From the IMG/VR virus record IMGVR_UViG_3300042563_000821, positions 1 through 49,081 of that record: DNA of 49,081 nucleotides. One strand, written 5' to 3'. Below, piece by piece: positions 1 to 49,081 of this stretch (position 1 is its first letter; every line of letters starts with the position of its first letter). Below the pieces are notes generated by a model, which ran no database searches, was not told the DNA's origin, and saw nothing but the letters and a program-made list of their open reading frames with translations. The translations under genes and the position numbers were made by a program. This DNA comes from a virus.

Positions 1-174
1 CTCGGTGTTCCACCCTGCGCAAATCTCAACAACTTTTCCATGCTTGTTTGCAACGCTCTTCCAAAAATTGCTTCGACCGGACGCGGTCCTTGCTCGCGTA
101 ATGCTTCCTTTGCCGACATAAAAAACAGAGCCGTCATCCGCCTGACGATGGATGTATGTGTAGAAGAGTTTCAT
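1..174 (-). CDS. Partial GIY-YIG nuclease-domain protein (runs off the left edge)
   Basis: Reading leftward from an ATG at 174-172, 58 codons stay open to the edge of the window. The N-terminus has the two signature strands of a GIY-YIG nuclease: YTYIHR at residues 5-10 and FYVGKG at about 18-23, followed by an Arg-rich helix (RARTASGR). The family cuts DNA with a single metal-dependent domain and is common in mobile and repair nucleases. The start overlaps the stop of the upstream gene as ATGA, so it is the last visible gene of the leftward operon that begins at 1810. The C-terminal domain, which would separate a homing enzyme from another GIY-YIG protein, lies outside the window. Confidence 0.6.
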   Translation of the reverse strand, partial: MKLFYTYIHRQADDGSVFYVGKGSITRARTASGRSNFWKSVANKHGKVVEICAGWNTE

Positions 175-536
175 TTTGCTCTTCCCATTTCTGCTGCTGC
201 GCGGACGATGGCTAGGCGGGTTGCGGCGTAAGGGTTTTTTCCGTGCGGCACTACACACCGCATTTGATGCTGGATTTCATTTAAGTAAAAAACGACAGCC
301 TCTTTACCGACTTCCGTGTATCCCCGGCTAACAATCAAATCCAACCTCACCGCCAGTCGTAGCGCATCGCCATCGTCTGTGAGGGGGTCAAACCATCTTC
401 TAGGCCATTCATCTGCTTTTGTCATGAAGCCAATAAATCGGTTATCACCTTGCTTGGTTACGTTGTCTATCTGCATGGGGATGATTTCAACGCCAGCCGC
501 CTTTGCAGCCAGTTCCAATAGTTCTTTGTCAGTCAT
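171..536 (-). CDS. Conserved phage protein, unknown function (121 aa)
   Basis: A soluble protein of 121 residues with no signal peptide or membrane segment. It has a conserved-looking central part, WFDPLTDDGDALRLAVRL, and a basic C-terminal helix rich in Ala and Arg (AATRLAIVRAAAEMGRAK). I associate the FDPLTDDGDALRLAV signature with small early proteins of betaproteobacterial phages, but no function is known to me. It is coupled at both ends: its ATG overlaps the stop of the gene at 533-769 and its stop overlaps the GIY-YIG start. Confidence 0.75.
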   Translation of the reverse strand: MTDKELLELAAKAAGVEIIPMQIDNVTKQGDNRFIGFMTKADEWPRRWFDPLTDDGDALRLAVRLDLIVSRGYTEVGKEAVVFYLNEIQHQMRCVVPHGKNPYAATRLAIVRAAAEMGRAK

Positions 537-769
537 CCTTCACGCTCCATCGCCATGGTCTGCTTGTGTACTGCCATGAACAGGCTCACTACGTCGTGCA
601 AGCTCATGCCCATTGCGGATGTGTATTGCGACAGCATGATGGCTACTGCGGTGGCTGCTGTGCCGCCAGTGTGGTCTGCGTCGTCAAGGATCAGTGGACC
701 AAACTTGTTGGAAATCTGAATCGCTCTGACAAGAATTGCTATCTCGTCTTTTCTTTCGTCTTCAGTCAT
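533..769 (-). CDS. Hypothetical small early protein (78 aa)
   Basis: Short, largely helical protein starting MTEDERKDEIAILVRAIQ. The middle (DADHTGGTAATAVAIMLSQY) is Ala/Thr rich but not hydrophobic enough for a clear membrane span. The start at 769 has a strong ribosome-binding site, AGGAGG, about 6 nt upstream, and lies 8 nt inside the end of the preceding gene, so the two are translationally coupled. I do not recognise the family. Confidence 0.7.
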   Translation of the reverse strand: MTEDERKDEIAILVRAIQISNKFGPLILDDADHTGGTAATAVAIMLSQYTSAMGMSLHDVVSLFMAVHKQTMAMEREG

Positions 770-1241
770 TGCTTCCTCCTAATGCGTTTTGAAGCTCTTT
801 GTTCTTCACCTTCATCATTCCGGCGAGCATGGAAATCTTTGCTTGCGCATCTGCGTTCTTTGCCCTGCCGGAGTCAGTCAACATCTCTGTCTTTGTGAAG
901 CTGACGGACATGGCCATCTTCTTCATCTCACGACCGATTGCCTTGATGCCAGTGTCCACCGCGTACTGGGTCTGAGACTCCGGCTCAATGATCACGTAAG
1001 AGCCTTTGTTGTCGGACGCCAAGAGCATGCAGTGCGCTGTCAACAAGATGTCCTTAATCTCTGATGTGCATTGCAAGAGCTCGAGGTCATGCCGACGGAC
1101 ATCCTCAATACTCTCCGGTGGCTTCACATTGCAAAGCTCGGCGATGCGCTTTCTGCTGATGGTGCTACCGTAGGTGATGCCCTCATCAATCAGAACCTTG
1201 ACGGCCTGCTTCCAAGCCGGGAACAGTGTTGTCTCTTGCAT
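762..1241 (-). CDS. Hypothetical early protein, helical (159 aa)
   Basis: Soluble 159-residue protein. The first half contains a region that could hold a helix-turn-helix (GITYGSTISRKRIAELCNVKPPES, about residues 21-44). The second half is Lys/Met-rich and probably coiled (residues 100-155). The start overlaps the upstream stop as TGATG, so it is expressed with the gene at 1241-1810. Not a family I can name; the helix-turn-helix suggestion is from pattern only. Confidence 0.7.
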   Translation of the reverse strand: MQETTLFPAWKQAVKVLIDEGITYGSTISRKRIAELCNVKPPESIEDVRRHDLELLQCTSEIKDILLTAHCMLLASDNKGSYVIIEPESQTQYAVDTGIKAIGREMKKMAMSVSFTKTEMLTDSGRAKNADAQAKISMLAGMMKVKNKELQNALGGSND

Positions 1242-1810
1242 CAGACGAACTCCACATTGAAGCGGCCAAAACGTGGGCGATAGTCACCCAAACCAATGAG
1301 AGCTCCAGCATCTTGCACGGCCTTCTTCACCTCGTTGATGTTGACCACTTCCTCGTTGACAACGATGGTTGCGTTCAGTGACCACTTGCGCAGGATGGGG
1401 CGGTAGCGCATGATCTTTGCCATGCCAACCTTGACGCCACGGCAGTCAACGTGCTCTGGGTCATTCCAAAGTTGCTCAGGTGTTTTCTTTTCGTAGCCTG
1501 TGAATACAAGATCATCCTCCAGCACCTGCACGCCTTGCTTGAACTTCACGCCGAGCTTTTGCATCTTGGCTGCGGCGATCAGGCACGCATCAAGGTTTTG
1601 TGCTGGCAAGAAGAAGCCAACATCCTTGCGCCAGTAGCAGCCGCCGATGAACTCACTGCGTGCGATGGCGGTGTGGTCGTCGTCTGTTTTCTTGCGTTTG
1701 CTGGTCAGCTCTTTGTGAGCCTTGGCAAGTGGGTCGAGCGGGTTTGCGAAACGGTCCGAGTGCATGAGCAAAGGGGCCTTACCTGTCAGTTGAACTGCGA
1801 TTGTTTTCAT
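1241..1810 (-). CDS. Conserved phage protein with Gly-rich C-terminal loop, first gene of leftward operon
   Basis: The chosen start is ATG 1810, since AAGGAAAA sits 6-7 nt upstream; a longer frame adds 12 residues that would lie in the structured leader. The product is 189 residues, soluble and basic, beginning MKTIAVQLTGKAPLLMHSDR and ending GLGDYRPRFGRF followed by a beta strand. The Gly/Arg-rich end followed by a strand loosely recalls the Gly-rich loop of RNA-binding RAMP (Cas) folds, but this is weak and not a claim of homology. It is the first gene behind the long repeated leader RNA, so its translation is the most likely target of that leader, and it could itself bind RNA. Confidence 0.75.
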   Translation of the reverse strand: MKTIAVQLTGKAPLLMHSDRFANPLDPLAKAHKELTSKRKKTDDDHTAIARSEFIGGCYWRKDVGFFLPAQNLDACLIAAAKMQKLGVKFKQGVQVLEDDLVFTGYEKKTPEQLWNDPEHVDCRGVKVGMAKIMRYRPILRKWSLNATIVVNEEVVNINEVKKAVQDAGALIGLGDYRPRFGRFNVEFV

Positions 1811-1830
1811 GATGTTTTCCTTGGTTAATT

Positions 1831-1938
1831 GATGCACGCTTTGCATCGAGATGACACCTCATTGAAGTGTCATAACGCTACATCAGCCCTCGCCGCGCCA
1901 CTCCCGGCCTTTCCGTTTCACGCCGTGCCTTGCCAGTT
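1831..1938 (-). repeat. Leader RNA module 5 (gene-proximal)
   Basis: The G-tract is 1888-1938 (10 pentamers plus 1 nt, GG in 9 of 10). Stem A at 1877-1887 is degenerate (G-U closing pair). Stem B pairs 1864-1873 with 1851-1860 (10 bp, one G-U). Stem C is replaced by GAUGCA/UGCAUC at 1831-1847, which ends about 10 nt before the ribosome-binding site of the gene at 1810. Confidence 0.7.
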
Positions 1939-2047
1939 GGTGTTGCCACCGAGGTGAGCTCTCATTGAAAACTCACGACGCTGTAAACAGCCCATACCGC
2001 GCCGGTCCTTTGCCCGCCCAGCCTGACCTGTGCTTGCCGATCCTCTT
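1939..2047 (-). repeat. Leader RNA module 4
   Basis: The G-tract is 1992-2047 (11 pentamers plus 1 nt, GG at the end of 9 of 11). Stem A is 1980-1991. Stem B pairs 1967-1976 with 1954-1963 (10 bp, two G-U). Stem C is 1939-1950 with a GCAA tetraloop. Confidence 0.7.
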
Positions 2048-2172
2048 GGTGTTGCCACCGAAATAGTTCCTCACCGAAGAACCATCACGCTGTTAACAGC
2101 CCAAGCCGCGCCTCTCCAATCCTTGCCTCTCCGGGTCTCGCCCATGCTCTGCACGTCTTGCCTTTGCGGTCC
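2048..2172 (-). repeat. Leader RNA module 3
   Basis: The G-tract is the longest, 2101-2172 (14 pentamers plus 2 nt). Stem A is 2089-2100 (GCUG-UUAA-CAGC). Stem B pairs 2076-2085 with 2063-2072 (10 bp, two G-U, 3-nt loop). Stem C is 2048-2059 with a GCAA tetraloop. Confidence 0.7.
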
Positions 2173-2277
2173 AGTGCTCGGATAGCACTCAGAAAGATTT
2201 CTCCTTCTGGCTGTTATCAGCCCTAGCCAGTCCCGACCTCGCCATGCCTTTCCTAGTCACGCTACGCAATGCCGTAT
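2173..2277 (-). repeat. Leader RNA module 2
   Basis: The G-tract is 2222-2277 (11 pentamers plus 1 nt). Stem A is 2210-2221. Stem B pairs 2202-2209 with 2190-2197 (8 bp, one G-U) and closes on GAAA. The third hairpin is not the GGUG/CACC type but a different 6-bp stem, AGUGCU/AGCACU, at 2173-2189, so position is kept while sequence is replaced. Confidence 0.65.
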
Positions 2278-2373
2278 GGTGTTACCACCGAAATGACTTC
2301 TTCTCAAAAGCCATCCCACTGTTAACAGCCCCTGTCATGCCGTTCCCTTGCAAACCCGGCCTAGCCTAGGCCA
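2278..2373 (-). repeat. Leader RNA module 1 (promoter-proximal)
   Basis: The G-tract runs from about 2373 to 2329 and is slightly irregular, with one 6-nt step. Stem A is 2319-2328. Stem B pairs 2306-2314 with 2293-2301 (9 bp, two G-U) and closes on a GAGA tetraloop. Stem C at 2278-2289 is GGUG-GUAA-CACC. Confidence 0.65.
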
Positions 2374-2403
2374 GAGAATCAATTATCAGGTAGGTTGGAC
2401 TCG

Positions 2404-2433
2404 ATTGTATCTGCTATATATCAGGTTCGTCAA
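2404..2433 (-). promoter_or_regulatory. Leftward sigma70-type promoter for the leader RNA and operon
   Basis: On the minus strand TTGACG (2433-2428) is followed after 18 nt by TACAAT (2409-2404), each differing from the consensus hexamer by one base. Transcription would begin near 2397, just ahead of the first G-tract. The -10 box is the left half of an 8-bp inverted repeat, ATTGTATC (2404-2411) and GATACAAT (2439-2446), whose right half overlaps a TACAAT box pointing toward the nuclease gene. The two directions could therefore be controlled together. Confidence 0.65.
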
Positions 2434-2480
2434 CAGCCGATACAATATATTTTCAAATTATTTTCATAAGGACAAACCCT

Positions 2481-2765
2481 ATGAGACGAGCCGCCCGAAG
2501 AGACGACAACGAGCAGGAGATCATCAAGGCCATGCGTGCCGAGGGTGCGTATGTGAAGGTGATCAATGACGAAGGGCTGTTTGACTTGCTGGTGAGCCAC
2601 CGTGGCGAGACTTTGCTGGTCGAGGTGAAGGACGGCTCGAAGCCACCATCGGCCAGACGGCTGACGGAGGCGGAGCAGAAGTTCCATGACGAGTGGCCGG
2701 GATCAGACCTGTACATCGTGAACAGTGTGGAAGAGGCCATTGCCCTGCTGCGCACTTGCGGCTAA
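2481..2765 (+). CDS. Small PD-(D/E)xK / VRR-NUC-like nuclease
   Basis: A 94-residue protein that fits a minimal VRR-NUC or Holliday-junction-resolvase-like nuclease. An N-terminal helix (DDNEQEIIKAMRAEGAYVKVIN) is followed by the motif GLFDLLVSHRGETLLVEVKDG at about residues 35-55, with catalytic Asp in FDLL and Glu-x-Lys in LVEVKDG, then a C-terminal helix ending in an ALLR segment. Such enzymes act on branched or flapped DNA in phage replication and recombination. The start at 2481 has AAGGA 8 nt upstream. It is transcribed divergently from the leader RNA and is closed by an intrinsic terminator at 2807-2834, so it is a single-gene unit. The fold assignment is from motif spacing only. Confidence 0.75.
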   Translation: MRRAARRDDNEQEIIKAMRAEGAYVKVINDEGLFDLLVSHRGETLLVEVKDGSKPPSARRLTEAEQKFHDEWPGSDLYIVNSVEEAIALLRTCG

Positions 2766-2806
2766 ACTACAGGCGGATTTCATGGCGGTTCTCCTTGATG
2801 AACTTA

Positions 2807-2834
2807 CCCCCACCTCAGACGTGGGGGTTTCTTT
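2807..2834 (+). terminator. Intrinsic terminator of the nuclease gene
   Basis: CCCCCAC (2807-2813) pairs with GTGGGGG (2821-2827) around a 7-nt loop and is followed by TTTCTTT. It lies 41 nt after the stop codon of the nuclease gene. Confidence 0.8.
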
Positions 2835-2957
2835 CAGGGCCATCACGCATGAGGATTGTCCTCTGGGAATTCCCGGAGGCCCGGAACAGTCTTCAGTCGT
2901 GATGGTCAAGCGCAACACTCGCGTCGGACTGGGGGTTCTCGGTTGCCATCAACCCTC
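2835..2957. other. Non-coding stretch with a branched inverted-repeat structure
   Basis: No credible gene. CCATCACG (2840-2847) pairs with CGTGATGG (2898-2905). Inside this lie GAGGA/TCCTC (2851-2863) and the palindrome GGGAATTCCC (2865-2874), giving a multi-arm fold. A further hairpin, GGTTG/CAACC, is at 2941-2954. It could be structured RNA or a protein-binding or recombination site; the sequence does not decide. Confidence 0.4.
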
Positions 2958-2987
2958 TTGCACGCCAGCGGACTTCTTTGATATACT
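2958..2987 (+). promoter_or_regulatory. Candidate rightward promoter for a small RNA
   Basis: TTGCAC (2958-2963), an 18-nt spacer, then TATACT (2982-2987). There is no open reading frame with a ribosome-binding site just downstream, but a terminator-like hairpin follows 120 nt later, which suits a small RNA gene. Confidence 0.4.
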
Positions 2988-2993
2988 GGAGGC

Positions 2994-3116
2994 GCTAGGT
3001 GTGGAAACCAAGCAAGCAATCAAAGCCATCAGGCCAGACTCCGACCCCGAATGGGGTAGCGCACCGCCCATAAAGCGGAGTGTTTTTCCACCGGGGTCTG
3101 ACTTGATGGCTTTTTT
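2994..3116 (+). ncRNA. Candidate small RNA or attenuator with alternative pairings
   Basis: The segment ends in an intrinsic-terminator form: AAAGCCATCA (3022-3031) pairs with TGATGGCTTT (3104-3113), with GACCCCG (3043-3049) pairing CGGGGTC (3092-3098) inside, then a run of T. GACCCC can instead pair with GGGGT at 3053-3057 as a small hairpin, and GTGGAAA (3001-3007) can pair with TTTCCAC (3085-3091), crossing the terminator stem. These exclusive or crossing pairings would suit a switch or pseudoknot. Start and function are inferred. Confidence 0.35.
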
Positions 3117-3121
3117 GTTTT

Positions 3122-3259
3122 GTGTTCTTGAAGATGGTGAATGCGCAGGCTGATGCGCAAGGTGAAATTGCTGTACGGGTTGTCGGAAACGCCGGTCACA
3201 CAGGCTAGTAATCGCACAGCACGCCGGAGATCAGCACCGGCCACCATCTTCAAGAACAC
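3122..3259. repeat. 138-nt element closed by an 18-bp perfect inverted repeat; candidate C4/CI-like antisense RNA
   Basis: GTGTTCTTGAAGATGGTG (3122-3139) is the exact reverse complement of 3242-3259, with 102 nt between. The interior holds further pairs: TGCGCA twice (3142-3159) and GCCGG/CCGGC arms. The leftward strand translated in one frame gives the peptide VSDNPYSNFTLRISLRIHHL, which I associate with the C4-type antisense RNA/Icd-like/Ash region of P1- and P4-like phages, where the conserved element is the RNA. That resemblance is from memory and unverified. If right, the functional strand would be minus and it would act as an immunity-type antisense RNA. The inverted repeat itself is certain. 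Confidence 0.5.
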
Positions 3260-3546
3260 TCTCCACACCAAGCCGTCAGGGCGCGTTAGCTGATGGTCTG
3301 CATGGACTGAACCCAAGAAACACCGGCGCTGGTACACCCCCAGTCAGCCGTCCAGCCTGTCAGCGAGGGACTGGGTAAGCCGGAGTGGCAAGTGGTGAGA
3401 CAAACACTCCGACGACGAATCGCTGCCTCATGGGTTTGCTGGGAGAGCACTGCGCGTGCCCTCTGGGCAGGGAGTGAACAGCCTTGGCTATCACCCTTGG
3501 GGACCTGTGGCCTGAAATTTTTTGAGCTGACAGAATTTTTGGCCGT
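3260..3546. other. Non-coding structured stretch between the inverted-repeat element and the leftward terminator
   Basis: No gene with a start signal. Nested pairs are visible: CCGGC (3323-3327) with GCCGG (3379-3383), enclosing CCCAGTC (3339-3345) with GACTGGG (3369-3375). An alternative hairpin CGGAGTG (3381-3387)/CACTCCG (3405-3411) shares bases with the first. Around 3449-3490 lie GCAC/GTGC and GCCC/GGGC hairpins. This density of pairing suggests structured RNA, but strand and ends are unclear. Confidence 0.35.
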
Positions 3547-3570
3547 AAAAAAACCCGTACTGTGACGGGC
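3547..3570 (-). terminator. Intrinsic terminator of the leftward operon 6627-3583
   Basis: On the minus strand GCCCGT pairs with ACGGGT around a CACAGT loop and is followed by seven T. It lies 13 nt beyond the stop codon of the last gene (3583). Confidence 0.8.
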
Positions 3571-3582
3571 TTCTCGGGCGGC

Positions 3583-3774
3583 TCAGTCCTCTAGCCCGAG
3601 CATGTGAACCCCTCGTCGCACGGCGGTCAGTACTTGCTCTAGGTTGCCATTACTGAGAATCAGCGGCTCCCTGATGTGCAGGGTGCAACAGTGCGCGTCC
3701 TCCATGCTGAGGGAGAACAGAACCTGCTTGTCCGTGTCTACGGCCTCGATGCGGGTTGGGTATACGTCGATCAT
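3583..3774 (-). CDS. Hypothetical small protein (63 aa), last gene of leftward operon
   Basis: A mixed alpha/beta protein beginning MIDVYPTRIEAVDTD and ending in the helix LEQVLTAVRRGVHMLGLED. It has adjacent Cys-Cys at residues 29-30 and no membrane segment. Its ATG overlaps the stop of the upstream gene as ATGA, so it depends on coupling. Family not recognised. Confidence 0.65.
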   Translation of the reverse strand: MIDVYPTRIEAVDTDKQVLFSLSMEDAHCCTLHIREPLILSNGNLEQVLTAVRRGVHMLGLED

Positions 3775-3956
3775 GCTATCTCCTCTATGCGTACTCTGAC
3801 GCGGATTGGTTGAGCTGTTACGCCACTAGTCTTCTCGACCCTCACGGCAACTGCGGAGGCGTCTACTCTCTTCGTGTACAGAAACGGAACTCCGTTATGG
3901 CTGCGAAAGTTGCGGCCTCTGAGCTTGATAGCCCATGCCTTGAAGTCTTTCTTCAT
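3771..3956 (-). CDS. Hypothetical basic protein (61 aa)
   Basis: The start is set at ATG 3956, which overlaps the preceding stop as ATGA and has AAGGGGG 5 nt upstream; an 11-residue longer frame lacks this. The product MKKDFKAWAIKLRGRNFRSHNG... is basic, with probable beta strands (AVAVRVEKTSG, IRVRVRIEEIA). Nothing more can be said of its role. Confidence 0.65.
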   Translation of the reverse strand: MKKDFKAWAIKLRGRNFRSHNGVPFLYTKRVDASAVAVRVEKTSGVTAQPIRVRVRIEEIA

Positions 3957-4216
3957 GTGTTCCCCCTTGCTCGGATGGCTTTGGCACACCAGTCACCGTC
4001 AGATAAGAAGTGGTCTTCGCACAATCCAGCACACGCCTCACGTTCCCCAAGAATCATGGTGTGGGCACGCTCCATCCATTTGTCACGCTCATCAGCACGG
4101 ACAAGGGCTTCAAAGGCTTTGAGGTCTTCAAGAACAGCTTGAACGTGTTCTTCCGAATACGCATCACGGAAATCAACAAGTCCAGCCTCACGGGCCATGT
4201 CTATCGTGTCTCTCAT
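3953..4216 (-). CDS. Conserved phage protein with VRADER...CAKAIRARG signature (87 aa)
   Basis: A helical protein with the pattern FEALVRADERDKWMER...EREACAGLCED...DWCAKAIRARG. I know this Cys-containing module as a frequent small protein of Burkholderiales phages and prophages, with no assigned function. The three Cys of the second half (CAGLCED and DWCAKA) could form a metal site or simply be structural. It is coupled to both neighbours by 4-nt overlaps. Confidence 0.75.
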   Translation of the reverse strand: MRDTIDMAREAGLVDFRDAYSEEHVQAVLEDLKAFEALVRADERDKWMERAHTMILGEREACAGLCEDHFLSDGDWCAKAIRARGNT

Positions 4217-4455
4217 GCTGTCCTCTCAATACAAACAAGGTATCGAATGTCGCCAGCCTTTGATCCGACTGCTGTGAACAACTGGGTCGTGAACTCTTTG
4301 CCAGCAAGCTCCTTTGGTCTACGGCTTTTTGGCGTATTTACTGTTCGCATAACATTGGCGTAGTTGTCCAAGTCGGTTTCAATGTAATTGCGATATCCGA
4401 TTTCCTGCATTGACGCAAGAAAAGTGTTCCAAGAAATCTTATGCATTGTTGTCAT
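4213..4455 (-). CDS. Hypothetical protein (80 aa)
   Basis: The start is set at ATG 4455, overlapping the stop of the preceding gene (ATGA) and preceded by a GGAG; 27 residues further upstream are open but lie inside that gene. The product MTTMHKISWNTFLASMQEIG... is mixed alpha/beta with a basic middle (TPKSRRPKELAGKEF). No domain recognised. Confidence 0.65.
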   Translation of the reverse strand: MTTMHKISWNTFLASMQEIGYRNYIETDLDNYANVMRTVNTPKSRRPKELAGKEFTTQLFTAVGSKAGDIRYLVCIERTA

Positions 4456-4841
4456 GTGTTCTTCTCCTTGAGTTTGGCTTCGATGGCTCGGGCGACTTCT
4501 GTAAAAGACAGCATTGCCGCACCAAGCGGAACACAAGCTTTTTCAATCTCCTCATCCGTCAGCCCAACCCATTGCCGCTGTGCTGCGGGTGGGGTGGTGT
4601 AAACGGGGCCAATCTTTTGATGCCGTGGGTTGTTCTTCTCAAAACCCCACTCGACTTGCTGAACATCGACAACCGTAGTCAGGCCCGTTTCCTCGTGCTG
4701 AAACAGGTAGCCAAAAGGCTCCTGCACAGGTGCTGGCTGCGAAGGCAAGCTGTGATACTCATGCGGCCCCGGCCCCCAGTCCTCTCGCACAGGCTCATAG
4801 TCCAGCCCCAACTCACGTTTAGATTCTGGAAAATTGTCCAT
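4452..4841 (-). CDS. Phage protein with APVQEP...YTTPPAAQR...WVGLTDEEI modules (129 aa)
   Basis: The start is set at ATG 4841 with GGAG upstream; the longer open frame runs through the HNH gene. The order is a short charged N-terminus (MDNFPESKRELGL), APVQEPFGYLFQ at about residues 39-50, a beta-rich middle, then YTTPPAAQRQWVGLTDEEI and a helix ending AIEAKLKEKN. These cassettes are common in modular early proteins of betaproteobacterial phages. Unlike its relatives at 5310 and 5928 it lacks the N-terminal KDEAL helix, so it may have lost its 5' part when the HNH gene arrived; its first 23 nt overlap the end of that gene. Confidence 0.7.
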   Translation of the reverse strand: MDNFPESKRELGLDYEPVREDWGPGPHEYHSLPSQPAPVQEPFGYLFQHEETGLTTVVDVQQVEWGFEKNNPRHQKIGPVYTTPPAAQRQWVGLTDEEIEKACVPLGAAMLSFTEVARAIEAKLKEKNT

Positions 4842-5307
4842 GAAGTTCTCCTGATGCCTTGGTGTATGCCGAATGTGCTTCTTCAGCAGTACTGAAATAA
4901 CCCAAACATTTTTGCTTGCCAAGCACTCGAATATTGGCAATGAATTTTTTATCTCTTTTATGAAAAATTACACCCTTAAAACCCAACTTGTTATTTGCTT
5001 GAACACCCCTATTCATGCCATTTGTTGAATGTGTTGCTGGGCGTAAGTTTTCAATTCTGTTGTCGCTTTTATTGCAGTTAATGTGGTCAAGCTGTTCAGG
5101 CAAATTTCCATAAACATACAACCAAGCCAATCTATGAGCCTGATGTATTTTTTGAAAAATTTTGATGCGGACATACCCACGTGAATTTATGGTTCCCGCT
5201 TTATCCCAAGACTTCATTTTTGGTGTGCATACTTTGCGCCAATAAAAATCACCCGTTTCTTTGTCGTACCAAAGAAATTCTTTAAGTGCTTCTTGTGTAA
5301 TTTCCAT
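4819..5307 (-). CDS. HNH endonuclease with AP2-type DNA-binding C-terminus
   Basis: A 162-residue homing-type nuclease. Residues 8-50 form the N-terminal part seen in phage HNH enzymes (FLWYDKETGDFYWR). The HNH core is [24 protein letters not shown] at about residues 69-92. The C-terminus (NNKLGFKGVIFHKRDKKFIANIRV...LGYFSTAEEAHSAYTKA) is an AP2-like DNA-binding fold. Start 5307 has CAGGAG upstream. The gene is visibly more AT-rich than its neighbours, and it separates two members of a modular gene family, which points to recent transfer. The same architecture recurs at 41849-42334. Confidence 0.9.
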   Translation of the reverse strand: MEITQEALKEFLWYDKETGDFYWRKVCTPKMKSWDKAGTINSRGYVRIKIFQKIHQAHRLAWLYVYGNLPEQLDHINCNKSDNRIENLRPATHSTNGMNRGVQANNKLGFKGVIFHKRDKKFIANIRVLGKQKCLGYFSTAEEAHSAYTKASGELHGQFSRI

Positions 5308-5309
5308 GA

Positions 5310-5666
5310 TTACTCCTGATTTTGGTCGTAAGTTAACCCGAGTTCTCTGGCGTTCTCTGCCTTCTTGTCGAGGGCTTGCTCCACTGCGCGGCCAGCATCG
5401 TAGCCATAGTTCCAGCCCATCTCAACCAGATCGAATTGGTCTTCGCTGTAATGCTCGGTGCGGGGAACGCCATGCTCCAGCACGTTGCCACTCTTCCACT
5501 GCTCAAAGGTTTTGTAAATCATTGCGTTCTCCTGCACAGGTGCTGAACTGGCTTGCTTAATGGCGGTGATGGCTACCTTGGCTCTGTCAGATTGCCATTG
5601 GCTGTTGTTGCTCCATTCGATTTCACCTAACGCCTCCAGCGCCAAGGCGAGTGCTTCGTCTTTCAT
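5310..5666 (-). CDS. Modular early protein, KDEAL...APVQEN type (118 aa)
   Basis: The N-terminal helix MKDEALALALEALGEI is followed by AKVAITAIKQASSAPVQEN, a module I know from small early proteins of Burkholderiales phages. After it comes a different C-terminal part (FEQWKSGNVLEHGV...DLVEMGWNYGYDAGRAVEQAL), a domain reminiscent of phage proteins with a GWxxGYDAGR helix. It shares its N-terminus with the gene at 5928-6209, so the pair looks like domain shuffling. Its ATG overlaps the previous stop (ATGA). Function unknown. Confidence 0.75.
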   Translation of the reverse strand: MKDEALALALEALGEIEWSNNSQWQSDRAKVAITAIKQASSAPVQENAMIYKTFEQWKSGNVLEHGVPRTEHYSEDQFDLVEMGWNYGYDAGRAVEQALDKKAENARELGLTYDQNQE

Positions 5667-5938
5667 GTGTTCTTCTCCAAAAGCTGCTTCACTTGCTCGT
5701 ACACGCCGTTCCTTGCGGTGTTGTCAGCTTCCAGCTTGTCCCATCCTGCGTAGCGCATCTCGTTTTCGCAGTGTTGAAACAACACATACATCTCACGCAA
5801 GCAGTCTGCCGATTTGCCGTGCAAGGGCCACTGCATCGTCTTCTCCAACATGGCGGCAAGGCGCAAAGGCTTTGGCAGTTGTCCCACGCGCAACAGCTCT
5901 TGCGTTGCGTCTTCGGTTGTGTATTGGTCATTGTTCAT
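5663..5938 (-). CDS. Hypothetical helical protein (91 aa)
   Basis: A mostly helical, soluble protein (MNNDQYTTEDATQELLRVG...VYEQVKQLLEKNT) with two Cys (residues 46 and 57). It starts 11 nt inside the end of the upstream gene and ends with an ATGA overlap into the next, so it is part of the coupled chain. I cannot assign a family. Confidence 0.65.
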   Translation of the reverse strand: MNNDQYTTEDATQELLRVGQLPKPLRLAAMLEKTMQWPLHGKSADCLREMYVLFQHCENEMRYAGWDKLEADNTARNGVYEQVKQLLEKNT

Positions 5939-6209
5939 TGGTTTTCTCCTTCAATTTTGCTTCTGCTGTTTTGGCTCGTTCGGCCCACTCGTGAATTGCT
6001 TCAATGTGTGCGGCGTGTAACGTGCATTGCTGCACCTGCTCCTCGCCTTTCCACCTGCAACTGCATGGCTTAAAGACTGGCTCCTGCACAGGTGCTGCAA
6101 GGACTTGCTTGATGGCGTCACGCTCACGTTGATAAGCGTTGTCATTGCCTTTGTCGGCCTCATACTCCAACGCCTCCAGCGCTAATTCGAGTGCTTCGTC
6201 TTTGGTCAT
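5928..6209 (-). CDS. Modular early protein with CxC...C motif, KDEAL...APVQEP type (93 aa)
   Basis: The start is set at ATG 6209, preceded by GGAGG; a frame open 44 codons further upstream overlaps the small membrane-protein gene. The N-terminus MTKDEALELALEALEYE and the linker VLAAPVQEP match the gene at 5310-5666. The second half carries CSCRWKGEEQVQQCTLH, which could bind a metal, and a C-terminal helix ending AEAKLKEK, the same ending as the gene at 4452. Role unknown. Confidence 0.75.
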   Translation of the reverse strand: MTKDEALELALEALEYEADKGNDNAYQRERDAIKQVLAAPVQEPVFKPCSCRWKGEEQVQQCTLHAAHIEAIHEWAERAKTAEAKLKEKTNEQ

Positions 6210-6304
6210 AATACCTCCATCAGCCAAAAGATACCTGTCCAGAACCACCACCAAACGGTGAGCATTCCGACCCCGGCCAAGATCAAAAGTAGTTTCTCTT
6301 TCAT
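6206..6304 (-). CDS. Small single-span membrane protein (32 aa)
   Basis: A gene too short for usual ORF cut-offs. ATG 6304 overlaps the Rap1a-like stop as ATGA, and its own TGA overlaps the ATG of the next gene in the same way, leaving no unassigned bases. The product starts MKEKLLLILAGVGMLTVWWW and continues hydrophobic to the end, so it is almost entirely one membrane helix with a short basic N-terminus. The tight double overlap is strong evidence that it is translated. It may work with the secreted Rap1a-like protein encoded just before it. Confidence 0.7.
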   Translation of the reverse strand: MKEKLLLILAGVGMLTVWWWFWTGIFWLMEVL

Positions 6305-6627
6305 AGCGATTGCCCCTTCTCCTTACACGGCCACGTTGCACGTAGCAACTCCAAAATCAAACCGTCCGCAGCCAAGTGCCGCCGAGCAGGTGATCGCTCC
6401 AAATACAGCTTCGTCATGTCTACCAGTTGCCCAGCATTGACAGAAGCAGGAGTGCAAACCAATGCCCACTGCAACGTATCTGCCACCCCCGTCACATACC
6501 CAATTGCATTCATCTGCTCCATCTGGGAGCTGCTGGTGATCTGCTCGTACAACTTATTCCCAGTCTTGAACTGCGCATGAGCCGAACAAGACAGCAGCAA
6601 TCCAACAAAAAGTATTTTTGATTTCAT
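6301..6627 (-). CDS. Rap1a/Tai-like secreted protein (108 aa)
   Basis: A signal peptide is clear (MKSKILFVGLLLSCSAHAQ, cleavage after AHA). The mature part follows the Rap1a/Tai immunity-protein pattern: GNKLYEQ, an IGYVTGVADT core, CTPASVNAGQLVDMTKLYLERSP, a helix, and a terminal WPC. Members of that family are periplasmic and neutralise type VI secretion amidase effectors; many relatives occur in phages with unproven roles. Usually two Cys form a disulfide, and two mature Cys are present here. It is the first gene of the leftward operon, with AAGGAG 5 nt before ATG and a promoter at 6669-6697. Exclusion or protection against envelope toxins is inference. Confidence 0.75.
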   Translation of the reverse strand: MKSKILFVGLLLSCSAHAQFKTGNKLYEQITSSSQMEQMNAIGYVTGVADTLQWALVCTPASVNAGQLVDMTKLYLERSPARRHLAADGLILELLRATWPCKEKGQSL

Positions 6628-6668
6628 TTTTTCTCCTTGGCAACCACCACTGTGGAAGTTGCGGCTTC

Positions 6669-6697
6669 AGTCTACATCAACTTGTACCAGACAGCAA
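6669..6697 (-). promoter_or_regulatory. Candidate leftward promoter for the 6627-3583 operon
   Basis: On the minus strand TTGCTG (6697-6692), a 17-nt spacer and TAGACT (6674-6669), about 42 nt before the first start codon. Confidence 0.45.
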
Positions 6698-6712
6698 TAG
6701 GGTAAACATACC

Positions 6713-6754
6713 TGTTGCAACAAATATTGTTTAGTGTAGAATTGTGCAGACAAT
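6713..6754 (+). promoter_or_regulatory. Candidate rightward promoter with palindromic sites for the replication operon
   Basis: TTGCAA (6715-6720), a 16-nt spacer and TAGAAT (6737-6742). The -35 lies in the 10-bp palindrome TGTTGCAACA (6713-6722), and ATTGT/ACAAT (6741-6745 and 6750-6754) forms a second inverted repeat over the start region. These could be repressor sites at the divergent early promoters. Confidence 0.5.
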
Positions 6755-6769
6755 TAGAGAGGAGTGTAT

Positions 6770-7228
6770 GTGAGGAAGAGAACAAGGCGCAAGATTTACG
6801 ACACAACGATGTGCCCTGTCACCCATGCCATTGTGGGGGCCAGCGTCACTGATGACGAGAGCTTGGATTACCTGAGAAAGATAGAGAACGACAGTTACGA
6901 GGCATTCAGAACTGGCAAAGCGACCAAGCGGGATTGGAACAACATCAACGTGGTTGCAAGGCACGCTGAGTCCATGGCAGCCGCCAACATCGGGCCGGAG
7001 GTCATGGTGGTGGTGAAGATTGCAGAGATGCACCTTTTGGAGGCCAAGGAGAGGTTCGAGCGGATCGGGAAGATGGGCACCACGGGCCTTGGCTTGAAGG
7101 CCATGAAGGAGCTTTTGGAATACCACGAGCTTCAGAGGACGGCGGTATCGCGCAGCGTGTTCGAGAGTCACATCAAGCGCATCACGGACATGATCAAAAG
7201 CAAGTCACCCAAGATCAAGTTTTTATAG
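6770..7228 (+). CDS. Conserved early phage protein, unknown function (152 aa)
   Basis: The start is taken at GTG 6770 because AGAGAGGAG lies 5 nt upstream; a GTG at 6764 would overlap that site. The product is basic and helical, with long helices (ESLDYLRKIENDSYEAFRTG, ARHAESMAAANIGPEV, EMHLLEAKERFERIG) and a Lys-rich tail. It opens the rightward operon that carries the ParB-like protein, helicase and TOPRIM protein. I do not recognise its family; the position suggests a replication or early regulatory role. Confidence 0.75.
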   Translation: MRKRTRRKIYDTTMCPVTHAIVGASVTDDESLDYLRKIENDSYEAFRTGKATKRDWNNINVVARHAESMAAANIGPEVMVVVKIAEMHLLEAKERFERIGKMGTTGLGLKAMKELLEYHELQRTAVSRSVFESHIKRITDMIKSKSPKIKFL

Positions 7229-7236
7229 GAGGGCAA

Positions 7237-7416
7237 ATGGGAAGAGAGCAAAAACCGGAGGCGATCAAAAAGGTCGCCAGCGTTTGGGACTACAAAGACA
7301 GGCCCAGCATCATGGCGAAGGATCAAACCCTGCGCCGCTCACAGTCAGCAACCAAAGGTCGTGTAATGCACGGCGATTTACCTGTAAACATGTGGTTTTT
7401 TAAGGAGAAGAAATGA
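7237..7416 (+). CDS. Hypothetical small basic protein (59 aa)
   Basis: ATG 7237 is preceded by AGGAGGG at ideal distance, and the TGA overlaps the next ATG (ATGA), so it is clearly a gene despite its size. The product begins MGREQKPEAIKKVASVWDYK, is rich in Lys and Arg, and ends MWFFKEKK. No domain recognised; a small DNA- or protein-binding factor is possible. Confidence 0.7.
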   Translation: MGREQKPEAIKKVASVWDYKDRPSIMAKDQTLRRSQSATKGRVMHGDLPVNMWFFKEKK

Positions 7417-7562
7417 ACGAAGCACGAGAAAAGTTTGAGGCCATATTGGTCGCAAAAGGCAAGAGCAAGCCCGACTGGGACGGCCAGAAGTACGACAACA
7501 TCAACATCCAGACCTACTGGCGCTGGTTTCTTTTGGGATGGACTATGAAGGACGGCAAATGA
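7413..7562 (+). CDS. Hypothetical small protein, Trp-rich C-terminus (49 aa)
   Basis: A 49-residue protein between two ATGA overlaps. The sequence runs from a charged helix (MNEAREKFEAILVAKGKSK) into an aromatic end (YDNINIQTYWRWFLLGWTMK), which resembles the AxxxWxxWxxGW helix of many small phage proteins. Function unknown. Confidence 0.7.
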   Translation: MNEAREKFEAILVAKGKSKPDWDGQKYDNINIQTYWRWFLLGWTMKDGK

Positions 7563-8383
7563 ACAAGGTAATGAACATCGGCGCTCTCGTGATGGACGAG
7601 CGCTTGCAATCCAGAACAGAGATCAACGAGGAGACGGTATCGGACTACGCAGATGCTATTGGCACCGGCGCTGAGTTCCCTGCGGTGCTGGTCTATTTCG
7701 ATGGCATCAACTACTACCTCACGGACGGCTACCACCGAGTGCTCGCGCATAAGCGTGCGCAGAAGGTATCCATCCTGTGTGATGTAGTCCACGGCACCAT
7801 GCGCGATGCCATCTTGCACTCCACTGGGGTTAATGCAAAGCACGGCATGCGGCGCACATACGCAGACAAGCGCAAGGCTGTGATGACCTTGCTCGATGAC
7901 TTCGAGTGGAGCGACTGGAGCAATGCAGAGATCGCACGGCGCTGCGGTGTGTCGGCACCTTTTGTAGCCAGCCTGAGAGACAGCGGTGGCGCGACAGAAG
8001 TTAAGTACAAAACCCCGAGCGGCAACGTAGCGACCAAAGCAAAAGCACCCGGTCGTCAGGCAAAAGAAAAAGAGCCGGAGCTCAAGGGCCCCGAGATAAT
8101 TCCAGAGCAGCACGAGCAGGGCGATCAGAACCAAGAGGCCATCGACATGCTGTTGGCTGAGAACGAAGAGCTGAAGGCGCGTGTGGCAGTTGTGGCAATG
8201 GACGGCACACCCGAAGAAAAGCAAGCAGCCACAGACATGATCAACGAGTTGCGTGAAGAGCTGCGCATCACCAAGATCGAGCTGAACGCAGTCAAGCAAA
8301 GCCGTGATCAGTATCAATCAGAAAATAGCCAGTTAAAAAAGCAAGTGATGTCGATGCAGCGTCAACTCAAGAAAGCTGCGTGA
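7559..8383 (+). CDS. ParB-like (ParB/Srx fold) DNA-binding protein with coiled-coil tail
   Basis: The start is set at ATG 7559, in ATGA overlap with the previous gene. Residues 1-75 show the ParB N-terminal fold: VMDERLQSRTEIN, FPAVLVYFDGINYYLTDGYHRVLAHK, where DGYHR matches the G/DGxHR box that binds nucleotide in ParB proteins. About residues 119-140 form a helix-turn-helix (SNAEIARRCGVSAPFVASLR). The last 100 residues are a long charged coiled coil. In phages such proteins are probably DNA-bound accessory factors of replication rather than partition proteins, and no ParA partner is seen. It precedes the helicase by 48 nt. Confidence 0.8.
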   Translation: MNKVMNIGALVMDERLQSRTEINEETVSDYADAIGTGAEFPAVLVYFDGINYYLTDGYHRVLAHKRAQKVSILCDVVHGTMRDAILHSTGVNAKHGMRRTYADKRKAVMTLLDDFEWSDWSNAEIARRCGVSAPFVASLRDSGGATEVKYKTPSGNVATKAKAPGRQAKEKEPELKGPEIIPEQHEQGDQNQEAIDMLLAENEELKARVAVVAMDGTPEEKQAATDMINELREELRITKIELNAVKQSRDQYQSENSQLKKQVMSMQRQLKKAA

Positions 8384-8431
8384 TCATTGCCCAAGCCAGC
8401 GGGCATGTGTGCTGGCAGTTGGAGAAACCAA

Positions 8432-10846
8432 ATGAGTTTGCAATTACGAGGGTATCAGCTTGATACATTGGACGGCTTGAGGCGAGGCTTTGCCGCGGGG
8501 TACAAGGCCCAAATGCTTTATAGCCCGACTGGTGGCGGCAAGACTGAGATGGCAATCGCCTTGCTCGATGCCACCAAGAAGAAGGGCAACCGAGCAGCGA
8601 TGATTTTGGACCGCATCATCTTGTGCGACCAGACAAGCCAGCGCCTTGAGAAGTACGACATCGACCACGGTGTCTTGCAGTCAGGTCACTGGCGGTACAG
8701 GCCATACGAGAACATCCAAGTGTGCAGCGCTCAGACGCTGGAGAAGCGCGGCTCTTTTCCCGGCCTTACGCTGATGATCGTTGATGAGGCGCACGCCATG
8801 CGCAGACAGACCATCGAGTTCATAAAGAACAATCCAGACATCAAGGTCATTGGTCTGAGTGCATCACCCTTCACAAAAGGGCTGGGCAACGTGTATGAGA
8901 GTGTTGTCAGCACGGTCACGACCAAAGAGCTGGTGGACCAGAAGGTGCTCTGCCCTCTGCGTGTGTTCGTCGCCAAAGAGATCGACATGACTGGTGCCAA
9001 GAAGGTTGCCGGCGAGTGGAGTCAGGCCGAGTCAACCAAGCGCGGCATGCAGATCACTGGTGACATCGTGTCCGAGTGGATCAAAAAGACGCACGAGATA
9101 TTTGGTCGCCCTCGCAAGACGATCATCTTCTGTTCTGGCGTGGAGCACGGCGCCGACCTGTCCAAGAAGTTTGCAGAGCAAGGCTACAACTTCATCAGCA
9201 TTTCCTACAAGGATGAGGACGAGTTCAAGCGCGAGGTTATTGAGGACTTCAGCAAGCCAGACACGGAGATTCATGGCCTGATCGCCACGGACATCCTGAC
9301 CAAGGGGTTTGATGTGCCTGATGTGATGATCGGCGTGAGCGCTCGCCCGTTCAGCAAGTCACTGTCCTCTCACGTCCAGCAGATGGGCCGCGTGATGCGT
9401 GGCTATCCCGACAAGGAGTTTGCGGTGTGGCTGTGCTTGGCAAAAGGAAGCCTTGTTTTGACAGACTCTGGTCTTGTTCCGATTGACAAAGTAAAGATGA
9501 CCCATAAAATATGGGATGGAACTAACTTTGTAACTCACGGTGGGGCAATTTGCAATGGAATCCAAGAAGTCATCACGTACCAAGGTCTTACGGCGACCGC
9601 AGGACACCTTGTCCACACTGCCGAAGGTTGGCGCACCTTTGGGGAGTGTGCCAGCCAACAAATCAGAATCACACAGACCGGATTTGGTGGGCAAGCGATA
9701 CGGCTCGGTGATGATTTACGACCCACAAGTTTTTTGGTTGGGCGCACGGCAAAGAAGATTCATTCACGTCTTGTGCGAGTGCGTGACTTGTGGGTACAGA
9801 AATTTAATCAGCCTTCAAAATCTACAAACGGGAAAGACGAAGGGTTGCAGGGCTTGCAATCAACCAGATGTGTCGTACCCGATGTGGCTTTACAACAGAG
9901 TTCAGGGAATGCGTGCTCGATGCTGCTCTCCGGCGTGCGATCAGTACCCGGCGTACGGCGGTCGCGGAGTGGAGTTCAGGTTCTCTGGCGTCAAGCAGGG
10001 TACGCTTTGGATTATGGAAAATCTTGGGCTTCCAAAGTTTTCGTCTACCTCGGATCGCTCGCGCATTCAGTTGGACAGAATAGACCCGAATGGGCATTAC
10101 GAGCCGGGCAATCTTCGTTGGCTTTCTGTGGAATTGAACCAGCAAAACAAAAGGGGGAACCAGTCTGTCGCTCGGATGCACAAGTTCAGGATGGATCACC
10201 CGGAAATTCGATACTCAGACAGCACGTTGAAGCGTTTCTTTTGGGCTGGCATGACGGCGGAAGAGATTGTGGAAAGGTACAGCAAACCCTCGGTAAAGCC
10301 GAAAGGGAAGTATGGGACATACTCGACGCCGGACCCCACAATCGCTTCACTTGTGAGGGACTCCTAGTCCACAACTGTCATTCCGGCAACTACCTGCGGT
10401 TCCGAGAGGACTGGGAGGAGATTTACAACAACGGCGTGCATGAGCTGGACGACGGCAAAGAGAAGGCCAAGAAAGAAAAGACCGAGAAGGAAAAGGAAGC
10501 TGCCAAGTGCCCCAAGTGTGGACACCTATGGGCTGGCGGGTCGGACACTTGCATTCACTGCGGATACACCCGCGAGAAGCGCAGCATGGTGGAGTCAGTG
10601 CCGGGAGAAATGGAGGAGCTGCGAGCAGCAGCCACTCGGGAAAGCAAGCAAGACTGGTACAGCATGTGCCAGTACATGGTCAAGTACCACGGATGGAGCA
10701 CAGGCAGAGCAGCCCACACCTACAAGGACAAGTTTGGCGTCTGGCCCAAGGGTCTGGCGGAAACGCCGAAAGCCCCGAGCATAGAGTTTGATAAGGCGGT
10801 GAAGGCCGCTCTGATTCGTTACCTCAAAGGAAAGGGAAAGAGATGA
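8432..10846 (+). CDS. Superfamily 2 DEAD/DEAH-type helicase interrupted by an intein
   Basis: The start is set at ATG 8432 with GGAGA upstream. The precursor has 804 residues; removing the 314-residue intein leaves about 490. Motif I is SPTGGGKTEMA (from about residue 31), motif II VDEAH (117-121), motif III SASPF, motif VI QQMGRVMRG (from 316). The intein splits the protein 10 residues past motif VI, so splicing is needed to join EFAVWL to CHSGNYLRF. The C-terminus has a charged linker, a zinc ribbon (CPKCGHLWAGGSDTCIHCG) and a basic tail. It is an ATP-driven DNA translocase, probably for replication together with the TOPRIM protein encoded downstream. The stop overlaps the next start (ATGA). 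Confidence 0.9.
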   Translation: MSLQLRGYQLDTLDGLRRGFAAGYKAQMLYSPTGGGKTEMAIALLDATKKKGNRAAMILDRIILCDQTSQRLEKYDIDHGVLQSGHWRYRPYENIQVCSAQTLEKRGSFPGLTLMIVDEAHAMRRQTIEFIKNNPDIKVIGLSASPFTKGLGNVYESVVSTVTTKELVDQKVLCPLRVFVAKEIDMTGAKKVAGEWSQAESTKRGMQITGDIVSEWIKKTHEIFGRPRKTIIFCSGVEHGADLSKKFAEQGYNFISISYKDEDEFKREVIEDFSKPDTEIHGLIATDILTKGFDVPDVMIGVSARPFSKSLSSHVQQMGRVMRGYPDKEFAVWLCLAKGSLVLTDSGLVPIDKVKMTHKIWDGTNFVTHGGAICNGIQEVITYQGLTATAGHLVHTAEGWRTFGECASQQIRITQTGFGGQAIRLGDDLRPTSFLVGRTAKKIHSRLVRVRDLWVQKFNQPSKSTNGKDEGLQGLQSTRCVVPDVALQQSSGNACSMLLSGVRSVPGVRRSRSGVQVLWRQAGYALDYGKSWASKVFVYLGSLAHSVGQNRPEWALRAGQSSLAFCGIEPAKQKGEPVCRSDAQVQDGSPGNSILRQHVEAFLLGWHDGGRDCGKVQQTLGKAEREVWDILDAGPHNRFTCEGLLVHNCHSGNYLRFREDWEEIYNNGVHELDDGKEKAKKEKTEKEKEAAKCPKCGHLWAGGSDTCIHCGYTREKRSMVESVPGEMEELRAAATRESKQDWYSMCQYMVKYHGWSTGRAAHTYKDKFGVWPKGLAETPKAPSIEFDKAVKAALIRYLKGKGKR
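9434..10375 (+). mobile_element. Intein in the helicase (314 codons)
   Basis: Cys1 is the TGC at 9434 (CLAKGSLVLTDSGLVPI, block A). Block B is GLTATAGHLVHT, followed by EGWRTFGECA. The C-terminal side has REVWDILDAGPHNRFT (block F) and ends LLVHN followed by Cys at 10376 (block G). All residues needed for splicing are present: Cys1, block-B His, terminal Asn, Cys +1. The 9716-10296 part of this frame is open but has no recognisable fold; the endonuclease of the element is instead encoded in another frame over the same DNA. Confidence 0.9.
9555..10367 (+). CDS. HNH homing endonuclease nested out of frame inside the intein
   Basis: A frame shifted by +1 relative to the helicase is open from before 9540 to TAG 10367. 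From about 9681 it reads as a full phage HNH enzyme: DLVGKRYGSVMIYD, zinc-type CECVTCGYRN...TKGCRAC, YNRVQGMRARCC, YPAYGGRGVEF, and the core LDRIDPNGHYEPGNLRWLSVELNQQNKR, then a C-terminal GMTAEEIVERYS helix. The start is uncertain: ATG 9555 or GTG 9540, neither with a strong ribosome-binding site. It overlaps the N-terminal splicing block for about 160 nt and the whole C-terminal splicing domain, stopping 8 nt before the intein end. Thus both proteins are coded by the same bases. Confidence 0.8.
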   Translation: MESKKSSRTKVLRRPQDTLSTLPKVGAPLGSVPANKSESHRPDLVGKRYGSVMIYDPQVFWLGARQRRFIHVLCECVTCGYRNLISLQNLQTGKTKGCRACNQPDVSYPMWLYNRVQGMRARCCSPACDQYPAYGGRGVEFRFSGVKQGTLWIMENLGLPKFSSTSDRSRIQLDRIDPNGHYEPGNLRWLSVELNQQNKRGNQSVARMHKFRMDHPEIRYSDSTLKRFFWAGMTAEEIVERYSKPSVKPKGKYGTYSTPDPTIASLVRDS

Positions 10847-11040
10847 GCTACGGCTGTTGGAATCGCACCTCCTTCAAGGAGTTCCTCAAGGTCCAGTCTG
10901 GATGGCTGGGCGGTAAGCGAGTGGACACCACCGTCGATTTCAGGATGGCGCGTGACTGTCAGTACACCAAGACAGAGCTGGGCCGCAAGGATGAGCGCTG
11001 CGTTGGCTGCAAGTGGAGGATGCCAGATGCACCTGCTTGA
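10843..11040 (+). CDS. Small Cys-containing phage protein (65 aa)
   Basis: The ATG overlaps the helicase stop (ATGA). The 65 residues include ARDCQYTKTELGRKDERCVGCKWR, three Cys in a basic region that may bind zinc or DNA, after a basic N-terminus (SFKEFLKVQSGWLGGKR). Similar small proteins sit between helicase and primase genes in related phages, in my recollection; function unknown. Confidence 0.75.
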   Translation: MSYGCWNRTSFKEFLKVQSGWLGGKRVDTTVDFRMARDCQYTKTELGRKDERCVGCKWRMPDAPA

Positions 11041-11854
11041 CTTCTGCCGAATCCACGGCGTGATCGTAGACCGTGAGCCACCCATCGGTGTGTGGAAGCG
11101 CTACCCCACGCAGGATAAGCCAACGCACCGCAACGGAGCTGTGAAGTACATGGGCACGCATGCATTCATCCAGAACCACGCCACCATGACAGAGATCGAG
11201 GTTTGGCATGCCGAGGGTGATTCAGCGATGGACCCCAACAAGGCACGCAAGGCTGTCGAGGCTGCTGCGCGTGACATTCGCGAGAAGCAGCAAGAGGCCG
11301 CTCGCAAGGCCGCATCAATCCTGAACCAGTGCCAGATTGGCTTTCACCCTTATCTCGAGCGCAAAGGCTTCAAGGAAGAGCAGGGCAACGTGTGGAAGAC
11401 CGATGACGGGCTGCTGCTTGTCATCCCCATGCGAGTGGGCCACCACCTTGTCGGATGTCAGATCATCAGGGAGGACGGCGAGAAGAAGTTCTTGTTCGGT
11501 CAGCGCACATCTGGCGCTTACTTCTGCTTCGACAACAAGGGGCCGAACATCTTGTGCGAGGGCTACGCCACGGCGCTGTCGATACGCGCAGCCATGAAGG
11601 CATTGAAGCGACGCTACACCCTGTACACCTGCTTCAGCGCAGGCAACATGAAGAAGGTGGCAGCCACCCTGCCGAACGGTTTTGTCGTAGCGGACAACGA
11701 CCTCTCGCGCACGGGGCAGAACACTGCGGAGGCCATCGGCTGGCCGTATTTCATGAGCGAAGCGGTCGGCGACTTCAACGACCTGCATCAATCAACCAGT
11801 CTATTCAAGTGCTCACAGGCACTCGACAAAATGTTTCGCAAGGAGAGGGCATGA
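11027..11854 (+). CDS. TOPRIM-domain primase-like protein
   Basis: The start is set at ATG 11027, with GGAGG 6 nt upstream and a 14-nt overlap with the previous gene. The 275 residues have a novel N-terminal part (MHLLDFCRIHGVIVDREPP...), an Ala/Arg helical linker, and a TOPRIM domain. The metal-binding Glu lies in NILCEGYATA (about residue 178) and the Asp pair in VVADNDLS (223 and 225). This is the catalytic layout of phage and plasmid primases, which make RNA primers at the fork. No N-terminal CHC2 zinc finger is seen, so template recognition may come from the small Cys protein before it. Lies directly after the helicase. Confidence 0.8.
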   Translation: MHLLDFCRIHGVIVDREPPIGVWKRYPTQDKPTHRNGAVKYMGTHAFIQNHATMTEIEVWHAEGDSAMDPNKARKAVEAAARDIREKQQEAARKAASILNQCQIGFHPYLERKGFKEEQGNVWKTDDGLLLVIPMRVGHHLVGCQIIREDGEKKFLFGQRTSGAYFCFDNKGPNILCEGYATALSIRAAMKALKRRYTLYTCFSAGNMKKVAATLPNGFVVADNDLSRTGQNTAEAIGWPYFMSEAVGDFNDLHQSTSLFKCSQALDKMFRKERA

Positions 11855-12186
11855 ACATCACGCAAACCGTTTCGCTATTCAAGGCGCTGCTCGAGGGCCC
11901 GCTCAGCCGCAAAGACCTAGCTCGCAAGACGAACACTTGCCCCAAGTCTGCCGGCAGGTTTCTCACTGAGATGAAAGCGCAGGGCCTGATCTATGTGATC
12001 GGCTACACCAATGAAAGCGATGGCCGCAACAGGGTGAAGGTGTATGCGCTTGGCGAGGGGGAGGATGCGCTGCCGGTGCGCGTGACAACGCAAGAGGAGA
12101 GGAGCCGCAAGAGCTATCTCAAGAGAAAGGAAAAGATGTACACCCCGAGAACCACCTTTGTCGGTGGCGTAAGTCTGTGGCAGTGA
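11851..12186 (+). CDS. Winged helix-turn-helix DNA-binding protein (111 aa)
   Basis: ATG 11851 overlaps the TOPRIM stop (ATGA). Residues 1-60 form a winged helix: SLFKALLEGPLSRKDLARKTNTCPKSAGRFLTEMKAQGLIYVIGYTN, with recognition helix around CPKSAGRFLTEM and a wing. The C-terminal half is basic and short of known domains. Likely a regulator or replication accessory factor. Its TGA abuts, with no intervening base, the stop of the convergent gene at 12187. Confidence 0.75.
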   Translation: MNITQTVSLFKALLEGPLSRKDLARKTNTCPKSAGRFLTEMKAQGLIYVIGYTNESDGRNRVKVYALGEGEDALPVRVTTQEERSRKSYLKRKEKMYTPRTTFVGGVSLWQ

Positions 12187-12405
12187 TCACTGAAAGTTTT
12201 TGCAGTATGTAAGAGGCTGGACGGCCAGTCGGTCAGGGTGATCGAGCGAGGCCAGTTCCAGCTTCTGCATGATTTCAAAGCCGATGTCGTAGGCGTTCGG
12301 TCCTGTGCCTACGGCTTCGGCCATGACGGAGACACGGCCATCCTCACCTTCAATCAGATGGATTGAGAACAGCGTTTTCTTTGAGCTCTTTGATGGCAAT
12401 AACAC
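12187..12405 (-). CDS. Hypothetical protein (72 aa), end of leftward operon
   Basis: The start is taken at GTG 12405, with AAAGGA 6 nt upstream, giving a 56-nt overlap with the preceding gene. The product is beta-rich at first (KKTLFSIHLIEGEDGRVSVMAEAVG) with a helix after. No family recognised. It ends tail to tail with the rightward operon at the palindrome CAGTGATCACTG (12181-12192). Confidence 0.6.
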   Translation of the reverse strand: MLLPSKSSKKTLFSIHLIEGEDGRVSVMAEAVGTGPNAYDIGFEIMQKLELASLDHPDRLAVQPLTYCKNFQ

Positions 12406-12541
12406 GGGTTTCCTTTAGGTCTTGCCCATCATAGACCAATGCCGTGTCATTCACCATACGCAGGGCATCAAGGCGGGTAGCTGCCTCGAAATCAAGCTGA
12501 AAGCGCACGGCCCTGTCGATGGTTACGCGGTAGGTAGGCAT
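12350..12541 (-). CDS. Hypothetical protein, beta-rich (63 aa)
   Basis: The start is set at ATG 12541, 2 nt after the upstream stop codon; the longer frame would read through the membrane-protein gene. The sequence MPTYRVTIDRAVRFQLDFEA followed by a helix (TRLDALRMVNDTAL) and the strand ETRVIAIKELKE looks like a small alpha/beta fold often seen as a phage early protein. Role unknown. Confidence 0.65.
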   Translation of the reverse strand: MPTYRVTIDRAVRFQLDFEAATRLDALRMVNDTALVYDGQDLKETRVIAIKELKENAVLNPSD

Positions 12542-12542
12542 A

Positions 12543-12665
12543 TCAAAACCAAGCCAAGATGACAACGAACACCACGGCCAGCACGACAAACCAAAGCGCA
12601 AGCCCACGGTCTGATATAGGCTCACGGTGTGTAGGAATGGGTTTGGCGGGTCCGGTGTATCTCAT
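12543..12665 (-). CDS. Small C-terminally anchored membrane protein (40 aa)
   Basis: ATG 12665 overlaps the preceding stop (ATGA). The first 22 residues are polar and Pro-rich (MRYTGPAKPIPTHREPISDR), the last 18 a membrane helix (LWFVVLAVVFVVILAWF). The tight overlap with both neighbours supports it as a gene. A single-span phage protein of unknown role. Confidence 0.65.
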   Translation of the reverse strand: MRYTGPAKPIPTHREPISDRGLALWFVVLAVVFVVILAWF

Positions 12666-12907
12666 GGCATCTTCCTCTCAAGCATTACTTCTGCAGCCAG
12701 TTTGCACTGGTCAATGGTTAATTGGTCAGCCTCTGTCTCGCAAGCACGGATTAGGCGCAAGGCTTCTGTGTATGCGGCAGGGGTGGTGGCTCGTGCGCCC
12801 AGCATATAGGCGCGGGTCAATGGGTGGTTTTGGTTTGGCATCTGTCTCGCAATCAAAAAATCGGCATCTGTCTCGCAATCACTCCGGGGCATCTGTCTCG
12901 CAAGCAT
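12662..12907 (-). CDS. Phage protein with duplicated repeat in its 5' end (81 aa)
   Basis: The start is set at ATG 12907 in TGATG overlap with the upstream stop. The C-terminal part (RAYMLGARATTPAAYTEALRLIRACETEADQLTIDQCKLAAE) is a helical module I know from betaproteobacterial phage proteins. The N-terminal 28 residues come from three copies of a 19-bp repeat (12837-12906), whose spacings of 26 and 25 nt make them read alternately as LARQMP and CETDAD. The latter echoes the CETEAD of the conserved part, where a fourth partial copy lies (12731-12746). So the 5' end seems to have grown by repeat duplication. Confidence 0.65.
   Translation of the reverse strand: MLARQMPRSDCETDADFLIARQMPNQNHPLTRAYMLGARATTPAAYTEALRLIRACETEADQLTIDQCKLAAEVMLERKMP
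12837..12906. repeat. Three spaced copies of a 19-bp repeat
   Basis: GGCATCTGTCTCGCAATCA occurs at 12837-12855 and 12863-12881, and with one change at 12888-12906; the 15-bp core recurs at 12732-12746. Spacing is 26 then 25 bp. The copies lie in the 5' end of a coding sequence and are not multiples of three. Confidence 0.85.
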
Positions 12908-13023
12908 CACCACGGGGCGGGCGGCGCGGCGTCACGGGCTCGGCGCTCGTACTCGCGCACCTGCTCCGGCGTCCACGGTATCGGGCCGCCGGGCGGGGGG
13001 AAGGGCCACGGCTGCGGCGTCAT
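12907..13023 (-). CDS. Small Pro-rich hypothetical protein (38 aa)
   Basis: ATG 13023 overlaps the preceding stop (ATGA) and the TGA overlaps the next ATG (TGATG). The product starts MTPQPWPFPPPGGPIPWTPE, then an Arg-rich helix (QVREYERRARDA) and APPAPW. A Pro/Trp-rich sequence of this kind may be largely unstructured. Supported mainly by the exact overlaps at both ends. Confidence 0.55.
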   Translation of the reverse strand: MTPQPWPFPPPGGPIPWTPEQVREYERRARDAAPPAPW

Positions 13024-13202
13024 GCTGTCCGGGCCTCCTGCCTGCCTCGTTCGATTAGGTGGCGGGCTTCGGTCTGGTCGTGCGGCTTTTCTGCTTCCAG
13101 TAGGGTGCGAATTATCTGGCTCGCTGCGGCTACTTGCGCGGGCGTGCGAGCTCGTTCGTATCTGTGCCCAGCGTTGATATAGGCGGCTTCGGTGTGTGTC
13201 AT
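13020..13202 (-). CDS. Hypothetical helical protein (60 aa)
   Basis: A fully helical, charged protein (MTHTEAAYINAGHRYERART...LLEAEKPHDQTEARHLIERGRQEARTA). Coupled to both neighbours by ATGA overlaps. No known family. Confidence 0.65.
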   Translation of the reverse strand: MTHTEAAYINAGHRYERARTPAQVAAASQIIRTLLEAEKPHDQTEARHLIERGRQEARTA

Positions 13203-13360
13203 GCTTTGACCTTTTCAGGGTGCATGATCAAACCCTTCAAATAGGGGATTGTCCGGCCTGTCATGTCCGACAATTCCCGAAGGGTCAGATTTAAATGGCT
13301 GTCGTAATACTCGACAATCTCGGCGGGTGTGCTGTTGTAGTTTGGCTGGTGGTCTTCCAT
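13199..13360 (-). CDS. Small helix-turn-helix-like protein (53 aa)
   Basis: Below usual length cut-offs, but ATG 13360 has AGGAG 8 nt upstream and the stop overlaps the next start. Residues 12-45 (PAEIVEYYDSHLNLTLRELSDMTGRTIPYLKGLIM) match the shape of a helix-turn-helix, with LTLRELSDMTG as the first helix and turn and TIPYLKGLIM as the recognition helix. A small early regulator is a fair guess. Confidence 0.7.
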   Translation of the reverse strand: MEDHQPNYNSTPAEIVEYYDSHLNLTLRELSDMTGRTIPYLKGLIMHPEKVKA

Positions 13361-13428
13361 GTTGCTGGCTCCTGTTGTTGGGACAATTCCCGCTCTTGCA
13401 CCCTGTCACGGCGCAAGCGCTGGCGCTG

Positions 13429-14106
13429 TCAGGCTGCGGCTATTGGGATAACCCGGCGGGCGGTGCGGTCGGCTTGCTTGGCTTTGCTGCCATGGGCTCT
13501 AAACCCGATGATCTGGCGGCGGTCGGCTCGTTGGCACAATGCACAAATGGCGCATGTCATGTATTCGGTGGTTTGAGCGGGGCAAACCAGCACCGGGCGC
13601 CCTTCGGGTGTCTTGCTGTGCTTCGGGGTGTCTATGGGGACAATAACGGCGACTGGTAGGCCATGGGCGGCGAGTCGGTCGGCGTGGCCCACATCATCGG
13701 CGCTGAGATTCACGGTAAAGCCCCAAGCGGTTGCGGCTTTGGCCCATTTGATAGCCTCGGCGCTGTGCTTGTGCGTGTAGGTGAAACCTGATCGGCCTCG
13801 GTTGGCTTTCACAATTTGCCCGAGTGCGTATGCGTCCACCTGTTCACCGTCTCCGGGTAAGTCACCCGCTACATTGTGGCGCCAGAGTTGACCCTTTGGG
13901 AGTCGGTTGATTGCCTTAACCAGTCCCTCCAAGTCGGTGCCCCTGCTTGGCACTTTGTCCCAATTCAGGCGGGTGTAAAAATCCTCGGCATAGCATGCGC
14001 TGCGGTACTGCGGGCAGGATGGCGGGCAGGATTCGCGGCTGGTGTATGTCTGCGGGATTGGTCCGGTCTTGCTGTTTTTGCTGGCTTGAATAAAGTGGTA
14101 GCGCAT
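13429..14106 (-). CDS. Cys-rich conserved phage protein (225 aa)
   Basis: Starts MRYHFIQASKNSKTGPIPQ. Two Cys clusters frame the protein: SCPPSCPQYRSACYAEDF (residues 27-44) and VCPAQ...TCAICALC (about 176-196). Between are WRHNVAGDLPG, a GFTYTHK segment and NLSADD, and near the end IGFRAHG. I know this layout from a widespread phage family of unknown function. The Cys arrangement and CYAE motif recall metal or Fe-S proteins, but no radical-SAM CxxxCxxC box is certain. GGAGTAAACCGCC precedes ATG. It is the largest gene in the 15546-12187 operon. Confidence 0.75.
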   Translation of the reverse strand: MRYHFIQASKNSKTGPIPQTYTSRESCPPSCPQYRSACYAEDFYTRLNWDKVPSRGTDLEGLVKAINRLPKGQLWRHNVAGDLPGDGEQVDAYALGQIVKANRGRSGFTYTHKHSAEAIKWAKAATAWGFTVNLSADDVGHADRLAAHGLPVAVIVPIDTPKHSKTPEGRPVLVCPAQTTEYMTCAICALCQRADRRQIIGFRAHGSKAKQADRTARRVIPIAAA

Positions 14107-14112
14107 GGCGGT

Positions 14113-14301
14113 TTACTCCTGTGTTTCGTGGCTGTATTGCAGCTCGTCGGCGGCTTTTTGGCGCATCCATTGGTCGGCGGTCGGGTCTTTCAAAACCCGA
14201 AGGGCGAAGGCTATTGCATCATCAAGCGGCATTGGCACCGGGTCGCTGTCACTGTCGGGGTGTGGGAGTGCGGGGTTCATGGTGAAGTGTTGGCGGTTCA
14301 T
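14113..14301 (-). CDS. Hypothetical acidic protein (62 aa)
   Basis: A Pro/Asp-rich N-terminus (MNPALPHPDSDSDPVPMP) and a helical second half (LDDAIAFALRVLKDPTADQWMRQKAADELQY). Start 14301 (MNRQHF...) has AAGGAG upstream at moderate distance. No family known to me. Confidence 0.6.
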   Translation of the reverse strand: MNRQHFTMNPALPHPDSDSDPVPMPLDDAIAFALRVLKDPTADQWMRQKAADELQYSHETQE

Positions 14302-14313
14302 GCTGTCGGCTCC

Positions 14314-14676
14314 TTAGTGGGTCTGGCGTGCTTTGACTGTCATGCGGGTGGATGGTTCGCCCGTCTTGGTGTATGCGCGGATAAGTTGCGGGCTGGCCTT
14401 TAGGCGCTTGGCGATGGCTTGCCAGTCTGTGAGGGTCTTTCCGGCGCATTGGGCGAAGTTGACCCGGTAGAGCTGGCCTTCTATGTCGGCGAGTCCGGCA
14501 TCTTCTAAGTCGGTGCGGAGCTGGTCGGCCTTGCGTTTCATGTCGGCGATGGCTGCGTGAAGCTGGCCCAGCTCGTCAACCTTGGCGGCGAGTGCTGCGG
14601 CTGCGGTGACTGCTGTGCTGTGGCGTGCTGGCATAAGGGCTGCGGCTGCGAGTGTTTGAAGGTCTTGGGGTTTCAT
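14314..14676 (-). CDS. Hypothetical coiled-coil protein (120 aa)
   Basis: An Ala-rich N-terminus, then a coiled coil (KVDELGQLHAAIADMKRKADQLRTDLEDAG, about 32-62), then a compact part DIEGQLYRVNFAQCAGKTLTDWQAIAKRLKASPQLIRAYT. The last piece is a module I know from early phage proteins that pair a coiled coil with a DWxAIAxxL segment. AGGAAC precedes ATG. Function unknown. Confidence 0.7.
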   Translation of the reverse strand: MKPQDLQTLAAAALMPARHSTAVTAAAALAAKVDELGQLHAAIADMKRKADQLRTDLEDAGLADIEGQLYRVNFAQCAGKTLTDWQAIAKRLKASPQLIRAYTKTGEPSTRMTVKARQTH

Positions 14677-14698
14677 GGTGTGTTGTTCCTGTGGTGGT

Positions 14699-14902
14699 TT
14701 ACTGGTGGGGGCCGTTGCTGCGGGTTTCGTCTGTGGCGAATTGTTCGTAAATGTCGGTGCATTCCCAATCAGCGTCGCCGTCGTCGTAGTCGCTGATTTG
14801 TAACTCTAGCCAAGCTGCGTCCTCGGCTTGCTCTTTGGTTTCAGCGTCAACGTATATGGTGACGTAGCTGGTGCGCTTTAATTCAACTGCAAACTGTTTC
14901 AT
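14699..14902 (-). CDS. Hypothetical acidic protein (67 aa)
   Basis: Begins MKQFAVELKRTSYVTIYVDAETKEQAEDAAW, a beta-beta-helix pattern common in small phage early proteins, followed by a very acidic stretch (SDYDDGDADWECTDIYEQFATDE). AAAGGAG precedes ATG by 8 nt. A DNA-mimicking inhibitor could look like this, but there is no direct evidence. Confidence 0.65.
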   Translation of the reverse strand: MKQFAVELKRTSYVTIYVDAETKEQAEDAAWLELQISDYDDGDADWECTDIYEQFATDETRSNGPHQ

Positions 14903-14905
14903 GGT

Positions 14906-15097
14906 TTAGGCTCCTTTGGTTGTGGTGGCTGCGACAAACTTTCCCCGGCGGGTCACTGTGGCGCGGTCGTAGCAGTGAGCCCATTGCAGGGCGTTCTTGA
15001 GCGTGAGCGAGTGGTGCACCTTGTCGAATCCGTGGCCTTGGGTCTGGTAACCGAAGGTTCGGGCGATGATGGTGCGGATATGGTCGGCTGTGGTCAT
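14906..15097 (-). CDS. Hypothetical basic protein (63 aa)
   Basis: The start is set at ATG 15097 (MTTADHIRTIIARTFG) with CGGAG upstream; 24 further open codons lack a site. His- and Arg-rich, ending in TRRGKFVAATTTKGA. Unknown family. Confidence 0.6.
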   Translation of the reverse strand: MTTADHIRTIIARTFGYQTQGHGFDKVHHSLTLKNALQWAHCYDRATVTRRGKFVAATTTKGA

Positions 15098-15143
15098 GTG
15101 GTGGGCTCCGTTTGTGCCCGGCGCTGTGGCCGGGCGGGGTTGG

Positions 15144-15314
15144 TCAATATCCTTCGGCGAAGTCTTCAAGGCTGGTCACCAGTCCGTCAAAGTCTTCATC
15201 CGGGCCGAGTAGGTCGGCGAGTGTGTGGACAATCTCGCGGGGATATTCCTCGCACAGTGTTTCGAGATAGTCGGCGCGGTCGGTGTAGCCGTTGTTTGTG
15301 TATGCGTTTTTCAT
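15144..15314 (-). CDS. Small acidic protein (56 aa)
   Basis: Below usual cut-offs. ATG 15314 has a GGAGCC about 9 nt upstream. The product begins MKNAYTNNGYTDRADYLETL and is helical and acidic (LGPDEDFDGLVTSLEDFAEGY). It fits the run of evenly spaced small genes with similar upstream sites in this operon. Confidence 0.65.
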   Translation of the reverse strand: MKNAYTNNGYTDRADYLETLCEEYPREIVHTLADLLGPDEDFDGLVTSLEDFAEGY

Positions 15315-15360
15315 GGTGTGGGCTCCAGTTGGTGCCCGGTGGTTAGCCGGGCGGGTTGGT

Positions 15361-15546
15361 TTAAGCGTCGGCGTTCATCTCGTCGTAAAAGTCGGCGAGC
15401 GTTTCGTATGGGACACCCTCGGCGCTGGCGGCTTTAAAGCAAGCGTCCGGAAATTCCCACTCATTGCGCATGAGGTGGCGCATGCGGTCGTAAGCGCGGT
15501 GCAAGGGTGTGTTGGTGAAACGGTGTGTGTCTGCTTTGCGTGTCAT
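15361..15546 (-). CDS. Hypothetical helical protein (61 aa), first gene of leftward operon
   Basis: MTRKADTHRFTNTPLHRAYDRMRHLMRNEWEFPDACFKAASAEGVP..., helical with a basic first half and acidic end (ADFYDEMNADA). ATG 15546 has CAGGAG upstream. It follows the promoter at 15595-15622. Family unknown. Confidence 0.65.
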   Translation of the reverse strand: MTRKADTHRFTNTPLHRAYDRMRHLMRNEWEFPDACFKAASAEGVPYETLADFYDEMNADA

Positions 15547-15594
15547 GTCGTCTGCTCCTGTGTGTTAGGTTGTAGGCTGTTCTGCCTGTTGTGT

Positions 15595-15622
15595 ATTTTG
15601 CCTGATTGTTTGATGTCGTCAA
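15595..15622 (-). promoter_or_regulatory. Candidate leftward promoter for the 15546-12187 operon
   Basis: On the minus strand TTGACG (15622-15617), a 16-nt spacer and CAAAAT (15600-15595), about 50 nt before the first start codon. Confidence 0.45.
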
Positions 15623-15844
15623 CGAGTATTTTTTAATCGCGTTCGGGGTTTCGATTGTTTTTACCAATGAGCGAAGCGGTGCAGTTCTGGGGCTGCTCAG
15701 AGGGAAAAGCCTGTAAGGGGTTGACCTGCTGCCGGTGTCTGCTGCCCGGCTTGTCTGTGGGCTGGTGAGCGGCTGCGGGGTGTGTTGGCTCGGTGGTGTC
15801 GGTGAGGGTGTGAGCGTGTCGCGGGGCGTGTTTAAAGCGAAGCG

Positions 15845-15873
15845 TTGCAGTGCTCTCATTGTTCCCCTAATAT
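15845..15873 (+). promoter_or_regulatory. Candidate promoter of the packaging genes, leaderless
   Basis: TTGCAG (15845-15850), a 17-nt spacer and TAATAT (15868-15873). The expected start of transcription is about 15880, at or next to the ATG at 15881, and no ribosome-binding site precedes that ATG, so the message may be leaderless. Confidence 0.5.
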
Positions 15874-15880
15874 CGCACCC

Positions 15881-16630
15881 ATGAAAGAACAACCCGCACC
15901 CCGTAAGTTAACTAAGGCCCAGATACGTGAAGGGCTCGACTCTGTGCCCGTCTCCCATATCTTGGGCAAGTCGGTTACCCGCGAGCTCACCCCAAAACAG
16001 CGAGCATTTGCGCTCGAAGTCGCGAAGGGTTCAACGGGTGCGGCTGCGTATCGGAAAGCGTACAACACCAAGGCGCTGCCGAAGACACAAGGGAACCAAG
16101 CGCACAAGCTCAGGGCCCGGCCCGACATAAGCGCGGAGATAGAAGCTTATGAGCTGGCTTTAGAGGGGGCGAAACATCGAAACCCTGCAGCCTTGCGTGA
16201 ACTCGTCATCCAAAGTCTGGTCAAAGTGATCATCGACCCCGAGGCAAAACCCGGTCAGATCACGGCGGCTGCTAAGGTGCTCGGCACAGTCACCGAAGTG
16301 GCTGCATTCACTGAGCGCAAGGAAGTCAGAACGATCACCAGCTCAGAGGATGCACGCGCCGCGATCATGGCACAGCTCAAGCAACTGAGCAATGCAAGCG
16401 CCGAGGATGCTCACGTCATTGATGCTCAGGCCGATGACCTGATGCGCGAATTGGCTGGAGACGTGACCCACCCGCCCCCGACCACCCCGAACGAGGAAAA
16501 GGAGTCCCACGCTAAGACGCATACTATTCCACAAGAACAAACAGCAGACCCCCTCGATTCCGAAATTTCCCCCGACGAGACCCCACCCCCCTCCACCGAG
16601 GAGACCCCCCCGTCATTGCCTGAAACATGA
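15881..16630 (+). CDS. terS: Terminase small subunit
   Basis: A 249-residue DNA-recognition subunit of the packaging motor. The N-terminal domain carries LTPKQRAFALEVAKGSTGAAAYRKAYN (about residues 37-63), the helix-turn-helix pattern of small terminases, then a helical oligomerisation region (DISAEIEAYELAL...ITAAAKVLGTVTEVAAFTERKEV). The last 65 residues are Pro/Thr/Glu-rich and probably disordered. The start ATG 15881 has no ribosome-binding site and sits at the predicted transcription start. It would bind the packaging site, probably in the preceding non-coding region, and hand DNA to the large subunit. Confidence 0.85.
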   Translation: MKEQPAPRKLTKAQIREGLDSVPVSHILGKSVTRELTPKQRAFALEVAKGSTGAAAYRKAYNTKALPKTQGNQAHKLRARPDISAEIEAYELALEGAKHRNPAALRELVIQSLVKVIIDPEAKPGQITAAAKVLGTVTEVAAFTERKEVRTITSSEDARAAIMAQLKQLSNASAEDAHVIDAQADDLMRELAGDVTHPPPTTPNEEKESHAKTHTIPQEQTADPLDSEISPDETPPPSTEETPPSLPET

Positions 16631-16712
16631 CCCCGGGGGGTATATTGCTTAAAAAATAGGCAATCCCTCTAAAAAACTGAATGATGCAATTAGTTCTAGT
16701 TGAAAATGTCAG

Positions 16713-17063
16713 ATGAATAAGAAAACAACGCGGCAACCAAAACGCTTTGATTGCCGAAAAAAAGTTATCCACAGGGACATGAAGATTCGGCGTAGCGATC
16801 CTACGAGGGATGAGTGTATGGAGGCGGGTATGAGTCCGGCGCAGAAGGAAGTTTTTATGGTGATTGATGCGTGGTGGGAGAGGTATGGGTTCTCGCCGAC
16901 GTTGAGGGATATTGCGTATGTCCGTGGCAAGATGGGGATGGGCTCGACGAAGAGGATTGTGGACAGGTTGGCTGAGCTTGGGGTGATTAAGAAGATTGAC
17001 GGGGTGGGGAGGACGATTCGCCCGGCGTATATCAATTTCAAGCACTTGAAGGAACTTGAATGA
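16713..17063 (+). CDS. LexA-like winged helix DNA-binding protein without protease domain
   Basis: Residues 40-105 match the LexA N-terminal domain: MSPAQKEVFMVIDAWWERYGFSPTLRDIAYVRG...GSTKRIVDRLAELGVIKKI. The S24 protease half is absent, so it would bind DNA but not self-cleave. The start is uncertain: ATG 16713 has no site, while ATG 16830 has GGAGG 5 nt upstream and begins exactly at the domain. A perfect DnaA box lies in the 5' part. Set between the two terminase genes and overlapping the large subunit start (ATGA), it may regulate late genes. Confidence 0.75.
   Translation: MNKKTTRQPKRFDCRKKVIHRDMKIRRSDPTRDECMEAGMSPAQKEVFMVIDAWWERYGFSPTLRDIAYVRGKMGMGSTKRIVDRLAELGVIKKIDGVGRTIRPAYINFKHLKELE
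16765..16773 (+). other. DnaA-box match
   Basis: TTATCCACA, an exact match to the DnaA consensus TTATNCACA. It is a lone copy, inside the 5' end of the LexA-like reading frame (or upstream of it, if translation starts at 16830). Confidence 0.4.
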
Positions 17064-18571
17064 ATAACCTTGAGGCGTTGGTTGCGCAGTTGCCCGTGCA
17101 TGAGCAGGAGAAGCTTTTGGAGCAGGTGGCTGAGTACAAGGCTGCGGTGGAGCGGGAGAAGTGTCAGGCGTCCTTCATGGCTTTTGTCAAAAAGATGTGG
17201 CCGGGGTTTATTCACGGAAGACATCATGCGGTCGTGGCTAAAGCGTTTGAGGACATCGCCTCGGGGAAATTGAAGAGGTTGGCGATCTCGATGCCGCCGC
17301 GTCACACGAAGTCTGAGTTTGGCTCGTACATGCTACCTGCTTGGTTCTTGGGTAAGTTTCCTGATAAGAAGGTGATGCAGGCGTCGAACACTGGCGAACT
17401 GGCCGTTGGATTTGGACGGAAGGTTCGTAACTTGGTGATGAGCGAGCAGTACCACGAGGTGTTTCCGAGTACGAATATTCGGCAGGATTCCAAATCTGCT
17501 GGCCGCTGGGCTGTCAATGACGTTGGAGAGTACTTCGCTATTGGTGTTGGCGGCACCATGACTGGCCGGGGAGCCGATCTGGTGATCATTGACGACCCTC
17601 ATACTGAAGGGGAAGCTACCCTAGCGGCGCACGACCCCTCTATATATGACAAGGCGTACGAGTGGTACACGTCAGGTCCGCGTCAGCGTCTTCAGCCGAA
17701 CGGGGCGATCATTATCATTGCCACGCGCTGGAGCGAGAATGATCTCATTGGCCGTGTTTTGAAAGATGCCGGGGAGAGAGGTAAGGGGGACGAGTGGCGC
17801 GTGATTGAGTTTCCGGCGATCCTGCCTTCGGGTAATCCCTTATGGCCTGAGTTCTGGTCACTGGAACTGCTTGAGGCTTTGAAGGAAGAACTGCCTCCAG
17901 CGAAGTGGAATGCTCAGTACCAGCAAGCGCCCACGGGCGAAGAGGGCGCTATTGTTAAGCGGGACTGGTGGAAGATTTGGGAGAGAGATGACCCGCCGAG
18001 GTGCGAGTTCATCATCCAAGCATGGGATACGGCGTTTACAAAAAACGAGCGGTCCGACTTTTCTGCCTGTACCACTTGGGGTGTGTTCTATTTGGATGAG
18101 GACGCGAACAATGCGAACATTATCTTGCTGGATGCTTTCCAAAAGCGGATGGAGTTTCCTGAGCTTAAGGAAAAAGCTCGGGCGCACTATTTAGAGTGGG
18201 AGCCGGACGACTGCATCATTGAAGCCAAGGCCGCAGGCGCGTCGTTGATTCAGGAATTGAACCAGCAGGCTGATATTTTTATCAGGGGGTACACCCCAAG
18301 CCGGGGGACACGTCAGCAGTCGAACGACAAGATTGCCCGGATGAACACGGTTTCTGCTATTTTTCAAGCTGGCAAGGTGTGGGCGCCGGATACTCGTTGG
18401 GCCAGAGAGGTGATCGACCAGATGGCTGCATTTCCTAACGCGGCCCACGACGACTTGGCTGACACGGCTGTTATGGCTATCACCAGATTTCGACAAGGCG
18501 GGTTCTTAAGACTAGAATCCGACGAGCAGGACGAACCTTTGTCCTTCCGGCGCAAGGCCGCATTCTATTAG
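17060..18571 (+). CDS. terL: Terminase large subunit
   Basis: A 503-residue ATP-driven packaging motor and nuclease. The ATPase half has a Walker A of the form PPRHTKSE (79-86), Walker B LVIIDD (174-179), and IIATRWSENDLIG as the coupling motif. The C-terminal RNase H-like nuclease has Asp in QAWDTAF (323), the middle strand DDCIIEAKAAGASLIQEL and the final Asp pair in AHDDLADT (464-465). All catalytic residues are present. It would dock on the portal encoded next and cut concatemeric DNA. Start 17060 overlaps the preceding stop (ATGA). Confidence 0.95.
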   Translation: MNNLEALVAQLPVHEQEKLLEQVAEYKAAVEREKCQASFMAFVKKMWPGFIHGRHHAVVAKAFEDIASGKLKRLAISMPPRHTKSEFGSYMLPAWFLGKFPDKKVMQASNTGELAVGFGRKVRNLVMSEQYHEVFPSTNIRQDSKSAGRWAVNDVGEYFAIGVGGTMTGRGADLVIIDDPHTEGEATLAAHDPSIYDKAYEWYTSGPRQRLQPNGAIIIIATRWSENDLIGRVLKDAGERGKGDEWRVIEFPAILPSGNPLWPEFWSLELLEALKEELPPAKWNAQYQQAPTGEEGAIVKRDWWKIWERDDPPRCEFIIQAWDTAFTKNERSDFSACTTWGVFYLDEDANNANIILLDAFQKRMEFPELKEKARAHYLEWEPDDCIIEAKAAGASLIQELNQQADIFIRGYTPSRGTRQQSNDKIARMNTVSAIFQAGKVWAPDTRWAREVIDQMAAFPNAAHDDLADTAVMAITRFRQGGFLRLESDEQDEPLSFRRKAAFY

Positions 18572-18579
18572 GATCAAAT

Positions 18580-21162
18580 ATGGCAACGAGCAGCATGGTT
18601 TCGTCCCTCGCACAAGCTCCAAATGGCTTGGATTTTTCTGACATCGTGGAAGATGACACGCCTGCGGTGGAGATCATCATTGAAAACCCGGACGACGTCA
18701 TTATTGGCATCGACGGCGTGGCTATTGACCTGATGCCAGAGGACGATGGACCGGCTTTTGACGCCAACTTGGCTGAATTTATGGACGAGGGTGAGCTTGA
18801 GAAGCTTGGCTCCGACTTGGTTGGCGAGGTTGAGTCGGATATTGCCTCTAGAAAAGACTGGGTGGAGATGTACGTCAAGGGTCTTGAGGTTCTTGGCATG
18901 AAATACGAGGAGCGAACCGAGCCTTGGACCGGTGCTTGTGGTGTTTTTTCAACACTGTTGACCGAAGCCGCTGTTCGATTCCAGTCCGAGACCATCATTG
19001 AGACTTTTCCAGCTCAAGGTCCTGTCAAAACGCAGATCATTGGAGCCATTGACAAGCTCAAAGAGGACGCAGCCGAGCGAGTTCGTACTGATATGAACTT
19101 CCAGTTGGTCGATGGTATGCCTGAGTACCGCCCAGAGCACGAGCGCATGCTGTTTAACTTGGGTTTGGCGGGTTCCGCCTTCAAGAAAGTGTATTTTGAT
19201 CCCGGTTTGGGACGCCAAATTTCGATCTTCTGTCCTGCCGAAGACATCGTCATCCCTTATGGCTCTTCTGGCGCCCGTTCTGCTGAGCGTGTTACCCATG
19301 TGATGCGCAAAACAAAGAACGATGTGAAGAAGCTGCAGGTCGCTGGTTTCTATCGTGATGTCGAGCTGGGCGAGCCGGTCATGATCCACAACGACGTGGA
19401 GAAAAAGAAGGCCGAAGAGCAGGGCTACTCCGTTACCGATGACGAGCGCTACCAGTTCCTTGAGATTCAAGTGGACTACGACATGCCCGGCTACGAAGAC
19501 GAGGATGGCATTGCTCTTCCTTACATCGTGACCATCGACAAAGGGACCAACAAGGTTCTGTCGGTGTACCGTAACTGGAACGAGAGCGATCCCAAGAAGC
19601 TCAAGCGCCAGCACTTCGTTCAGTACGACTACGTCCCGGGCTTTGGTGCTTATGGCTTTGGCTACATCCACCTGATTGGTGGTTACGCCCGCGCCGGCAC
19701 ATCTTTGATTCGCCAGTTGGTTGATGCTGGCACTTTGTCCAACTTGCCCGGCGGTTTGAAGTCGCGTGGCCTGCGGATCAAGGGAGATGACACTCCAATT
19801 GCTCCGGGCGAGTGGCGCGATGTGGATGTTCCCGGCGGCACAGTGCACGACAACATCATGCCGCTGCCATACAAAGAGCCATCTATGGTTCTTGCTGGTC
19901 TTTTGGACAAGATCACAGAAGAAGGCCGTCGCCTTGGCTCCATCGCTGACATGAACATCAGCGACATGAGCGCCAATTCTCCAGTGGGAACCACACTGGC
20001 TTTGCTTGAGCGTCAACTCAAGACCATGAGCGCGGTCCAAGCTCGTGTCCACTACTCTATGAAGCAGGAATTTAAACTGCTCAAGGACATCATCCGCGAC
20101 AACACCCCAAGCGAATACGAGTACGAGCCACAGGGCGGCGACCGCATGGCTAAGCGGGAAGACTACGACATGGTGGAAGTCATTCCAGTGTCGGACCCTA
20201 ACAGCTCCACGATGGCTCAACGGATCATGCAGTACCAAGCTGTGATTCAGTTGGCCTCGCAGGCTCCTCAAATCTATGACCTGCCGCAGTTGCACCGTCA
20301 AATGATTGAAGTTCTGGGAATCAAGAATGCAGACAAACTTGTCCCGATTGAAGACGACATGAAGCCGCGTGACCCAGTCAGCGAGAACATGGCGTTCTTG
20401 AATGGAAAGCCCACAAAGGCGTTTATCTATCAAGACCACGATGCACACATTGCTGTTCACATGGCTTTGATGCAAGACCCTTTGATGGCCGCGCAGATTG
20501 GTCAGAACCCACAAGCTCAGAAGATGATGGCCGAAATTCAGGCTCACGTTGCAGAGCACTTGGCCTTTGCTTACCGCAAGAAAGTTGAAGAGCAGTTGGG
20601 CGTACCAATGCCCAAGCCAGACGAAGATTTGCCAGAAGATGTTGAAGTGCAGTTGTCACGTTTGGTGGCTCAAGCATCACAGCAAGTGCTGGCACAGAGC
20701 AAGGGTCAGGCCGCGCAACAACAAGCTCAGCAGATGGCGCAAGACCCAATGGTGCAGATGCAACAAGCTGAGTTGCAGATCAAGCAGCAAGAGGTTGAGA
20801 TCAAGAAGATGAAAGCCCAAGGCGATCTGCAAATTCGCGCAGAAGAGTTGGGACTCAAGGCTCAAGACTCTGCTCAAAAATCTGGGCAAGACCCCATGAT
20901 GGCAGCGCAAAGAATGCAGATGGAAATTTCCCAGATGCAAGAATCTCACGCCATGGAAATGGCGGCAAAGCAACAGGCCTTGCAGCAAGCTCAAGCTCAA
21001 GCCCAACAACAGATGGCTCAAGGACAACAGCAAGCTGCATTACAGCAAGCACAAGTCCAACAAAAAATGGCGCACGGCGGTCAGGTTCACGCGCAAAAAC
21101 TGAACCACGCCGAGCGTGCTTTTCAACAACCAAAACCGACTGCTAAATCGTCGGAGAACTAA
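18580..21162 (+). CDS. Portal protein (podovirus type)
   Basis: An 860-residue protein directly after the large terminase, the usual portal place. Its body (GEVESDIASRKDWVEMYVKGLEVLGMKYEERTEPWTGACGVFSTLLTEAAVRFQSETI, residues 85-145) is the pattern I know for portals of podoviruses with long C-termini. The portal forms the 12-fold ring through which DNA enters and to which the tail binds. The last 200 residues are Gln/Met-rich coiled coil (AQQQAQQMAQDPMVQMQQ...), long compared with typical portals of 500-700 residues, and may form a barrel. AGGA precedes ATG 18580. Confidence 0.85.
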   Translation: MATSSMVSSLAQAPNGLDFSDIVEDDTPAVEIIIENPDDVIIGIDGVAIDLMPEDDGPAFDANLAEFMDEGELEKLGSDLVGEVESDIASRKDWVEMYVKGLEVLGMKYEERTEPWTGACGVFSTLLTEAAVRFQSETIIETFPAQGPVKTQIIGAIDKLKEDAAERVRTDMNFQLVDGMPEYRPEHERMLFNLGLAGSAFKKVYFDPGLGRQISIFCPAEDIVIPYGSSGARSAERVTHVMRKTKNDVKKLQVAGFYRDVELGEPVMIHNDVEKKKAEEQGYSVTDDERYQFLEIQVDYDMPGYEDEDGIALPYIVTIDKGTNKVLSVYRNWNESDPKKLKRQHFVQYDYVPGFGAYGFGYIHLIGGYARAGTSLIRQLVDAGTLSNLPGGLKSRGLRIKGDDTPIAPGEWRDVDVPGGTVHDNIMPLPYKEPSMVLAGLLDKITEEGRRLGSIADMNISDMSANSPVGTTLALLERQLKTMSAVQARVHYSMKQEFKLLKDIIRDNTPSEYEYEPQGGDRMAKREDYDMVEVIPVSDPNSSTMAQRIMQYQAVIQLASQAPQIYDLPQLHRQMIEVLGIKNADKLVPIEDDMKPRDPVSENMAFLNGKPTKAFIYQDHDAHIAVHMALMQDPLMAAQIGQNPQAQKMMAEIQAHVAEHLAFAYRKKVEEQLGVPMPKPDEDLPEDVEVQLSRLVAQASQQVLAQSKGQAAQQQAQQMAQDPMVQMQQAELQIKQQEVEIKKMKAQGDLQIRAEELGLKAQDSAQKSGQDPMMAAQRMQMEISQMQESHAMEMAAKQQALQQAQAQAQQQMAQGQQQAALQQAQVQQKMAHGGQVHAQKLNHAERAFQQPKPTAKSSEN

Positions 21163-21170
21163 GAGGATAA

Positions 21171-21368
21171 ATGGACACCCAAACATTGGAGCTTCTCAAC
21201 AAAAAAATTGAGGAGCATGTCAAAAGTCATTCAGAGGCTTTGGTGGGCGGACAGTCGAAAGACTATGCCGCTTACAAAGAGTTGTGCGGAGTCATCCGAG
21301 GTCTCCAGACCGCACAGCGTGAAATTGGTGACCTCGTGCGTAAACTGAAAGACGACAATGACGACTAA
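21171..21368 (+). CDS. Small helical protein between portal and co-chaperonin (65 aa)
   Basis: Helical throughout (MDTQTLELLNKKIEEHVKSH...CGVIRGLQTAQREIGDLVRKLKDDNDD), probably a coiled coil. AGAGGA precedes ATG, and the 3' end overlaps the next gene by 11 nt. Genes of this kind occur at this place in related phages; perhaps an assembly factor. Confidence 0.7.
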   Translation: MDTQTLELLNKKIEEHVKSHSEALVGGQSKDYAAYKELCGVIRGLQTAQREIGDLVRKLKDDNDD

Positions 21369-21759
21369 CTTTGATGTTCAGGCGGTGGACCTGTCTGGCC
21401 TACTCAACAAAACTGTTGAAGATAAGGCCTCGCAGATTCCAGACCCAAAAACCTACCATCTTCTGTGCATGCTCCCAGAAGCCAAGGAAGAGTACGAGGG
21501 CGGCTTGCTCAAAGCCAGCCAGACGATGCAGTTTGAAGAGCTGCTATCACCCGTGCTGTTCGTGGCGAAGATGGGGCCAGATGCATTCAAGGATGAAAAA
21601 CGCTTCCCAAGCGGCCCAAGCTGCAAGGTGGGCGACTTTGTAATCGTAAGGCCCAACACCGGAACGCGAATGAAAATTCACGGCACCGAGTGGCGGATTA
21701 TTAACGATGATTCTGTCGAAGCTGTGGTTGAAGACCCACGCGGCATTCAGCGCGTTTAA
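21358..21759 (+). CDS. GroES-like co-chaperonin
   Basis: The C-terminal two thirds follow the Cpn10 fold: LLSPVLFVAKMGPDAFKDEKRFPSGPSCKVGDFVIVRPNTGTRMKIHGTEWRIINDDSVEAVVEDP. The key features are KVGD-VIV, the G-T-x-hydrophobic turn and the last strands RIINDDSVEAVV. GroES caps GroEL; phage versions such as T4 gp31 replace it so that the capsid protein can fold. The N-terminal 50 residues are not GroES-like. Set between portal and scaffold genes, which fits a capsid-folding job. Sequence is divergent, so the fold assignment is by pattern. Confidence 0.75.
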   Translation: MTTNFDVQAVDLSGLLNKTVEDKASQIPDPKTYHLLCMLPEAKEEYEGGLLKASQTMQFEELLSPVLFVAKMGPDAFKDEKRFPSGPSCKVGDFVIVRPNTGTRMKIHGTEWRIINDDSVEAVVEDPRGIQRV

Positions 21760-21768
21760 GGAGCAATC

Positions 21769-22725
21769 ATGGCAGAACTCGATAAAACCGAATTCACCTT
21801 CCCCGACGAGGTGGAGGAAAAACAATCTCGCGCTGATTCAAAGGTCGTAGAGGCCGAGCCAGAAGTTGAGATTGTTGACGATACTCCGGAGCAAGACCGT
21901 GGCCGCACGCCGATGGAAGACCCTCCAAGGGACGTAAGCGACGAAGAGCTTGCAAAGTACGACGAGGGTGTGCGCAAGCGCATTCAGCACTTCACCAAGG
22001 GCTACCACGAAGAACGCAGAGCCAAAGAAGCGGCCTTGCGCGAGCGAGAGGAAGCTGTGCGACTGGCCCAGCAGGTTGTCGAAGAGAACAAAAAACTTAA
22101 AGGCTCCCTGCACCAAGGCCAAAGCGCTCTTCTTGAACAAGCCAAGAAGGTTGTGGCTAACGAGATGGAGCAGGCCAAGCGCCGCTTTAAGGAAGCCTAC
22201 GAAAGTGGAGACGCCGAAGCTCTAACCGCTGCTCAAGAAGAGATGACAGCGGTGAAGATGAAAGCCGAGCGCGTTAATAATTTTCGGCCAACACCTGTAC
22301 AAAACGACGAAAAACAGGTACAAATACCTACCGCTGAACCAGTTCTGCCCAAACTTGATGCGAAAACTCAGGAATGGACAGAGAAAAATACATGGTTCGG
22401 CACTGACGACGAAATGACCAGCTTTGCATTGGGATTCCACAACAAGCTGGCTAAATCTGGAATCACGCCGTCATCGAAGGAATACTACGAGCGCATCGAC
22501 GCTCGTATGAGACAGGTCTTTCCGGATGCATTCGAGTCCGGTGAGGTCGAAGTTTCGGAGGATGCGACTCCTTCTCCGAAGAAATCGAATGTTGTTGCAC
22601 CAGCGACACGCAGCACAGCGCCTAAAAAAATCGTGCTGACAAAGACGCAGGTGGAACTCGCTAAGCGGTTGGGACTGACAAATGAGCAGTACGCCCGTGC
22701 AGTTGCGGCAGAAATGAGGAAATGA
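21769..22725 (+). CDS. Scaffolding protein-like
   Basis: A 318-residue, highly charged, helical protein. The acidic N-terminus (EVEEKQSRADSKVVEAEPEVEIVDD) is followed by a long coiled coil (YHEERRAKEAALREREEAVRLAQQVVEENKKL) and a basic C-terminus with a compact helical end (KTQVELAKRLGLTNEQYARAVAAEMRK). This composition, and a place before the capsid gene, are typical of internal scaffolds that shape the procapsid and then leave. The basic tail would bind the capsid protein. Confidence 0.75.
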   Translation: MAELDKTEFTFPDEVEEKQSRADSKVVEAEPEVEIVDDTPEQDRGRTPMEDPPRDVSDEELAKYDEGVRKRIQHFTKGYHEERRAKEAALREREEAVRLAQQVVEENKKLKGSLHQGQSALLEQAKKVVANEMEQAKRRFKEAYESGDAEALTAAQEEMTAVKMKAERVNNFRPTPVQNDEKQVQIPTAEPVLPKLDAKTQEWTEKNTWFGTDDEMTSFALGFHNKLAKSGITPSSKEYYERIDARMRQVFPDAFESGEVEVSEDATPSPKKSNVVAPATRSTAPKKIVLTKTQVELAKRLGLTNEQYARAVAAEMRK

Positions 22726-22727
22726 AA

Positions 22728-23189
22728 ATGGCTAAAACAGAACTTGACAACCGCGAGCCTCGTGCTCTGCAAATGCGTGACTCTACCGAGCGTCCAAAAA
22801 AATGGATGCCACCCCAGCTTTTGCCTGATCCGACACCGGAGCCGGGTTACGCTTACCGCTGGATTCGGATTGCCACGCTTGGCAAGGATGATGCCATGAA
22901 CATTTCCGGCAAATGGCGAGAGGGCTGGGAACCCGTTAAGGCATCAGATCACCCAGAGATTCGCTTGTTCAGTGGTGGCAAAAACCATTACGAGGACAGC
23001 ATCGAGGTTGGTGGCTTGTTGCTTTGCAAAACACCTGTGGAGTTTACTGAGCAGCGGAATGCGTATTACGCCCAACAGGCAGAAGCGCAAATGCAATCAG
23101 TGGACAACACCTACATGCGTGAAAATGATCCTCGTATGCCGCTTTTTAAAGAGCGGAGCACGAAGGTTACTTTCGGCAAAGGCACTTAA
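22728..23189 (+). CDS. Conserved head-region protein (153 aa)
   Basis: The start is set at ATG 22728, since the GAGGA lies at good distance from it; ATG 22722 (ATGA overlap with the scaffold stop) is the alternative, adding MK. The sequence has PKKWMPPQLLPDPTPEPGYAYRWIRIA, WREGWEPVKASDHPEI and LLLCKTPVEFTEQRNAYYAQQ, a pattern known from head genes of many uncultured phages. Role unknown; probably a minor head component. Confidence 0.75.
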   Translation: MAKTELDNREPRALQMRDSTERPKKWMPPQLLPDPTPEPGYAYRWIRIATLGKDDAMNISGKWREGWEPVKASDHPEIRLFSGGKNHYEDSIEVGGLLLCKTPVEFTEQRNAYYAQQAEAQMQSVDNTYMRENDPRMPLFKERSTKVTFGKGT

Positions 23190-23207
23190 CTTTTTTGGAG
23201 TCTCAAA

Positions 23208-23804
23208 ATGACTTATCCCGCTGTTACAGCACCATACGGCCTTCAGCCTGTCAATCGTATTGACGGCATGGCTTATGCTGGTGCAATCCGTCAGATTCCC
23301 GTAGCTGCTGGCTTCGGCACCGCCATTTTTGATGGCGATACCGTGGTCATCAACAGCGACGGTTTTCTTGTTAAATCCACCACAACCGACTCCGGCAACA
23401 TTGTTGGCGTGTGTCTCGGCGGACAGTACGTAAACTCGAGCGGCCAAACCGTTCAAGGTCAGTTCATCCCCGCTTTGGCATCTACTGCAAGCAACCTTGC
23501 TTTGGCTTACGTTGTTGATGACCCAATGGCTTTGTTCAAGGTTGCTGTTGTGACCTCTGGTACAACTATGGGCACCGCTGGTCGCACTGTCGTTGGCTCG
23601 AACCTCCCATTGGTTCTGAACGCCGGCAGCACCACCACTGGTAACTCTGCCTTTGCCGTCACTTTGACTGGCGCTGGCACAACTGCCACCATCCCTGTGC
23701 GCGTAATCGACGTGGTTCCTGAAACCGCTACTGGTGCTGACGCATTCCGTGAACTGTTGGTGAAAATCAACACTCACCAATACAACAACACCACTGGTGT
23801 CTAA
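23208..23804 (+). CDS. Probable head decoration or minor capsid protein (198 aa)
   Basis: A beta-rich, Thr/Val/Gly-rich protein (MTYPAVTAPYGLQPVNRIDG...) with few charged residues. The opening PYGLQPVNR and GGQYVNSSGQTVQGQF segments recall capsid decoration proteins encoded next to major capsid genes. Ends immediately before the capsid gene with GGAGTAAATC in between. Function inferred from place and composition. Confidence 0.65.
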   Translation: MTYPAVTAPYGLQPVNRIDGMAYAGAIRQIPVAAGFGTAIFDGDTVVINSDGFLVKSTTTDSGNIVGVCLGGQYVNSSGQTVQGQFIPALASTASNLALAYVVDDPMALFKVAVVTSGTTMGTAGRTVVGSNLPLVLNAGSTTTGNSAFAVTLTGAGTTATIPVRVIDVVPETATGADAFRELLVKINTHQYNNTTGV

Positions 23805-23814
23805 GGAGTAAATC

Positions 23815-24720
23815 ATGGCTATTTCACGCGCACAACTGCTGAAAGAACTCCTCCCCGGCTTGAACGCTTTGTTCGGTTTGGAGTACGCTAAATACGGCGA
23901 GCAGCACAAGGAAATCTACGAGACCGAAACTTCTGAGCGTAGCTTTGAAGAAGAAGTTAAGTTGTCCGGCTTCTCCGCAGCTCCTGTCAAAAACGAAGGC
24001 GCAGCCATCGCTTATGACAATGCTCAGGAAGCTTTCACCGCTCGCTACACCCACGAGACCATCGCTTTGGGCTTCTCCATCACTGAAGAAGCTATCGAAG
24101 ACAACCTGTATGACAGCTTGTCCAGCCGATACACCAAAGCTCTGGCCCGTGGTATGGCTTACACCAAGCAGGTTAAAGCTGCTGCAATCCTGAACACCGG
24201 TTTCACCGGCCCCACCTATGGTGACGGCGTGACCTTGTTCTCGACTGCACACCCACTGATCTCTGGTGGCGTCAACAGCAACCGTCCTGCCACAGCAGCC
24301 GACTTGAACGAGACTTCGTTGGAAAACGCCGTCATTCAAATCGCAGCTTGGACAGACGAACGTGGCCTGTTGATCGCAGCTAAGCCAAAGAAGCTGGTGG
24401 TTCCTCCATCGCTGCAATTCGTTGCAACTCGCTTGTTGGAAACTGAGCTCCGCGTTGGCACTGCCGACAACGACATCAACGCCATCAAGAACAACGGTTC
24501 CATCCCCGGTGGTTACACAGTCAACAACTTCTTGACTGACACCAACGCTTGGTTCCTGTTGACTGATGTGCCTAACGGTCTGAAGCACTTCGTCCGCTCG
24601 CCTTTGGCGAACTCTATGGACGGCGACTTCGACACCGGCAACGTGCGTTACAAGGCCCGTGAGCGTTACAGCTTCGGCGTCTCTGACCCACTGGGCGTGT
24701 TCGGTTCTCCCGGCGCTTAA
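23815..24720 (+). CDS. Major capsid protein (HK97-fold, Mu gpT-like)
   Basis: A 301-residue protein with the N-arm MAISRAQLLKELLPGLNALFGLEYAKYGE, the segment GFSITEEAIEDNLYDSLSSRYTKALARGMAYTKQ typical of Mu-type head proteins, FSTAHPLISGG, LLETELRVGTADNDINAIK and a C-terminal DTGNVRYKARERYSFGVSDPLGVFGSPGA. It would form the icosahedral shell. Codon use looks more regular and C-ending than in neighbours, as expected for a very highly expressed gene. An efficient terminator follows directly, which would favour its high expression. Confidence 0.85.
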   Translation: MAISRAQLLKELLPGLNALFGLEYAKYGEQHKEIYETETSERSFEEEVKLSGFSAAPVKNEGAAIAYDNAQEAFTARYTHETIALGFSITEEAIEDNLYDSLSSRYTKALARGMAYTKQVKAAAILNTGFTGPTYGDGVTLFSTAHPLISGGVNSNRPATAADLNETSLENAVIQIAAWTDERGLLIAAKPKKLVVPPSLQFVATRLLETELRVGTADNDINAIKNNGSIPGGYTVNNFLTDTNAWFLLTDVPNGLKHFVRSPLANSMDGDFDTGNVRYKARERYSFGVSDPLGVFGSPGA

Positions 24721-24737
24721 TCCTTCGGGATTATTTG

Positions 24738-24766
24738 AAAAGGCCCCTTGTGGGGCCTTTTCTTTT
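24738..24766 (+). terminator. Intrinsic terminator after the major capsid gene
   Basis: GGCCCC (24742-24747), loop TTGT, GGGGCC (24752-24757), with AAAA before and TTTTCTTTT after. Confidence 0.85.
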
Positions 24767-24797
24767 GCTGTATATTTTGTTTAAACCCGGACTATCC

Positions 24798-24843
24798 GGC
24801 GTATCTGACGGCTCCGGGCCGACGTCATGCAGACAGATACGCC
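24798..24843 (+). promoter_or_regulatory. Hairpin in the leader of the gene at 24866
   Basis: GGCGTATCTG (24798-24807) pairs exactly with CAGATACGCC (24834-24843). An inner stem CGGC/GCCG lies at 24809-24821. A possible TTGTGG-17-TATATT promoter (24748-24776) overlaps the capsid terminator. The hairpin ends 22 nt before the start codon and could stabilise the message or act in control. Confidence 0.5.
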
Positions 24844-24865
24844 TTAACCGCATGAGGAAATTATC

Positions 24866-25399
24866 ATGGCTCAGACTACTTTCCAAGGCCCAGTCCGTTC
24901 TTTGGCTGGCTTCTATACCCAAGGCCCCGCTTCCGTGGTGAACTTGGCTAACGGCACCAACACAGTGACTCTGGATGTCGCCTCTTACGCTGGCAAGACT
25001 ATCCGTACCAATGACGCTACATTGGTTATCACGCTGCCCACCATCAACACATCAGCCAACTCTGTGACTTCTGGCCCCGGCCAAGACCCCAACACAGCGA
25101 ACAACGTGGGCACCAGCTACACGTTCGTGATTGAGACTGCTGCTACTGCGTGGGCCTTGAAAACTGACGGCACCGACAAATTTGTTGGCTCCATGATCAT
25201 GGTTGACACCGATAGCTCCGGCGCAGTGACGGCTTTTGCCCCTAGCGCAACCAATGATGTTATCAACTTGGACGGCTCGACCACTGGCGGCATTGCTGGC
25301 TCAACCATCACTGTTACCGTGTTGGCTGCCAACAAGTACATGGTCACTGGCGTGCTGTTGGCCTCTGGCTCTGTTGTCACGCCTTTTGCTGACGCTTAA
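24866..25399 (+). CDS. Virion structural protein, beta-rich (177 aa)
   Basis: Starts MAQTTFQGPVRSLAGFYTQGP with GAGGAAA upstream. Rich in Thr, Val, Ser and Ala, almost no Cys, with repeated short strands (TNTVTLDVASYAGKTI, STITVTVLAANKYMVTG). Probably a capsid decoration or head-fibre protein, given its place and expression unit between two terminators. Family not named. Confidence 0.65.
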   Translation: MAQTTFQGPVRSLAGFYTQGPASVVNLANGTNTVTLDVASYAGKTIRTNDATLVITLPTINTSANSVTSGPGQDPNTANNVGTSYTFVIETAATAWALKTDGTDKFVGSMIMVDTDSSGAVTAFAPSATNDVINLDGSTTGGIAGSTITVTVLAANKYMVTGVLLASGSVVTPFADA

Positions 25400-25405
25400 T
25401 CAACT

Positions 25406-25427
25406 CAGGGGCTCCGGCCCCTGTTTT
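25406..25427 (+). terminator. Hairpin with short T run
   Basis: CAGGGGC (25406-25412), loop TCCG, GCCCCTG (25417-25423), then TTTT. The short T run suggests partial termination before the next gene. Confidence 0.6.
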
Positions 25428-25441
25428 ACAGGAGATTGATT

Positions 25442-25732
25442 ATGGCAATGCAAGGCGATGTATCGTCAACGCACCGGAACTCAACCGGCACAGTTTATGC
25501 CGGTCGAACACGGGTTAAAGGTTTTTCAATTTGCGCAGTAGCCAGTCAAACTGGCACTTTGCTTTTGAGAAACGGCGGAGCTTCTGGACCAGTGTTGATT
25601 GAGATTGACATTCCGTCTAACTCAAACCCCAACTCGTTTTATGTGGCAATTCCGCAGCAAGGCGTTTTGTTTACAACAGACGTCTATGCCACAATCACCA
25701 ACATTGCATCAGTGACGGTGTTTTATGGCTGA
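25442..25732 (+). CDS. Small beta-rich structural protein (96 aa)
   Basis: The start is set at ATG 25442 with AGGAGA 6 nt upstream. The sequence MAMQGDVSSTHRNSTGTVYAGRTRVKGFSICAVASQTGTLLLRNGG... has alternating short strands, like small virion proteins at this place in related phages. It overlaps the glycosyltransferase start by 8 nt. No family assigned. Confidence 0.65.
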   Translation: MAMQGDVSSTHRNSTGTVYAGRTRVKGFSICAVASQTGTLLLRNGGASGPVLIEIDIPSNSNPNSFYVAIPQQGVLFTTDVYATITNIASVTVFYG

Positions 25733-26474
25733 AGAGACACGCCCAATGGATGTTGCAGGTCGCAAATTGATGATTGCGATCCCTGCCTACGACGGCAAGT
25801 TGAACATCAAGACTTCGTTTGCCTTGGCCGATTTAGTGGTCAAAGCTTCGCAGTTTGGTGTTCAAGTGCAACTGTCGCATCTGTCGGGCTGCTCTCTGAT
25901 CACCAAGGCCAGAAACGTTCTGGTCGCAAACTTTCTAGAGTCGGACTGCACGGACTTTTTGTTCGTCGATGCCGACATCGTGGTGGACGCAGAGTCTGTG
26001 CTTCGCCTGTTGGCGCTGAGCACCGGCAAGGACATCACAGCCGGGATGTACACCCGCCGCGCAGAAGATCGCAAGTTCTTCTTGGACATCTATATTGACG
26101 AAGCCAACACGCTTGAGTTTGACCAGCACGGCATGCTGCGGGTCGAGAACGTGGCTACAGGCTTCATGATGATTCAGCGCCATGTGCTGGAGAAGATGGT
26201 CGCCTCGCACCCCGAGTGGACGTACTTCAACGACTTCTACAATCGCAACGAGAGCGCCTTGTTTGACTTTGAGTTGCACAATGGGCAGTACGTTGGCGAG
26301 GACTACACCTTCTGCAAACGCGCACGCGCAGATGGTTTCACGGTCTTTGTTGACCCAGAGATCACCTTGCCGCACGTTGGTTCTCAAGAGTACCACCGCA
26401 GCTTCAAAGAGTCCGTGTTGATGCCGCTGATCGAGCAGCACTGCACACCCAAACTGAAAGTCGTCAATGGCTAA
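25725..26474 (+). CDS. Glycosyltransferase, GT-A fold (249 aa)
   Basis: A nucleotide-sugar-dependent transferase by pattern: strand MIAIPAYDGKLNIKTSFAL at the N-terminus, the metal-binding FLFVDADIV motif (Asp 82 and 84), then GMYTRRAEDRKFF, VATGFMMIQRHVLEKM and YVGEDYTFCKRARADGF, where the ED pair is the usual catalytic-base region of GT2-like enzymes. No membrane span. Its place among virion genes suggests sugar addition to capsid or fibre proteins, or host surface change; the sequence does not tell which. Confidence 0.8.
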   Translation: MAEETRPMDVAGRKLMIAIPAYDGKLNIKTSFALADLVVKASQFGVQVQLSHLSGCSLITKARNVLVANFLESDCTDFLFVDADIVVDAESVLRLLALSTGKDITAGMYTRRAEDRKFFLDIYIDEANTLEFDQHGMLRVENVATGFMMIQRHVLEKMVASHPEWTYFNDFYNRNESALFDFELHNGQYVGEDYTFCKRARADGFTVFVDPEITLPHVGSQEYHRSFKESVLMPLIEQHCTPKLKVVNG

Positions 26475-26721
26475 GAAGACCCCATCACTTGCAGTCGGTC
26501 GTGGCGAGAAGTTGCCCGTCTCCAAGGGAGCTGGGTTGACAGCTAAGGGCCGCGCCGTGTACAACAAAGCGACCGGCAGCAACCTCAAAGCCCCCCAACC
26601 CCAAGGCGGTAAGCGCAAGGACTCGTTCTGCGCTCGCATGTCAGGTATGCCCGGTCCAATGAAAGACGAAAAAGGCAAGCCGACCCGTAAGGCGGCTGCT
26701 CTTGCAAGATGGAAGTGCTAA
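26467..26721 (+). CDS. Small basic conserved phage protein (84 aa)
   Basis: Lys/Gly-rich with the signature GLTAKGRAVYNKATGSNLKAP...KRKDSFCARMSGMPGPM...TRKAAALARWKC, which I recognise as a widespread small protein of environmental phages (I believe the DUF6321 type). Very basic and probably DNA-associated in the virion. Overlaps the previous gene by 8 nt. Function unknown. Confidence 0.75.
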   Translation: MAKKTPSLAVGRGEKLPVSKGAGLTAKGRAVYNKATGSNLKAPQPQGGKRKDSFCARMSGMPGPMKDEKGKPTRKAAALARWKC

Positions 26722-26724
26722 ATC

Positions 26725-26973
26725 ATGGAATTGCCAGTCTGGAATACCATCCTGTCGTTTGCTTCGGCTGCATTGCTATTTTGGGTGAAGGTCTCACATG
26801 ATGAGGTCAAGCGCCTGAGCATCTTGTTGAGCAAGACTCGCGAAGAAAACGCCGAGAAGTTTGTGGCCAAGATGGACATGCACAACGACATGAACCGGGT
26901 CATTCAGCGTCTTGACCGTCTTGATGCGAAGCTTGATGAGTTTATGAAGGAGCAGCGTAGTGCCCTCAACTAG
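26725..26973 (+). CDS. Membrane-anchored coiled-coil protein (82 aa)
   Basis: A short membrane helix (TILSFASAALLFWV, residues 8-21) is followed by a long coiled coil (DEVKRLSILLSKTREENAEKF...VIQRLDRLDAKLDEFMKEQ). It could be a spanin-like or assembly protein; it lies far from the lysis genes at 42890-45054. No SAR or lipobox seen. Confidence 0.65.
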   Translation: MELPVWNTILSFASAALLFWVKVSHDEVKRLSILLSKTREENAEKFVAKMDMHNDMNRVIQRLDRLDAKLDEFMKEQRSALN

Positions 26974-27337
26974 CAAGAAGCAGCACAATTTCATGGCGGC
27001 GGTGGCAAACAACCCCGCATTTGCCAAGAAAGTAGGCGTCCCACAGTCCGTGGGCAAAGAGTTCTCCAACGCGGACAAGGGCCGCAAATTTTCAAAAGGT
27101 GGCGATATGAAACATTCAGACGTGAAAATGGACAAGGCGATGATCAACAAGGCAGTCGGCAAACATGCGGCAATGCCAGCCTCCAAGGCGCACAAGGGCT
27201 TGAAGGCTGGCGGCTCTGTTGGCACCACAAAGATGGGCGCAGTCAAGACTGCCGCCCCAAGCCGTGACGGCATTGCATCCAAGGGTAAGACCAAGGGCAC
27301 AATGGTCAAAATGGCACGCGGCGGCAAAGCCTGCTAA
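26960..27337 (+). CDS. Very basic small virion-type protein with TKGT-VKMA-GGKAC tail (125 aa)
   Basis: GTG start 26960 with AAGGAG 7 nt upstream, inside the preceding gene. Starts SKKQHNFMAAVANNPAFAKKVGVPQSVGKEF, a known pattern of environmental phages. The rest is Lys/Gly/Ala-rich and probably disordered, ending KTKGTMVKMARGGKAC. The same tail ends the next gene. Probably a DNA-condensing or internal head protein (inference). Confidence 0.7.
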   Translation: MPSTSKKQHNFMAAVANNPAFAKKVGVPQSVGKEFSNADKGRKFSKGGDMKHSDVKMDKAMINKAVGKHAAMPASKAHKGLKAGGSVGTTKMGAVKTAAPSRDGIASKGKTKGTMVKMARGGKAC

Positions 27338-27346
27338 GGAGTTGAT

Positions 27347-27568
27347 ATGAGTCCAGCAGAAAAAGAAGCCCGCCAGATGATGGCGGACAAGAAGGCTGCC
27401 GAGGCCGCCGAAAAGGCGTACAACGCAGCCAGCAAGACGCCCCCAGCATCAGCGCCAACGGTCCGAAAGGCCAAGGGTGGTAGTGTCACTCGCGCCGACG
27501 GTTGCGTGACCAAGGGTCACACCAAAGGCACGACGGTCAAGATGGCCTACGGCGGCAAGGCTTGCTGA
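27347..27568 (+). CDS. Small basic protein sharing the TKGT-VKMA-GGKAC tail (73 aa)
   Basis: An Ala/Lys-rich helix (MSPAEKEARQMMADKKAAEAAEKAYNAA), then KAKGGSVTRADGCVTKGHTKGTTVKMAYGGKAC. The tail matches the preceding gene in nearly every place, so the two tails are homologous while the N-termini differ. AAGGAG lies 6 nt before ATG. Confidence 0.7.
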   Translation: MSPAEKEARQMMADKKAAEAAEKAYNAASKTPPASAPTVRKAKGGSVTRADGCVTKGHTKGTTVKMAYGGKAC

Positions 27569-27569
27569 T

Positions 27570-27818
27570 ATGAGGGCCAGTCGCGGTATGGGGGATATCG
27601 CCCCCTCAAAAATGCCCAAAGGTGTGCGTAAAGCTCGCCGGGATGACACCGACTTCACCGAGTACGCCGAGGGCGGAAAGGTGGGGTTGTACGCAAACAT
27701 CAATGCCAAGCGCAAGCGTATTGCTGCTGGTTCTGGTGAGAAAATGCGTAAGGTTGGCAGCGCGGGTGCTCCGACTGCGCAGGCATTCATCCAATCGGCC
27801 AAGACTGCGAAGAAGTAA
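27570..27818 (+). CDS. Small basic conserved phage protein (82 aa)
   Basis: MRASRGMGDIAPSKMPKGVRKARRDDTDFTEYAEGGKVGLYANINAKRKRIAAGSGEKMRKVG..., a pattern common next to connector genes of environmental phages. The ATG follows the preceding TGA by one base. Highly basic; probably virion or DNA associated. Confidence 0.7.
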   Translation: MRASRGMGDIAPSKMPKGVRKARRDDTDFTEYAEGGKVGLYANINAKRKRIAAGSGEKMRKVGSAGAPTAQAFIQSAKTAKK

Positions 27819-27821
27819 ATC

Positions 27822-28523
27822 ATGACCACATCAGGCACCACAGCGTTCAACATGGACTTAACAGAGCTTGTTGAAGAATGCTACGAGAGATGCGGGTCCG
27901 AACTCCGAACAGGCTACGACCTGCGCACGGCGGGCCGATCTTTGAACCTGATGTTCGCCCAGTGGGCAAACCGTGGTCTGAACATGTTCACGTATGAGCA
28001 GGGGTCGATTAACCTGATCCCCGGCCAAGCGACATACAACCTTCCCGCTGACACCGTGGACCTTCTGGAGCATGTGATCCGCACGGGCGCTGGGAGCCAA
28101 TCAACGCAGGCAGACTTGACCATCACCCGGATCAGCGTCTCGACCTATGCCACGATCCCCAACAAGCTGCAGCAAGCTCGTCCAATTCAGGTTTGGATCG
28201 AGCGCCTGACCACTGCTCCACGCATCACCGTGTGGCCTGTACCCGACAACTCGCAGCCCTATGTGTTCGTGTACTGGCGTTTGCGCCGCATGCAAGACGC
28301 TGGCACAGGCGTAAACACAATGGACATGCCATTTCGTTTCTACGAAGCCATGACGGCTGGACTGGCTTACCACCTTGCATTGAAGATTCCCGGCGCAATG
28401 GAGCGACTGCCGATTCTGAAAGAACAGTACGATTCGGCGTGGGAACTGGCTTCAAGTGAAGATAGAGAAAAAGCTGCTGTAAGACTCGTCCCCCGTGCAA
28501 TGCGAATTGGGGGTGGCTCATGA
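27822..28523 (+). CDS. Head-tail connector, P22 gp4-like
   Basis: A 233-residue protein. MDLTELVEECYERCGSELRTGYDLRTAGRSLNLMFAQWANRGLNMFTYEQGSINLIPGQATYNLP (residues 11-75) follows the layout of P22 gp4-type tail accessory factors: helical bundle, then a beta part. Such proteins sit under the portal and seal the filled head. The end overlaps the HNH gene (ATGA), which separates it from the next head gene. Confidence 0.75.
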   Translation: MTTSGTTAFNMDLTELVEECYERCGSELRTGYDLRTAGRSLNLMFAQWANRGLNMFTYEQGSINLIPGQATYNLPADTVDLLEHVIRTGAGSQSTQADLTITRISVSTYATIPNKLQQARPIQVWIERLTTAPRITVWPVPDNSQPYVFVYWRLRRMQDAGTGVNTMDMPFRFYEAMTAGLAYHLALKIPGAMERLPILKEQYDSAWELASSEDREKAAVRLVPRAMRIGGGS

Positions 28524-29095
28524 TTTTAGTTTCTTTAAAAGAAGCCAAAGAAGCGGGTTTTACCAGATACTTCACTGGGGAGCCCTGCGGTCATGGTCAC
28601 ATCTCTGAGAGGCTTGTAAGCAATCGGTCGTGCGTTGAGTGTTCGCGAATTAAGATTGCCAAATATCGCATTGAAAACCGCGATGCTCTTTTGGAGAAAA
28701 AAAATATTGCGCAAAAGTTGTACGCCAAAAAAAATCCAGAAAAAATAGTGGCCACTCGAAAAGCCACAATGGCCAAACACCGCGAGGCGCGAAATGCCGA
28801 GAAATCCGCATGGGCTCGTAAAAACGCAGGCCGGGTGCTGGCGTGGACCAGACAAAGGCAGTTGGCTAAGATTCAAAGAACGCCCGTTTGGCTGACAGAG
28901 GATGATTGCTGGATGATTGAGCAGGCGTACGAGCTGGCACAACTTAGAACGCGGCTGTTTGGTTTTCCTTGGCACGTAGATCACAAGTTTCCCCTAAGGG
29001 GCAAAACAGTTTCAGGACTTCATGTGCCGACAAACTTGCAAGTTATACCCGGCTCGGAAAACTCCCGCAAAGGCAACCGAATGGAGGTTGCATAA
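28520..29095 (+). CDS. HNH endonuclease (free-standing, homing type)
   Basis: An N-terminal zinc-like part (CGHGHISERLVSNRSCVEC, residues 24-42), a long basic linker, and an HNH core at the C-terminus: WHVDHKFPLRGKTVSGLHVPTNLQVIPGSENSRKGN. This is the pattern of phage HNH enzymes inserted between structural genes. The start overlaps the upstream stop (ATGA), the stop overlaps the downstream ATG (TAATG), and its last codons contain the GGAGG used by that gene. It is AT-richer than its flanks. Confidence 0.9.
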   Translation: MILVSLKEAKEAGFTRYFTGEPCGHGHISERLVSNRSCVECSRIKIAKYRIENRDALLEKKNIAQKLYAKKNPEKIVATRKATMAKHREARNAEKSAWARKNAGRVLAWTRQRQLAKIQRTPVWLTEDDCWMIEQAYELAQLRTRLFGFPWHVDHKFPLRGKTVSGLHVPTNLQVIPGSENSRKGNRMEVA

Positions 29096-29478
29096 TGTCA
29101 AACCGGTTTGCAGCGGGTCACAGAGCGATTGCCATGTGCGACCGCTGTGGTCAGCAATTCAAACTCAAGCAGCTCCGCACAGAAATCATCAAGCAGCGCA
29201 AGTATGAGTTGTTGGTGTGCCCTGAGTGTTGGGACCCGGATCAGCCGCAGTTGATGCTTGGCACGTTTCCAATAGATGACCCGCAGGCGCTCAGGAACCC
29301 ACGCAGAGATACAACCTACGTGACGTCTGGTTTGAACGACGATGGCAACTTGTCTGGCGGCTCAAGGGATATTCAGTGGGGCTGGGCTCCCGTAGGCGGG
29401 GCCAGCTTTTTTGATGTGGCACTGACGCCAAATTACTTGGTGGCAACCGCGTTTGTTGGTACAGTCTCGGTATCGTAA
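29095..29478 (+). CDS. Zinc-ribbon virion-region protein (127 aa)
   Basis: ATG 29095 with GGAGG 7 nt upstream, inside the HNH gene. A zinc ribbon MCDRCGQQFKLKQLRTEI...LLVCPECWDPDQPQL occupies residues 12-55, with a less conserved C-terminal part. This small protein with CDRCGQ is frequent in head-tail regions of environmental phages. Exact role unknown. Confidence 0.7.
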   Translation: MSNRFAAGHRAIAMCDRCGQQFKLKQLRTEIIKQRKYELLVCPECWDPDQPQLMLGTFPIDDPQALRNPRRDTTYVTSGLNDDGNLSGGSRDIQWGWAPVGGASFFDVALTPNYLVATAFVGTVSVS

Positions 29479-29488
29479 AGGAAACAAC

Positions 29489-29755
29489 ATGGCTAAATTC
29501 AGTCAAAAAATGATGGGCAAAGAAGTTGGTCAAGCCAGCGTCTACGCCGGACCCCACACCATGAAGGGCAAGGCTGTCAAAGCATCCAGCAGCCCCGGCA
29601 AGGAGCCAAACCGCAGTAATGCTGACACGGTCAATATGAGCGTTGGCGGCATCAGCAACAGGCTCGACGGCATGGTAACCAAGACCAGCGGCATTAAAAT
29701 CCGTGGTACTGGTTGCGCTACAAAAGGCACAATGGCTCGAGGCCCGATGGCATAA
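29489..29755 (+). CDS. Small basic protein, GCATKGTMARGPMA tail (88 aa)
   Basis: The start is set at ATG 29489 with AAAGGA upstream. Begins MAKFSQKMMGKEVGQASVYAG and ends RGTGCATKGTMARGPMA, which resembles the Gly/Lys tails of the genes at 26960 and 27347. Likely the same type of small basic virion protein. Confidence 0.65.
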   Translation: MAKFSQKMMGKEVGQASVYAGPHTMKGKAVKASSSPGKEPNRSNADTVNMSVGGISNRLDGMVTKTSGIKIRGTGCATKGTMARGPMA

Positions 29756-29758
29756 GAC

Positions 29759-30586
29759 ATGCGACACGGTTCCGTCTACATTGCCACCAACAAGCATACT
29801 GGAGATCAGTATGTTGGGCAGACGCGCAAGTCTGTGCAAAAAAGATGGGATTCCCATTGGAGGACCGCAACATGCAGCACATCCCGCAAAGCAAAATTTC
29901 AGGCAGCTCTTCTTGAGTTTGGGAAAGATGCGTTTTACGTAAGAGAGGTGTTTGTTGCTTTTGACTCAGACGCCCTAAATGCCGCTGAAATTTCTTTGAT
30001 TGCCGACATCCAACCGGCTTACAACGCATCTCGCGGAGGCAGGGGTTTGCGTCCGGTTGTTGTATCTGAAGAAACAAAACGCAAACGATCTGAAGCCGCC
30101 AAACTGCGCTGGTCAAATCCAGAGTGGAGGGCCAAAACCGTTGAGTCAATTAAGTTGGCGGCTCAAACTCCAGAGGCTGTTGCACGCGGCAGGGCGCTTC
30201 GGGCCTATAAAGGCATTGAAAAAAGATGGGTTGGACATGTTAAAAAAGAACGTCCTCAGTCCGATAGGTCGGGGGCGTTGCGAAAATCTTGGGAAGACCC
30301 GAGCGTTCGGAAAAAAAGAATTGAAAGCTTGAAGAAGGCTTTGTCCAAGCCGGATGCCCGCGCCCGCCGATCAGCGGCGTCAACGGGAAGAAAATTTACC
30401 CGCGAAGCGATTGAAAAATCAGCTCGCGCAAAATGGAAGCCTTTATACTGTCCAGAACTTCAAACAACATTTTTATGCGGCAAGTATGCGGCTGAATATT
30501 TGGGAGTTTTGCATACTAGCGTATCCAATGCCGTGAAGCAGAAAGGCAAGCTGTTGAGAAAGTACAGCTTGGAAATGGTGGCTTAA
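29759..30586 (+). CDS. GIY-YIG homing endonuclease
   Basis: The N-terminal nuclease GSVYIATNKHTGDQYVGQT (residues 4-22) has the two GIY-YIG strands; Arg of QKRWDSH and Glu of NAAEISLI match the catalytic places. A basic linker carries repeated NUMOD3-like pieces (SEETKRKRSEAAKLRWSNPE, RSGALRKSWEDPSVRKKRIES), and the end is a NUMOD1/helix-turn-helix part (KYAAEYLGVLHTSVSNAVKQKGKLLRKY). The TAA at 30584-30586 lies immediately before the codons of the next gene's conserved N-terminus, so the insertion has displaced that gene's start. Confidence 0.9.
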   Translation: MRHGSVYIATNKHTGDQYVGQTRKSVQKRWDSHWRTATCSTSRKAKFQAALLEFGKDAFYVREVFVAFDSDALNAAEISLIADIQPAYNASRGGRGLRPVVVSEETKRKRSEAAKLRWSNPEWRAKTVESIKLAAQTPEAVARGRALRAYKGIEKRWVGHVKKERPQSDRSGALRKSWEDPSVRKKRIESLKKALSKPDARARRSAASTGRKFTREAIEKSARAKWKPLYCPELQTTFLCGKYAAEYLGVLHTSVSNAVKQKGKLLRKYSLEMVA

Positions 30587-30604
30587 ATCGACTACAACAG
30601 CCTC

Positions 30605-31246
30605 GTGACTGCCGTACAAAACTATTGCGAAAACGTTTTCGCAAAGGTGGATATTGACACGTTCATCCGCCAAGCCGAGCAGCGCATCTTTAACGTTGCT
30701 CAGCCAGCGAACCAGCGCAAGAACGTGACCGGATCGTTGTCTGCTGGCAACAAGTACCTGAACTGTCCTGCGGATTTTTTCTCCGTCTACAGTTTGGCTA
30801 TTTATCCAGTTGCTGGTGGCGCGTATGAGTATTTGCTGGACAAGGATGTGAACTTCATCCGTCAGGCATACCCCAACCCCGCCACCACTGGCAAGCCCAA
30901 GCATTACGCCATCTTTGGTCCGGTATCGACCAATCAGGATGAGTTGACTTTTATTGTCGGCCCAACGCCTGACATTATGTACAACGCCGAGTTGCACTAC
31001 TACGCATACCCAGAATCAATTGTGGATGCCCCTGATGGCCGCACTTGGTTGGGCGACAACTTTGATTCTGTGTTGCTGTACGGAACCATGTGCGAGGCGC
31101 TGACCTACATGAAGGGCGAGCCAGACATGGTTAAGCTGTACCAAGATCGGTACGTTCAAGCAATTGCTCTGTACAAGAACTTGGCAGACGGCAAGCAGCG
31201 CGGCGATGCGTATCGTAACGGCCAAGTCCGCACACAGGTTAACTGA
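30605..31246 (+). CDS. Head-tail connector protein with altered start (213 aa)
   Basis: A structural protein of the connector region: FAKVDIDTFIRQAEQRIFNVAQPANQRKNVTGSL followed by a beta-rich part. The frame is open back to the codon after the GIY-YIG stop, reading IDYNSLVTAVQNY, where DYNSL is a usual N-terminus of the family as I recall it. With TAA in front, the only usable start in frame is GTG 30605, which has no ribosome-binding site. It may be made by reinitiation after the GIY-YIG gene, or have lost about six residues. Confidence 0.7.
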   Translation: MTAVQNYCENVFAKVDIDTFIRQAEQRIFNVAQPANQRKNVTGSLSAGNKYLNCPADFFSVYSLAIYPVAGGAYEYLLDKDVNFIRQAYPNPATTGKPKHYAIFGPVSTNQDELTFIVGPTPDIMYNAELHYYAYPESIVDAPDGRTWLGDNFDSVLLYGTMCEALTYMKGEPDMVKLYQDRYVQAIALYKNLADGKQRGDAYRNGQVRTQVN

Positions 31247-31653
31247 TGTCATTTCAACAAACTCTCACTACGCAAGCGAAGTTCATTGCGCTTCAGCATT
31301 TGGCTACTGGCACGCTCAAAATGGCGCTGTACACAGCCGAAGCGGACCTCAATGCTGACACTCTGGTGTACAGCACAGCCAACGAGGTTGTTGGCACAGG
31401 CTACGCAGCGGGTGGAAACATTCTGACCGGCGTGACGGTGCAAAAGTCCGGCACAACAGCCTATTTGGATTTTGCCGACACGACGTGGAATCCAGCCAAC
31501 TTTACAGCGCGTGGAGCGCTCATCTACAATACAAGCCTTGGCAATCTTGCTGTGGCGGTATTGGATTTTGGTGCTGACAAAACGGCAACCACTTCTTTCA
31601 CTGTGCAGATGCCCGCAAACACGGCGACTTCGGCGCTCATCCGTATTTCATAA
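31246..31653 (+). CDS. Virion structural protein, beta-rich (135 aa)
   Basis: The start overlaps the preceding stop (TGATG). MSFQQTLTTQAKFIALQHLATGTLKMALYTAEADLNADTLVYST is followed by a beta sandwich-like pattern; the KMALYTAEADL segment is common in tail-region proteins of environmental phages. Probably part of the tail or fibre base. Confidence 0.7.
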   Translation: MSFQQTLTTQAKFIALQHLATGTLKMALYTAEADLNADTLVYSTANEVVGTGYAAGGNILTGVTVQKSGTTAYLDFADTTWNPANFTARGALIYNTSLGNLAVAVLDFGADKTATTSFTVQMPANTATSALIRIS

Positions 31654-31663
31654 GGAAACCATC

Positions 31664-32239
31664 ATGTCCAACGAAATTGCAAAAGCCTCTGATGCCGTCT
31701 GTGGCGGTCTGATCGCAGGCACTAAGCACACCGAAACTGCCAAGGCCACAGGTCGATTCCTGCTGGAGTGTTTTGACAAAGACGGCAACCTCAAGTGGTC
31801 CGCTGAAGAGAGCAACCTTGTAGTCAACGTGGGCCTGCAGTACATGGCTGGCACGGCCCTGACAACCACAGCCCAGATCACCACTTGGTACATTGGTCTG
31901 TACGGCGCTGGCGCTTCCAACACCCCTGCTGCTGGCGACACAATGGCTTCGCACGCTGGCTGGACTGAGGTGACTCCTTACTCCGGTAACCGCCCAACAG
32001 CCACGTTTGCTGCAGCCACCAACGCCAACCCCTCGGTCGTGACCAACAGCGCTTCTCCAGCTTCGTTCTCAATCACCTCCACTCAAACTGTTGGCGGCGC
32101 ATTCCTGACCAGCAACAACACTGCTGGTGGCTCGACAGGTGTGTTGTTCTCGGCTGCTGATTTTCAGTCTCCCGGCGACCGCAACGTGGTGTCGGGCGAC
32201 ACACTCAATGTCAGCTATAGTTTCTCTCTTGCAGGATAA
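31664..32239 (+). CDS. Virion structural protein, beta-rich (191 aa)
   Basis: The start is set at ATG 31664 with AAGGAAACC upstream. KATGRFLLECFDKDGNLKWSAEESNLVVNVGLQYMAGTAL is a pattern that I know from fibre-proximal phage proteins, followed by ITTWYIGLYG and Ser/Thr/Asn-rich strands ending in SGDTLNVSYSFSLAG. Likely a tail appendage part. Confidence 0.7.
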   Translation: MSNEIAKASDAVCGGLIAGTKHTETAKATGRFLLECFDKDGNLKWSAEESNLVVNVGLQYMAGTALTTTAQITTWYIGLYGAGASNTPAAGDTMASHAGWTEVTPYSGNRPTATFAAATNANPSVVTNSASPASFSITSTQTVGGAFLTSNNTAGGSTGVLFSAADFQSPGDRNVVSGDTLNVSYSFSLAG

Positions 32240-32250
32240 TGTGGTAGAGT

Positions 32251-32278
32251 ATGCCTTCAACCAACTGGAGGCATTATG
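32251..32278 (+). promoter_or_regulatory. Hairpin that hides the ribosome-binding site of the HNH gene
   Basis: ATGCCTTC (32251-32258) pairs with GGAGGCAT (32267-32274), 8 bp with one G-U and an 8-nt loop, so the whole GGAGG is base-paired one base before the ATG at 32276. Confidence 0.6.
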
Positions 32279-32833
32279 GATTTACGTATTTATCGCTTGT
32301 GGAGAGCAATGCACAACCGCTGCTATAACAGCAATGTAAAGTGCTATGGCGACTACGGAGGCCGAGGAATTTTTGTTGACGAAAAGTGGCATTCCAAAGA
32401 AGGCTTTGCTGCTTTTCTAAAAGATATGGGGCAGCGCCCGCAAGGGGCAACTCTTGATCGTATAGACAACAACGGCCCGTACTCTCCTGATAACTGCCGC
32501 TGGGCAACGCGAGATGAGCAGGCAAACAACAAGCGCAACAACCACTGGATAACTGCAAGCGGCAAGACCCAGACTATGGCTCAGTGGGCAAAAGAGCTGG
32601 GGTGCAATCCAAGCAACATCATCTACCGTCTCCGAACTGGAATGTCGCCAGAGGAGGCTGTTACCAAGCCGATTGCAGACCGTCCAAACTCCAAGCTCAC
32701 CGAAGATGATGCGCGGTATGTCAAAGAGAACTATCCTGTGCTGACTTCAAGTCAGCTTGCAGTTAAACTTGGCGTAAGCAAGAAAACAGTGCTCAACATC
32801 ATCCACGGCAAAACTTTTAGGGATGTGCAATGA
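32276..32833 (+). CDS. HNH endonuclease with helix-turn-helix tail
   Basis: A 185-residue homing-type nuclease: [32 protein letters not shown], then the core [30 protein letters not shown] (about residues 61-90), a NUMOD-like [26 protein letters not shown] and a final helix-turn-helix ([21 protein letters not shown]). Full catalytic pattern. The ribosome-binding site lies in a hairpin (32251-32274). The end overlaps the next gene (ATGA). Confidence 0.9.
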
Positions 32834-33012
32834 TTAAGATTGACTTTGAATTTGACACACCTCATGGCGTATTTCGGGACGCCTTGCACCTGCCTGACGA
32901 CCACGGCATGACTGACGAGCAGATTGATGCTATGAAACAGCAGCGCGTGGACAACTGGATCGCCATCGTAACTGCTCCTCCGGTAGAAGAAACTCCTCCA
33001 ACTGAGGAGTAA
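32830..33012 (+). CDS. Small hypothetical protein (60 aa)
   Basis: [60 protein letters not shown]. The pattern F-TPHG-F-DAL-LP is known to me from short proteins placed before fibre genes of related phages. Overlaps the HNH stop (ATGA) and ends 2 nt before the giant fibre gene. Possibly a fibre chaperone; not proven. Confidence 0.65.
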
Positions 33013-33014
33013 AC

Positions 33015-36000
33015 ATGGATCGCTTCTGGGTTGGCGGAACTGGCACTTGGAATACAAGCAGCACTACAAACTGGTCTGCTACCTCTGGCGGGGGTGGCGG
33101 TGCGTCTGTCCCTACAGCGGCTGACTCAGTATTTTTTGACCAAGCAGGGACGTACACTGTCACCATGACGGGCGGATTGACCTGTCTTGACTTTACGGTG
33201 TCAGCGGGTACAGTTACATTTAGTGGCACGGGCACACCAACTATTAGCGGATCAATGTCGCTTATTACGGGTACTCTTTGGCCTGCAACTGGATTTATTA
33301 CATTTAACGCTACAACTACCGGAAAAACCGTTACAACAAATGGCGTATCATTTGCAGGATATATTATTTTTAATGGTATTGGTGGGTATTGGACTCTTGG
33401 TAGTTCTTTAACATCAACAAGTTCAACCGCTTTTCAAATAGGCGGCGGTACATTTGATACTGGAGGATATGCTTTAACTGTTTTTAACATAAACCTATCT
33501 TTTGCTGCAAACACAAGAGCAATTAAATTAAATAATTCGACAGTTACACTTACTGGCTCTGGTTCTGCTGTATTTTTATCCGCAGGCTCCAACACACTAA
33601 CATTTGATGCTGGAACATCTCAAATAAACATAACCGCAGCTGGCAACATTGCAAACAACAGCACCTCTCCTGCAATAACATTAAATTTTTATAATGTTGC
33701 ATTTACATCTACGGCAGCAGGTACTCGGTCTATCAGCGGCACAAACACATTCAACAACCTGTCCGTTACCGGGCCTGCATCCGCTGGCCTAGTTACAGTC
33801 ACCTTTGACTCCCGTCAAACCATCAACGGCACACTGTCCACCACAGGCACAGCAGGTAACAGGCGCGTATTCTTTGCATCAGCCACTTACGGCATCTCGA
33901 CTGACCTCGTGGTCAACTCTGCCCCAAGCCTGACAGACGCAGACTTCCGTGGCCTGTACGTCCGCGGCACAGCAGCCCCTATCAGCGGAACACGCATCGG
34001 CAATCGCGGTGAGTGCAGGGGCATCACGTTCAGTACGCCTAAGACGGTGTATTGGAACTTGGCGGGCGTTCAGAGTTGGACCGCCAATGCTTGGGCAACC
34101 ACACCAACAGGCACGCCGTCCACAGATAACTTTCCACTCCCACAAGACACCGCTACGTTTACAAACGCAGGGTCAGTAACCGGAAACATTTCTCTTGGTG
34201 CTGTGATTGGTAGCATTGATATGTCTGGTCGCACAAGCGCCATGACGCTTGCTTTGTCGACTGCTACAGTTTACGGAAACTGGGCAAACGGATCGGGAAC
34301 TACGCTAACAAACGCCGTAACGCTCACCTTCTCTGGCGGCACTACCCAAACCATCACCAGCGCAGGAAGAACCTTTTCATGCGGCATCACCATCGACACC
34401 TACGGCGGCACAGTACAGCTTGCTGATGCGTTAAACATTGGGTCGCAGTCTTTGACGGTGACAAACGGTACGTTTGCTACGGCGGGGTATGCGGTAACTG
34501 CTGGGGCTTTGTCGTCCAACAACAGCAACGTCAGGACTATTACGCTCGGGTCGAGTACGGTTTCAATTATTCAATTTGGTGTTGCGTTTGGAACTGCAAC
34601 AAACCTTACTTTTAATGCCGGAACCTCCACCATTGACCTTTCAGGAGTTGGATCAGGGATTGCTGTTGGAGCAGGACTTACTTTCTATAATGTTAATTTT
34701 AGTTATACCGCTAGCACTGGAACTTCGCACAGTATTGCTGCAAGTGGAGCATCGTGCATTTTTAATAATATAACGGTAACTACGGCGCCCAGTGCAGGTA
34801 TAAAAACAATCTCAATCGGTGTAAATCAAACCATCACCGGAACTTTGACTGTCGCAGGCGCTTCCGCAGTCCGGCGCATCTTCTTGCGTTCAGACACCAT
34901 CGGCACTCCGCGCACCCTGACTGTCAACGCCATCTCTGCCACTGACTGCGACTTTTGTGACATTAACCTTGCCGGGACTGCATCAGGCGCATCGCCTACA
35001 CGCGCAGGTAACTGCGGCGGCAACACAGGCATCACGTTCCCCGCACCCAAAACCGTTTACTGGAACCTTGCTGGCACGCAAAACTGGAGTGCTACGGCTT
35101 GGGCTACAGGGTCTGGTGGTACACCTGCCATCAACAACTTCCCGCTGGCTCAAGACACTGCGGTGTTTGACAATGCGGGTTCTGCTGACACTGTAACCAT
35201 TAATGCTGTATGGAACATTGGCACGTTTGACGCTTCACTGCGTACCAGTGCAATGACGCTAACAATTAGTTCTTCTTGTGTAACCTATGGCGACTGGAAG
35301 TTTGGCACAGGCGTTACATCGGCTGTCACGGCAACACTTGAATTTACTAAAAACGGTACTCAAACAATAACCAGTAATGGCGTCCAATTTGGCTGCTCGT
35401 TAACAATAAACAACCCATTTGGAAACGTACAGCTTGCTGATGCTTTGCTGTTGGAATCGACAAAAGGTATAGTTCTTGCAAGAGGCACGTTTGATGCTGT
35501 CACTTATAACGTGACAACAGGGCTGTTTAGCAATGGTTCTACAGCAAACACTTTGCGGATGGGGTCTGGCACTTGGACTTTATCTGGTACAGGTGCTGTG
35601 TGGAATTGCGCTACTGCACCGACACTTATCGCCAGCACATCTACGATAGTTCTTTCTAACACATCAACAACCACAAGAACTTTTGCTGGCGGCGGTCTTT
35701 ACTACAACAAGCTGACAATTGGCGGCACAACGGGAATATCAACTTTACTGCTTCAGGGCAGCAACACATTTGGCGAACTTGCATCTACAAAAACAGTAGC
35801 GCACACAATTTTATTTGATTCCGGCTCAACCAATACTTTTGGCAAATGGTCCATCACTGGAACCGCTGGTAACGTAGTCACCCTTAACTCAAATGCCGCA
35901 ACCATAGCCTATAATTTTTCTATCGCAGGACCCGCTAACAGCGGCATTGATTACCTGTCTGTTCGAGATTGCCTTGTTTCCGCCACAAGCCCCGGCGAGT

Positions 36001-39000
36001 TTTACGTTGGCGCAAACAGCACGAACGTATCCAACAACACTCGCGTTGTTTTTACAGCTACCCCTGCACCTCGCACACTGTATTGGGTAGGCGGCACAGG
36101 CAATTGGTCATCCACAACCAAGTGGGACACAACATCTGGTGGTGGTGGTGGAGCAGCTATCCCCACATCTTTGGATGCGGTCAACTTTAATTCGCTTTCC
36201 AACGCCACAGCCTACACAGCCACAATTGACGCTGGTGTAACGCTTGCCCGATGCGCCTCGTTCACAATGGCTGGCCCGTTAACTGGCAACGTGACCTTTG
36301 CTGGCACTGTGGGTATTGCCTTCCACGGCAACGTGAGTTTTGCTGCTACGGGTATTACTCGGACGTACAACGGCTCAATGCAGTGGGCTGGCAACAGCAG
36401 TTACACGTTTAATACTGGTGGAAATTTGTTTTCTGGGTCTGCGGTTAACGTTATTGGTATTGGAGCAACGTGGACACTTGCTAATTCTATATTTTTAGCT
36501 GGGAATATCTTAACAATTACTTATGGAACATTTGACACCTCCACCAGTAATTACCAAATAACCACAGGAAGATTAGATTCTGCAAATCGTAATATAAGGT
36601 CTATTTTATTAAACGGCTCAACAATTATTTCTGCTGCGCTAGGCGGCACAACAATTCAGCTTGCTATTACTACAAATTTAACATTTAATGCGGGGACATC
36701 AACTTTTTCTTTGCAAAACGGCCTCGCAGCTATTAGTTCTGGCGGTTTGACTTTTAACAACGTCAGCTTTACTAGCACATCAGCATCAGGCATCACCATT
36801 ACGGGTGCAAACACATTTAACACACTGTCGTTTGCTGGCCGCACATCTGTCGGCATTACACCTGTCACATTCAGTGCTGACCAAACCATCAGCACACTGA
36901 CGCTGAACGCTGGAACAGCATCTGCCTACCGCACGTTCTTGGCATCTGACACCATCGGCACAACCAGAACATTGACGGTTGGCACTCTGACTGCTGGCGC
37001 TGCTGACATTGACTTCCGCGACATTACCATTGCTGGCGCTGCTGCACCGATCTCAGGCACTCGGTTTGGTGACGCCAAAGGTAACAGCGGGATTACGTTC
37101 CCTGCGGCTAAGACTGTTTATTGGGCTTTGGCAACCAGCAACAACTGGGGAAGCACTGGATCAGGTTCGTGGTCTGCAACAAACGGCGGCTCGGCAGCGG
37201 CGGATCAGTTTCCTCTGGCACAAGACACGGCGTTTATACCGTTTGCCAGACCCAACAACAACCAAACCATCACAGTCAACGCCAACTACAACATTGGCAC
37301 ACTTGACATGAACGAGCGCAACGGCAGTGCGCTGGTGACGCTGGCGACAGGTACAACTTTATCAACAGTTTACGGAAACTGGGTTAACGGCACAGGGACT
37401 ACGCTGACAGGTGCAAATTTACTAACTTTTGCTGGGCGCGGCACTCAAACAATTACCAGTGCCGGTAGGACATTTACTCAATTTATTAGTGTGCAAAGTC
37501 CGGGCGGTAATGTTTTATTGGGGGATGCTTTATTATGCGACGGCTCTGGCACTTCACTTCGCGTTAACGCAGGGACTTTTAATGCTAACGGTTATAACGT
37601 AACACTTTCTAGTGGCGGTTTTTCGCTTTCAGTTGTTTCTACGGGCAGCAGAAATGTTAATGTTGGCTCTGGAACATGGGTGCTAGCAGGATCATCTTTT
37701 ATATGGGACGCAACTGCATTGATTGGAATTACCGTAACAGGCACAGGCACGATCAATTTAACCTCTGCATCCGCCAAAACATTTTCTGGCGGCAGCATCT
37801 CTTACTCCGGCATCACCCTCAACCAAGGCGGCGCAGGTACGTTGACCATTTCTGGCAACAATACCTTCAAGACCATCACCAACACCTACAGTGCTACAGG
37901 TGCAACAACCATTGCTTTGGGTGCTACAACGCAGACTCTGACGCAACCTTGGACAGCAACAGGCGAAGCAGGACGGGTACTGACCATCAGCGGCACATCC
38001 GCAGCATCTCCCGGCATTTTGAGGTTTACCGGAGCAGGTCAAGCAGCCAACGTAGACTATCTGGCAATCAACAACGTCAGGGCATACAATTTGACAGACA
38101 CTTGGTATGCTGGAGCCAATTCCACCAACGGCGGGACGTTAGGTTGGTACTTCATTGCCGCAGGCGGTACGGTTTACGCCGTCACCATCACCGAAACCGG
38201 AACAGGCACAGACAGCATTACGGCCAGCATAACTTTGCTTGGTTCAGTCTCAGAAACCGGAACCGGTACAGATTCCTTCTCTGCTGGTTTGGCGTACACC
38301 GGAGACATTACAGAGTCAGGCACTGTTACTGATGAAGTGTCTGCCAGATTCCTCTTCCTTGGGGCTATCAGCGAAAACGCTACAGGCGAAGACCTTACAG
38401 CGGCCATCATGACCGCGCTTGGCAACATCTCTGAGACAGCCACCGGTACGGACACGGACAGCGCCAATTTGACGGTAACACCAGCCGTAAGCGAGACCGC
38501 AACAGGAACCGACACCGAAAGCGCAAGACTGAGCGCAAACTCAAACATCAGCGAAACAGCCACCGCAACGGACTCAGTGGCGGCTTTGGCAAGGCTCTTG
38601 GCTGCTGTTTCAGAGGCTGCAACTGCCACCGACCTCACAGACTCAATCAAGGGCCTGTTTGCTTACATCGTTGAGTCAGCCAGCATCACTGACGCCCTGA
38701 ACGCACCGGGCAGCACATACAACCCCTCCTTGAGCGAGACCGCTACAACCACCGACAGCATCTCTGCGTTGGCCCGTTTTGCCGTTCAGGTTACAGAGTC
38801 GGCCAGCATCACCGATGCAACCGCTGCGTTTAAAGCTTACTTGGCCGCAATACTGGAGGCTGCTTCCGGCTCAGACGCCGTTTCTCCCCGTTACATTGCC
38901 AACCCAGCCATCAGCGAGACGGCCACGGGCGCAGACACAGACGCCGCAGCTTTCACTGCACGCTCCTCAGTTTCCGAAACGGCTGCTGGTACGGAGACTG

Positions 39001-39935
39001 TTTCCTCCCTCAGAACCCTGCGGCCAAGCATTGTTGAGACAGCGACAGCAACCGATACAGATTCAGCCAGATACAGCACCAACCCCGCCATTTCCGAGGC
39101 CGCATCCGGTGCAGACATCCCCAGCGCGGCAGCCACATTCCAGTCGCAGGTCACAGAAACTTCCGTAGCCCAAGACATTGTGCGCGGGTTCATGGTGGCG
39201 GCTGTACAGGTTTCGGAATCTGCCACCGGGTCGGATCAGATCAGCGCCCTCCGAGCTCTTGCTGCTGCGGTTGTGGAGACCGTGTCTGGCTCGGACGCAG
39301 TGTCAGCCAAGGCAGTCTTCCGGGGTATCTTGCAAGAGATCGCCACCCTGACAGACTCCGTTAATGCTCCGGGGTCCACCTACTCAGCACCGGTTATTGA
39401 GCTGGCAACGCTTCAAGACGCGGTACGGGCAGCAGCTACATTCCCCACCGCCGTCATAGAAGCGGCCACCGGAACCGAGATCAACAGCGCAGCGTTTACA
39501 CCGCTTGTCAGGATCGTCGAGACCGCAACCATCACAGACGTTGCGTCAGCCTTGGCTGCTTTCGCTGCACGGACGGCGGAGTCGGCCAACATCACCGACG
39601 AAGTGTCGCCTCCCGGCTCGATATACAACCCTGTGGTGCTGGCAGTTGCCCAACTTTTGGATCAGGTCAGCCCTGCTGGAAGCATCTACAACGCTCCGGT
39701 TCTGGAGTCGGCCACGATTGCGGACTCCCTGATTGGCGGGTTCCTGTGGAACCTGATCGATGATTCCCAAACGCCCGACTGGGGCGACATCAGCAACATA
39801 CAGGCGGTATCGTGGGTTGTGGTAGCTGACAACCAGACCCCGAACTGGCAAAATGTCGGCAATACTCAAGGCACCGGGTGGACGCAGGTTAACACTGACG
39901 ACGATCCAGACTGGCAATTAATATCCGCACCGTAA
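33015..39935 (+). CDS. Giant modular surface/fibre protein (2306 aa)
   Basis: The largest gene in the window. Residues 1 to about 1715 are five homologous modules of 336-346 residues, starting near 1, 343, 679, 1020 and 1366. Each opens with a W-G-T-W/YW-N-W pattern (FWVGGTGTWN, KTVYWNLAGVQSW, KTVYWNLAGTQNW, RTLYWVGGTGNW, KTVYWALATSNNW), then FPLAQDTA and long Thr/Asn/Gly-rich strands as in beta-helix surface proteins. About 1725-2245 are some 26 repeats of 20 residues. The end (about 2245-2306) has three W..QTPDW-type repeats. Probably a long fibre or head/tail appendage for host binding. No peptidase or lyase motif is seen. Confidence 0.8.
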   Translation: MDRFWVGGTGTWNTSSTTNWSATSGGGGGASVPTAADSVFFDQAGTYTVTMTGGLTCLDFTVSAGTVTFSGTGTPTISGSMSLITGTLWPATGFITFNATTTGKTVTTNGVSFAGYIIFNGIGGYWTLGSSLTSTSSTAFQIGGGTFDTGGYALTVFNINLSFAANTRAIKLNNSTVTLTGSGSAVFLSAGSNTLTFDAGTSQINITAAGNIANNSTSPAITLNFYNVAFTSTAAGTRSISGTNTFNNLSVTGPASAGLVTVTFDSRQTINGTLSTTGTAGNRRVFFASATYGISTDLVVNSAPSLTDADFRGLYVRGTAAPISGTRIGNRGECRGITFSTPKTVYWNLAGVQSWTANAWATTPTGTPSTDNFPLPQDTATFTNAGSVTGNISLGAVIGSIDMSGRTSAMTLALSTATVYGNWANGSGTTLTNAVTLTFSGGTTQTITSAGRTFSCGITIDTYGGTVQLADALNIGSQSLTVTNGTFATAGYAVTAGALSSNNSNVRTITLGSSTVSIIQFGVAFGTATNLTFNAGTSTIDLSGVGSGIAVGAGLTFYNVNFSYTASTGTSHSIAASGASCIFNNITVTTAPSAGIKTISIGVNQTITGTLTVAGASAVRRIFLRSDTIGTPRTLTVNAISATDCDFCDINLAGTASGASPTRAGNCGGNTGITFPAPKTVYWNLAGTQNWSATAWATGSGGTPAINNFPLAQDTAVFDNAGSADTVTINAVWNIGTFDASLRTSAMTLTISSSCVTYGDWKFGTGVTSAVTATLEFTKNGTQTITSNGVQFGCSLTINNPFGNVQLADALLLESTKGIVLARGTFDAVTYNVTTGLFSNGSTANTLRMGSGTWTLSGTGAVWNCATAPTLIASTSTIVLSNTSTTTRTFAGGGLYYNKLTIGGTTGISTLLLQGSNTFGELASTKTVAHTILFDSGSTNTFGKWSITGTAGNVVTLNSNAATIAYNFSIAGPANSGIDYLSVRDCLVSATSPGEFYVGANSTNVSNNTRVVFTATPAPRTLYWVGGTGNWSSTTKWDTTSGGGGGAAIPTSLDAVNFNSLSNATAYTATIDAGVTLARCASFTMAGPLTGNVTFAGTVGIAFHGNVSFAATGITRTYNGSMQWAGNSSYTFNTGGNLFSGSAVNVIGIGATWTLANSIFLAGNILTITYGTFDTSTSNYQITTGRLDSANRNIRSILLNGSTIISAALGGTTIQLAITTNLTFNAGTSTFSLQNGLAAISSGGLTFNNVSFTSTSASGITITGANTFNTLSFAGRTSVGITPVTFSADQTISTLTLNAGTASAYRTFLASDTIGTTRTLTVGTLTAGAADIDFRDITIAGAAAPISGTRFGDAKGNSGITFPAAKTVYWALATSNNWGSTGSGSWSATNGGSAAADQFPLAQDTAFIPFARPNNNQTITVNANYNIGTLDMNERNGSALVTLATGTTLSTVYGNWVNGTGTTLTGANLLTFAGRGTQTITSAGRTFTQFISVQSPGGNVLLGDALLCDGSGTSLRVNAGTFNANGYNVTLSSGGFSLSVVSTGSRNVNVGSGTWVLAGSSFIWDATALIGITVTGTGTINLTSASAKTFSGGSISYSGITLNQGGAGTLTISGNNTFKTITNTYSATGATTIALGATTQTLTQPWTATGEAGRVLTISGTSAASPGILRFTGAGQAANVDYLAINNVRAYNLTDTWYAGANSTNGGTLGWYFIAAGGTVYAVTITETGTGTDSITASITLLGSVSETGTGTDSFSAGLAYTGDITESGTVTDEVSARFLFLGAISENATGEDLTAAIMTALGNISETATGTDTDSANLTVTPAVSETATGTDTESARLSANSNISETATATDSVAALARLLAAVSEAATATDLTDSIKGLFAYIVESASITDALNAPGSTYNPSLSETATTTDSISALARFAVQVTESASITDATAAFKAYLAAILEAASGSDAVSPRYIANPAISETATGADTDAAAFTARSSVSETAAGTETVSSLRTLRPSIVETATATDTDSARYSTNPAISEAASGADIPSAAATFQSQVTETSVAQDIVRGFMVAAVQVSESATGSDQISALRALAAAVVETVSGSDAVSAKAVFRGILQEIATLTDSVNAPGSTYSAPVIELATLQDAVRAAATFPTAVIEAATGTEINSAAFTPLVRIVETATITDVASALAAFAARTAESANITDEVSPPGSIYNPVVLAVAQLLDQVSPAGSIYNAPVLESATIADSLIGGFLWNLIDDSQTPDWGDISNIQAVSWVVVADNQTPNWQNVGNTQGTGWTQVNTDDDPDWQLISAP
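38187..39746 (+). repeat. About 26 tandem 60-bp repeats coding for 20-residue units
   Basis: Units follow the pattern SETATGTDSxSA then 6-7 variable residues and a V or I, for example SETATGTDTDSA, SEAATATDLTDS, VETATATDTDSA. The Glu, the first Ala and the TD pair are kept; the second half varies. Four units have a NAPGSTY or SPPGSIY insert in place of the usual second half, making 21-22 residues. Confidence 0.85.
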
Positions 39936-39944
39936 GGAACACGT

Positions 39945-41852
39945 ATGACAACAGGAAATACAACGCTGCTTGGTCTGGCTCTGCCAGTTGAAGGCGAGCT
40001 TGATGGCACATGGGGTGATGTTGTCAACGACTCGATTACCTCGCTGCTGGACTCCGCCATAGCGGGCACGACCACTCTGAGTGCGGATGCAGACGTTACC
40101 CTAACTACCACGGCCCTTGCAGCCAACCAAGCTCGTCAAGCGATTATCTTGTGGAACCCGGCTTCGGGCACAGTGACCCGCAACATCACAGCTCCTGCGC
40201 AGTCTAAGATTTACACGGTGATTAACGCTTCGGGCGGAACGCAGTCCATTGTTTTCCGTGGCGCAGGTCCAACGACAGGTGTAACCATTGTCAAGGGCGA
40301 GTCTGCTGTTGTTGCATGGAATGGCTCTGACTTTATAAAAGTCAGTTCGACTGGCGGCGCAGGTACTTTCACGAACCTGACCGTCACGGGCAACCTGACT
40401 GTCAACTCTCTGACCAACACTCGCGTACCCTACGCTTCGACTTCTGGCTTGCTGGTTGACTCCGCCAACATGACCTTCAATGGCACCCGCCTGACGGTTG
40501 CTGACCTTGCTGACTCTGGCCTGACCTCGGGTCGCGTGACATACGCAAGCACTGGCGGTGCGTTGGTGGATTCTGCAAACTTGACGTTTGACGGGACGAC
40601 GCTGACCGCAAACGCTCTGACCACCACTTCCACAGTCACGATCAACGGCGGCACAGCCAACGGCGTGGCCTACCTCAATGGCTCCAAAGTTCTGACCACT
40701 GGGTCTGCGCTGACGTTTGATGGGACGACTCTTGGTATCTACAACGGCACTGCTGACGCGCAGCGGTTAAATCTTGGTACATCTGGAACAAACGCAGTTA
40801 TTCAAGCAACACGGGCGTCTGGAACAGTGCCAAATATGATTTTCCAAATTGACGCTGCCGAACAAATGCGCCTGACCAGCACAGGTCTGGGTATTGGGAC
40901 GAGTTCGCCGGGGTACAAGCTGGATGTGAGTGTTGGAACAAACACAATTGCACAGCAATGGCAGGGGGCGGGTACAAACTTCACCTTGCGCTTGAAATCT
41001 GGCAACGGCGCAACCCCTTCATCCTCAGTGTACCGCCTGTACATGGATTACTTGAACGGCACTGCAACAAACAGCTACATTGATTTCTACCGTGGTAGCG
41101 GTGGTGCTGATGGGTACTTGGTTTTTGGTGCTTCTGGCGCTGACAAAATGACTCTCGACTCCTCCGGCAACCTCGGTATTGGGACGAGTTCGCCTTCTGC
41201 AAAACTGCAAGTGGCAAATGGCAACATTTTGCTATCAAACGCCTACTACCTTTCCGCACGGAACAACGCCAACACTTTGTCGATCAGCTTGATTGGTCGA
41301 AACACCAGCGATCAGGTTTTGATTGACCCAGATGGCTACGGCACGCTGATCGGTGCTGGCGGTGCGTTGAATTTGAATAGCGCAGGCAACCTCGGCTTGG
41401 GGGTTACTCCGAGTGGCTCTTGGGAACCTACTGTTAAAGCAATTCAAATCTCCAATGCAGGCCAATATATTGCCAGTGGTTCCACTACTTTTAGCGGAGC
41501 AAACCAGTTTTGGTTGGGTAACAACGGGTATTTAAACAGTTCAGGACAATGGATTTACTTGCGTTCTGTAGGCGCTTCTCAGTACAGGCAGTTTGACAAC
41601 GAACACGCTTGGTTCACCGCCCCCTCCGGCACAGCAGGCAACGCTATTAGCTTTACTCAGGCGTTAACCCTCACGGCGGCGGCAAACCTGTTGCTTGGTG
41701 GTACATCTGACCCCGGTGGTGCTTCTGTTTTGTATATTGCGAATGGGACTGTCCCCGGAACACCTTCAGGTGGCGGCGTTATCTACGTAGAAGCTGGCGC
41801 TTTGAAATACAAAGGAAGTTCTGGCACAGTAACAACATTGGGGGCTGCATGA
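39945..41852 (+). CDS. Tail fibre protein with LGIGTSSP repeats (635 aa)
   Basis: The N-terminal part ([33 protein letters not shown]) is the attachment module that I know from fibres of environmental phages. Then come beta-strand repeats ([33 protein letters not shown]) and two or three LGIGTSSP segments that mark fibre shafts in metagenomic phages. No C-terminal S74 chaperone is present; the end is [24 protein letters not shown], a common fibre end. It would bind the host. AAGGAACACGT precedes ATG. Confidence 0.8.
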
Positions 41853-42334
41853 TTACCCAACAAGACGTAGCAGACTGCTTTGAGTACCGTGACGGGTACT
41901 TGTATTGGAAAGGCGTAAGTCATCCAAACAAACAGCACATGATGGACAAACCTGCTGGCTCAATCCACAAGACGGGCTATCGGCATATTACATGGCGTGG
42001 CAAGGTTCAAAAGGCTCACCGCTTGATCTTTATGCTGCATCACGGCTATCTACCACCAGAGGTTGACCACATCAATGGCGACCGTGCTGATAACCGCATT
42101 GAGAATCTACGACCAGCTACACGCAGCGAAAACCAATGCAACCGCAACGCCTTGGCAAGCAACACATCAGGTTACCCCGGTGTGTCTTGGCATAAGGCCA
42201 GCAAAGCATGGCTTGTGCGTGTGATGAAAAACGGCAAGTCACATCTGATTGGCTACTTCAAAGACTTGGAGTTAGCTGGACTTGTCGCAACCGAAGCACG
42301 CTCTTTGTATCACGGCGCTTACGCCAAATCTTAA
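41849..42334 (+). CDS. HNH endonuclease with AP2-type C-terminus
   Basis: Same layout as the gene at 4819-5307: N-terminal [17 protein letters not shown] core [21 protein letters not shown] (about residues 71-91) and AP2-like end [31 protein letters not shown]. The two share the [15 protein letters not shown] box but differ elsewhere and differ in base composition, so they came in separately. The start overlaps the fibre stop (ATGA). Confidence 0.9.
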
Positions 42335-42352
42335 CCCCCGAAAGGACTTATC

Positions 42353-42658
42353 ATGACTACATACAACTGGACAATCACACAGACCAACTACGAAGTCTCC
42401 AACGGCTTCATCACCACAGCACACTGGACCGCTTCTGCTACTGATGGCGAGTACACGGCATCCATCTATTCGACCTGCTCATGGGCTGATGGCACTCCTA
42501 CGGTTCCATACGCTGATGTGACCATGCAAGAAGTGCTGGACTGGTGCTGGGCATCGGGCGTTGACAAAGCCGCCACTGAAGCTTCTCTGGCCCAAAACAT
42601 CGAGTTGCAAAAGAACCCTGTGACCGCTACTGGTACGCCTTGGGCCGCTGCGGCATAA
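42353..42658 (+). CDS. Conserved phage protein after the fibre (101 aa)
   Basis: MTTYNWTITQTNYEVSNGFITTAHWTASATDGEYTASIYSTCSW... a beta-rich N-terminus followed by a helix (MQEVLDWCWASGVDKAATEASLAQNIELQKNP). This is a widely found phage protein, usually beside tail fibres; I believe it has a DUF number only. AAAGGAC precedes ATG. Confidence 0.7.
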   Translation: MTTYNWTITQTNYEVSNGFITTAHWTASATDGEYTASIYSTCSWADGTPTVPYADVTMQEVLDWCWASGVDKAATEASLAQNIELQKNPVTATGTPWAAAA

Positions 42659-42711
42659 TTGCCTCCGGGGTTACGGCGCTGCCCCTTATCAGCGACTGCG
42701 TGGAGAAACAC

Positions 42712-42888
42712 ATGAACGAGCAAAATATTACCCTGTCCTTGAACTTGGTCAACGGCGTACTGCAGTACCTCGGTACACGCCCCTACGGTGAGGTCTTCCA
42801 ACTGGTGCAAGCCATTCAGGAGCAGGCCATCCCGCAGATCAAAGTTCCTGAAGTCGCTGAGCCAGAAGCCGCTGGCGGCACGGACTAA
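42712..42888 (+). CDS. Small conserved phage protein (58 aa)
   Basis: The start is set at ATG 42712 with GGAGA 5 nt upstream. MNEQNITLSLNLVNGVLQYLGTRPYGEVFQLVQAIQEQAIPQI, a beta-helix pattern that I know as a small protein next to lysis genes in environmental phages. Function unknown. Confidence 0.7.
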   Translation: MNEQNITLSLNLVNGVLQYLGTRPYGEVFQLVQAIQEQAIPQIKVPEVAEPEAAGGTD

Positions 42889-42889
42889 G

Positions 42890-42982
42890 ATGCGAGACTG
42901 GCTGTTGTCGTTTATAGCGGCAGCAGCCATCGTGTCAGGGGTCATCTTGCTCGTCAGGATGGCCCTTTTTGCTTTTAGGTAG
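42890..42982 (+). CDS. Possible 30-residue membrane protein, overlapping a terminator
   Basis: MRDWLLSFIAAAAIVSGVIL then LVRMALFAFR, one membrane helix. The ATG lies one base after the previous TAA; no ribosome-binding site of its own. Its 3' half is the terminator hairpin and T run at 42939-42976, so this could be a real small lysis-region protein whose end doubles as terminator, or just an open frame over the terminator. Confidence 0.4.
   Translation: MRDWLLSFIAAAAIVSGVILLVRMALFAFR
42939..42976 (+). terminator. Candidate intrinsic terminator before the lysis genes
   Basis: GGGTCATC (42939-42946) pairs with GATGGCCC (42958-42965), 8 bp with one G-U, followed by TTTTTGCTTTT. Confidence 0.55.
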
Positions 42983-42987
42983 TACTT

Positions 42988-43434
42988 ATGTTGGCAGAAA
43001 TTGCAGCAGCGAACGCGGCGTTTGCAGTGATCAAAAGTGCTCTGGCCAACGGCAAGGAGCTGCACCAGCTCGGCTCACGGGTCTTTGATTACTTCGACAG
43101 CAAGGCCAAGATTCAAGAATCTGCCAACAAGAAGGGTGGCAGCTCAGACCTTGAAGAATTCATGGCGCTGGAGCAGTTGCGCAAGCAGGAAGAAGAATTA
43201 CGGGAGCGCATGGTTTACGCTGGCAGACCGGGTATGTGGAATGACTGGATCAAGTTCCAAGCCCAAGCAGCAAGGCAGCGTAGAGAAGCCAAAGAAGCTG
43301 CTGCCCGTGAAGCAGCAAGGCGCAGACAACAGCTTGAGAACTTAGCAGAGTACATCGCCATTGGTGTGGCGGTCATTGTCTTGGCGGGGCTACTTGTCGG
43401 TGGCATCGCCCTCTACATGAAGCATTTGCGATGA
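42988..43434 (+). CDS. Coiled-coil, C-terminally anchored membrane protein (148 aa)
   Basis: An amphipathic N-terminus (MLAEIAAANAAFAVIKSALANGKEL), then YAGRPGMWNDWIKFQAQAARQRREAKEAAAREAARRRQQLEN as a coiled coil, then a membrane helix (YIAIGVAVIVLAGLLVGGIAL, about residues 121-141) and a short basic tail. Lies at the head of the lysis cassette and overlaps the next gene by 4 nt. Could regulate the holin or span the periplasm; no lipobox. Confidence 0.65.
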   Translation: MLAEIAAANAAFAVIKSALANGKELHQLGSRVFDYFDSKAKIQESANKKGGSSDLEEFMALEQLRKQEEELRERMVYAGRPGMWNDWIKFQAQAARQRREAKEAAAREAARRRQQLENLAEYIAIGVAVIVLAGLLVGGIALYMKHLR

Positions 43435-44048
43435 GCGAAGAAAAGCCAAACGCCAATACAACGCTTGACAAGGTGCTGTCTTATGTAGACTCGCCATTTA
43501 AGCTGTTTGCCATCCTTGTAATGGGCATTGTGGCCTTTGCAGGGTACTTTCTCTGGGAGAACCAAGAGTTCATGCGGGATGCCTACAAGGAATCCCAGAA
43601 GCTGCCAGAGATCAACACCTCAAGAGCAGATGATGTAGGCTCGATGCTGATGAAGAAAACCGGGGCCACAGTTGTCGCGGTGTTCAAAGTCAACCCTTTG
43701 TTCAATAGCCGGGTGCTGTACCGGGCGTATACCAAGGACGGCAGGGACAAGACGATTGAAGATATTGATGTGGGTCTGTTCAGCCAGAACGCATCCAACA
43801 ATGCGGATGTTGTGCGGCTGATGTCCAACGAGCTTCCTTGCGGGGAATACCGCTACGCTCAAAGTGAGGTGGGCCTGTGGTACTTGGAAAAAGGCGTGGC
43901 ATACACCTGCCGGGTGAGCATTCCGCCGGACAGCTACAGGTTTGTGGGGCAGGTTACGGTGGGCTGGACAGAGCCCCCACAAGACCTCCAACAAGTAAAA
44001 TTCATGCTGGAAATTGCCAGCGCAATGCTAACCAAAAGGGGTAACTGA
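43431..44048 (+). CDS. Membrane-anchored lysis-region protein (205 aa)
   Basis: One N-terminal membrane helix (LFAILVMGIVAFAGYFLW, about residues 24-41), then a 160-residue soluble part facing the periplasm by the positive-inside rule (basic side is unclear). Two Cys in CGEYRYAQ and YTCRVSIPP could form a disulfide. Between the coiled-coil membrane protein and the holin, so a lysis accessory or inner spanin-like role is possible. I do not recognise the fold. Confidence 0.6.
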   Translation: MSEEKPNANTTLDKVLSYVDSPFKLFAILVMGIVAFAGYFLWENQEFMRDAYKESQKLPEINTSRADDVGSMLMKKTGATVVAVFKVNPLFNSRVLYRAYTKDGRDKTIEDIDVGLFSQNASNNADVVRLMSNELPCGEYRYAQSEVGLWYLEKGVAYTCRVSIPPDSYRFVGQVTVGWTEPPQDLQQVKFMLEIASAMLTKRGN

Positions 44049-44551
44049 TGCTTTCACTCATTTCAACTCTCGGGGGTCTGCTGATCTCCGGCCTGCCCAA
44101 GCTGCTGGAGTACTTCCAGAACAAGGCCGATCAGAAACACGAGCTGGCGCTGGCCCAGATGCAGACCGAGCGTGAACTACAACTGGCTGCTGCTGGTTTT
44201 GCCGCGCAAGCCAAGATCGAAGAAATCCGCACCGAGCAGGTGGCAATGCAGACCGAAGCGCAAATGACTGAAGCGGCGCTGGAGCATGACGCCAAGGTTC
44301 TGGAGAAGGCCTCCGTATGGGTTTCCAACTACGTGGGCACAGTGCGCCCCACAGTGACCTACATCTTCGTGTTTGAGTTGGTCGCCATCAACGTGTTTAT
44401 GTGCGCCTACCTGTGGAACAACCCCCAACTGATTCAGAGCATGGATGATGTGATCCGCTACTCTGACATCCTGTTTTCCAGCGACGAAATGGCTATGCTT
44501 GGGGGAATTTTAGGCTTTTGGTTCGGGTCACGGACTTGGAGCAAGAAGTGA
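44048..44551 (+). CDS. Holin, three-TM/GTA-like type (167 aa)
   Basis: The N-terminal membrane segment (MLSLISTLGGLLISGLPKLLEYF) is followed by a helical coiled part (ELALAQMQTERELQLAAAGFAAQ), then two hydrophobic stretches: VTYIFVFELVAINVFMCAYLW (about residues 102-122) and MAMLGGILGFWFGSRTWSKK at the end. GSVRP/GTVRPTVTY and FWFGSRTWSK are typical for the 3-TM holins of phages and gene-transfer agents. It would make inner-membrane holes for the endolysin encoded next. Confidence 0.8.
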   Translation: MLSLISTLGGLLISGLPKLLEYFQNKADQKHELALAQMQTERELQLAAAGFAAQAKIEEIRTEQVAMQTEAQMTEAALEHDAKVLEKASVWVSNYVGTVRPTVTYIFVFELVAINVFMCAYLWNNPQLIQSMDDVIRYSDILFSSDEMAMLGGILGFWFGSRTWSKK

Positions 44552-45054
44552 AACTGAGCAAGGCGGGCGAAGACCTGATGCACAAGTACGAGGGCTTTCG
44601 CTCTCGGCCATATCTTTGCCCAGCTCACATCTGGACGATTGGCTACGGCCACGTCCTGTACCAAGAACAGATCAGGCTGCCTGTGGTGCGCGTGGAGGGT
44701 AAGACCATTCCCATGATTCGCAAAGAGATGCCCCTGAAACCGGAGGACAATCGTGTCTGGACGAAAGCAGAGATCGACCAATTATTCCGTGAGGACGTCG
44801 CAACTTTTGAACGTGGTGTTCTACGACTTGTTCCCGGCGTGGTTGGCCGTCAAGGCAGCTTTGACGCTCTGGTCTCTATAAGTTTTAACTTCGGGCTGGG
44901 CAACTTGCAACGCAGCACCATCCGCATGAAAGCCAACAGGGGGGATTGGGAAGGCGCAGCCGAGGCGTTCCGTGCTTGGACCAAGGGCGGCGGCAAAGTC
45001 CTGCCGGGTTTGGTCAAGCGCCGGGAAGCAGAGATTGCGCTGTTCCTAAGTTAA
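44548..45054 (+). CDS. Endolysin, T4-type lysozyme (GH24)
   Basis: The start is set at GTG 44548 (GTGA overlap with the holin stop, GGAG upstream); a longer TTG frame lies inside the holin gene. The 168-residue enzyme has Glu15 in KYEGF, Cys24 and Thr30 in YLCPAHIWTIGYGH, with the T4 spacing E-8-D/C-5-T where the middle residue is Cys, as in many phage lysozymes. Later FNFGLGNLQRSTI and WTKGGGKVLPGLVKRREAE match the family. It cleaves the glycan chains of peptidoglycan. No signal or SAR segment, so it needs the holin. Confidence 0.9.
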   Translation: MKLSKAGEDLMHKYEGFRSRPYLCPAHIWTIGYGHVLYQEQIRLPVVRVEGKTIPMIRKEMPLKPEDNRVWTKAEIDQLFREDVATFERGVLRLVPGVVGRQGSFDALVSISFNFGLGNLQRSTIRMKANRGDWEGAAEAFRAWTKGGGKVLPGLVKRREAEIALFLS

Positions 45055-45085
45055 GTGCGAAAATGTCGCAAAACTAAGGTGACCC

Positions 45086-46993
45086 ATGCCCCTGAAGTCC
45101 ATAATCTTTCGCCCCGGTGTAAACCGAGAGCAAACCCGCTACGCCGCCGAAGCAATCGGCGCGGTGACTGCAACTACGCAGGTTGCAGGGGGTTGGTACG
45201 AATCCGAAAAAGTCCGCTTTCGCTCTGGCATGCCCGAGAAAATTGGGGGATGGCAGCGCATTTCTTCAAGCATATTCCTTGGTGTGTGCCGGTCGCTGTG
45301 GAACTGGGTGACACTGGGTGCGTTAAACCTTGTGGGCGTTGGGACAAACTTGAAGTTTTACATTGAGCGTGGTGGTGCGTATTACGACATTACCCCCATT
45401 CGGGACACTGTTACCCTCACAAACCCTTTTACCGCCACCAACGGTTCACCAATTATTACCGTCGCAGATGCGGCCCACGGCTGCGTGACCGGGGACTTTG
45501 TGACCTACAGCGGAGCTACAGGCTTGGGCGGCAACATAACCGCCGCAGTGCTTAACAAAGAGCATCAAATCACCGTAGTGAACTTAAACGTTTACACGAT
45601 CACTGTTAATGTCAATGCCAATGCTACCGATGTATCAGGCTCCCCCGGCGGTGGCACGGTAACGGCTGCGTATCAAATTAATGTCGGCCCTGAGTATCAA
45701 GTTCCAGTTACAGGCTGGGGTGCTGGCACTTGGGGTTCTGGTCCTTGGGGAACTGGTACAACTTCTATAGCCAGCTTGCGTTTATGGAGTCAGATTAATT
45801 TTGGCGAGGATTTAATCTTTGCGCCTCGTGATGGGCAAATTTACTACTGGGACGCCACCACGGGAATTGGAACTCGCGGTGTGTTGTTGTCGTCTTTGGG
45901 TGGCGCATCGGATGTTCCGACTGTGCAAAAGTTTATTTTCGTCTCGGACATCAGCCGATTTGTTTTTGCTTTTGGTTGCAATGAACTTGGCAGTGCGGTT
46001 CAAAACCCCATGTTGATTCGTTGGTCAGATCAGGAGTCGGCTGCAGATTGGACGCCTTCAGCCACAAGTCAAGCTGGCGGCATTCAGTTGTCTGACGGGT
46101 CTGAGTTGGTAACTTGCTTGCAAACTCGACAGGAAATTGTAGTTTGGACCGATTCTGCCCTGTATTCAATCCAATACGTGGGCGTGCCTGCTGTGTGGAG
46201 CACCCAGCTTCTGGCAAGTAACATTTCCATATACGGCCCAAACGCCAAAGCAGTGGCCTCCGGTGTGATTTACTGGATGGGCGTGGACAAGTTCTACAAG
46301 TACGACGGTCGCACTCAGACCCTGCGCTGCGATCTGCGCCAGTACATCTTCAGCGACATCAATCAGCTACAGAATGAGCAAGTGTTTGCCAGCACCAATG
46401 AAGGCTTTAATGAGGTCTGGTGGTTCTACTGCTCCGCTGGTAGCAACGTGGTGAATAAGTACGTGGTGTACAACTACGCAGAGGACATCTGGTACTACGG
46501 CACGATGGGCCGCACAGCATGGCTGGACTCTGGCTTGCGCGACTACCCGCTGGCTGCAACGTACACGCGCAACTTGGTTAACCACGAGCAAGGTGTGGAT
46601 GACAATGAAACGGGAACTGCTCTGCCTATTGCGGCATCAATTGGCTCGTCTGAGTTTGATATTGATGACGGCCACAACTTTGGCTTTATTTGGCGCGTAC
46701 TGCCTGACATAACCTTCCGCAATTCCACTGGCGAACTGACTCCTCAATGCACCATGACGTTGATCCCAATGAGGAATTCTGGTTCTGGATTTACAACCCC
46801 AGCCTCCACAAACAACACCAGTTCCGCACAGATTCAGCGCATTGCCACGGCTCCGATTGAAGAGTTTACGGGGCAGGTGTACATTCGGGTGCGAGGCAGG
46901 CAGCTTATTTTTAAGGTGGATTCAAATCGACTTGGTACGACGTGGCAGCTTGGCGTGCCTCGGATTGACCTCAAAAAAGATGGCATGAGGTAA
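45086..46993 (+). CDS. Tail/connector structural protein, P22 gp10-like layout (635 aa)
   Basis: MPLKSIIFRPGVNREQTRYAAEA...WYESEKVRFRSGMPEKIGGWQRISS is a widely found N-terminus in podovirus-like genomes, followed by beta-rich modules with W-G-W segments (VTGWGAGTWGSGPWGTGTTSI) and IYWMGVDKFYKYDGRTQTL, a beta-propeller-like pattern as in the P22 gp10 hub family. It probably caps or extends the portal complex. AAGGTGA precedes ATG. Position after lysis genes is unusual but common in environmental phages. Confidence 0.7.
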   Translation: MPLKSIIFRPGVNREQTRYAAEAIGAVTATTQVAGGWYESEKVRFRSGMPEKIGGWQRISSSIFLGVCRSLWNWVTLGALNLVGVGTNLKFYIERGGAYYDITPIRDTVTLTNPFTATNGSPIITVADAAHGCVTGDFVTYSGATGLGGNITAAVLNKEHQITVVNLNVYTITVNVNANATDVSGSPGGGTVTAAYQINVGPEYQVPVTGWGAGTWGSGPWGTGTTSIASLRLWSQINFGEDLIFAPRDGQIYYWDATTGIGTRGVLLSSLGGASDVPTVQKFIFVSDISRFVFAFGCNELGSAVQNPMLIRWSDQESAADWTPSATSQAGGIQLSDGSELVTCLQTRQEIVVWTDSALYSIQYVGVPAVWSTQLLASNISIYGPNAKAVASGVIYWMGVDKFYKYDGRTQTLRCDLRQYIFSDINQLQNEQVFASTNEGFNEVWWFYCSAGSNVVNKYVVYNYAEDIWYYGTMGRTAWLDSGLRDYPLAATYTRNLVNHEQGVDDNETGTALPIAASIGSSEFDIDDGHNFGFIWRVLPDITFRNSTGELTPQCTMTLIPMRNSGSGFTTPASTNNTSSAQIQRIATAPIEEFTGQVYIRVRGRQLIFKVDSNRLGTTWQLGVPRIDLKKDGMR

Positions 46994-46996
46994 TCA

Positions 46997-48382
46997 ATGA
47001 CTTTAATTGTTACCTCCGATTTTGAGCTGCAGAAGATAGCTCCGCCGTCTTTGCCTCTGGCTACCAATGAATACTCTCAGGCGTACCAAGACCAACTTAA
47101 CAACGTCTTGCGGTTGTACTTCAACCGCTTGCAAAGCATATTGGGGCAACTCGTGGCATCAGATACATCCGTTCCAATTTCATTCCCGCCAACCGCTCTG
47201 GATGCTTTTGGTCGCCAACGTGTAAGCCAGCCTTACACCTTGTTTGACAGCCAGCAACGCTACGCTGCCGACAACCAGTTCGATACCAGCACAGCCAACG
47301 GAGGATCAACCACATTCTTGACCAACGAGTCCTCGGTGCAGATGTCGGTAGCGGCCACCACCAACTCGCAGGCTGTGCGCCAGTCCTTCCGCTCCATGTC
47401 GTACCAACCGGGCAAGGGATTGTTGGTGCTTGCAACCTTTGCAATGAACACGCCCACGGCTAACATCCGCCAGCGGGTGGGTTACTTCAACACGCAGAAC
47501 GGGGTGTTCTTTCAGGCCAACGGCACAACGCTGTCAATGGTGCTGCGTTCCAACTCGCTGCCCACACCCGGCACTCCCAGCGACGTTCGGACCATAAACC
47601 AAGCCGATTGGAACGGCGACAAGCTGAACGGCACAGGGCCATCAGGGTTAACCCTTGATCCAAGCAAGACGCAGATTTTTTGGTGCGATTTTGAATGGCT
47701 GGGCGTCGGCTCGGTGCGTACAGGCTTTGTGATTAACGGCCAGTACATCATCTGCCACACCTTCAACAACGCCAACGACATCAGCTCGGTCTACATGACC
47801 ACTGCCATCTTGCCGGTGCGTTATGAGATCACAAACCTGTCCAACCTCGTCACGGCCAGCATGAAACAGATTTGCTCGACCGTGATGTCTGAGGGTGGCT
47901 ACGAGCAGTACTCCCCAAGCCATTTGGCGCGGCGCACCACCAAGCTGACCAACATTCAACTGACGTTTAAACCCATCGTGTCGATCCGTTTGGCGTCTAC
48001 AGCGCTGGGCGCAGTGGTGGTTCCGGGTAGGATGCAGGTGCTGCCAATCACAAGCCAGAGCTACGAGGTGGCGCTGTTCTTTAACTCGACCCTGACGGGC
48101 GCATCTTGGGCTGCTGTGGATACGGATGCCAACGTGGAGTTTGACACCTCTGCCACGGCCATGACAGGCGGCACGCTGGTTCAAACGGACTACGTGACAG
48201 CAAGCGGCTCGGGCGGCCAACAGCCGCTGGTTGACCCCTCCGGGTACAACTGGGCTCTTCAGTTAGGCGTTTCCTTGGCTGGAGCCAGCGATGTGTTGAC
48301 GCTTGCCATCCGCACAGTGGATTCCGCAACCCCTGCGGGCGACTGCTACGGCACAATCGCCTTCTGGGACTTGACGCAATAA
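46997..48382 (+). CDS. Virion structural protein (461 aa)
   Basis: Starts MTLIVTSDFELQKIAPPSLPLATNEYSQAYQDQLNNVLRLYFNRL. Helical for the first 60 residues, then a large beta-rich body (DAFGRQRVSQPYTLFDSQQRY...FDTSTANGGSTTFLTNESSVQM) as in base- or spike-type proteins that are met in fibre regions of environmental phages. No enzyme motif seen. Confidence 0.7.
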   Translation: MTLIVTSDFELQKIAPPSLPLATNEYSQAYQDQLNNVLRLYFNRLQSILGQLVASDTSVPISFPPTALDAFGRQRVSQPYTLFDSQQRYAADNQFDTSTANGGSTTFLTNESSVQMSVAATTNSQAVRQSFRSMSYQPGKGLLVLATFAMNTPTANIRQRVGYFNTQNGVFFQANGTTLSMVLRSNSLPTPGTPSDVRTINQADWNGDKLNGTGPSGLTLDPSKTQIFWCDFEWLGVGSVRTGFVINGQYIICHTFNNANDISSVYMTTAILPVRYEITNLSNLVTASMKQICSTVMSEGGYEQYSPSHLARRTTKLTNIQLTFKPIVSIRLASTALGAVVVPGRMQVLPITSQSYEVALFFNSTLTGASWAAVDTDANVEFDTSATAMTGGTLVQTDYVTASGSGGQQPLVDPSGYNWALQLGVSLAGASDVLTLAIRTVDSATPAGDCYGTIAFWDLTQ

Positions 48383-48391
48383 GGATACGAC

Positions 48392-48514
48392 ATGACGCTT
48401 AAAGAAATTCTTGCGATTGACGCACTAACCCCGACATTTGGCGCTACCGTGGTTGGTGGCGGAGCAGTGGCCGTACCCGTATATTCAGATGGCACTAACT
48501 GGAAAGTTGGCTAA
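48392..48514 (+). CDS. Small fibre-tip-like protein (40 aa)
   Basis: Below usual cut-offs. ATG 48392 with AAGGA upstream. MTLKEILAIDALTPTFGATV then GGGAVAVPVYSDGTNWKVG; the ending VPVYSDGTNWKVG is the common last motif of many fibre proteins, here on a tiny separate gene. Confidence 0.65.
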   Translation: MTLKEILAIDALTPTFGATVVGGGAVAVPVYSDGTNWKVG

Positions 48515-48531
48515 GCCAATAAGGAAAATAT

Positions 48532-49081
48532 ATGTCCACCTCTGAAACTTTTAAGAACATATTTGGTCGAGACCCAACAAGCCAAGAGTTAAACGAACTG
48601 CGCGGCAGATACGGGGATTCGATTGAGCCGGGTGAGTTTCAGCAATTTGTTCTGGACAAGCGCGATGTAAACGTTGGCTGGGGCGTTCCCAAAACTAAGC
48701 CTGTTACGCCTGTGTATGGCACCCGGACGGCGTATGACCCTGAATACGGGCCGTATCAGGAAAGATATGTAACTGGATACACAGACGAGAGCGGAAATGC
48801 AGTAGACCAAAGCTCACTTATAGCGATAGACGATTCGGGATGGGAAGAGGCACCCGGCTCTCGTTATAGATACGAAATGCCAATTGACCAACCATCGTAC
48901 TCCAGCCTTAACGGAGTTGTTGGCAAACTGACCAGCCAGATTTTAAGCCAAGGTACAACGGGCAGGTGGGGCGGCGAAGGTTATGGTTCCGCTCAAAAGA
49001 GTGCAGCAGACATGGCCCTGCTGCTTACTGCTGCTGGCCTTACCGACATCAATCAGTTTGGTATGGTTCCAGATTACAGAC
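48532..49081 (+). CDS. Partial virion-region protein (runs off the right edge)
   Basis: ATG 48532 with AAGGAAA upstream; 183 codons to the edge. The start STSETFKNIFGRDPTSQELNELRGRYGDSIEPGEFQQFVLDK looks like a repeat-type helical module, followed by Tyr/Gly-rich DPEYGPYQERYVTGY and a helical part (SAADMALLLTAAGLTDINQFG). Such beginnings occur on very long internal virion proteins, but the end is not visible. Confidence 0.6.
   Translation, partial: MSTSETFKNIFGRDPTSQELNELRGRYGDSIEPGEFQQFVLDKRDVNVGWGVPKTKPVTPVYGTRTAYDPEYGPYQERYVTGYTDESGNAVDQSSLIAIDDSGWEEAPGSRYRYEMPIDQPSYSSLNGVVGKLTSQILSQGTTGRWGGEGYGSAQKSAADMALLLTAAGLTDINQFGMVPDYR

Follow-up and report, generated by a model that had tools for sequence, protein, structure and literature searches.

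The window analysed here is the whole 49,081-nucleotide stretch of viral DNA that makes up IMG/VR record IMGVR_UViG_3300042563_000821. It carries an open reading frame for a superfamily 2 helicase, whose neighbours at 7538-8383 and 10952-11854 are a ParB-like protein and a DNA primase, pointing to a phage replication module. The helicase frame is split by an intein, and much of the intein DNA also encodes, one base out of frame, an HNH-family endonuclease. The features lie as follows, in window coordinates.

8387-10846, + strand: superfamily 2 helicase ORF, the host gene, split by the intein; start codon uncertain (ORF call; Pfam ResIII and Helicase_C; phrog_16 DNA helicase, 1.6e-68)
9434-10375, + strand: intein of 314 codons, its frame continuous with the helicase; C1 at 9434, N314 ending at 10375 and C+1 at 10376 (conserved residues)
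9434-9688, + strand: N-terminal part of the predicted splicing (Hint) domain, residues 1-85 (AlphaFold; Foldseek to solved inteins; intein-frame dN/dS)
9539-9545, + strand: Shine-Dalgarno-like GGTGGGG, 9 nt before the ATG at 9555 (AAGGAG in the same place in the relative L003)
9555-10367, + strand: nested HNH-family endonuclease ORF in the +1 frame, 270 aa, ATG at 9555 and TAG at 10365-10367 (phrog_374; AlphaFold)
9584-9619, + strand: intein block B, GLTATAGHLVHT (T55 to H58; conserved alignment columns)
9684-10163, + strand: HNH core, with zinc-finger residues C76, C79, C98 and C101 and the motif DR-ID-N-G-Y-E-P-G-N, in ORF numbering (profile match; invariant columns; HNH-frame dN/dS)
9689-10276, + strand: readthrough linker of the intein frame, residues 86-281, stop-free and predicted to be disordered, its DNA being the HNH gene in +1 (pLDDT mostly <50; stop counts)
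10286-10375, + strand: C-terminal part of the predicted splicing domain, residues 285-314, with blocks F and G (AlphaFold; alignment; intein-frame dN/dS)

The intein begins with CLAKGSLVLTDSG and ends with LLVHN followed by Cys, and its translation contains no stop between the two. The nucleophile C1, T55 and H58 of block B, the terminal H313-N314 and C+1 are all present and are invariant or nearly so in an alignment of 44 members, in which C1, T55, H58, D295, G300 and N314 never vary. AlphaFold modelled residues 1-85 and 285-314 confidently (pLDDT ~95) and residues 86-281 as mostly disordered. Foldseek searches with this model returned inteins and Hint-fold relatives as the leading PDB matches, at modest E-values (best 1.0e-3). 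Profile searches of the intein frame against the PDB gave weak matches only, including a DnaE intein at E 0.06, and phmmer against the PDB gave no match. Since neither the intein frame nor the HNH frame matched an intein or HNH model of Pfam or NCBIfam, or gave anything else informative there, we based identification on PHROGs, the alignment and structure. On its sequence and modelled fold, the insert is classed as an intein and not as an intein with an in-frame endonuclease.

The +1 product matches phrog_374 (HNH endonuclease, 7.3e-24) and phrog_3377 (7e-18), and it carries two CxxC pairs together with a DRIDPNGHYEPGNLRW...N motif. Its stop codon is separated from the intein end by 8 nt (10368-10375). 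AlphaFold predicts the product well (mean pLDDT 86) except for the first ~40 residues, which in the model are a disordered shadow of block B. An alignment of 48 HNH sequences contains no invariant His, and DR-I-D-x-N-G-x-Y-E-x-G-N is conserved instead; as Foldseek of the HNH model against the PDB also returned no significant match, catalysis by this product is uncertain. The initial annotation had placed an intein frame open over 314 codons at 9434-10375, its splicing blocks in that single frame, and a full HNH-family gene in +1 at 9555-10367 stopping 8 nt before the intein end. Translation reproduced all of these coordinates exactly, and the reading of the splicing blocks is supported.

We then considered how often such a double frame would stay open. 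Synonymous-codon reshuffling of the window's HNH core gave a mean of 7.2 expected intein-frame stops, against 0 observed (P<0.001). Across 38 HNH clusters (HNH below 60% identity), the same shuffling predicted 217 intein-frame stops in the HNH core and none was observed. Members of this set were required to have both splicing ends in the same frame, a choice biased toward openness, but only L004 and L146 were set aside as frame-broken. The third frame of these clusters contained 302 stops against 306 expected. Outside inteins, an open alternative frame in either direction was found in 0 of 123 HNH cores not adjoining an intein half, the two alternative frames averaging ~7 and ~16 stops.

Substitution patterns indicate which frame is constrained where. 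We compared the window with L003, a relative 22% diverged in DNA that has the same arrangement. Substitutions in the N-terminal splicing part concentrate at third positions of intein codons (7, 5 and 29 by codon position), with an intein-frame dN/dS of 0.11. In the HNH core they fall on HNH third positions (27, 14 and 80), with dN/dS of 0.06 in the HNH frame and ~4 in the intein frame. Over blocks F to G the values are 0.10 for the intein frame and 0.33 for the HNH frame. The codon-position pattern thus changes frame exactly at the domain boundaries. Nine further pairs switch likewise from the N-terminal part to the HNH core; segments that are short or nearly identical are uninformative. Given the two values in the HNH core, the intein-frame linker appears to be constrained mainly to stay free of stops, and the disorder that AlphaFold predicts for it agrees with this.

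To survey the family, we queried viral contigs and prokaryote genomes with nothing but the N-terminal splicing domain; because this query lacks the nuclease part, in-frame endonucleases were equally findable. We recovered 161 inteins whose N and C motifs share a single open frame. Three of them are copies of the element in the window and others are nearly identical to one another; statistics were based on non-redundant sets. Of the 161, 132 have the HNH in +1, 6 in +2 and none in frame, and 23 lack it, so that 138 hold a nested HNH. The sole in-frame matches were L004 and L146, both with a broken frame. L004 is a short metagenome contig in which a single indel in the HNH region (~3207-3234) breaks both frames, through error or real decay. 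In tblastn searches, matches to the intein frame coincided with matches to the HNH frame, within DNA polymerases encoded by Streptococcus, Gardnerella and EBPR phages. The intein frame is open over an HNH in +1 in Javan113, Javan255, Gardnerella AB1, APSE-1, Shewanella SFCi1 and Caulobacter GB2A, and over an HNH in +2 in EBPR siphovirus 2, Pseudomonas MR14, Salmonella f18SE and Vibrio 97.13. Javan422 has lost most of its HNH and PhiSdyV1524 has a stop within it, the intein frames of both being still open. In L133, L054, L149 and L150, two inteins occupy neighbouring positions of a single polymerase locus, a mini-intein beside one that holds a nested HNH. Judged from these frames, phage and prophage inteins form a large and hardly described family in which an out-of-frame nuclease is the rule.

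Uninterrupted homologues were found for both a helicase and a polymerase insertion, each intein being a precise in-frame insertion at a conserved site. A helicase with 61% identity (L166, MW202426.1) has no intein at the window's site and reads WL|DHSGNYLRF, as compared to WL|intein|CHSGNYLRF in the window. Cys+1 stands in place of Asp, suggesting that the Cys probably arrived with the element. The same L166 helicase ORF contains an ordinary in-frame LAGLIDADG intein in its 5' part, at the Walker A region. In Jerseyviruses, the polA intein is an exact 897-nt insertion that is absent from phage ST4, whose flanks are 92.8% and 98.3% identical; the intein matches 165 phage records and the polymerase gene 401. 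In Salmonella phage SS3e (NC_006940.2, 26034-26932) the intein match spans 899 rather than 897 bases, which fits an indel or a sequencing error, and the record annotates an HNH endonuclease and two DNA polymerase pieces. These comparisons show presence/absence polymorphism of the insert; cleavage of the empty site and homing by the HNH product are putative.

We consider it highly probable that the insert belongs to a nested, dual-frame type of mobile intein, in which splicing Hint ends enclose a separately translated homing HNH gene one base out of frame. Both frames are open, purifying selection acts on complementary segments, empty sites exist and the layout is conserved across the family; the Hint fold is a predicted one. 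The two ends of the intein frame would form the splicing domain, with a readthrough linker of ~196 residues, predicted to be unstructured, between them, and splicing would take out the whole insert and join the helicase. The HNH-family gene would be translated alone, its ribosome-binding site and start codon being internal and embedded in splicing-domain codons, and its product would cut helicase copies that lack the intein, with repair copying the element in.

Three other accounts of the locus were weighed against this one. Sequencing or assembly errors could create the same picture if two compensating indels had shifted an ordinary in-frame endonuclease, and single indels do occur, in L004 and L146. 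However, an identical element is present in a second IMG/VR contig of 69,920 bases (L002/L005), and the layout is the same in L003, in isolated, cultured reference phages and in the 138 nested inteins of the survey. These relatives refute a frame error, and we rejected it as having next to no probability. It seems very improbable, too, that an HNH gene simply fell into a mini-intein and left one of the frames non-functional, by chance or in decay. The broken or deleted HNH of PhiSdyV1524 and Javan422 agrees with such decay and indicates that the HNH is dispensable for the intein, but purifying selection on both the HNH frame (0.06) and the splicing blocks (0.1) argues against it, as do the 217 expected stops of which none is seen and the lack of any open alternative frame in the 123 cores outside inteins. 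HNH genes of this sort are common in phage introns, which counts toward a group I intron spliced at the RNA level. Against this, Rfam gave no match up to E = 1 over 8300-11000, the host frame is open, and intein blocks A, B, F and G are conserved with codon-level selection; a group I intron was accordingly rejected and is scarcely credible here.

With the nested, dual-frame intein as the preferred reading, several suggestions of the initial annotation can be revisited. Its view that openness by chance was unlikely, and that selection for readthrough acts on the same bases as selection for the nuclease, is borne out by the stop counts in the window and across clusters and by the complementary dN/dS values, computed for both frames between the window and L003. 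The two compensating frame errors it had raised were looked for through relatives, which speak against them. Its guess that the arrangement may be a class holds, since every nested HNH surveyed is in +1 or +2; translation of homologues in all frames gave the reverse of a nuclease always in frame.

How the nuclease would be translated can be approached from the family as well. An in-frame start codon lies between the upstream stop and the HNH core in all 103 distinct loci. Members of the main +1 group share an ATG that lies ~37 codons upstream of the core and overlaps the codon for Tyr in the intein motif KEVIxY(D/E)G, whose KEV codons often read AAGGAGGT, a Shine-Dalgarno sequence ~9 nt before that ATG. 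An ATG with a strong Shine-Dalgarno was found in 74 of 96 cases, compared to 21.9 expected from resampled intein codons, and the HNH frame in the N-terminal extension is depleted of stops (10 vs 104). Because of the ubiquitous starts, this enrichment and the depletion of stops, we favour internal initiation over frameshifting, as far as sequence can indicate. The window's own ribosome-binding site is imperfect. A codon-choice test at the Shine-Dalgarno and start codons showed enrichment, but control codons were enriched too, making this test weak. Most mini-inteins keep the ribosome-binding signal, as expected if their HNH was lost recently, and so they are not a clean negative control. Dual coding could also operate with the HNH made by programmed frameshifting, as a fusion of the N-terminal intein part and the HNH. 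The HNH frame is open some way upstream of the core, which leaves room for a shift within the N-terminal splicing part, and the ATG and Shine-Dalgarno pattern passed our test in only 2 of the 6 +2 loci. Given the start before the core in every locus and the strong Shine-Dalgarno at a conserved ATG in most +1 members, we regard frameshifting as unlikely, though it deserves consideration.

A tree built from HNH cores unites the +2 members in a single clade (100/96) and divides the +1 members. Nine of the latter, among them APSE-1, Caulobacter and Shewanella, cluster with free-standing HNH genes, and the window belongs to a second group that comprises all other +1 members (98/95). These groupings suggest, in a tree without a fixed root, more than one origin of nesting. 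Six matches to the HNH query, all in polymerase genes, have stops in the intein frame (L268, L269, L270, L271, L276 and L293). The five examined (all but L269, which resembles L268) are split inteins, with an N-half ORF, an HNH overlapping it in +1 and a C-half ORF. In all 4 split loci inspected for it, the start of the C-half follows a purine-rich stretch that looks like a ribosome-binding site. By their sequences, these relatives have the layout of fractured genes and suggest a path from nested to split inteins. We are evenly divided on a broader proposal, namely that dual coding is a general intein architecture that arose repeatedly, its +1 and +2 lineages being separate and spread over phages and prophages of many phyla, and that it is a missing step to split inteins, a stop gained in the intein frame over the nuclease yielding a fractured gene with a free-standing nuclease.

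These results indicate that the same bases can be under selection for a splicing domain in one frame and for a homing endonuclease in another, the nuclease then being a free protein with its own start, and that nesting is the norm in a widespread phage intein family rather than a curiosity. The family provides a large natural set of same-strand overlapping genes for the study of dual coding, and a testable route from contiguous inteins to split ones, which are used in biotechnology. The annotation of polymerases and helicases in many phages, APSE-1 and the Salmonella Jerseyviruses among them, is corrected as well.

Canonical inteins with an in-frame homing endonuclease, for example LAGLIDADG inteins like PI-SceI, resemble the window family in their Hint domain, conserved insertion site and placement of the endonuclease between blocks B and F. 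Their endonuclease, however, is in the same frame and the same polypeptide, whereas here it is in another frame. In fractured genes, reportedly described by Dassa and co-workers in 2009, a free-standing endonuclease gene lies between the halves of a split intein's splicing domain. The contrast drawn with them in the initial annotation stands for the window, whose intein is contiguous in one open frame running through the nuclease gene, and does not extend to the family, in which L268, L270, L271, L276 and L293 share the split layout with an HNH between the halves. APSE-1 P45/P46 and the Jerseyvirus 'intein-containing DNA polymerase precursor' have the same family and architecture as the window. 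The APSE-1 deposit has P46 as a gene inside that of the polymerase P45, and P46 corresponds to the core of the nested HNH; in Jerseyviruses, the nested frame matches the phrog_93 endonuclease, and some records name an intein-containing polymerase. Annotation of these phages has been piecemeal. We found no paper on inteins with an out-of-frame nuclease as a class, in a search thin on preprints and subscription journals that does not prove absence. The closest published case is the ShiLan insertion, an out-of-frame HNH in a phage methylase without a splicing domain (PMC11855218), and another methylase of this sort has been mentioned (PMC12613952). The authors of the former study reported no intein splicing motifs, intein-like structure or detectable ribosome-binding site, and expected the insertion to stay in the methylase (PMC11855218). 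Common to ShiLan and the window are an HNH out of frame, an open host frame and a scattered distribution suggesting homing; unlike ShiLan, the window family has a conserved splicing domain under selection, and most of its +1 members have a Shine-Dalgarno sequence.
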